Below are positions 1 to 30,792 of a DNA stretch of 30,792 nt, one piece after another. The stretch lies in the IMG/VR virus record IMGVR_UViG_3300025137_000168, positions 1 to 30,792 of that record, one strand, 5' to 3'. Below the pieces are notes generated by a model. It ran no database searches. It was not told where the DNA came from and worked only from the letters and a program-made list of their open reading frames with translations. This DNA is from a virus. Numbering within the stretch: the stretch's first letter is position 1; the number at the start of each line of letters is the position of its first letter. Position numbers and translations under genes: made by a program.

Positions 1-3000
1 GTTATGTAAATCTGTATCAGCATCAACTTCTTTATATTCAATTGATGTGACTTTCTCAACTTCATTACCTTTACATCTTATTTCATCACCAATTTCTAAT
101 TGGTCAACATCTAATTGTGTATAATTTTTATTAGACATTTCTTTATTACAAGATTTCCAACCATCAGTTGTCATAAATGGGTGGTCTTCTGTTACAAAGA
201 AACCTTTATTGTTTATGTTTGTTAATCTTCTACCATTTGTTTTAGGACTTAAAATTAATTTTACTTCATTGATTGTATCAAATTGTCCTAGTAACTTATC
301 ACCTATTATAATCTCTTCTACTTTTTTCTCGGTACCATCTGCAAGTGTCATTAAGGTACCAGGCATGAAACAACCCATTCCTCCTTGGTTTCGTCGTGGT
401 TGAGGTATTGCTTCAGACAATGTTCTATTTGATGTTGTGCTGGTTCTTACAACTTGAATTTCTCTTGTTGATGTAAATACCCCTCTGACAGTTTCTTGTA
501 AACCTTTTGCTACATAATCCGCTTCGGCAGATGTTGCTACATTTGTTCTATCTTCTGAGTTTGTAGAAGAACTTGTTAATCTAAAAATTCTTTTACCCGT
601 TCTCCATCTAGGATTTGCTTCTGTGTTAGGGTCGGGTATTGCAAATGTACCCGTTGCTGTTCCGTTTGTATCTGTAATAATACTTCCACCTGATGAACCA
701 CCTGTGGGTGTGACATAGGTATTGATATCTTCATTATCAAAGAAAGCATATACTCTTGTGTTTGGTCGCATACCTCTTGCAGTAAACGATATATCTCTTG
801 CTCTTATAAAAGGAATAAAGTTAACACCAACAACTCTATCACCTAAATTTTCTGTTACTGTTAATGGAACTGCTGTTGAACGAATACCACTTCTTGTTTG
901 ACCAGTTCTTCTAACATTTCCAGAAGTTCCTGTCCATTGTGTTTGCCATTCATTCCATTCTGTACCCATAGGTATTTCTGTAATATTAGGATTTGTTAAT
1001 CCTAACTCGTCTACTAAATTATCAAAAGCACCTCTAACATTAATAGTTAAGTCAGGTACTCTTAAAACATCTTTCCACATGTCTACAGGTGGGTCTAAAT
1101 CTATTTTACCAATCCAATTAAAAACTGCATATGGATTTAAATTTTCTGTAGCAGTTGCATAAGGAACATCAATAACCGTTTCTTCTGTATAAGGTAATGT
1201 TATTAAATCACCAGTTTTTTGATAACCTGCATCTGTTCTATCTGCTTCAATGATTGCTGTACCGTCTTGGTCAACTTCTTCTAAATCAACAGCATCAGAA
1301 AAATATAAACCTCTTCCTTCACCTGTTGTTCTATCTACTGCAAACCTGTAATCATTGTTAGATACATCACCAATATTATGACCAGAAAAGTTATCTACGA
1401 CAAATCCGTTTTTAAATCTATCAAATCCATCAGCATCTTGTATTTGTAATGACTTTGAATCTATTTCTAACATAGAAAGTTGTGTATAGTATTCTGTATT
1501 TGATATTCTTTTTTCTAATTCTCCAATATCTCTCATAGTATATCTTTTTGTATCTTGTAAATCAACTTCGACATCAGATGTAGACAATGTGTAAGAAGGA
1601 ACATTTACAAGTGCAGTATATAAATGACCTTCTAAACTTGATGGTGCTTCTGGTATTATTGCAGGTGCACCTTTTGAAACTCTAAATTCACCATTTCTTG
1701 TTAAGAAAATTTTATCTATTCTTTTAAGATAAAATTCAAAATCAGCAGTTATGTCATTATTAAACTCAACAACATCACAATCAGATGCTCCTGTACCATC
1801 ATAACTCCTATCAGAATTTCCTGAACCTATTGTAGATGCATCATCAACTCTAGGTCTAAAATCTAGACAATCTCTTAACTGAAAAATCTCACCTGTTGTA
1901 TCAGAAGTATATGAAGGAATATTTTCATAGTCTATAATACCTGAATAACTGTCTACATCAAAATAATCACCTGTACCATGTGAGAAGAAATCAAAATCAA
2001 TTAGTAATCTTCCTGTGGGCACTAACTTACCAGGTTTTAATTTAATTCTACCTACATCATAATAATTATCTCTTTGACCATTATCTAAATCAAATCTATC
2101 TGTTATATCTGTATGACTTGTTGTTGCTCCGGTACTAAAATCTGGCGCCATGTAAACTTTATTTAAAGCATTAATATCTGCTTTACTTAAACTAATTACA
2201 CCACTCTCTATTGTTGCTTGTGTTGAAACTGCAAGTGTTTCGTCTTCATTTAATGTTTTTGATTTAGAAGGTGCTATACTTCTTGTAACTGTTGCAAGTA
2301 TTTTTACCTTATGACCATTAAAATTTGCACCAAAGTCAAGTGTTAGTGTTCTACCCGTTGGTGAACCTGAAAGGGCAAATATTGCATCACCTTCGTGATT
2401 ATTACCTGATAAATTTAAAACATCACCAACAGCACCGGTTCCACCAGAACCAGTTGACATTATTGTCGTTGAGAAATCATCATTATTTAATGATGCGAAA
2501 GTTTCGTTTGTTCCTGTGGTAATAGATATATCACCACTTGATGATAAAGTACCTGTAAAGTTTCTTCTTATATTAAAGTTTGTATCTGTGACTAAACCAT
2601 TTGCAGTTGTCTTTAATGTTTTGATTGTTTCATAAGGTAATTTAAAAATATTAGTATTGTTTTCAGGATTTTGTAATTTACCTCTTTGTCTTGTAACAAC
2701 TTTAGCAGTTGACACATCAGAACTACCAACAGCAACCGTTAAAGTAAGTGAAGTTGCAGAATCAATATATCTAATTAAACGAGTTATTGAAGTACCTGCA
2801 TTATTTGTAAATGTAATTTGGTCACCAATTTTTAACTCTGTATTAAAGTTTGTACCAGAACCTGTTACTGTAGAACCGCTATTTGCTACTGTTATATTTC
2901 CAGTTAAAGTAAAATTATCACCGTGAGTAGATGTTAAATCTGCATCCGCAGTATAGTTTGGTGAACCTGACATTCCAATTTGTTTTACTTCTGAGATATC

Positions 3001-4869
3001 TGATGTTCTAACACCTTTAAACCCATATCTATCAGATTGAATTGTGCCTGTTACATTTGAAGTAGCACCATTGATAATTTCACCTGCTTCAAAAAATCCT
3101 TGAACATCACTTAATACAACTACTGTGTGAGTAGCAGTTGGGGCAGAAGTATATGTTGTTACATTTGGAAAATCTTCTCCGTCTGCATTGTATAATTCAA
3201 AAGTGTTTGTTGTTGTATTTTTTACACAGTATACTGTTGCACTACTGACTGCCGTACTATCTACTTGATAGTTACCACCAGTAAGTGTGATTTGTTGACC
3301 ATCTGTAAATCCATGATTTGCAAGTGTTACAACTGCCGCCGCAAATGTACCTTCAATGTCTGTACCTGAGGCAGTTATTGATGTAACTGCTGTACTTTTA
3401 GTTTCTGTTACTGCTTGAACAACACCTGTTCCACCATTTGATGCACCACTTACTATTTCACCTGTTGTAAATGCTACTGAAGTAGGTATACTAACTCTAG
3501 TGAACATTTCAATATCAAAAAGATAGTGTCTAAAAATAGTTGCTGAAGTTCCTGCATAGATGTCATTAGTTTCTGTACCTGCTACATATTCAAAACCTCT
3601 AGTTTTTGCTCTACCTATTTCAGGAACAGTTACACCTACAGATGCTTGAAGTGTTCCTCTTACAGCAGTTTTTGTATCAAAAAGAGTTAATGTTTTAAAT
3701 GATTCAACATCACCAGATACAAATGTGATATCAGGTTGACCAAAAACATTATTTACATTAACAAAATTCTTTATGTCGTATCTTGTTTTGTGATTGTTTT
3801 CTGTTTCAAAATCTCTTGCTTTATCTACTGCTACGAATGTAGTAGAAATTCTATCTATCTCATAACCTGAAACATATGCTTTAAATGGGTCAAAACCAAC
3901 TACTATTTTTGTACTATCACCACCATTACCTGATGTAAAAATACCTCTATTGCTACCGCTTTTTAAATGCTCTCTTATTTCTGTTTTTAATGGTTGAACT
4001 GTATAATGTCCTGATTCATCAAATGTTCTTCTTGCTAAATTTTCTTCTAGAACAGAATATTCTGTATTTCTAACCAATCTTTTAACATTACCTTCTTCAA
4101 TTCTTGCTATCTCAAAGAAATTTGAATCTTCAGTTGATGCTAAAGTTTTTTTAGCAAGTGCTAAAGATATTTTAAATCTGTGGGCACCTGGTGCTGATTC
4201 GTTAGATGAACCAGTTGCATTATCATTTAATGAACTATCATCACTTGGTGTGACAAAACTTTCTGTTATCGTAAAACCCATTCTGTAACTTGGTGTATTC
4301 GTGTACTTATCTAATACCAATGTTTCTTGTGAGTTTCTGATAAAGAAACCATCATAGTAATAAACACCTGCTTGTACTTGAACTGCTGAACCAATGTGTG
4401 CTGTTGCAACGACAACTGTAGGACTTCCATCAGCACTTGATGTTAAAGTTTCACCTGCATCAAAAACTGTTTTAACATTGTTTGTACCTGTTTTTGTATA
4501 TCGAATGTATAATGTGTCTGGGTCAGTTCCGTCTGTAACATCTACTTTAGTTACAAATCCTACAACACCTGATGAACCACCTGTAAGTGTTGTATCTAAA
4601 TATGTGCTTAAACTAGATACCGACTTTGAAGTTAATTTTATAGCATGAAAATCTGTATCAATAGAAAGTTGACCAGGTATTATCATTGAACCTTGTTTAA
4701 AAACATGGTCACCAAATCTTTCAATTTGGTTTTGTAATATTGATTGTGATTGTGTTAATTCTCTACCTTGAACAGCGAACGCAGGACGAAACAAAATTCT
4801 ATGAAAATTTTTATCTTCCGAGAAATCGTCATAATAGGGCGATACATTAAAATCGGTTGATGCTGGCAT
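1..4869 (-). CDS. Very large tail/baseplate structural protein (DUF4815-like N-terminus) with C-terminal Hint domain, partial
   Basis: Reading the minus strand from ATG at 4869 gives 1623 open codons to the window edge, so the 3' end is missing. The N-terminus (MPASTDFNVSPYYDDF..., then FHRILFRPAFAVQGRELTQ and QNQIERFGDHVFKQGS) matches the DUF4815-type tail proteins of marine T4-like phages as I know them. The middle is Thr/Ser/Gly-rich beta structure with GE-I-x-G modules near residues 468 and 591. At Cys1500 a Hint domain begins: CFMPGTLMTLADGTEKKVEE, then IIIGDKLLG, then VTEDHPFMTTDGW with the block-B His1563, and a second VDQLEIGDEIRCKG stretch. The gene lies 9 nt behind gp8 in the position of T4 gene 10 and probably shares the gp8 late promoter. 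Whether the Hint domain is an intein (with a C-extein beyond the edge) or a terminal self-cleaving module cannot be decided here. Confidence 0.85.
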   Translation of the reverse strand, partial: MPASTDFNVSPYYDDFSEDKNFHRILFRPAFAVQGRELTQSQSILQNQIERFGDHVFKQGSMIIPGQLSIDTDFHAIKLTSKSVSSLSTYLDTTLTGGSSGVVGFVTKVDVTDGTDPDTLYIRYTKTGTNNVKTVFDAGETLTSSADGSPTVVVATAHIGSAVQVQAGVYYYDGFFIRNSQETLVLDKYTNTPSYRMGFTITESFVTPSDDSSLNDNATGSSNESAPGAHRFKISLALAKKTLASTEDSNFFEIARIEEGNVKRLVRNTEYSVLEENLARRTFDESGHYTVQPLKTEIREHLKSGSNRGIFTSGNGGDSTKIVVGFDPFKAYVSGYEIDRISTTFVAVDKARDFETENNHKTRYDIKNFVNVNNVFGQPDITFVSGDVESFKTLTLFDTKTAVRGTLQASVGVTVPEIGRAKTRGFEYVAGTETNDIYAGTSATIFRHYLFDIEMFTRVSIPTSVAFTTGEIVSGASNGGTGVVQAVTETKSTAVTSITASGTDIEGTFAAAVVTLANHGFTDGQQITLTGGNYQVDSTAVSSATVYCVKNTTTNTFELYNADGEDFPNVTTYTSAPTATHTVVVLSDVQGFFEAGEIINGATSNVTGTIQSDRYGFKGVRTSDISEVKQIGMSGSPNYTADADLTSTHGDNFTLTGNITVANSGSTVTGSGTNFNTELKIGDQITFTNNAGTSITRLIRYIDSATSLTLTVAVGSSDVSTAKVVTRQRGKLQNPENNTNIFKLPYETIKTLKTTANGLVTDTNFNIRRNFTGTLSSSGDISITTGTNETFASLNNDDFSTTIMSTGSGGTGAVGDVLNLSGNNHEGDAIFALSGSPTGRTLTLDFGANFNGHKVKILATVTRSIAPSKSKTLNEDETLAVSTQATIESGVISLSKADINALNKVYMAPDFSTGATTSHTDITDRFDLDNGQRDNYYDVGRIKLKPGKLVPTGRLLIDFDFFSHGTGDYFDVDSYSGIIDYENIPSYTSDTTGEIFQLRDCLDFRPRVDDASTIGSGNSDRSYDGTGASDCDVVEFNNDITADFEFYLKRIDKIFLTRNGEFRVSKGAPAIIPEAPSSLEGHLYTALVNVPSYTLSTSDVEVDLQDTKRYTMRDIGELEKRISNTEYYTQLSMLEIDSKSLQIQDADGFDRFKNGFVVDNFSGHNIGDVSNNDYRFAVDRTTGEGRGLYFSDAVDLEEVDQDGTAIIEADRTDAGYQKTGDLITLPYTEETVIDVPYATATENLNPYAVFNWIGKIDLDPPVDMWKDVLRVPDLTINVRGAFDNLVDELGLTNPNITEIPMGTEWNEWQTQWTGTSGNVRRTGQTRSGIRSTAVPLTVTENLGDRVVGVNFIPFIRARDISFTARGMRPNTRVYAFFDNEDINTYVTPTGGSSGGSIITDTNGTATGTFAIPDPNTEANPRWRTGKRIFRLTSSSTNSEDRTNVATSAEADYVAKGLQETVRGVFTSTREIQVVRTSTTSNRTLSEAIPQPRRNQGGMGCFMPGTLMTLADGTEKKVEEIIIGDKLLGQFDTINEVKLILSPKTNGRRLTNINNKGFFVTEDHPFMTTDGWKSCNKEMSNKNYTQLDVDQLEIGDEIRCKGNEVEKVTSIEYKEVDADTDLHN

Positions 4870-4878
4870 CTATACTCC

Positions 4879-6348
4879 TTAAAATTCAACTATTAATTTA
4901 ACATTTTCAGTCTGGTCACTTGCTCTTGATATTGGTGTTCTACTTTCTAAGTATATAACATCACCTGAATCTGCATCTATTTCTGATGATGCATAACCGT
5001 TGGTAAATGAAACATTATTTACCGCACTGTCTGAATCACCATCTGGTGTTCCTGTTGCTGATGAAGTTTGACCTGTTACAACATTTTCACCACTAAATGC
5101 TGTTAAGTTTCCATTTGCATCTACGCCTTCATCATTAAATCTTGTTTGTATGTAATATAAAATTCTGTTTGTTGAATCATACTCAACTATTTTACCAACT
5201 GCACCTGTTGATGCTTGGTTTATTTCTTCATCAACAACAAAAGCACCTGGAGTTGGTGAAGATTTAAAACGAATTGCTTTAGTTCCTCTAAGTGTTACAG
5301 CACTTGCGGCGGAACCACCAGAGTTCGGGTCTCTTAATAAGAATAATTTTCTAAAATCGTTTGATATTGTAAAGTCACCAGAGTTCGCCGCTTCTGCACC
5401 AGTAAATGTTGCATTTAGCATTATAAAAACACCACCCAATTCTTCTATAGCATTTTTACCGTGACCGCCCTTAGGTCCAATTATACAGTCTAACTCTGCA
5501 CCTGATAATGAACCACCACCAGCAGTGTTTATATCTGCTACTCTAATATAACCAAACGTATAACCTGAACCTACATTTGTAACTGTAACTGAACTAACAG
5601 CATTCGAAGATATAACAACTGTAACTGTTCCTGATGAACCATCACCTCTAATAGGAACACTAGTGTGTGTACCATTTGTACCACCAGTACCAGCAGTTTT
5701 AATTTTTACAATATTAATCGCACCATCTACGGCGGCGGATGCAACTGTAGAATTTGTTGCAACACCCATAAAATCTGTAGATAAAAAGTTTGCTTGTTGT
5801 GATGCTGACAATGTATACATGTATTTCCATTTATATCCATCAGCAGTTGTTAAAATAGATGTTGATGTACCTGTAGGTTCAACTGTTGAATTTGCATTGC
5901 TATTATTATCTAAAACTTTGTAAACATTTTTGTCACTAGACATTACAAAAAATGTTGCATCAAATAAACTACTTGCACCACTGTTTGCAGTCAGTGTAGT
6001 TGATGTACCTGTAATGTTTGCACCATAATCATGTCTATACATATCGTAGACTGTGCCCGTTGTCCAATTTCTTCTAGGTATAACTTGTGAAATATCTGAT
6101 GAAGTAATTTTTTTGGCGGCGAGAGCATCATCAAAAACATAAAATTCTTCTGATATACTATCAGGAGGAGTTAATGGTGATGTTTCAGTTCCTAAATTTT
6201 CTGTTCTCAAATCACCTCTTGTTTGTGTCGCATGTGGTTGAGGTTTACCTATACCCAAATAATAAATATTTGGACTTGATTCCGTAAAACTCTCCAAAAA
6301 CTGCTCTGAGTTATTAATTCTGAATTTGTTTGTGATAATTGCTGGCAT
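4879..6348 (-). CDS. 8: Baseplate wedge protein gp8
   Basis: This 489-residue protein is a T4 gp8 homologue, a dimeric baseplate wedge component. The start IITNKFRINNSEQFLES and the GIGKPQPH segment parallel T4 gp8's IVTSKFR...FGRSEPW. PPDS and VIPRRNW match PTDS and VIPRRDW, DGYKWKYMYTL matches DGYVWEYLFEI, and the end SGDVIYLESRTPI...DQTE matches SGEMIYMENRPPI...DQTE. T4 gp8 is 334 residues (from memory), so about 150 extra residues sit in the middle, rich in Gly/Thr/Ser, including a VDEEINQASTGAVGKIV module near residue 370 that resembles modules in neighbouring proteins. The start has AAGGA eight bases upstream and a late promoter box at 6365-6372. It follows the fibre-like gene by 30 nt and precedes the giant tail protein. 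Confidence 0.9.
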   Translation of the reverse strand: MPAIITNKFRINNSEQFLESFTESSPNIYYLGIGKPQPHATQTRGDLRTENLGTETSPLTPPDSISEEFYVFDDALAAKKITSSDISQVIPRRNWTTGTVYDMYRHDYGANITGTSTTLTANSGASSLFDATFFVMSSDKNVYKVLDNNSNANSTVEPTGTSTSILTTADGYKWKYMYTLSASQQANFLSTDFMGVATNSTVASAAVDGAINIVKIKTAGTGGTNGTHTSVPIRGDGSSGTVTVVISSNAVSSVTVTNVGSGYTFGYIRVADINTAGGGSLSGAELDCIIGPKGGHGKNAIEELGGVFIMLNATFTGAEAANSGDFTISNDFRKLFLLRDPNSGGSAASAVTLRGTKAIRFKSSPTPGAFVVDEEINQASTGAVGKIVEYDSTNRILYYIQTRFNDEGVDANGNLTAFSGENVVTGQTSSATGTPDGDSDSAVNNVSFTNGYASSEIDADSGDVIYLESRTPISRASDQTENVKLIVEF

Positions 6349-6364
6349 TTCTAATCCTTCATAC

Positions 6365-6372
6365 TATTTATA
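6365..6372 (-). promoter_or_regulatory. T4-type late promoter for gp8
   Basis: The minus strand reads TATAAATA, the exact T4 late -10 box recognised by a gp55-type sigma factor. It starts just after the stop codon of the upstream gene and ends 16 nt before the gp8 ATG. The flank AAAAACAG immediately upstream is identical to that at the gp25 promoter. Confidence 0.8.
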
Positions 6373-6378
6373 CTGTTT

Positions 6379-7281
6379 TTATAATTCTCTAATTACTATA
6401 TTAACACCACTCGCAGGTGCGTCTTCAAATGTTAATGTTGTTCCTGATACTGCATAATCTGTTGTAGGTACTTGACATACACCATTTTCAAATACTAATG
6501 TGTTGTTTACTGTTGCTCCATTAGTAACTGTAAATCCAGTTGTTGAACCATCACCTGTTGCTGTTCTTGTATTTGCTGTTAATTGTGTGACACCTATTGT
6601 CTTATTAGTTAGTGTTTGTGAACCTGTTAATGTTGCTACGTCACTATTGATAGATATATCAATTCTGTTATTTGTTATAGCAGTTGTAATACCACTTGCA
6701 CCGACAATATCAAGAGTACCACCTAATGGTATATCTCTACTGTTAGAAGATTCATCTCCAATTGTAATAGTTGAGTTTGCTAAATTGGCGTTTGTAATTC
6801 CTGCTGAACCTGATAGATTTGCATTTGCTAATCCTGATATCGTATTAGCACTGGCGGTAAGTGTTTTATTTGTCAAAGTATCTGTTGACGTTTCAGTTAC
6901 GATAGAACCATCAGTAGCAAAAGTAATTGTTCTTGTTGCAATATCTACAGATGATGTAATACCACTACCACCTGCAAATTTTATATCTTGACCAAGTGTT
7001 AAATTAACAGCAGTCGAGTCATCACCAGATATTGATAAAGATGTTCCTGATATAGTATTACTAGCAATAGCAATAGTTTTGTTTGTCAAGGTATCTGATG
7101 TGTTTCTAGCAACTACAGTATCAGTAGCATTAGGAAATGTCAGTGAGTGTAAATCACTACCATCACCTAGTTTACTGTATATCTCATTAAAGTTATCATT
7201 GATTAAGTCACCACCATCTCTGAGAACCGTACCTGTTCCATCATTTGCGGTAGAACCTATACCAAGTGTTTGTTTTGCCAT
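6379..7281 (-). CDS. Fibre-like virion structural protein with DTLTNKT repeats
   Basis: A 300-residue protein almost free of Cys and rich in Thr, Asn, Ser and Ile, typical of trimeric phage fibres. The N-terminus GSTANDGTGTVLRDGGD, followed by INDNFNEIYSKLG, is a motif I recognise from tail/head fibre proteins of marine phages. Three copies of a [DQ]TLTNKT motif occur at residues 63-69, 134-140 and 222-228, separated by predicted beta strands. The C-terminus (GDGSTTGFTVTNGATVNNTLVFENG...) resembles fibre end modules. It sits between the gp7-position gene and gp8 and has its own late promoter and the ribosome site AAGGGA. A role as a baseplate-attached fibre or fibre connector is inference. 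Confidence 0.7.
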   Translation of the reverse strand: MAKQTLGIGSTANDGTGTVLRDGGDLINDNFNEIYSKLGDGSDLHSLTFPNATDTVVARNTSDTLTNKTIAIASNTISGTSLSISGDDSTAVNLTLGQDIKFAGGSGITSSVDIATRTITFATDGSIVTETSTDTLTNKTLTASANTISGLANANLSGSAGITNANLANSTITIGDESSNSRDIPLGGTLDIVGASGITTAITNNRIDISINSDVATLTGSQTLTNKTIGVTQLTANTRTATGDGSTTGFTVTNGATVNNTLVFENGVCQVPTTDYAVSGTTLTFEDAPASGVNIVIREL

Positions 7282-7302
7282 TGATTTTATCCCTTACTTA
7301 CT

Positions 7303-7310
7303 TATTTATA
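7303..7310 (-). promoter_or_regulatory. T4-type late promoter for the fibre-like gene
   Basis: The minus strand reads TATAAATA, ending 21 nt upstream of the ATG at 7281. It overlaps the end of the upstream gene region and would give a short leader containing AAGGGA. Confidence 0.8.
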
Positions 7311-7313
7311 AGA

Positions 7314-9920
7314 CTAACCTTTATCGAATTTTATTGAGTTGTTATCGAACGTAGTTCCATCTTCGTCAAAAGAGTTTCCACTTCTCTGCCATACTTCTGC
7401 TGGAATGGTAAAATTTGTTTTAGCATTATTAATAAATTCTCCTGTTCCTACTAATTGACCGTCTATACTTTGATTTTGTAACCCACTAAGTCTAATACTT
7501 GCAATATCTCTGATTTGAATTCTGTTTGCTGTGTGTAAATCTAACAATCTAGCATTTAATCCTTTTAGTGTGCTTGAAACGGGTCTACCATAAACAGTTG
7601 TATTACTTCGAATAGTTGTTTTTTCTTTCATTAACATGCTGACAGTCATTTCTTTTGTTAATGTCACATCTCTGGTAGAATTAGTTAAAAATGTACTTCT
7701 TTCTGAACCTGCACCAACTACCGTGGGTGTTGCCCTCAAAGATGTACCATCATCAGCAGTACCTAATCTTCTACCTACTAAAGGAGAAAAGACGAAATCA
7801 AATACTGACATGATAGGAGACTCACTAATACCTGATACAACACCTTCAACAGGTGATGAAATCTGTGCATTTAATCTAGTTGTAGTATTAACTTCTCCAG
7901 CATAATAAAAACCTGCTGTGTGCATTGTTCTTTTAAAACTATCTCTCCATTCTGTAATAGAACGACCAACTTTTATAACATATGAAAAATCTTGGTAATA
8001 TAAACTATCTTGTATTCGCATTGTATTTTCTGAAACGTGACCATCTTCATTAATAAAACTTCCTGAAGTAGTTGTTGTTGTATTAATAGTAACACTACCA
8101 GTTGCTCTATCATTTTTAGCAATTGTCGCCGTAGCACCTGATGTATTTCCTGTAATGATAGATATTTCTTCAAAGGTGCCTGTAGAAGATTTTACTTTCA
8201 ATAATTTAAGTGTAGGGTCAAAAGTATCAACTAGTGCTGTAGTAACAGTTGAAGAACTATCATTGCCTGTAATTGTTTCACCTACAGTAAATGCTGTTGC
8301 AGATATACCTTTTAACAATAAATTTTGTGTAAAACTTACAGTAGGTGGTGATGGCGATTCATTATAACTAACACCATGATTCGGAACTTTTATTGTTAAT
8401 ATTCTACCTATCTCACTTCCAAATGCAACTACAGAAGCATCTTCTCCGCTCGTAGTTGTAATTGTAATTGTAGGTAATAAAGTATAACCAAAACCATTGT
8501 TTATAAATCTAATGTCTGTAATATCTCCAACTCCAGTTCCAGATTCTTGAACAAATTTATTACCTGTGTAAATACCACCTTTTTGCGTTTCATCTTCTAA
8601 TATAATATGGTCATCAGTGTAACCATTGTCGCTATTACTGTTTGCATCTTCGGGTACAAAACCACCATTTACAATAGAAACTTTTGCTTGAGCAGAATTT
8701 CCGCCCGTACCGGTGTTAGAAAAAACTAAAGTATCTCCGATTTCATAATCAGAACCACCAGCATCAATTACAACTTCTGTAATAGAACCATGTCCTACTT
8801 CATCAACTTGAACAATAGCACCGTCACCTCCAGCATCACTTAAAGTTACTGTGTCTCCGCTACTGTATAAAGACCCGTCATTTGTAAATGAAAAAACATC
8901 AGGTATTCCTGTAATTGTTGCTTTTATGGCAACCACATCATCATCATTCTGTGTTCCAATTACGGATTGACCTGCTACAAATGTTCCAACAATTGTAGCA
9001 TTATTTAATATAAATTCTGTAACTTCTACTGAACCGATTTGAAATTTAAATACATTTTCTACAACTGCTGTTGATTCATTTATATTAGCATCATCAGTAA
9101 CATTGTTTTGAGTGATTGTTCTTCCTACTAATTTTAATGTATCTCCTGTTGTAGAAATACATCTCATAATTTTTTGAGTGTCCCATTTACCATCTGATAC
9201 TCTCAACATATTATCTCTAGGATATATTGTTTCCGATAATTCATTAAAAAGCATTCTAAAAAACATTTGATGTCCTTCAGCAGTACCTTTTATTTTATAT
9301 AAAGACTTTATGTTTTTTATTAAGTTTCTTTTATTTAATCCTGTTGCTAAGGATTCAGGTATAGTATGTAAAAACTCATCTCTGAATTTTGTTAAATAGG
9401 TATCAATAACTCTATCAGGGTCTCTGTAATTTAATAACTGTTGAATTGTTTGAACAGGATTTGGTTTGTAAGCATTTAATACAGCACTTGCACCTGAAGT
9501 TTGACCAACAATAACTTCACCCTTTTGCAATTTGTCTTCATGCACAACAAAAAGTTTTAAAGAAGGTACATTTTCTGCAATAATAACTGTTGATGCTCCT
9601 GATGATTGACCAACAATAGTTTCACCAGATTCAAATTTACCATAAACAGAACTTTCTAATAATACTTTATCACCAACATCTTTTATGGTTACATCATTTT
9701 GTATTTTTGTACCGTTTAATAATAAAACAAAACTGTTTCCAGTTTCAGTTTCTTGAGTTATACCATCAGTTGCTTCTAAAGATGTTAATTGTATTTCTGC
9801 ACTTTCTAAAAATTTAAAAAAACTTGTTAGAAAGTCAGCAAATACTGGATGGTCAGAAATTACAAAATCAGGTAATTGTCTTATAACATGAGGTGATACT
9901 TTATTGGTTAGTCTTGCCAT
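7314..9920 (-). CDS. Large baseplate wedge/structural protein in the gp7 position
   Basis: This 868-residue protein lies between gp6 and gp8, where T4 has gp7 (1032 residues). The N-terminus (LPDFVISDHPVFADFLTSFFKFLES) and the block KIKGTAEGHQMFFRMLFNE, followed by YPRDNMLRVSDGKW, are ones I associate with proteins in this slot in marine T4-like phages. Sequence similarity to T4 gp7 itself is not evident to me, so the gp7 role rests on synteny. Two adjacent modules, ESGETIVGQSSGA and QKGEVIVGQTSGA, occur at about residues 97-150, and degenerate copies near 540 and 597. The gene begins 3 nt after the gp6 stop, suggesting translational coupling. Confidence 0.75.
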   Translation of the reverse strand: MARLTNKVSPHVIRQLPDFVISDHPVFADFLTSFFKFLESAEIQLTSLEATDGITQETETGNSFVLLLNGTKIQNDVTIKDVGDKVLLESSVYGKFESGETIVGQSSGASTVIIAENVPSLKLFVVHEDKLQKGEVIVGQTSGASAVLNAYKPNPVQTIQQLLNYRDPDRVIDTYLTKFRDEFLHTIPESLATGLNKRNLIKNIKSLYKIKGTAEGHQMFFRMLFNELSETIYPRDNMLRVSDGKWDTQKIMRCISTTGDTLKLVGRTITQNNVTDDANINESTAVVENVFKFQIGSVEVTEFILNNATIVGTFVAGQSVIGTQNDDDVVAIKATITGIPDVFSFTNDGSLYSSGDTVTLSDAGGDGAIVQVDEVGHGSITEVVIDAGGSDYEIGDTLVFSNTGTGGNSAQAKVSIVNGGFVPEDANSNSDNGYTDDHIILEDETQKGGIYTGNKFVQESGTGVGDITDIRFINNGFGYTLLPTITITTTSGEDASVVAFGSEIGRILTIKVPNHGVSYNESPSPPTVSFTQNLLLKGISATAFTVGETITGNDSSSTVTTALVDTFDPTLKLLKVKSSTGTFEEISIITGNTSGATATIAKNDRATGSVTINTTTTTSGSFINEDGHVSENTMRIQDSLYYQDFSYVIKVGRSITEWRDSFKRTMHTAGFYYAGEVNTTTRLNAQISSPVEGVVSGISESPIMSVFDFVFSPLVGRRLGTADDGTSLRATPTVVGAGSERSTFLTNSTRDVTLTKEMTVSMLMKEKTTIRSNTTVYGRPVSSTLKGLNARLLDLHTANRIQIRDIASIRLSGLQNQSIDGQLVGTGEFINNAKTNFTIPAEVWQRSGNSFDEDGTTFDNNSIKFDKG

Positions 9921-9922
9921 TT

Positions 9923-11803
9923 TTAATAACTACTTGCTGTGCTAGTGTATGATGATGTTGTCGTATAACCCACACCTGCATCAGCAGAACCACCTGCAAA
10001 CGTATCTACTTCCACAAATACTGTTGAATTAGATGTATCTATTTCTAATACTTGACCTCTAACAGGAACTACATCATTTGATTCAGGTGTCGTTGTAATT
10101 TCTATAACTGTTGATGCTGAACCTCTTATGTTTTCAATTGATGATACATTTAAAGAACTTATTGTTAAAGCACCTGTAGAATAGTTTATTGTTCCTTGTG
10201 TATTATTAGCATACGTTCTAACACCACCAACTAAACTATATCTTCTTAAATTTCCATTACCATCATCATCTAAATAAAAAATTGTAGTAGTATCGCCATT
10301 GATTTTAAAACCAGTAGTTTGAATAATACCACCTGAACTCATATTGTGTCCAGAATGAGGATTATATAAAGCATTTCTATAATATACATTATAGGTAGTT
10401 GAACTGTTTAATGTAGGCGTAAACGATTTTCTTAATCTAACGGTTGTTGAATTTGATATTATCGAAGAATTTGAATTATCAATTAAAGTTGAAACTTTTG
10501 AAAATCTAAAAACGCCATCAAATTTAGATAAGTTATTTTGATTATAATTTGATATTACATTTATAATATCTGTTTTTAATGTTTCTGAACCTAATGCTGT
10601 TTTATTTGCATCATATTTTGCTGTAACTGTTAGTAATATATCTGTTGTGTCTGCGTCTACAATTTTAGGTCGAACTGAAGCAACATTAAAAGTTTTCAAA
10701 CTAGTCTTAATACTTTCTTTTGTTGTTTCTGTTAATGTTGAACCTGATTTAGGTTGAATAGCAATATTTACTGTACCATAAATTGGGTTCTCATCATCTT
10801 CACCTCCCCATGCTGATATTGACTTTGCATTTGGATATAATTCTAAAACTTTTACTTCATAATCAGATGTTGTAACTGCTCTATTTTGGGCGGCGTATGA
10901 TAATGGTGCGTTAAATCTTATTGAAGATTTTGATTCTTCGTCTGCACCACCTTGTGCTGTTATTGTAGTTGTAATTGTAACATTTGAAAATCCGCCGATT
11001 GAACCTGATGTTAATATAAACGTATTAGCACCATTCGCCAATGCTCTATTTGTAACTATATATTTTGTTTTAACAATATTTCCATTCGACAATGCTTTAC
11101 CAAAAATACCATCTCCAAAATATATTTCAAATTCACCAGTTTCAGTTTCTTGTAAAAAAAAGACCAAACTTTCACTATTAATGGATTCATAATTATTTGC
11201 AAGAGTATATGTGTTAATTGTGGTGTCTGCTACAGACTCTTGAACTTGCACTGTTAGGGTGGATGTATCCATGTCTGCATTAGGTAATACAAATCTAAAA
11301 TCCGTATCTTCAGACAAATATGTATAATTAAATGACGATAAAGTACCTTCGAAGATTTCTACATTTGAAAATTTGTAAACACCGTTTTCAGGAGAAATTG
11401 TTACGTCTTCGTTAGTTACGAACTTGTAACTATTACCATCCATTGTTGATGAGAAAGATGTTCCCCTATCTAATGTTACTGAAGCACCTGAGGCGGTGTT
11501 CAATAAGATATCTACGGTTGCTTTCGCACACCTTCCAGATTTAGGTGCATAATTTAACATTTTAGCAAGTGATACTAAATTCTTTCTAGTGTCTGCACTA
11601 TCAATGTACATCTCGTTTGCTAACATATTTGCATTGAATGATAGATAATGTGTATTATATGCTAATATATCTAGTAGCACTGCCATTCCAGAACCTTCAA
11701 AATTGTAATCTGAAAATTGACTTTGTTGGGATAAAAATGAACGTAAATTTTGTTTAATATCGTCAAAATCTAATGCTGAAACTTCTAATTTTGAATTTGC
11801 CAT
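9923..11803 (-). CDS. 6: Baseplate wedge protein gp6
   Basis: A 626-residue protein whose N-terminus (LEVSALDFDDIKQNLRSFL, then FSDYNFEGSGMAVLLDILAYNTHY and NMLANEMYIDSADTRKN) is the hallmark of T4 gp6-family wedge proteins. gp6 forms the ring that joins neighbouring wedges of the baseplate. The central part YAAQNRAVTTSDYEVKVLELYPNAKSI resembles the gp6/phage-P2 gpJ (baseplate_J) core. The start overlaps the gp25 stop as TAATG. It lacks an individual late promoter and is probably read from the one at 12235-12242. Confidence 0.9.
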   Translation of the reverse strand: MANSKLEVSALDFDDIKQNLRSFLSQQSQFSDYNFEGSGMAVLLDILAYNTHYLSFNANMLANEMYIDSADTRKNLVSLAKMLNYAPKSGRCAKATVDILLNTASGASVTLDRGTSFSSTMDGNSYKFVTNEDVTISPENGVYKFSNVEIFEGTLSSFNYTYLSEDTDFRFVLPNADMDTSTLTVQVQESVADTTINTYTLANNYESINSESLVFFLQETETGEFEIYFGDGIFGKALSNGNIVKTKYIVTNRALANGANTFILTSGSIGGFSNVTITTTITAQGGADEESKSSIRFNAPLSYAAQNRAVTTSDYEVKVLELYPNAKSISAWGGEDDENPIYGTVNIAIQPKSGSTLTETTKESIKTSLKTFNVASVRPKIVDADTTDILLTVTAKYDANKTALGSETLKTDIINVISNYNQNNLSKFDGVFRFSKVSTLIDNSNSSIISNSTTVRLRKSFTPTLNSSTTYNVYYRNALYNPHSGHNMSSGGIIQTTGFKINGDTTTIFYLDDDGNGNLRRYSLVGGVRTYANNTQGTINYSTGALTISSLNVSSIENIRGSASTVIEITTTPESNDVVPVRGQVLEIDTSNSTVFVEVDTFAGGSADAGVGYTTTSSYTSTASSY

Positions 11804-12228
11804 TATCGTAATCTCTCTAAAAATGAATCTATTTTTTGTTGTGTTGGTATTCCTTTAACATAAAAGTATATTTCTATACCATATGTGTGTGTATCCATAT
11901 TTGGTTCAATTATAACATTCTCAACTGTTGCTCTAGGTTCATAAATTGCTAAACATTCGAGAACTTTCTTTTTTATACTCATTGCTGTCAAAGGATTTAC
12001 ATTTTCAAACAATAAATTTCTAATATCACTTCCTAACTCTGGATGAAAAGGTCTTTCATAATGTGATGTGTTGATTATATTTCTAACACTTCTTTTTACT
12101 GCATCAGCATCTTCTAAGACATTAACATCTCCCGTAACTGGATGTCTACCAAAATCTAAATCTAAATCACGATATAGTTTAGTAATTCTTCTTGATTTAT
12201 TAGTACTTGATGCGTCATAGTTTGCCAT
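11803..12228 (-). CDS. 25: Baseplate wedge protein gp25
   Basis: A 141-residue protein of the gp25/lysozyme-like baseplate family. RLYKDLDL-type residues appear as KLYRDLDLDFGRHPVTGDVNV, followed by HYERPFHPELGSDIRNLLFEN and the family-defining EPR motif at residues 97-99 (YEPRATVENVII). gp25 forms the core bundle that links wedges to the hub and initiates sheath assembly. The annotated ATG has no SD: only TTAGTT separates it from the TATAAATA box, so a late transcript from that promoter would be nearly leaderless. The N-terminal 15 residues before KLYRD are longer than in some homologues I recall. Confidence 0.95.
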   Translation of the reverse strand: MANYDASSTNKSRRITKLYRDLDLDFGRHPVTGDVNVLEDADAVKRSVRNIINTSHYERPFHPELGSDIRNLLFENVNPLTAMSIKKKVLECLAIYEPRATVENVIIEPNMDTHTYGIEIYFYVKGIPTQQKIDSFLERLR

Positions 12229-12234
12229 AACTAA

Positions 12235-12242
12235 TATTTATA
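12235..12242 (-). promoter_or_regulatory. T4-type late promoter for gp25/gp6
   Basis: An exact TATAAATA on the minus strand, 6 nt upstream of the gp25 start. The preceding 8 bases AAAAACAG are shared with the gp8 promoter. In T4, late transcripts start a few bases after this box, which here falls at or next to the ATG. Confidence 0.75.
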
Positions 12243-12249
12243 CTGTTTT

Positions 12250-12537
12250 TCAACCACCTGCAAAAACATTAGTGGAACCCATTGCACAAAATGAACCACA
12301 TGAAATAAAATCACCTATTCTCGCCATAGGAACACCATTGACAAATACACTAAGTGAACCTAACACCTGAGTACCTGAATGTACAACACCATCACAAGTA
12401 TGTGGCGACCATTTACTTCCTGTTTTAACAACAGGTCTTCCGTTAACTCTAACATTGAAAGAACCTGTAAGTGCTATTTGTGGTGGAAAACATCCATGTC
12501 CTGTGCTTAAATCTCCTAATCTAGTAACTGCTCTCAT
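12250..12537 (-). CDS. PAAR-domain spike tip protein
   Basis: A 95-residue protein with the full PAAR pattern: GDLSTGHGCFPP at the start, VNGRPVV, SPHTCDGVVHSG, then SLSVFVNGVPMARIGD and a Cys-containing end. Candidate metal ligands are H14, H46, H53 and C80, with extra cysteines at 16, 48 and 84. PAAR proteins form the metal-bound cone that caps the central spike (gp5/VgrG) and first touches the host envelope. It starts right next to the stop of the upstream 170-residue protein and is followed by gp25, so it belongs to the baseplate operon. Confidence 0.92.
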   Translation of the reverse strand: MRAVTRLGDLSTGHGCFPPQIALTGSFNVRVNGRPVVKTGSKWSPHTCDGVVHSGTQVLGSLSVFVNGVPMARIGDFISCGSFCAMGSTNVFAGG

Positions 12538-13050
12538 TTAAAACTCCTGTAAATCTCTTGTTTGTCTTGTTAATACCTCATTAATTTCTTCAATACCTTC
12601 CGACCAATCATTTAGCACTGTAATTGTGTAAGTTTTTGTTTCTTCACAACCACCATTGCTTTTTGTTGTTACAGTGTAGTCAAAATCTTTACTTCTAGTC
12701 GAATCGGGTGTGTAACTACACAAATACCCTATTTTATCAGGTATATCTGTATATTTTATCACTGTTGTTATTACTCCACTGCTTCGGAATATCCATTGTG
12801 TGTTTAAAAATGGTGTTATATAATTTCCTGATATTGTGCAACTATTAGAACCATCTGTAAGTATAACACCTGCATTTTCTTCACCTGCAACTATGGTCAT
12901 TTCTACAACTTCATCTCCACAGTCATCTTCTTCATCTTCATCTGAATCTTTTACTTCTGCTGATATTGTAAAAGAAAAATCTGCGGAAACTGATACTGAA
13001 CCTAAACTAGGTCCTTCTGGTGTATATTCAAATTTATCTCCCTCTGCCAT
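12538..13050 (-). CDS. Unknown structural-region protein with acidic tract
   Basis: I do not recognise this 170-residue protein. It has a beta-rich, Ser/Thr-rich composition and a strongly acidic stretch at about residues 35-46 (DSDEDEEDDCGDE). The end, EVLTRQTRDLQEF, is probably helical. The repeated Thr-Val strand patterns (TMTIVAGEE, VITTVIKYTD, TYTITVLNDW) could form an Ig-like or other beta sandwich. It is the first gene of the minus-strand baseplate block and directly abuts the PAAR gene (ATG next to its stop), so a baseplate or spike-associated role is likely by context only. Confidence 0.6.
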   Translation of the reverse strand: MAEGDKFEYTPEGPSLGSVSVSADFSFTISAEVKDSDEDEEDDCGDEVVEMTIVAGEENAGVILTDGSNSCTISGNYITPFLNTQWIFRSSGVITTVIKYTDIPDKIGYLCSYTPDSTRSKDFDYTVTTKSNGGCEETKTYTITVLNDWSEGIEEINEVLTRQTRDLQEF

Positions 13051-13061
13051 GTATTATTTAG

Positions 13062-13107
13062 TTGACATTCCTGCTGGTTATGTTAATATACTTGTATAAC
13101 TGATTCG
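13062..13107 (+). promoter_or_regulatory. Early sigma70-type promoter with ACTGATTCG tag
   Basis: TTGACA at 13062-13067, a 19-bp gap, TATACT at 13087-13092, and the downstream tag ACTGATTCG at 13099-13107. The arrangement matches three other promoters in this window (16804, 17136, 19474). It drives the small plus-strand island and lies back to back with the minus-strand baseplate block. Confidence 0.8.
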
Positions 13108-13130
13108 TTAATATAATAAAAGGAAAAAAT

Positions 13131-13307
13131 ATGATAGGAAAAATAATGTTTATCTTCGGTATAGGAATTGTCTACGTTGGAGTATCATTTGAAGATATTG
13201 CTGTTTCGTTTTTTGTGAGCAGTATTGGTATTTACAATATGTGGTTGAGTGTTGCTATAATGATAAAAGATAAATCAGAATGGATTGACCAAGACTTGTT
13301 AAAATAA
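13131..13307 (+). CDS. Small membrane protein (58 aa)
   Basis: An ATG preceded by AAAGGAAAAAAT opens a 58-codon frame directly behind an early promoter. Residues 2-19 (IGKIMFIFGIGIVYVGVS) and about 26-45 are hydrophobic, giving two likely membrane segments, and the tail KDKSEWIDQDLLK is charged. I do not recognise the family. Position as the first gene of an early transcript suggests a host-takeover or membrane role, which is inference. Confidence 0.65.
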   Translation: MIGKIMFIFGIGIVYVGVSFEDIAVSFFVSSIGIYNMWLSVAIMIKDKSEWIDQDLLK

Positions 13308-13319
13308 ATAAATAGGTGC

Positions 13320-13661
13320 ATGGGACACTATGCACTTGTATTTACACTACTACTATTTTCATTTCCACTAAAATCTGTTGATGATTGTCAAGATTTTAAA
13401 ACAGATGTTATGATTTGTTTAAATGAAGGACCTGATTCTGCATATGCAAGATATGGAAGAGAATATAAGGGTAGTTTACCAAGAAGCGATATGTTTACTA
13501 TGTGTAGATTAAAGAAATCAGAATGGTTTATTGACGAAAAAGGTAAAAAAGACTTATCCTACAAATGTACTTACGAACATCCGCAAAATTTACCTGATAT
13601 TATTATGACAACAGGTCCAAGATATCAATGTCCAAGAAATATTCAATGTAAAATTAAATAA
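13320..13661 (+). CDS. Exported Cys-rich unknown protein
   Basis: A 113-residue protein with an N-terminal hydrophobic segment (YALVFTLLLFSFPL) followed by a short polar stretch, consistent with a signal peptide. The mature part has six cysteines (23, 33, 62, 83, 104, 110), suggesting disulphides in an oxidising compartment. The ribosome site is weak (AATAGGTGC). It is 12 nt after the 58-aa membrane protein in the same early unit. Function unknown. Confidence 0.65.
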   Translation: MGHYALVFTLLLFSFPLKSVDDCQDFKTDVMICLNEGPDSAYARYGREYKGSLPRSDMFTMCRLKKSEWFIDEKGKKDLSYKCTYEHPQNLPDIIMTTGPRYQCPRNIQCKIK

Positions 13662-13672
13662 TAGAGTTTTAT

Positions 13673-13942
13673 ATGTCAAAATCAAACACCGAACTGCTAA
13701 AAACACAATTTTTGCAACTTATGGTCATCACAATGGAAGAATGTGGTGAATTAATTCAAGAATGTTCAAAATCTATGCGAAGAAATGATGAAAATCATCA
13801 ACCTTTAAAAGATGAAATTGGTGATGTTTACTGTATGATTGAATTATGCAAAGAATATGGCATAATTACACAAAAAATGCTTGATGATAGAGTAAAATAC
13901 AAGAAAACCAAGTTAAAACAGTGGTCAAATCTTATAAAATGA
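13673..13942 (+). CDS. MazG-like nucleotide pyrophosphohydrolase
   Basis: An 89-residue all-alpha NTP pyrophosphohydrolase of the MazG-like type. The metal-binding pattern EExxE is seen at residues 22-26 (MEECGELIQ) and ExxD at 48-51 (DEIGDVYCMIE). This family hydrolyses NTPs or dNTPs to NMP and pyrophosphate; phage versions have been proposed to tune nucleotide pools or alarmones, though substrates vary. It ends the early island and its 3' end overlaps the convergent minus-strand gene by 11 bp. The length is that of a single minimal MazG-like domain. Confidence 0.85.
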   Translation: MSKSNTELLKTQFLQLMVITMEECGELIQECSKSMRRNDENHQPLKDEIGDVYCMIELCKEYGIITQKMLDDRVKYKKTKLKQWSNLIK

Positions 13943-14393
13943 CTAAAAAAACGTAAACTATCAATCCTAATATCAAACAAACGCCTATTCCAATTGTAAA
14001 ATAAGTTAAAACATCCATAATTTCTTGTTTTTTTTTATTTTTTTCAGCAATTGCTATTCTTCTTTTCTCTTTCGCCTCATCAAGTCGTTTTTTTCTCAAA
14101 GTTAATATTTCATCCCAGGTTCCATGACCAAACCTTAAATTTACAAGGTTTTTCATCTCATTTAAATGCTCCCTTGCTAATTTGGCGTTTATAATTTCCT
14201 CAGCGATATTTTCAGTTGCGAACTGGTCTTTACCTTCTCTTGCTTTAACACATTGTTGTTCACCAATCATAGCATTTTCAACATGACCTATCATTTGACC
14301 TATATCCTGACAGGTTGAGATATTTTCCTTGATAAAATCTATACTTTTTTTAACAAGGGCAATGCCTGCGAGTGCGGTTGTTACTGGTTCCAT
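13932..14393 (-). CDS. Unknown protein with C-terminal membrane anchor
   Basis: A 153-residue protein. Residues 1-22 are hydrophobic/amphipathic (VTTALAGIALVKKSIDF), the middle is a long charged helix (LRKKRLDEAKEKRRIAIAEK around 99-118), and residues 129-152 form a clear transmembrane helix. This is the last gene of a five-gene late operon of envelope-type proteins; it starts 1 nt after the preceding small gene. I recall similar proteins as conserved unknowns in marine myoviruses. A holin or spanin role is possible from topology but unsupported by motif. Confidence 0.7.
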   Translation of the reverse strand: MEPVTTALAGIALVKKSIDFIKENISTCQDIGQMIGHVENAMIGEQQCVKAREGKDQFATENIAEEIINAKLAREHLNEMKNLVNLRFGHGTWDEILTLRKKRLDEAKEKRRIAIAEKNKKKQEIMDVLTYFTIGIGVCLILGLIVYVFLVIL

Positions 14394-14394
14394 T

Positions 14395-14571
14395 TTAGTC
14401 CTTCCAAAATAATCGACTTGGTGTTTCAGGACTATGTACTAAATAAAAAGTTTCTATCTGTTTATCTTTTATCGTAGGGTGTTGATATGATATAGGAACC
14501 CATTTTGTAGGTCCCCATGATATCACACAAGATTTGACAGGATACAGTCTGTATCGTTTAGTGTTGTCCAT
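14395..14571 (-). CDS. Small basic unknown protein (58 aa)
   Basis: A 58-codon frame with ATG at 14571 and TAA at 14395-14397 exactly fills the gap between the flanking operon genes (10 nt after one, 1 nt before the next). The sequence (MDNTKRYRLYPVKSCVISWG, then PTKWVPISYQHP, ending PSRLFWKD) is Trp/Tyr-rich and basic at the N-terminus with no membrane segment. Filling of the gap and operon fit are the main support. The SD is weak (AAAG far upstream); translation may be coupled to the upstream gene. Confidence 0.6.
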   Translation of the reverse strand: MDNTKRYRLYPVKSCVISWGPTKWVPISYQHPTIKDKQIETFYLVHSPETPSRLFWKD

Positions 14572-14581
14572 TCATTGGTAT

Positions 14582-15070
14582 TTAGTTCTTTCGCATAGTT
14601 GCGAGTGGATTTTCTAGTGCTTTTTTTATCTTATCTTCTATCTCTTTTTCTAGTTCTGACATTTTTTCTTTTATATCTTTAATAGCAAACTTTAAATCTC
14701 TTGCAGACTCTCTAGAGTCTTCTTTCACCCTCTGCTCTACATCTTCTACGATTGTTTCTATTCTACGAACATCTGATTTTAAATCATTCTTTAATTCTTT
14801 AGCAACATCTGCCACCAATGTTACTTCGTCTAGTACAAGGTTTATTTCTTTTTCTAACATATCAAGTTTCTGTTTTGCTAAATCAATTCTCTTATCATAA
14901 TCAGATAAATCTGGAGCAGAATACGACTCTATCTTTTCCTGCATATTCATATAGTTTTTGTAAAACTCAAAACCACCCCACAATCCACCTGCTAGTGTTG
15001 ATAAAGCAGTAATAATAATTACTATCTTACCACCTTTAAATTTTATACCAGCAAATTCTAACTCTGCCAT
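14582..15070 (-). CDS. Membrane-anchored coiled-coil protein
   Basis: A 162-residue protein with one transmembrane helix at about residues 15-33 (KIVIIITALSTLAGGLWGG). A long heptad-like coiled coil follows from about 55 to 150, rich in Glu, Lys and Leu, and the end is basic (LATMRKN). The order membrane anchor then rod resembles an inner-membrane spanin or scaffold topology, but there is no diagnostic motif. It follows the 382-aa protein by 8 nt with ribosome site AGGAG. Confidence 0.7.
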   Translation of the reverse strand: MAELEFAGIKFKGGKIVIIITALSTLAGGLWGGFEFYKNYMNMQEKIESYSAPDLSDYDKRIDLAKQKLDMLEKEINLVLDEVTLVADVAKELKNDLKSDVRRIETIVEDVEQRVKEDSRESARDLKFAIKDIKEKMSELEKEIEDKIKKALENPLATMRKN

Positions 15071-15078
15071 TTTTACTC

Positions 15079-16227
15079 CTATTGATATTGACTATCGATT
15101 AATTTGTTATGACTAAAACTAGATACACCAAACAACATATACTGTGTAAAATTATTATCAGTCAAATTATTGTCGGGTACCGTAACATCATTAAAAAAGT
15201 TAGGTGTATCTTGTAACTGTTTTTGATTTTCAAAAAATGATGTTGTATTACCTAATACCTGCATAACGACTAAAGTTTTAAGTTGATTAGTAGAATCGTA
15301 TTTACCTTTATCACCCATATTCTTAACAATCTTATTAGCAACTTTTTGCTTTGCTTGGTTTACCACTTTTTGTTTTTTAGTAGGTTCTTGTTCCGATTCT
15401 CCTGCTTGTGTTTCTTCTATTTCATTTGCTACTTCTTGTACTTCAATTTCTATTTCCTCTACAACAGGTTCATCTATTGTAGGTGTTTCTATTTCAGCAA
15501 CTTCTATTTCTATTTCAGTTTCTATATCAACTGAAAATTCTTGCATGATTTCACCTTGTGGATTTTCTACGACCACATCAACTGTGTCATAATTTGTATC
15601 AATGTCTAATATATCTGAATGTTCTAATAAGTTTAGTATTTCTTCATTGATAATATTTGCTATCTCCCAAGTAGAAGATAAATGTGGGTTTGAAAATTGA
15701 GGACCGTGCCAACCTTTTGGATAACCTGCATCAACTCCATACAATTCAAAATTACCTGTCAATGATTGATATAAATTAGGTTCTATAACTTGATTGTAAG
15801 TATAATCTCTATTACCAGAAAAATCTAGTTCGACCTCATGTTCAAACAAATGCACTTGTTCATTACTGTCAAACAAGGTAACTGTTAATTTAAAGATATC
15901 TCTACAATCAGAGTTTTGTGTTATACTTGTACAAGTGTTTAATCTAGCATTACTGGCGTGAGAATTTACTGTGACACCATAATCTAAATCAAAACCAGAG
16001 TTTATCTCTGATATTGTCATTTGTGATTCTAAATTAAAGTTAGTATTATATGTACCTGGTTTGTTCTTATGACCTGTCTTATATTTACCACTTTGAAGAA
16101 TAGTACCCGAATCACCATTAAAACTATCCATATCACCTATGTAATCTTCGGATTGAAGCACTTCTTGAGAATTACAATGGAACACCAATGAGCAGTATAA
16201 GAAGAATACTAAAAATAATTGTTTCAT
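15079..16227 (-). CDS. Large exported protein with acidic repeat region
   Basis: A 382-residue protein with a signal peptide (KQLFLVFFLYCSLVF, then HCNSQ). The N-terminal half contains GYPKGWHGPQFSNPHLSST and two nearby cysteines (TCTSITQNSDC) and looks like a globular beta domain. Residues about 230-275 are a low-complexity acidic tract of EIEIEV/EIET type, followed by a Lys/Gln-rich helical stretch (KKQKVVNQAKQKVANKIVK). The ATG directly follows the stop of the upstream gene (TAGATG). I believe homologues occur as conserved unknowns in marine T4-like phages. Late expression and export suggest a virion-surface or envelope function; unproven. Confidence 0.7.
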   Translation of the reverse strand: MKQLFLVFFLYCSLVFHCNSQEVLQSEDYIGDMDSFNGDSGTILQSGKYKTGHKNKPGTYNTNFNLESQMTISEINSGFDLDYGVTVNSHASNARLNTCTSITQNSDCRDIFKLTVTLFDSNEQVHLFEHEVELDFSGNRDYTYNQVIEPNLYQSLTGNFELYGVDAGYPKGWHGPQFSNPHLSSTWEIANIINEEILNLLEHSDILDIDTNYDTVDVVVENPQGEIMQEFSVDIETEIEIEVAEIETPTIDEPVVEEIEIEVQEVANEIEETQAGESEQEPTKKQKVVNQAKQKVANKIVKNMGDKGKYDSTNQLKTLVVMQVLGNTTSFFENQKQLQDTPNFFNDVTVPDNNLTDNNFTQYMLFGVSSFSHNKLIDSQYQ

Positions 16228-16713
16228 CTACTTCACCTGAACTTTTTTTTTCGGAGCATGATATTTACTCTTTTTTGGTATCTGGTGTGTATTCTTTTCC
16301 CATTCTATTTTTGCATCATCACCTATTTTTCCTTCATACGGACACGGAGTGCCTGCCATCATCATTGCATCAAATACTCTATAATCTTGACATAATGTTG
16401 ATATCGCCGCCACTTTCATACCCATACCATATAAAGACCTTGATAGTTTAAGTCTTTCACAATTTTCATCTGATACTGTAACACCTGAAGCAATACCTAA
16501 AACTGATGCTTGAACTCCAGCACTATACGCCGATTTACAAACATCACTATTATTTACTACTACGGAGGGTGCTGATGCAGTGGGAACAGATTTATCCGTA
16601 ACAACCGTACCCGATACTGTTGTATTTGTATCTGCACTTATTACCGATTTAGTAATAGTAAAAGATAGTAAGAATGTGATAACACATAGTATTATAGCAG
16701 TGTATAGTTTCAT
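16228..16713 (-). CDS. Exported conserved unknown protein
   Basis: A 161-residue protein with an N-terminal signal/anchor (YTAIILCVITFLLSFTIT, cleavage plausible near VISA/D). The conserved-looking core RSLYGMGMKVAAISTLCQDY, then RVFDAMMMAGTPCPYEGKIG, has four Cys in the mature part, and the tail is Lys-rich (PKKSKYHAPKKKVQVK). I recall this core as a recurring unknown in marine myoviruses. It is the first gene of the late operon, 22 nt behind the TATAAATA box. It may bind envelope or peptidoglycan through its basic tail, which is speculation. Confidence 0.7.
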   Translation of the reverse strand: MKLYTAIILCVITFLLSFTITKSVISADTNTTVSGTVVTDKSVPTASAPSVVVNNSDVCKSAYSAGVQASVLGIASGVTVSDENCERLKLSRSLYGMGMKVAAISTLCQDYRVFDAMMMAGTPCPYEGKIGDDAKIEWEKNTHQIPKKSKYHAPKKKVQVK

Positions 16714-16735
16714 AGAAGTCCTTATTTTCTAGTAT

Positions 16736-16743
16736 TATTTATA
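16736..16743 (-). promoter_or_regulatory. T4-type late promoter for the exported-protein operon
   Basis: An exact TATAAATA on the minus strand, 22 nt upstream of the ATG at 16713; the leader contains AAGGAC. It lies back to back with the early promoter at 16804, separated by an inverted repeat. Confidence 0.8.
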
Positions 16744-16749
16744 ATAAGT

Positions 16750-16800
16750 CAATAATTTGACCTGATTTTTAATTTGACTACAAATAGTGTCAAATTATTG
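16750..16800. repeat. 12-bp perfect inverted repeat between divergent promoters
   Basis: CAATAATTTGAC at 16750-16761 is the exact reverse complement of GTCAAATTATTG at 16789-16800. A further direct half-site AATTTGAC lies at 16771-16778 between the arms. The right arm ends 3 bp before the -35 hexamer of the early promoter. The arrangement looks like a multi-site operator; a cruciform or hairpin is also possible. Confidence 0.6.
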
Positions 16801-16803
16801 TTA

Positions 16804-16848
16804 TTGACATTTACGCCCAATCTGCTATTATAATAGTATACTGATTCG
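16804..16848 (+). promoter_or_regulatory. Early sigma70-type promoter with ACTGATTCG tag
   Basis: TTGACA at 16804-16809, 19-bp gap, TATAAT at 16829-16834 (TATTAT at 16826 would give a 16-bp gap), and ACTGATTCG at 16840-16848. The segment from the -10 region through the tag is identical to the promoters at 17136 and 19474. Confidence 0.85.
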
Positions 16849-16873
16849 AAATGATAACAAAAGGAAATATATT

Positions 16874-17131
16874 ATGATAAAAAAAATACCAGAAATGTGT
16901 GGTTGGACAGGAATGATACTCATTCACGGAGCAACTGCACCTACATCAATATCAGTTATTATGGGATGGTCGACTAATTTACCACCTTTAAACTTTATAT
17001 TGATTGTATGGTTAGGATTGTTCTTATTCTTAATAAGGGCAATATATGCTAAAGATATATTGTATATTGTATCTAATGCTATTGGATTTTCATTAAACAG
17101 TTTATTACTAAGTTTAATTGCTTTTAATTAA
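16874..17131 (+). CDS. Small three-helix membrane protein, SemiSWEET-like
   Basis: An 85-residue protein with three hydrophobic segments (about 10-32, 38-55 and 60-83). The pattern resembles bacterial SemiSWEET sugar transporters: helix 1 with an AP step (GATAPTS), helix 2 WLGLFLFLIRAIYAKD, and helix 3 LYIVSNAIGFSLN with the SNA motif. In SemiSWEETs, LGLxLWLxYG and SNAV occupy the same places. SemiSWEETs work as dimers moving sugars or other small solutes. The full PQ motif is not present (PT instead), so substrate and activity are open. It has its own early promoter and the ribosome site AAAGGAAA. Confidence 0.6.
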   Translation: MIKKIPEMCGWTGMILIHGATAPTSISVIMGWSTNLPPLNFILIVWLGLFLFLIRAIYAKDILYIVSNAIGFSLNSLLLSLIAFN

Positions 17132-17135
17132 TCCC

Positions 17136-17180
17136 TTGACATTTACACCAAATCTGATATTATAATAGTATACTGATTCG
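17136..17180 (+). promoter_or_regulatory. Early sigma70-type promoter with ACTGATTCG tag
   Basis: TTGACA at 17136-17141, 19-bp gap, TATAAT at 17161-17166 and ACTGATTCG at 17172-17180. The leader is about 28 nt with AAAGGACTAAAT before the ATG at 17201. Confidence 0.85.
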
Positions 17181-17200
17181 AAATAAATAAAGGACTAAAT

Positions 17201-19465
17201 ATGACACTACAAACAATAGATAAAAAATCAACTCTTGCAAAGTTACTTGCTACTGAGAATATAGAAGTTCAGCAGAACAATGTTAGGACTGCAAGTTTTG
17301 ATGTTAAGAACAGAATCTTAACTATTCCTATTTTCAAGCATGAGAATAAAGATGTTCTAGATATGTTGATTGCTCACGAATGTTCACATGCATTATGGAC
17401 TGGTCTTGAAGATTGGAAATCTATTTGTGAAGAGTCTGAAGAATACAAAGCATATTGTAATGTTCTTGAAGATTGCAGAATTGATAGAATGATACAAAAG
17501 AAATATCCTGGTATTGTTAAAAACTATGTTAATGGTTACAAAGAATTGATGAGAATAGATTTCTTTGGTGTTAGTAATCAAAACCTTAACACTTTAAATC
17601 TTATAGATAGAATCAACCTTTATTATAAGTCTTCGAAATCTGCTGATATAATTTTTGATGATGCTAATTGGGTTTTAGATGAGATTGATAATCTTAAAAC
17701 TTTAGATGATGTAAAAGTTCTTGCTAGAAAATTATTAGAGCAAGAAAAAGAAAAACAACAAACAAAAAATACTGATGACCATTCTCAAGAAGAAAACCAA
17801 GGTGATGGTGATAGCAATAAATCAGATAATCCTAATGACGAAGGTGAAACTAGTTATGATAATAAAGATAACAATAATACTTCTGATGATGCAGATGATG
17901 ATAACAATGAAGAATCAAATGAAGATACTACATCAGGTGAAAGTGGAACAACAAATTCAGTAAGTGCTAAAAAACCAGAAAATGTTGCTGACAATACTCA
18001 AAAGAGTGCAGAACCTACAGAAGACAATAACATATTACCTAAAACTTCAAAAAATGCAGAAAATAACTCTGGTAAAGTTACCTATAATGGTAATAGTTTT
18101 TTGAAATACTTTTCACTTCCTGATGTTGATTTAAAAACTGCTATCGTTAGTAATAGTAAATTTAGAAAAGACCACATTGAACATATTAAAAGAGTAACTA
18201 CTCAAGAGTATAGTGCATGTGAGTATATGACATATTACAAATGGTTAAAAGATGATTTCAAAAAGTTCAAAAATGATAATCTTAAAACTGTAAACTATCT
18301 TGTAAAAGAATTTGAAATGAAAAAATCTGCTACTGCTTATAAAAGGTCATCTACTGATAAAACTGGTATTATTGACCCATTAAAGTTAAAGAATTACAAA
18401 TTCTCAGATGACATTTTCAAAAGATTATCAATTTGTCCTGATGAGAAAAATCACGGTTTTATTTTCTTACTAGATTGGTCTGGTTCTATGTATGATAATT
18501 TGAGTCAAACAATAGACCAATTAATTAATTTAATTTACTTTGCTAAAAAGATTAATGTTCCATTTGAAGTTTATGCTTTCACTGAAATGAACAGTGGTAG
18601 ATATGATGTAGGTGAAAAGAAACCTCAACCATATAATTATAAAACTGGTGACCTTGTAATGAGGTCTAATATAAGATTAATTAACCTTGCATCACACAAG
18701 TTAAAGAAAAAAGAATTAGACGATAGTATGATTGCTTTATGGTTAAATAGATGTTATTATAAATTTTCATCTAGACAAAGATGGTATGGCAAAGGTCCTG
18801 ATGGTTATACAATCCCTTGTGCATCAGATTATGAACTTTCCTCTACACCTCTTAATGAAGGACTTGTAGTATTAAACAAATTAATACCAATGTTTAAAAA
18901 TAAATACTCAATAGAAAAAATGTCTTTAGTTACATTAACTGATGGTTATTCAAATAGTATGTCTAGAGATATTCACAATAGAGAATATAAAGATTGGACT
19001 AGAGGTTGGAAACCAGGTGATATTATGGTGCCTATTATCAAAGACGGTAATAAAAACTATACTTTGAAAAAATACAAAAGAGGTTATGGAAACAGTCATT
19101 ACTCATCAAGAGATTATACAGGTTTGTTTATTTTAATGTTAAAGCAAAAATTCAATATGACTGCTGTTGGGTTTCACATTATGAAAAATTATAGATACGG
19201 TGCAAGTGAGTATATAAAAGATACTGATAATAGTGAATTCACAAAACAATTAAGAAAAGGTTTCTTCACTGCTGAAATCAAAAATGGTTATGATGAGTTT
19301 TGGATTTTAAACAGTAAAAAATTATCTGTAGAATCTAATAATAAGATTGATGATATTAAAGAAGATATGAAACCAGGTCAAATAAAAAGATTGTTTGCTG
19401 GTGGTTTAAAATCTAAATTACAATCAAGAATTGTTTTAAATAAATTTATTGAAAGGGTAGCATAA
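17201..19465 (+). CDS. cobT: CobT-like protein: HExxH metallopeptidase-like domain plus vWA domain
   Basis: A 754-residue protein. Residues about 1-170 carry a zincin-like site, HECSH at 59-63, with NVLEDCRIDRM at 87-97 supplying a candidate third ligand (E90) in the manner of DUF2201-type putative metallopeptidases. Residues about 180-290 are a low-complexity Asp/Asn/Glu/Ser linker like the acidic linker of CobT. From about 415 a vWA domain has the MIDAS motif DWSGSM at 425-430 (DxSxS) and TLTDGYSNS later. It is followed by the AAA+ partner CobS, as in aerobic cobaltochelatase (CobN-CobS-CobT). No CobN is visible here. The pair could insert cobalt with host CobN, or act as a MoxR/vWA remodelling machine; the HExxH site fits a third possibility, proteolysis. 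Confidence 0.8.
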   Translation: MTLQTIDKKSTLAKLLATENIEVQQNNVRTASFDVKNRILTIPIFKHENKDVLDMLIAHECSHALWTGLEDWKSICEESEEYKAYCNVLEDCRIDRMIQKKYPGIVKNYVNGYKELMRIDFFGVSNQNLNTLNLIDRINLYYKSSKSADIIFDDANWVLDEIDNLKTLDDVKVLARKLLEQEKEKQQTKNTDDHSQEENQGDGDSNKSDNPNDEGETSYDNKDNNNTSDDADDDNNEESNEDTTSGESGTTNSVSAKKPENVADNTQKSAEPTEDNNILPKTSKNAENNSGKVTYNGNSFLKYFSLPDVDLKTAIVSNSKFRKDHIEHIKRVTTQEYSACEYMTYYKWLKDDFKKFKNDNLKTVNYLVKEFEMKKSATAYKRSSTDKTGIIDPLKLKNYKFSDDIFKRLSICPDEKNHGFIFLLDWSGSMYDNLSQTIDQLINLIYFAKKINVPFEVYAFTEMNSGRYDVGEKKPQPYNYKTGDLVMRSNIRLINLASHKLKKKELDDSMIALWLNRCYYKFSSRQRWYGKGPDGYTIPCASDYELSSTPLNEGLVVLNKLIPMFKNKYSIEKMSLVTLTDGYSNSMSRDIHNREYKDWTRGWKPGDIMVPIIKDGNKNYTLKKYKRGYGNSHYSSRDYTGLFILMLKQKFNMTAVGFHIMKNYRYGASEYIKDTDNSEFTKQLRKGFFTAEIKNGYDEFWILNSKKLSVESNNKIDDIKEDMKPGQIKRLFAGGLKSKLQSRIVLNKFIERVA

Positions 19466-19473
19466 TTATGGGG

Positions 19474-19518
19474 TTGACATTCCCACTGGTTGTGCTATTA
19501 TAATAGTATACTGATTCG
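19474..19518 (+). promoter_or_regulatory. Early sigma70-type promoter with ACTGATTCG tag
   Basis: TTGACA at 19474-19479, 19-bp gap, TATAAT at 19499-19504 and ACTGATTCG at 19510-19518. It lies immediately after the CobT-like stop codon and lets cobS be transcribed separately. Confidence 0.85.
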
Positions 19519-19543
19519 TTAATAATTGAAAGGACTAAACACT

Positions 19544-20791
19544 ATGAAAAAATCACAAATTGACTTTATAAATTACGCAAAAGAAAAGTTTGGTACAGAA
19601 GTACTAACTGTTTCTCAACTAAAAGAAGCGAATGCTAATTTTGGTTTTAAGTATGCACCACAATGGTTGATTAAAAATGCTAACTACAAAGTTGGTAAAT
19701 CAACATTCAAACTTCCAGATGCTTCTGGTGAATTGATGGTTAATACAAAAATATTATCTGATACAATTAAGACATCTCAGGCGACTCAAAAACCGAGTCT
19801 AGTTCCTTCTCAAATAGAGGAAACTGCTGATGCACCAGTTATCAAACAAGAGGCGGCGTATATTGTGTCGTCACTTGTTGGTAACATAGTTCCTAAAAAA
19901 GATACAACATTCGTAGCATTTGGTAATTACACTGATGTTAAATCGATTGTTAAATCTAAACAATTTTATCCTGTGTTTATCACTGGTCTTTCTGGTAACG
20001 GTAAGACTATGGGTATCACTCAAGCATGTGCTGAAACTAATAGAGAATTAGTTAGGGTGAATATAACTATTGAAACTGACGAGGATGATTTACTTGGTGG
20101 TTATAGATTAAAAGATGGTGATACTGTTTGGCAAAACGGTCCAGTTATTGAAGCAATGGAAAGAGGTGCAGTTTTACTTCTTGACGAAGTTGATTTAGCA
20201 TCTAATAAGATTATGTGTTTACAACCAATCTTAGAAGGTAACGGTGTGTTTGTTAAAAAGATAAACAAGTTCGTATCACCTAAACCAGGTTTTCAAGTTT
20301 TTGCTACCGCCAACACCAAAGGGCAAGGATCCGATGATGGTAAGTTCATTGGTACTAATGTTCTTAATGAAGCATTTCTTGAAAGATTTCCAATTACGTT
20401 CGAACAGAAATATCCTTCTGTAGCAATTGAGAAAAAAATACTTGCTAACATATTAAACAATGCTGGTAAACCAGATGATGAGTTTGCTACCAAGTTAACA
20501 ACGTGGGCAGATGTGATAAGAAAAACCTACTTCGAAGGTGGTGTTGACGAGATAATTTCCACCAGAAGATTGGTACATATTGTTCAAGCATACGTCATCT
20601 TCAACAACAGGTTGAAATCTATTGAGTTATGTACAAATAGATTTGATGATGATACCAAGAATTCTTTTGTTGATTTATATACTAAAGTGGATGCAGGTGC
20701 TAGTTCTGATGATATCATTGCTAGTCAGCAGACAAGTGAATTGACTGAGAATACGGAGGATACATCCGAAGATAATGAAGACATTATCTAA
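19544..20791 (+). CDS. cobS: CobS-like AAA+ ATPase
   Basis: A 415-residue MoxR-type AAA+ ATPase. Walker A is GLSGNGKT at residues 148-155, Walker B LLLDEVD at 211-217, a sensor-like Asn is in FATANTKGQG, and NEAFLERFPITFE carries a likely arginine finger. I chose ATG 19544 over an upstream in-frame TTG at 19526 because the ribosome site AAAGGA would lie inside the longer version. The N-terminal ~60 residues (SQIDFINYAKEKFGTE...) form a small helical domain before the ATPase. cobS is a well-known gene of T4-like cyanophages. In bacteria CobS with CobT powers CobN cobalt insertion into hydrogenobyrinate a,c-diamide. The acidic tail ELTENTEDTSEDNED is notable. Confidence 0.88.
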   Translation: MKKSQIDFINYAKEKFGTEVLTVSQLKEANANFGFKYAPQWLIKNANYKVGKSTFKLPDASGELMVNTKILSDTIKTSQATQKPSLVPSQIEETADAPVIKQEAAYIVSSLVGNIVPKKDTTFVAFGNYTDVKSIVKSKQFYPVFITGLSGNGKTMGITQACAETNRELVRVNITIETDEDDLLGGYRLKDGDTVWQNGPVIEAMERGAVLLLDEVDLASNKIMCLQPILEGNGVFVKKINKFVSPKPGFQVFATANTKGQGSDDGKFIGTNVLNEAFLERFPITFEQKYPSVAIEKKILANILNNAGKPDDEFATKLTTWADVIRKTYFEGGVDEIISTRRLVHIVQAYVIFNNRLKSIELCTNRFDDDTKNSFVDLYTKVDAGASSDDIIASQQTSELTENTEDTSEDNEDII

Positions 20792-20815
20792 AAGTATCGT
20801 TCATAGTGTAGTCCA

Positions 20816-20849
20816 GGGAGAAGGGGTAGTGTCCTTCTCCCATTTTTTA
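20816..20849 (+). terminator. Rho-independent terminator after cobS
   Basis: GGGAGAAGG at 20816-20824 pairs perfectly with CCTTCTCCC at 20833-20841 around an 8-nt loop, followed by ATTTTTTAA. This is the clearest intrinsic terminator in the window. It separates cobS from rpsU, so rpsU depends on readthrough or an unrecognised promoter. Confidence 0.85.
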
Positions 20850-20854
20850 AATTT

Positions 20855-20865
20855 AAGGGGGTGAT
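20855..20865 (+). promoter_or_regulatory. Extended Shine-Dalgarno of rpsU
   Basis: AAGGGGGTGAT differs by one base from AAGGAGGTGAT, the complement of the bacterial 16S rRNA tail. It is far longer than the AAGGA-type sites of the other genes here and decides the TTG start at 20870. Confidence 0.65.
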
Positions 20866-20869
20866 TTTA

Positions 20870-21076
20870 TTGGTTAAAGTATTAGTAAGAAAAGGTAACG
20901 TAGAACAAGCAATTAGAGTGCTAAGAAAAAAGATACAAAAAGAAGGTATTCTAAAAAGAGTTCGACAAACCAGATACTTCGAAAGTCCCTCCGAAAAAAG
21001 AATACGAAAAGAAAAAGAAGGTCGAAAAAACTATTTAAAGAAAAAACGCAAATTAGAAAAACTAGGAGTTTTATAA
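20870..21076 (+). CDS. rpsU: Ribosomal protein bS21
   Basis: A 68-residue basic protein of the bS21 family: VKVLVRKGNVEQAIRVLRKK, then EGILKRVRQTRYFESPSEKR and a Lys/Arg-rich C-terminal helix. bS21 binds the 30S platform near the 16S 3' end and the mRNA SD duplex; phage copies are known from marine phages including Pelagibacter phages. I chose the TTG at 20870 because the purine stretch AAGGGGGTGAT at 20855-20865 is then a long SD at proper spacing; a GTG at 20861 would lie inside it. It directly follows the cobS terminator and overlaps the next gene as TAATG. Phage bS21 may replace host bS21 to bias translation initiation, which is inference. Confidence 0.9.
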   Translation: MVKVLVRKGNVEQAIRVLRKKIQKEGILKRVRQTRYFESPSEKRIRKEKEGRKNYLKKKRKLEKLGVL

Positions 21077-21330
21077 TGAAAAAATTATTATTATTATCAC
21101 TTACACTTTTAATGTTACCATATATGTTTGCTAGTAATTTATATGCTATTGACAGTTTAGGTTATCGTTACTACCATGATATGGATAACGAACAAGCAGG
21201 TTCAAAGTATAGAGCATATATGACCAAAAAGTTCTCTAAAAGTAAATTCAAGTTTGCTTATGAAAGAAAAAGAACTGGAAGAGGTGTAGAAGCAGGTACT
21301 TGGTTTATTGACCATGAGTACAAATTCTAA
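21076..21330 (+). CDS. Small exported protein, possible outer-membrane strand protein
   Basis: An 84-residue protein with a strong signal peptide (KKLLLLSLTLLMLPYMF, likely cleaved after LYA at about 24). The mature part alternates aromatic and charged residues (YRYYHDMD, KFKFAYERKRTGRG, GTWFIDHEYKF) as in short beta strands of outer-membrane or periplasmic proteins. It starts by TAATG overlap with rpsU and ends by TAATG overlap with the next gene, so the three are translationally coupled. Family unknown. Confidence 0.65.
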   Translation: MKKLLLLSLTLLMLPYMFASNLYAIDSLGYRYYHDMDNEQAGSKYRAYMTKKFSKSKFKFAYERKRTGRGVEAGTWFIDHEYKF

Positions 21331-21557
21331 TGAAAAGGATAATTTGGGGTGACCTTTGGTTAAAAATAATTGTCACCCCAATGTTTCTTTGGATAATATA
21401 TGTTTGTACAATGGCAATATGGTCAACTTTTTGTACAAAATGTCCACATGATTGGTATGCAAAATATATGCAACCTATCTCAACCTATATTAATCCTCCA
21501 AAACCACCGAGCAGTGAGGACACTGAAGACGATTATGAAGAATACGAAGACGATTAA
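21330..21557 (+). CDS. Small membrane protein with acidic tail
   Basis: A 75-residue protein with one transmembrane segment at about 10-33 (WLKIIVTPMFLWIIYVCTMA), then STFCTKCPHDW with a CxxC pair, a Pro-rich segment and a very acidic end (SSEDTEDDYEEYEDD). It is coupled to the preceding gene by TAATG. The last 68 bp are covered on the other strand by a candidate small gene. Function unknown. Confidence 0.6.
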   Translation: MKRIIWGDLWLKIIVTPMFLWIIYVCTMAIWSTFCTKCPHDWYAKYMQPISTYINPPKPPSSEDTEDDYEEYEDD

Positions 21558-21636
21558 TAAGGTATCTTTTTAAAAACCTTTCCTTCTTTTTATCATTACT
21601 ATATTTAACTAGTGTGTAAAGTTGTTGTTGGCACAT
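21490..21636 (-). CDS. Candidate small basic protein antisense to the rpsU operon end (48 aa)
   Basis: On the minus strand an ATG at 21636 is preceded by TTAGGAGGGTGTT, one of the best SD sites in the window, and an exact late promoter box lies 86 nt upstream (21723-21730). The frame encodes 48 residues: MCQQQLYTLVKYSNDKKKER, then FLKRYLINRLR, then a CPHC motif near the end. The first 30 codons lie in otherwise gene-free sequence; the rest is antisense to the acidic tail of the plus-strand gene. A structured antisense RNA is the alternative. Confidence 0.45.
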   Translation of the reverse strand: MCQQQLYTLVKYSNDKKKERFLKRYLINRLRILHNRLQCPHCSVVLED

Positions 21637-21722
21637 AACACCCTCCTAACAATTACGTTAAAAAAGTGCGTTGCTTCGAAAATCTACTTCCAACCCAGAA
21701 TGGGTTCAACGATTATTATAAG

Positions 21723-21730
21723 TATTTATA
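21723..21730 (-). promoter_or_regulatory. T4-type late promoter inside the early region
   Basis: An exact TATAAATA on the minus strand. It overlaps the A of the VOC start codon on the plus strand and points toward the 48-aa candidate gene. The only other minus-strand gene it could serve is far away and has its own promoter. Confidence 0.6.
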
Positions 21731-22020
21731 TGGATAAATTACATCACATAGCAATTAATGTAAAAAACATAAATGAATCAATAGATTGGTACACGCATAA
21801 TACCGATTGTGTACTAGAATATGCTGATGAAACTTGGGCACTGTTAGCATACGATAATTGTAAATTAGCATTAACTGTTTCAGAAGAACACCCACCACAT
21901 GTATGTTTTAAAATAAAAGGTGCTGATGCATATGGTGAATTAAAAGAACACAGAGATGGAACAAAATCTGTGTATATCAAAGACCCATCAGACAATACAA
22001 TAGAAATGTTACAAGATTAA
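21730..22020 (+). CDS. Glyoxalase/VOC-fold protein
   Basis: A 96-residue protein of the vicinal oxygen chelate superfamily. The opening MDKLHHIAINVKNINESIDWY is the classic first strand and helix with metal-ligand candidate H6. PPHVCFKI at about 55-62 supplies H57, and DPSDNTIEML at the end supplies E92. The length suits one VOC half pair, which normally dimerises to make a metal site. I chose the ATG at 21730; upstream in-frame codons to 21622 lack family resemblance. There is no SD before this ATG. Substrate unknown; the family includes glyoxalase I, dioxygenases and antibiotic-modifying enzymes. Confidence 0.8.
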   Translation: MDKLHHIAINVKNINESIDWYTHNTDCVLEYADETWALLAYDNCKLALTVSEEHPPHVCFKIKGADAYGELKEHRDGTKSVYIKDPSDNTIEMLQD

Positions 22021-22024
22021 CAAG

Positions 22025-22044
22025 TTTACAATTTTCTTTGTAAA
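22025..22044 (+). terminator. Weak hairpin after the VOC gene
   Basis: TTTACAA (22025-22031) and TTGTAAA (22038-22044) form a 7-bp stem with a 6-nt loop directly after the stop. The stem is A/T-rich and lacks a following T run, so terminator activity is doubtful. Confidence 0.3.
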
Positions 22045-22063
22045 TTACCTTACAGACTTTACT

Positions 22064-22114
22064 TGTGTAACCTAGGTTTACACTTGCTTTTTTACATGTT
22101 TACTAATATATATT
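22064..22114 (+). promoter_or_regulatory. Possible promoter with overlapping inverted repeat
   Basis: A near-palindrome centred on CCTAGG (GTGTAA-CC / GG-TTTACAC, one bulged base) at about 22066-22082 is followed by TTGCTT at 22084-22089, a 19-bp gap and TATATT at 22109-22114. The 19-bp gap matches the early promoters, but the tag ACTGATTCG is absent. Confidence 0.35.
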
Positions 22115-22148
22115 AATGTAACCAATAACATAGGAGTAAACAAAAAAT

Positions 22149-22400
22149 ATGAAAAGATACATTTTAGCATTTGCAATGTTCTTCCTCACAGGTGTTTCAA
22201 CCGCTTGTACTTTAAAAACAAATAATCTAGATTCTTGGATAGGTACCAACTCAAAGTTCTCAAAGAGTTACGTTCAAGGTAAGTGTGCTATGGACGAAGC
22301 ATTAGTAGGTCTAGATGATAATACAAAATCAATTATTGCTAAAATGATTGCTCAGTCATATAAAGAAACTCCTAATACATCAACTCTCTATGCTTATTAA
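22149..22400 (+). CDS. Small exported protein
   Basis: An 83-residue protein with a signal peptide (KRYILAFAMFFLTGVSTA) ending next to Cys20; the lipobox is imperfect, so lipidation is uncertain. The mature part (TNNLDSWIGTNSKFSKSYVQGK...) is soluble and helical. Ribosome site AGGAG lies 12 nt upstream. The 3' end overlaps a convergent minus-strand gene by 29 bp. I do not recognise the family. Confidence 0.6.
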   Translation: MKRYILAFAMFFLTGVSTACTLKTNNLDSWIGTNSKFSKSYVQGKCAMDEALVGLDDNTKSIIAKMIAQSYKETPNTSTLYAY

Positions 22401-22521
22401 ATCTCTTTCTAGAATACTTGGTCTTATCGGTGTGTCTTCCAGACGCACCAGACCTTCGTATAGACATCATAGTTCTATAAAATATATTACGAGGTTTACT
22501 AAGTTTTCTTATCTTTCGCAT
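22372..22521 (-). CDS. Small, highly basic protein (49 aa)
   Basis: A 49-codon frame from ATG 22521 to TAG at 22372-22374. About a third of residues are Arg/Lys: MRKIRKLSKPRNIFYRTMMS, then IRRSGASGRHTDK and YSRKRFNKHRE. Small basic proteins of the kind RKxR...SGxH..K.Y.RK recur in tailed phages and I take this as one. Nucleic-acid or ribosome binding is suggested by composition only. It is the last gene of the minus block and overlaps the convergent exported-protein gene. Confidence 0.65.
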   Translation of the reverse strand: MRKIRKLSKPRNIFYRTMMSIRRSGASGRHTDKTKYSRKRFNKHRELMY

Positions 22522-22587
22522 ATTGTTGTACCTAATCGAGGATGGTTCTAAGATACGAAAAGCGATTTTCCGGATTTTTCCTAGAAG

Positions 22588-22815
22588 TTAATGGATATAG
22601 TAAGTATTAAAGAGTCCAATTTTCCAGAATAAAGTATGGAGTATTTTATCGATATTATAATACCAATAGTATATAGAAAATATCAACACCTGAATTAGAC
22701 CAATAGTTAACAGATAATACCGATAATTTTCAATCTCAGATTCATTTATAAAGATATAGAAACCCATAGCAGTCACAATAATGTGATTTACCAATAATGC
22801 TATGGTGATAAACAT
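22588..22815 (-). CDS. Small two-helix membrane protein
   Basis: A 75-residue protein with hydrophobic segments at about 3-24 and 34-52 separated by a charged turn (NESEIENYRYY). The start codon follows the stop of the preceding 31-aa frame directly (TAGATG), pointing to coupled translation. No family recognised. Confidence 0.5.
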   Translation of the reverse strand: MFITIALLVNHIIVTAMGFYIFINESEIENYRYYLLTIGLIQVLIFSIYYWYYNIDKILHTLFWKIGLFNTYYIH

Positions 22816-22911
22816 CTAGAAACCTAGAAACTTATCTATCTTTCTCACCACCCATATCATTATACCAAGAACGAGTGCAGTAATAATTGTTATAATTCCA
22901 CTAAACAGCAA
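22816..22911 (-). CDS. Candidate 31-aa single-pass membrane protein, TTG start
   Basis: A TTG at 22911 preceded by GGAGAGTCTT opens a 31-codon frame that overlaps the end of the Fe-S carrier gene by 11 bp. It ends exactly at the start of the next gene. The product (LLFSGIITIITALVLGIMIW, then VVRKIDKFLGF) is one hydrophobic helix with a basic end. Fit between neighbours and the SD support it; the small size keeps confidence moderate. Confidence 0.45.
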   Translation of the reverse strand: MLFSGIITIITALVLGIMIWVVRKIDKFLGF

Positions 22912-23182
22912 AAGACTCTCCACAACCACAACTTGCAGTAGCATTAGGATTAGAAACTTTGAGAAAACTACCACCAAGTTCTGTAACATAATCAATGGTA
23001 CATCCTAGTACATACATTTCTGCAATAGGGTCAATGTGTACATTTGCAACTGTAGGTTCTTTATCTGTAACTTTCCAGACGTATTGAAAACCAGAACATC
23101 CACCACCATTAACTGACAGTAAGACGTTAGGTGAACCTACAGATGCTAGATACTCTTCTGCTTTACTTGTAACAGTTACCAT
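22901..23182 (-). CDS. iscA: A-type Fe-S cluster carrier (IscA/ErpA family)
   Basis: A 93-residue protein of the HesB/IscA/ErpA family. The three conserved cysteines are present: C29 in NGGGCSGFQY and C85/C87 in ATASCGCGESF. These proteins receive and deliver [2Fe-2S] or [4Fe-4S] clusters to apo-proteins. The length is slightly short of host IscA (about 107 aa) but the core is complete. It overlaps the upstream membrane-protein gene by 7 bp. Which of IscA, ErpA or SufA it is closest to cannot be told here. Likely target: a phage or host Fe-S enzyme needed in infection (inference). Confidence 0.9.
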   Translation of the reverse strand: MVTVTSKAEEYLASVGSPNVLLSVNGGGCSGFQYVWKVTDKEPTVANVHIDPIAEMYVLGCTIDYVTELGGSFLKVSNPNATASCGCGESFAV

Positions 23183-23370
23183 TCACTTTTAACCAGTGTA
23201 TAGATTCCGTATGCAATAGCAACTAACCCTACCCATAAGATAACTGGTTTAAATAGTATTGCTATAACACCAAATGCTATGAGAACAGTACCGTCTAAAC
23301 TGGTTCTTTCAGCACATCTGTCAGAAATCCAATCCTTTGCTATATTCAAGTATTCTTTAATCTTATCCAT
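23176..23370 (-). CDS. Small membrane protein
   Basis: A 64-residue protein: an amphipathic N-terminal part (MDKIKEYLNIAKDWISDRC) followed by two hydrophobic stretches at about 28-40 and 43-59 (VLIAFGVIAILFKPVILWVG...). It starts directly after the stop of the Cys-rich gene (TAAATG), whose end supplies the SD AAAGGAG. Unknown function; the tight coupling with the Cys-rich protein and Fe-S carrier hints at a shared task. Confidence 0.55.
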   Translation of the reverse strand: MDKIKEYLNIAKDWISDRCAERTSLDGTVLIAFGVIAILFKPVILWVGLVAIAYGIYTLVKSEW

Positions 23371-23577
23371 TTAGTCTCCTTTATTTTCTCCGTTACACCT
23401 TTTACAGTGACAAGAATCACAGTCACATTTTCCGTAGTCAATACCCATACCACCTGTACCAATATTTGTTCTGCAAGGTACATTAGACCACCAGACACCC
23501 TCTGTAATCATACAGTGTGACTCGTGACCACAACTCATGCAGTATATGTCTTCTTCTACGAAATCTTCTCTGCTCAT
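23371..23577 (-). CDS. Cys-rich putative metal-binding protein
   Basis: A 68-residue protein with nine cysteines (13, 16, 22, 35, 51, 53, 56, 58, 61) plus H18, H21 and H57. The N-terminal CMSCGHESHC looks like a zinc-ribbon half, and the C-terminal CDCDSCHCKRC is a dense cluster that could bind Zn or Fe-S. I do not recognise a family. Its ATG overlaps the stop of the preceding small membrane gene (ATGA), and it is followed by a membrane protein and the IscA-like carrier. Confidence 0.6.
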   Translation of the reverse strand: MSREDFVEEDIYCMSCGHESHCMITEGVWWSNVPCRTNIGTGGMGIDYGKCDCDSCHCKRCNGENKGD

Positions 23578-23723
23578 TTATTCAGTAACCCTCTTACCAT
23601 ATATGTAACTCCACTGTATATACACATTAGCATGAAAAAGGTAGTCATGGCAATGCTGGTTAGAGTATGTTGAATTATCTTCATACAGGTATTTATATTC
23701 CTCTGAGTGCGACTTTGGAGCAT
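23574..23723 (-). CDS. Small membrane protein with two possible starts
   Basis: From ATG 23723, preceded by TTGGAGGATTTTCCC (strong SD GGAGG), the frame gives 49 residues. An in-frame ATG at 23684 gives a 36-residue form (MKIIQHTLTSIAMTTFF..., then MLMCIYSGVTYMV). The short form lies 5 nt after an exact TATAAATA, so late transcripts could only make it, probably leaderless. The core is one transmembrane helix. The stop overlaps the next start as ATGA. Confidence 0.55.
   Translation of the reverse strand: MLQSRTQRNINTCMKIIQHTLTSIAMTTFFMLMCIYSGVTYMVRGLLNK
23690..23697 (-). promoter_or_regulatory. T4-type late promoter inside a small gene
   Basis: An exact TATAAATA on the minus strand within the 5' part of the longer small-membrane-protein frame, 5 nt upstream of its internal ATG at 23684. 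It would also serve the Cys-rich, membrane and Fe-S carrier genes late in infection. Confidence 0.65.
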
Positions 23724-23840
23724 GGGAAAATCCTCCAAGGAAATTTTAGAGGTAAAGATACTAGTTAAAGTTGTTATTACATTTATAGATTAAACTTGTG
23801 TTTTAGTTTTAGTAAGTGATTCGCATATATGGAAAATCCA

Positions 23841-24953
23841 CTAGTTAAGATTGAGAGGATTACCAGTCTTGGTGTTAGGACCAATAACGAACTCCGAAGA
23901 AGAACCATTGATGTTCTCTACTTTGCTCCCTAGTGTTGTTAACTGATAGTTTAAGCAAGTAATGTCAAAGTTACCACCGGTGACAAAGTTCATACCTGTA
24001 GATGCAAACATATTCAGCGACCCATTGTCTATTTGTAAGTTTATATTACTACCAGCACCTACCTGTATTGTAAAGTGCTGATTCGGTATTCCTTGCTGGT
24101 TCACTAGTAACTTGTAATGACCACCTATTGTTTCTTCTTTGTGAAACTGAATTATCTCTTGACTATTTCTGTCTTTACTGCTATAATAGTCTCCTACAGT
24201 TCTATCGATTCGTTCACCTAATCTGGACTGTTGACCACTACCTCCCGGTGTGTTTATCATTTCAATAGACGTACCTGCTCTGTGGTATAGGTGAATTCTT
24301 TCATAATCAGGTGTATCGTCATATTCGGTGATATGACCCGATTCGGTCTCCATTACATGGTTGAATGGGTATTTACTATTGTGTGTATAAGCAGGTTCAC
24401 TCCAATCTGTTGCTGGTACGAAAGGTAGCACCTGACCTGTGAATAGATTGGCAACTCCAAAACTTGCCAGTGGTATCCCTTGTATTCTTCTATCTATTTT
24501 TTGTTGTGTGTGAATATGCTGGTCGTCAGGGTCATTTCGTGCTAACTGATTTACATCACTACCTAAGTGTTTAGGATATTTACTACTAGTACCATCACCA
24601 GTATTAGGGTCGTAGAAACCTACATCAGGATTACCAAACTCTTCAACAACACCAGGTAATACACCAAGGATAACAGGTTCTTGTCTATCCATTCCATCTC
24701 TAAAATATCCCATTACATGAGTACCTTCGGGAGTCCAAGTAGGACTATTACCGATACCAGATATTCCACCGTCAGTCAATGATAGCATTGGTGACGCCCA
24801 CATAAGGTCCTTAGTTGCTAAGTCATTCTTATTGGGTGTGTGATGACCTAATATCCTTACTTGCAGTCTACCTGCTTTCAGTGGGTCTTTTCTAGATTCA
24901 ACTACACCAATGAACCAGAGAAAGTCATTTATACCTGCAAATGATTCGGACAT
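23841..24953 (-). CDS. 5: Baseplate central spike protein gp5 (no lysozyme domain)
   Basis: A 370-residue protein with the gp5/VgrG N-terminal OB fold: FLWFIGVVESRKDPLKAGRL, then QVRILGHHTPNK, DLMWASPM and PEGTHVMGYFRDGMDRQEPV. The middle links to a C-terminal beta-rich needle (HFTIQVGAGSNINLQIDNG...). T4 gp5 (575 aa) has a lysozyme domain between these parts; here I see none, and the protein is about 200 residues shorter. gp5 trimers sit under the hub and carry the PAAR tip encoded at 12250. It has a late promoter 60 nt upstream. Confidence 0.88.
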   Translation of the reverse strand: MSESFAGINDFLWFIGVVESRKDPLKAGRLQVRILGHHTPNKNDLATKDLMWASPMLSLTDGGISGIGNSPTWTPEGTHVMGYFRDGMDRQEPVILGVLPGVVEEFGNPDVGFYDPNTGDGTSSKYPKHLGSDVNQLARNDPDDQHIHTQQKIDRRIQGIPLASFGVANLFTGQVLPFVPATDWSEPAYTHNSKYPFNHVMETESGHITEYDDTPDYERIHLYHRAGTSIEMINTPGGSGQQSRLGERIDRTVGDYYSSKDRNSQEIIQFHKEETIGGHYKLLVNQQGIPNQHFTIQVGAGSNINLQIDNGSLNMFASTGMNFVTGGNFDITCLNYQLTTLGSKVENINGSSSEFVIGPNTKTGNPLNLN

Positions 24954-24954
24954 A

Positions 24955-24999
24955 TTAGATTTCCCTTCGATAAATGTCTGCTTTTAAAACACTGGACAT
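24955..24999 (-). other. Possible 14-codon leader ORF upstream of gp5
   Basis: Within the gp5 late leader an ATG at 24999 opens a 14-codon frame (MSSVLKADIYRREI) ending in TAA 2 nt before the gp5 ATG. Its final codons contain CGAAGGGAAATC, the gp5 ribosome site, so it could couple translation. No SD of its own is evident. Confidence 0.25.
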
Positions 25000-25013
25000 A
25001 CGTTATAATTACC

Positions 25014-25021
25014 TATTTATA
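25014..25021 (-). promoter_or_regulatory. T4-type late promoter for gp5
   Basis: An exact TATAAATA on the minus strand, 60 nt before the gp5 start, just after the stop of the upstream small membrane gene. Confidence 0.8.
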
Positions 25022-25039
25022 GAATACTTACGAAATACA

Positions 25040-25189
25040 CTAAACACCACTCCAGAGTAATCCTATCAGTGCTATTACCAGTGCTAATGGATACAACCAA
25101 TTCGTCCACAAGTAAGGGATCCTCTGACTTTTCTCAAAGAATACACCACTGTGTGCAACTCTACGCATTCTCTCTTCTTCTTTGTTCAT
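25040..25189 (-). CDS. Small single-pass membrane protein (49 aa)
   Basis: A 49-codon frame starting 1 nt after the previous stop. A charged N-terminus (MNKEEERMRRVAHSGVFFEK) is followed by one transmembrane helix (LYPLALVIALIGLLWSG). Ribosome site AAAGGG lies 10 nt upstream. The tight fit with the 84-aa gene supports it. Function unknown. Confidence 0.6.
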   Translation of the reverse strand: MNKEEERMRRVAHSGVFFEKSQRIPYLWTNWLYPLALVIALIGLLWSGV

Positions 25190-25190
25190 T

Positions 25191-25445
25191 CTAGTGACCC
25201 TTTATGGATTGTAGTTCATTATCATCTCTTGTATAATCGTCTATTATGGTAAGAGTTTCACTTAATGTAAAGTTCTCTAACGAATAGAAATGTATCCATC
25301 TTTTCTTAATATTAAGCAAGTCCTTTGGTGTTAAGGTCTTTGTATAGTTATTGTTACAGTATTCTGTTAATGGTGTCCATATCTGTCTAAGTTCTTTATA
25401 TGTAAATTTGTTTAGTAAATCGTTATCTTCTGTGCTTTTGCTCAT
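25191..25445 (-). CDS. Unknown soluble protein (84 aa)
   Basis: An 84-residue, mostly helical protein (DLLNKFTYKELRQIWTPLTE, then LTPKDLLNIKKRWIHFYSLE) with no signal or membrane segment. Its ATG overlaps the stop of the 22-aa candidate upstream (ATGA), with GGAGAT as ribosome site. It is part of the early-promoter unit that begins at 26363. No family recognised. Confidence 0.6.
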   Translation of the reverse strand: MSKSTEDNDLLNKFTYKELRQIWTPLTEYCNNNYTKTLTPKDLLNIKKRWIHFYSLENFTLSETLTIIDDYTRDDNELQSIKGH

Positions 25446-25510
25446 ATAATCTCCAGTGCTTTAGCAATGATTAATATCGTAATAACTATCATAATTCCAT
25501 CTAAATTCAA
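25442..25510 (-). CDS. Candidate 22-aa membrane micropeptide
   Basis: A TTG at 25510 overlaps the stop of the cytochrome gene (CATTGA) and follows AAAAAGAGG. The frame encodes MNLDGIMIVITILIIAKALE plus two residues and stops at the start of the next gene as ATGA. The perfect overlap on both sides and single hydrophobic helix make it plausible, but it is very short. Confidence 0.4.
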   Translation of the reverse strand: MNLDGIMIVITILIIAKALEII

Positions 25511-25911
25511 TGTGCTAACCTCTTTTTCTCTAGGTAATCAAGTATAATCTTCATATCTGCTTCTTTCTTTATACCTGTCCACATCATCTTCGTGTTTTTT
25601 ACATCTTTACCAAAGTATGCTTGTCTGGTCTTTCTATCGGACAACCAATTTTTCAGCGATTCTCTATCCCAGACTATGTCAGAGTTTTTAAGGTAATCAG
25701 AGTATCTGTACCCTTTTACCTGACCTGCTTTACTATTAAATACTCCCCATAGGTTCGGACCCATTCCACCTTTCTTTCCTTCGTCTATCTTATGACAACC
25801 AGCACATTTGCGAAACTCTTGGTCTATTGCGTAAGCAGTACCTATTGCTACAAACACTGCTATTACTATTGATACTAAAAATCCTATCCCTAATAGGTTT
25901 AATTTGTTCAT
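25507..25911 (-). CDS. Class I c-type cytochrome, membrane-anchored or exported
   Basis: A 134-residue protein with an N-terminal hydrophobic segment (LLGIGFLVSIVIAVFVAIGT, possible cleavage after AYA at 28) and a covalent haem motif CAGCH at residues 36-40. GPNLWGVFNSKAGQVKGYRY and SDYLKNSDIVWDRESLKNWL are classic of alphaproteobacterial cytochrome c2/c550 types. NTKMMWTG supplies the distal Met (109 or 110), so a His/Met low-spin haem is expected. It acts on the periplasmic side and needs host cytochrome maturation. It overlaps the upstream exported-protein gene (ATGA) and is transcribed from a consensus early promoter, not a late one. A role in keeping host respiration running is inference. 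Confidence 0.9.
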   Translation of the reverse strand: MNKLNLLGIGFLVSIVIAVFVAIGTAYAIDQEFRKCAGCHKIDEGKKGGMGPNLWGVFNSKAGQVKGYRYSDYLKNSDIVWDRESLKNWLSDRKTRQAYFGKDVKNTKMMWTGIKKEADMKIILDYLEKKRLAH

Positions 25912-26363
25912 AATTGCTCTCCTGGATATAGTTCTAAGTAAATAAAGTTTTGATTATACTCTGGTGCTATATTCTCTGACACTAGACACATAATCTGCGT
26001 TATTGTGTGTAATTCTAATATTGCTATCTTACTCATATGATATTTACCATTCGTAAAATTACTCTTTATTAATATGTAGGTGTGGTTTCCACTCTCGTTG
26101 ATACCTCTAAATGCTCTTACATATCCTTTTGCAGTCATTCTATTCATTATAACATCATCTTTATCACATAGCAACCCTTTATTAATCATCATTGCGTATT
26201 TACCATCGTCCTCTTCACCTTGTTGTAACCACTCTGGTTCTGCTGTAATACGACTTATTGGTGGTTCATCTGCTGTTGCTACACCTACTGCGACCAGTAT
26301 GGTCAACATTGCGATAACTAGATATACTGACCATATATCTCTTAGTTTGTTGTTTTTTTTCAT
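25908..26363 (-). CDS. Exported unknown protein, partner of cytochrome c
   Basis: A 151-residue protein. I start it at the ATG at 26363, because AAGGAT precedes it properly and the longer version (26390) would begin inside the -10 box. A hydrophobic segment (WSVYLVIAMLTILVAVGV) ends in ATA/DEPP, a good signal-peptidase site. The mature part (PEWLQQGEEDDGKYAMMINK, CDKDDVIMNRM, GYVRAFRGINESGNH) is a small globular domain with two Cys. The stop overlaps the cytochrome start. I do not recognise the family. Confidence 0.7.
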   Translation of the reverse strand: MKKNNKLRDIWSVYLVIAMLTILVAVGVATADEPPISRITAEPEWLQQGEEDDGKYAMMINKGLLCDKDDVIMNRMTAKGYVRAFRGINESGNHTYILIKSNFTNGKYHMSKIAILELHTITQIMCLVSENIAPEYNQNFIYLELYPGEQL

Positions 26364-26385
26364 TGGATATCCTTGTTTTTTCTCT

Positions 26386-26414
26386 ATCATACTATAATAT
26401 TATCACATTGTCAA
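26386..26414 (-). promoter_or_regulatory. Consensus sigma70-type early promoter for the cytochrome unit
   Basis: On the minus strand TTGACA (26414-26409), a 17-bp gap and TATGAT (26391-26386). It differs from the plus-strand early promoters by the standard gap and by lacking the ACTGATTCG tag. Confidence 0.75.
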
Positions 26415-26417
26415 GTC

Positions 26418-27857
26418 TTATTGAGGTATTCCTATTGACCCTAAACTCTTTGATGTTTCTAAATTAGTAAATGTATCTGTGTTTGAATTAGGAGGTGATA
26501 CTTTAAATGCGTCTTTTTGTAATGATAATATCATGTCATGCGTACCAGAAACAGTAGTATCAAAAGTATGACGCAATGCTGTTACCAAATAAAGACCTGA
26601 CATTCTTTTATCTATGTTCTCTTCATAGGTGTTTTTATTTCTATGCGAATATGTTGGAAAATCTACATCTACCACATCACCTGCTTGAATACCCAAATAA
26701 CCAGGTACAGTTATCTGAACCACAGTGTTACGCATATTAGAATATTTTGCGTTCTTTGGTTGAGTAATATCTATCTGTGGTGCTGTGGTAGTATTAACAT
26801 CACCAAATAATTGTGATGCATTTGATTTGAAATATCTCTTTGATGGTAACTCTTGTATAGTTCGATTATCTTTGTAAACAAAATTACCAACTCTCTTACC
26901 TTTATTATTTTCCATACTAGGGTTTTTATCAAAATGTTCGTTATACTTAAATATCTTGCTGTTAAACTTTTTACTAGTTTGGTCATAATGCACAAGTTCT
27001 GAACTATATGCACCCTCATCTAAACTATCAATGGTATCAAATTGTTTTTTAATTTCATAGTGTATGATACCACCCATTTGATAATCTACATTTTTATCAC
27101 TATTTCCTCTAAAGTCAATTCTTCTATGCTTATACTTTATACCATGTTTTGAATGTCTAGGTGCACCATTATTTAAATTAGTTAAACTTTGTAATGACCT
27201 AAAATGAAACCCTAATAGATTTTCAAAAAAAAGATACCCTGGATTTGTATGATATTCACTTTGTGTTTTTTTTGCTATATGCATAATGTGTTCTAATGGA
27301 TTAGCATATGGTAATACCATTTTATGTCTGCTACTTGTTTTTTCTACCATCAATGCTTTTTTTGAATTCATATGATTTCTTAATAATTCAGAAACTATGT
27401 TTTCATGTGTGTTATATACTGCTTTACTTACAAATTCTGTTTTATCTCTTATCATTTCTTGACTACAAAAATGTATCACATAAGTTTGAGTAGTAAAATC
27501 AGTTGCATTTCTATTTGTAATAGAATATATGTGCATAGGAGAACCAGTTTGTGTTTGAAAGTCATAAATTGCATCATAACCAGGTGTCATTATTTGAAAC
27601 TCTAATCTTTCAAATCCTAATATAGGTAAATTCTTTTCAAAAATATTATCCATATCTGCGATAACTATATTTCCTGTTATAAAGGGTTGATATATGCTCT
27701 CAAATATATTAATCTCTAAAATCAAAGGAAATATATTTAATGTTTGGTGTGTTGATGTAGATGAGATAGAATTATATGGTATTAGATTGACGGCAGGTAA
27801 TATATTAAAACTACCTTTTTGTCTTTTTTTACCTGTGTTGTATGCTGAAGTAACCAT
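26418..27857 (-). CDS. Baseplate hub protein (gp27-type)
   Basis: A 479-residue protein in the hub position, between gp53 and the gp5-containing block. The N-terminal part has LILEINIFESIYQPFITGNI and VIADMDNIFEKNLPILGFER (hub ring domain style, with strands building a trimer). The C-terminal part has QITVPGYLGIQAGDVVDVDF and RMSGLYLVTALRHTFDTTVS, typical of the last domain of gp27/gpD hub proteins. T4 gp27 is 391 aa. Identification rests on these patterns and synteny, as the family diverges strongly. It overlaps gp53 as TAATG. Confidence 0.7.
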   Translation of the reverse strand: MVTSAYNTGKKRQKGSFNILPAVNLIPYNSISSTSTHQTLNIFPLILEINIFESIYQPFITGNIVIADMDNIFEKNLPILGFERLEFQIMTPGYDAIYDFQTQTGSPMHIYSITNRNATDFTTQTYVIHFCSQEMIRDKTEFVSKAVYNTHENIVSELLRNHMNSKKALMVEKTSSRHKMVLPYANPLEHIMHIAKKTQSEYHTNPGYLFFENLLGFHFRSLQSLTNLNNGAPRHSKHGIKYKHRRIDFRGNSDKNVDYQMGGIIHYEIKKQFDTIDSLDEGAYSSELVHYDQTSKKFNSKIFKYNEHFDKNPSMENNKGKRVGNFVYKDNRTIQELPSKRYFKSNASQLFGDVNTTTAPQIDITQPKNAKYSNMRNTVVQITVPGYLGIQAGDVVDVDFPTYSHRNKNTYEENIDKRMSGLYLVTALRHTFDTTVSGTHDMILSLQKDAFKVSPPNSNTDTFTNLETSKSLGSIGIPQ

Positions 27858-28393
27858 TAGTTCATTTGCATCAGTCTATCAAATTCTTTTAAGAAAGCAG
27901 GTAATAAATTTGGATTTAATAAATTAATTTGTCTGATTTTATCTTGTTCTCTTTCTTCATACTCTCTATTTGTTATTGCAGTTGCACCTGTTATATCACT
28001 ACTGACTTGTATTAAATGTGAGTAATCTGCTGGACCTTGAGGTTTTAAAACACCACTATCTTTTGTTATCTCATAATGGTGAGTAGCATTAGGAAATTGG
28101 TACTTATCTTCTAGATATAATTCAAATGTTATTTGGTCCATAGGCCATCCAGTGTATCTATCTGTAACATTATTTGTCATTAATATCACCCAATGATATG
28201 TTGAATTTTTAAAATGATAAAAAGCAACGTCTTCAGGAGTGTCTCCTGATGGTACAGTATATTTGTCATACAAAAAAGCATCATCACTAATACCTGATTG
28301 TACTTTTATTCTAGTAAGTAAATCTGTGGCGTACGTGTAATTACCGTCACCTTTGATATCATATACTCCTTTTTCAAATGCATTGAAAAACAT
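27857..28393 (-). CDS. 53: Baseplate wedge protein gp53
   Basis: A 178-residue gp53 homologue, the LysM-like wedge protein that locks neighbouring wedges around the hub. Recognisable blocks are YDIKGDGNYTYATDLLTRIK, DKYTVPSGDTPEDVAFYHF and NSTYHWVILMTNNVTDRYTG, then WPMDQITFELYLEDKY. It starts 1 nt after the gp48-like stop and ends in the hub start. Confidence 0.92.
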   Translation of the reverse strand: MFFNAFEKGVYDIKGDGNYTYATDLLTRIKVQSGISDDAFLYDKYTVPSGDTPEDVAFYHFKNSTYHWVILMTNNVTDRYTGWPMDQITFELYLEDKYQFPNATHHYEITKDSGVLKPQGPADYSHLIQVSSDITGATAITNREYEEREQDKIRQINLLNPNLLPAFLKEFDRLMQMN

Positions 28394-28394
28394 A

Positions 28395-29846
28395 TTAGTA
28401 CCCTTGTGCTATTGTTTCTTTTGTCATAATCTCTAATTCTGTAAATGTTAATTCCATAGTTGTTGCAACAGGTGGAGCACCTTCACTATCTGGATAGAAT
28501 GTGTGAAATTTACTATCAGGAGCATAATCTACATTACATGATGTTAACATGCAACGACTTATGGTTGGTATATAATTATTTTTATTCTCTCTATATGCAT
28601 AAGTTATTTGAAACTCTGATGGTACACCTAATTGACCTTGTTCGCTTATAGCAGGAGACATATAATATTTAAAAACTTTTATTATTTGATGCATTTGTTC
28701 CATCTCTTCTGAATTTTTAGGTATAAGGTCAAATGTAAAAGTAAAATCTCTAAAAGGTACACTTTTAAATGCATTTTCCATATTAGGATTAAAAACAAAA
28801 CCAGAAGACATTGTTTCCATAACTTCAAATGATGGTAAAATAGTGCTTGCCATACCTCTCAATGCTCTTGAAAGTCCTTCAGCACCACCTTCCACAGCAC
28901 TTTCAAAAGAACCAGTACCTCCGAATGCTCCTCTTAAAAACTCTACTATATTTTTAGTAAAACCTATACCAGTACCACCTGTTGTTTCTACTTTATAATC
29001 AAATTTATGATTTTGATTTGGCATTCCTAATACTACCGTGCTTGATATCGTTTTTTGCCCCTGATTCAGTCCTTTTCTATAACCTGATTGGTATTTTGTT
29101 ATTTGTCTACTTTTTAAAATCTCTTGAGATTGAAGTGAACCATAATTTTCTGGTGTATATAAATTTTTTATATTTTCTGTTTTTTTTGAACGATTTTTTG
29201 CTTCACCAAGAATAGTAGGTATTTTATGAGGTCTGATACTTTGTGAATCAAGAAAATTTATTGCTGGACCTTTGACAGTTGGGTTCGCTTCGTCAATGAT
29301 ATCAAATATTATATAATGTCCATCACCCATGTTGCTAACTTCTTGAGGAAAATGATGATGTGTATATGCAAATGGGTTGTTTTGTTTACCTAGATGTGCT
29401 TTATCGGCAAGAGCATCAAAATTATATGGAGATTTTGATACTAATGATTTAATTTGCTTTGAAAAATGGTCATTACCTTTTCCTGAATATGCTCCACCTA
29501 AGATACCTCCTATATCTCTACTTGTACCTTCTTGTAGAATATTAATAACACCTAACGCCCTCGTAAATCCAGAAGGTATTCTACCTACAACCGATTGAAT
29601 ACCTCTATCAATAAGTCCATTTACAGAACCCGTAACTTTATTCACAAGACCATTAATTTTACCCATAGCAAAACTAGTCGCCATACCTTTTGCTGAATTC
29701 ATCAAGTTAGCACCTAATGAACTCATAGATGGCATTGCTATAGTAGGTGTAATGATACTTGTAATCTTAGGTACAAAACTTGCAACGGCGTTACCTGCGT
29801 ATGATGTAATCGCCGAAAATGCACTACTTAAAGAACCCCATGGCAT
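28395..29846 (-). CDS. 48: Baseplate tail-tube cap/initiator protein (gp48/gp54 type)
   Basis: A 483-residue protein. The C-terminal ~150 residues (VPFRDFTFTFDLIPKNSEEM, EQMHQIIKVFKYYMSPA, VPSEFQITYAY, and TTMELTFTELEIMTKE) match the gp48/gp54 tube-initiator type, which joins baseplate hub and tail tube. The N-terminal ~120 residues are Gly/Ala/Ser-rich and hydrophobic (AITSYAGNAVASFV, GMATSFAMGKINGLV) and probably contact the tube lumen or tape measure. I favour gp48 from adjacency to gp53, but gp54 is possible. Late promoter upstream; ribosome site AGGAG. Confidence 0.7.
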   Translation of the reverse strand: MPWGSLSSAFSAITSYAGNAVASFVPKITSIITPTIAMPSMSSLGANLMNSAKGMATSFAMGKINGLVNKVTGSVNGLIDRGIQSVVGRIPSGFTRALGVINILQEGTSRDIGGILGGAYSGKGNDHFSKQIKSLVSKSPYNFDALADKAHLGKQNNPFAYTHHHFPQEVSNMGDGHYIIFDIIDEANPTVKGPAINFLDSQSIRPHKIPTILGEAKNRSKKTENIKNLYTPENYGSLQSQEILKSRQITKYQSGYRKGLNQGQKTISSTVVLGMPNQNHKFDYKVETTGGTGIGFTKNIVEFLRGAFGGTGSFESAVEGGAEGLSRALRGMASTILPSFEVMETMSSGFVFNPNMENAFKSVPFRDFTFTFDLIPKNSEEMEQMHQIIKVFKYYMSPAISEQGQLGVPSEFQITYAYRENKNNYIPTISRCMLTSCNVDYAPDSKFHTFYPDSEGAPPVATTMELTFTELEIMTKETIAQGY

Positions 29847-29859
29847 ATATTTTCTCCTA

Positions 29860-29867
29860 GATAAATA
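29860..29867 (+). promoter_or_regulatory. Possible late promoter for gp4
   Basis: GATAAATA on the plus strand matches seven of eight bases of the T4 late box and lies 28 nt upstream of gp4, facing away from the gp48 late promoter. Confidence 0.35.
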
Positions 29868-29880
29868 ATTCTTTTAATAC

Positions 29881-29888
29881 TATTTATA
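29881..29888 (-). promoter_or_regulatory. T4-type late promoter for the gp48-gp53-hub operon
   Basis: An exact TATAAATA on the minus strand, 34 nt before the ATG at 29846. Confidence 0.8.
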
Positions 29889-29895
29889 AGGTAAG

Positions 29896-30324
29896 ATGAA
29901 GAGTTATAAAGGATTATATCGCCCTACTAATCCAAAGAAATATGTAGGAGACACAAAACAAATAGTGTATCGTTCTAATCTTGAACGAAAGTTCATGCTC
30001 TATTGTGATAGAAACGATAATGTAACACAGTGGGCAAGTGAAGAGTTATCGATACCTTATCGTTCACCATTAGATAATAGAATACACCGATACTTTCCAG
30101 ACTTTCTTGTGCGAACTGATAAAGGTAAGAAATTTTGTATAGAGATAAAACCTTATCGTCAATGTATGAAACCAAAAACTCCTAAACGTAAAACAAAATA
30201 TCATATTCGTGAAAACATGGAGTATGCAAAGAATATTGCTAAATGGGAATCTGCTAAAAAATATTGTGCTAATAACAATATGGAGTTTAAGATTATTACA
30301 GAGAAAGATTTGGGTTCTTATTAA
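29896..30324 (+). CDS. 4: Head completion nuclease-like protein gp4
   Basis: A 142-residue gp4/gp50-type head completion protein with a PD-(D/E)xK (TnsA-like) nuclease core. YRPTNPKKYVGD opens it; catalytic candidates are E30 (SNLERKF), D69 (RYFPDFLV) and E83-x-K85 (CIEIKPY). The length is close to T4 gp4 (150 aa). The protein is thought to trim or cap packaged DNA at the portal before tail joining. It is alone on the plus strand between two minus-strand blocks. SD is AAGG five bases upstream. Confidence 0.9.
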   Translation: MKSYKGLYRPTNPKKYVGDTKQIVYRSNLERKFMLYCDRNDNVTQWASEELSIPYRSPLDNRIHRYFPDFLVRTDKGKKFCIEIKPYRQCMKPKTPKRKTKYHIRENMEYAKNIAKWESAKKYCANNNMEFKIITEKDLGSY

Positions 30325-30332
30325 ATATAAAC

Positions 30333-30785
30333 TTATCCAAAAATTGCTCTAAAAATATTATATTTTTGCATAAGAGATGGATTTAAAGCACTTTTTTTAC
30401 CACTCACATGATTATTTGATATTGCGTCTTGTTTATGCTGAATAATTTGTATATTTCTTTCTCGTGTCATATTGTCTTTCCTAATTGATTCTATTTCAGC
30501 AGTTTTTACCCTACTTGCATCATATCGGGTTTGCAAACTTCGTAGCACATTACCTTGTGCTTGTTTAACGTCCATTTGTCTAAGGGTTGGTGTGTAAGTA
30601 CCTCTTTCTAGTAATTGTTCATCTGTTCCAAAACCTTCTTTTATTCTTTGTGTCAATAAAGCATCTTCTGTTTCTTTAACATCTTCTTCATCTGTTTTAA
30701 AAATTCTAAGATTTTTCATCAGCATTTGTGTTATAGTATCCTTTTTTCCTATTTGAAAATCTTTTTCCTTTTCAAGTGCCAGCAT
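30333..30785 (-). CDS. Unknown charged protein, possibly the 3' part of a larger gene
   Basis: A 150-residue helical, charged protein (KEKDFQIGKKDTITQMLMKN, QMDVKQAQGNVLRSLQTRYD, ending MQKYNIFRAIFG). The ATG at 30785 has AGGTGAA directly before it, which could be an SD, but the frame stays open to the window edge, so it may be the C-terminal part of a longer virion protein such as the tape measure. It converges on gp4 with an 8-nt gap and no clear terminator. No family recognised. Confidence 0.5.
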   Translation of the reverse strand: MLALEKEKDFQIGKKDTITQMLMKNLRIFKTDEEDVKETEDALLTQRIKEGFGTDEQLLERGTYTPTLRQMDVKQAQGNVLRSLQTRYDASRVKTAEIESIRKDNMTRERNIQIIQHKQDAISNNHVSGKKSALNPSLMQKYNIFRAIFG

Positions 30786-30792
30786 TTCACCT

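Follow-up and report, generated by a model that had tools for sequence, protein, structure and literature searches.

A predicted cytochrome c electron carrier encoded by uncultured marine T4-like phages

The stretch of DNA analysed here (the window) comprises the 30,792 bases of an IMG/VR viral record, an incomplete T4-like myovirus. A small operon on its minus strand encodes an exported protein, a predicted class I cytochrome c and an 84-aa protein (Table 1), surrounded by homologues of a gp5-type hub/lysozyme, a tail protein, the tube cap and gp6 (baseplate/tail block). The gp6 of the window is 59% identical to that of Pelagibacter phage Mosig EXVC030M, 52% to that of HTVC008M and 50% to that of the OM43 phage Melnitz, which makes the window pelagimyophage-like. 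The gene order around the cytochrome matches that of the isolates Mosig EXVC030M and HTVC008M, where unrelated small ORFs occupy the same position, indicating a cargo slot between two tail/baseplate genes. The cytochrome gene belongs to a bona fide phage genome and not to host contamination, and the same is true of the related contig L002. Elsewhere in the window, a 93-aa protein (22901-23182, minus strand; phrog_17776) is by eye of the HesB/IscA-like iron-sulphur carrier type, possibly another redox-related auxiliary gene. At the window's edge (1-350, minus strand), the in-window end of a 1623-aa open-ended tail-like protein looks by eye like a Hint domain (GCFMPGTLMTLADGTEKKVEEI...), a domain of the intein/hedgehog type.

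Table 1. Features of the cytochrome operon and its surroundings in the window.
Feature	Position	Strand	Remarks
84-aa protein, function unassigned, next gene of the small operon	25191..25445	-	Homologue directly after the exported protein in L016/L017
Cytochrome c gene	25507..25911	-	134-aa class I cytochrome c, N-terminal signal/anchor
Met109, predicted distal haem ligand (TKMMW)	25585..25587	-	Aligns with the Met80 loop
7-residue insert TRQAYFG, residues 95-101	25609..25629	-	From alignment
Haem-binding motif CAGCH, residues 36-40	25792..25806	-	C, C, H invariant in alignments
Ribosome-binding site AGGAGAG of the cytochrome gene	25917..25923	-	5 nt before ATG; read from sequence
Upstream exported protein	25908..26363	-	~151 aa from ATG 26363; ATGA overlap with the cytochrome
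Sigma70-type promoter of the operon, TTGACA-N17-TATGAT	26386..26414	-	Same in L002
Late-promoter-like box TATAAATA	25014..25021	-	61 nt ahead of the hub gene (gp5-type)

As judged by sequence comparison, the product of the cytochrome gene is an intact cytochrome c of class I; the match is well beyond chance. The 134-aa ORF scores 33.3 bits against PF00034 (Cytochrom_C; cut-off 21.3; E 1.3e-7), is matched along the haem domain by solved PDB cytochromes c (phmmer, best E 1.2e-19), and matches the NCBIfam CycA/c550 model at E 3e-20, though under that model's own cut-off. Residues GP51-52, W81 (at the Trp59 position) and T107-K108-M109 align with solved cytochromes c, the last segment being the counterpart of the cytochrome c Met80 loop. 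The AlphaFold model, built from four input sequences, is of moderate quality with a pLDDT of 72, and its top five PDB fold matches are cytochromes c, at E values (0.02 or higher) that are not significant. The N-terminus is hydrophobic (maximum 19-residue Kyte-Doolittle mean 2.8), with a stretch of about 20 residues that ends in AYA, replaced by AFG in the relative L003; this pattern ahead of the haem domain is the basis on which an export signal was assigned. The preliminary description had proposed a c-type cytochrome with a CAGCH motif, a c2-like body and a distal Met, a membrane/export N-terminus and ATGA coupling to the upstream exported gene (overlap at 25908-25911), and our analysis agrees with it on each of these points.

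The most hydrophobic stretch stops 8-11 residues ahead of the first haem Cys, in a region that in cellular kin is occupied by a longer, polar N-terminal helix. Either the signal is cleaved to leave a protein with a short first helix, or the protein would stay anchored. The shorter stretch before CxxCH than in cellular kin suggests that the phage protein may be membrane-bound, with different partners.

For the upstream gene, the listed start (ATG 26390) falls within the promoter -10 box; the true start is likely the later ATG (MKKNNK), which is preceded by AAGGA and conserved in L002. The encoded protein has two conserved Cys and is predicted, with low confidence, to be mostly beta; its predicted model (pLDDT 56) gave no usable structural match. 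Relatives occur in L002 (87% identity) and in L016 and L017 (53%). In the latter two contigs the neighbour is followed by the homologue of the 84-aa ORF, with the same kind of stop-start overlap and no cytochrome, so that the cytochrome either entered a two-gene unit that was already there or was lost from it. Conversely, the cytochrome-bearing contigs L003 and L004, both fragments, contain no homologue of the neighbour. The preliminary description had suggested that the exported partner could be an electron donor or acceptor, or an assembly factor, and had pointed to the two-gene pair as a unit to survey; in some viral contigs each gene occurs without the other, and the neighbour was rejected as a dedicated redox mate on these grounds. 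The ATGA overlap and common promoter in the window and L002 would fit a dedicated two-gene redox pair, which the separate occurrences largely contradict and make very improbable.

The promoter of the operon looks real and conserved from its sequence, with TTGACA-N17-TATATT at the equivalent place in L016. Matches to TTGACA-N15-19-TATRAT number four in the window versus 0.3 expected, comprising the operon promoter and, on the plus strand, three long elements that resemble promoters and one another, TTGACAT...TGNTATTATAAT (16804-16834, 17136-17166 and 19474-19504). These three sit near peptidase-like and AAA ATPase-like genes. Because a promoter-like element is kept in L016, which has no cytochrome, the promoter is the neighbour's and says less about the cytochrome. 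T4-type late boxes (TATAAATA) lie on the minus strand at 6365, 7303, 12235, 16736, 25014 and 29881, 7-61 nt before late genes. The motif is no more frequent in the window than expected by chance (8 versus 6.9); all eight copies are on the late-gene (minus) strand, and six are at most 80 nt ahead of a gene on that strand, positions that amount to 6% of the window. The box at 25014 marks the return to late genes, and a scan of the whole window found no late-type box before the cytochrome operon. Early or constitutive transcription is plausible as a property of the operon as a whole. An early respiratory gene under a consensus promoter, as first described, is thus only partly upheld: the promoter is present, plausibly sigma70-type and conserved in L002, and early or constitutive expression is plausible, but the promoter belongs to the neighbour and the timing to the operon rather than to the cytochrome.

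Cytochrome c genes are present in at least 34 IMG/VR contigs, a count of contigs made by pattern-based scans, which overlook relatives; since some of the contigs are near-identical, the counts are not independent events. They form three sequence groups at about five genomic places, and all 34 copies keep CxxCH, GP and T/S-K/R-M. Group 1 consists of the window and three relatives that are 76-94% identical and keep every haem residue: L002 (94%, at the same genomic position), L003 (81% over the best segment, adjoining a phrog_461 gene) and L004 (86%, shortly before the DNA polymerase gene gp43; nearest isolate Melnitz). In group 2 (five contigs) the cytochrome lies shortly ahead of gp43 and has DoxX-like, Hsp20-like and DUF1127-like genes as neighbours; these names were given by eye, and the DoxX-like protein had no PHROG match. 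In L009 (4549-5363) and L012 (4576-5390), the group-2 cytochrome frame overlaps or abuts the end of the gene for the DoxX-like membrane protein; it follows the Hsp20-like and DUF1127-like genes and lies just before the DNA polymerase, a second, different neighbourhood. In group 3 (25 contigs) the cytochrome shares the T4 replication module with gp59, thyX and gp32, a site at which early expression would be expected. Among L205-L226 it precedes gp59 in some contigs and follows it in others within the same module, which suggests local gene shuffling.

A tblastn search of 50,697 phage records, from which records very near the window may be absent, with one protein per group and a SAR116 c2 gave no match. 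Phage cytochrome c is not found in the catalogued isolates searched and is recurrent in uncultured marine T4-like phages. The impression that cytochromes are rare among phage genes therefore stands for the catalogued records and not for the uncultured marine contigs.

In group 1, dN/dS is 0.07-0.16 (four contigs; synonymous sites are close to saturated in every comparison but that of the window with L002), by which measure the gene is under purifying selection. A degenerate copy, which the preliminary description had named as an outcome that would count against it, is not borne out. The varying content of the slot among relatives, and the absence of the cytochrome from L016 and L017, might suggest a recently acquired, functionless passenger retained by chance; the selection test, with synonymous sites mostly near saturation, and the intact motif in every copy contradict this, and we regard it as highly unlikely. 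Small haem proteins can act as peroxidases once the Met ligand is lost. Together with an adjoining exported gene of unassigned function, this leaves room for a non-respiratory use, either detoxification of peroxide or NO, or a membrane-anchored haem protein for superinfection exclusion or lysis timing. Such a use is unlikely, given that the Met loop motif is present in all copies and that the cytochrome is the only thing common to the three groups in their different gene neighbourhoods.

Compared with cellular cytochromes, the group 1 protein is at most about 42% identical over the full haem domain. Among 385 alphaproteobacterial genomes sampled across the class, its best match by a wide margin is a 130-aa cytochrome from G699, a genome of 1.4 Mb (101 bits; next 86). 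In this cytochrome the Met loop is preceded by the same insert of 7 residues (ISKKKEKAAYFGKDVKKSKM vs LSDRKTRQAYFGKDVKNTKM). Cytochromes of this type occur in 9 of 32 genomes of G699's order (small-genome alphaproteobacteria), and the TRQAYFG-type insert is absent from the remaining cytochromes in the alignment. Group 1 joins nine insert-bearing cellular cytochromes with support of 96 in a quick tree and 97/93 in a careful tree (insert columns left out, misaligned long-branch rows excluded), and sits on a long stem branch. The nearest cellular lineage of group 1 is thereby resolved, from sequence relationships, at the level of this order. The donor phylogeny proposed at the outset thus led to insert-bearing alphaproteobacterial kin but to no close reference, with only 42% identity. 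The nearest isolates infect SAR11 or OM43 (50-59% protein identity), and the kin of the cytochrome belong to another alphaproteobacterial group. Of the 32 genomes of G699's order, 29 have CcmE and 28 have cytochrome b, indicating that an assembly route and an electron donor are usually present.

Other sources were considered. SAR11 CycM lacks the insert and is not favoured as donor by the tree; given the short alignments, the AU test rejects neither CycM kinship (p 0.20) nor a single viral origin of the three groups (p 0.28), which is likewise not supported. The c2 cytochromes of SAR116, roseobacters and rhizobia were rejected as the source, being about 33-42% identical and without the insert. 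An origin from the OM43 methanol-oxidation cytochrome cH was prompted by Melnitz being nearest to L004 and L008 and by a cytochrome cH match; the best score in 399 genomes of Pseudoduganella's order, a sample perhaps without OM43, was 59 bits.

Among known systems, the closest likeness is to the insert-bearing soluble class I cytochromes c2/c550 of alphaproteobacteria (L155, L175-L183), which have CxxCH, GP, a Met loop and about 130 aa, as well as the insert before the Met loop (..YFGKDV..). They are 37-42% identical to the phage protein, which differs in that its hydrophobic N-terminus is longer and lies immediately ahead of the first haem helix. The SAR11 CycM type (about 180 aa) shares the class I haem domain and N-terminal membrane segment, with about 36% identity, but lacks the insert and has a linker some 50 residues long; the hydrophobic segment of the phage protein lies too near the first Cys for an anchor with such a linker. 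In function, the nearest parallel is the cyanophage plastocyanin (petE) of T4-like marine phages, a small exported carrier from the cytochrome bc/b6f complex to an oxidase or photosystem, found in 70 of 153 cyanophage genomes (PMC10452541). Plastocyanin is a non-homologous copper cupredoxin of phages with phototroph hosts, and the phage protein is by profile a cytochrome c, not a cupredoxin with copper ligands, so the likeness is functional only.

Several respiratory or sulphur electron-chain components have been associated with viruses, including cbb3 oxidase subunit I reads in viral fractions (PMC3474794), ccoP (listed in PMC12713726), cydAB (PMC12043954) and soxD, with cytochrome motifs sometimes lost (PMC8190135). 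Unlike the phage cytochrome, these are enzyme subunits or multi-domain proteins and not free cytochrome c carriers. A study of denitrification viruses did not observe carriers such as cytochromes in its phages (PMC8115048), and a global-ocean survey of viral metabolic genes says nothing of cytochromes in its main text (PMC11360552). Our full-text literature search turned up no earlier account of a cytochrome c carrier borne by a phage; as most subscription journals and bioRxiv lie outside its coverage, the novelty is provisional.

The best reading of these comparisons is that the gene is a respiratory electron-carrier auxiliary gene, a heterotroph-phage counterpart of cyanophage plastocyanin. 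A T4-like marine phage would have taken the gene originally from an alphaproteobacterium, and it would now be cargo in a variable slot. Most likely the host Sec system exports the protein, and the host Ccm system would supply its haem; it would then remain free in the periplasm if the signal is cleaved, or held at the inner membrane if the segment persists as an anchor. During infection, it would accept electrons from the host's bc1 complex and hand them to the terminal cytochrome c oxidase; with host gene expression shut down, this would keep up the respiration and ATP supply that making phage DNA and virions requires. We consider it probable that the protein is a working class I cytochrome c, carried as phage cargo to convey host respiratory electrons during infection. 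Against this reading stand the placing of the cytochrome's kin outside the groups that the nearest isolates infect, the shorter stretch before CxxCH, and a promoter that belongs to the operon as a whole. Alternatively, it might replace or outcompete the host carrier and steer electrons to a different oxidase or acceptor, in line with the low identity to any cellular cytochrome found (at most 42% over most of the length), the long stem branch, the tight N-terminal membrane segment and the Trp two residues after the ligand Met, and with the analogous proposal that cyanophage PetE hands electrons to cytochrome oxidase (PMC10452541). Electron diversion is rather improbable, as the insert and haem pocket resemble those of cellular kin and nothing points to a changed partner.

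For the carrier reading, the wider setting is that of viruses running host energy metabolism, of which cyanophages with photosynthesis genes are the textbook case. The equivalent for phages of marine heterotrophs has until now been patchy, consisting of oxidase reads, single contigs and haem-pathway genes (ALA synthase, ferrochelatase). The phage cytochrome fits with the tetrapyrrole genes that pelagiphage-like genomes are reported to carry (PMC11480375, PMC9599517), and adds a complete electron carrier, apparently maintained by selection, which dozens of uncultured T4-like phages have and the catalogued isolates searched lack. The finding of greater interest is its repeated carriage in marine T4-like phages. 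We tentatively suggest that uncultured T4-like phages of ocean heterotrophs may have captured cytochrome c repeatedly (at least three groups, possibly separate captures, at about five sites) as a standard supplement to respiration, playing in heterotroph phages the part that photosynthesis genes play in cyanophages, with group 1 as a shortened, membrane-hugging form that perhaps holds the carrier on the membrane and redirects electrons. The phage cytochrome offers a small, expressible target for asking whether such phages sustain or redirect respiration, and infected cells may breathe partly on a viral part.
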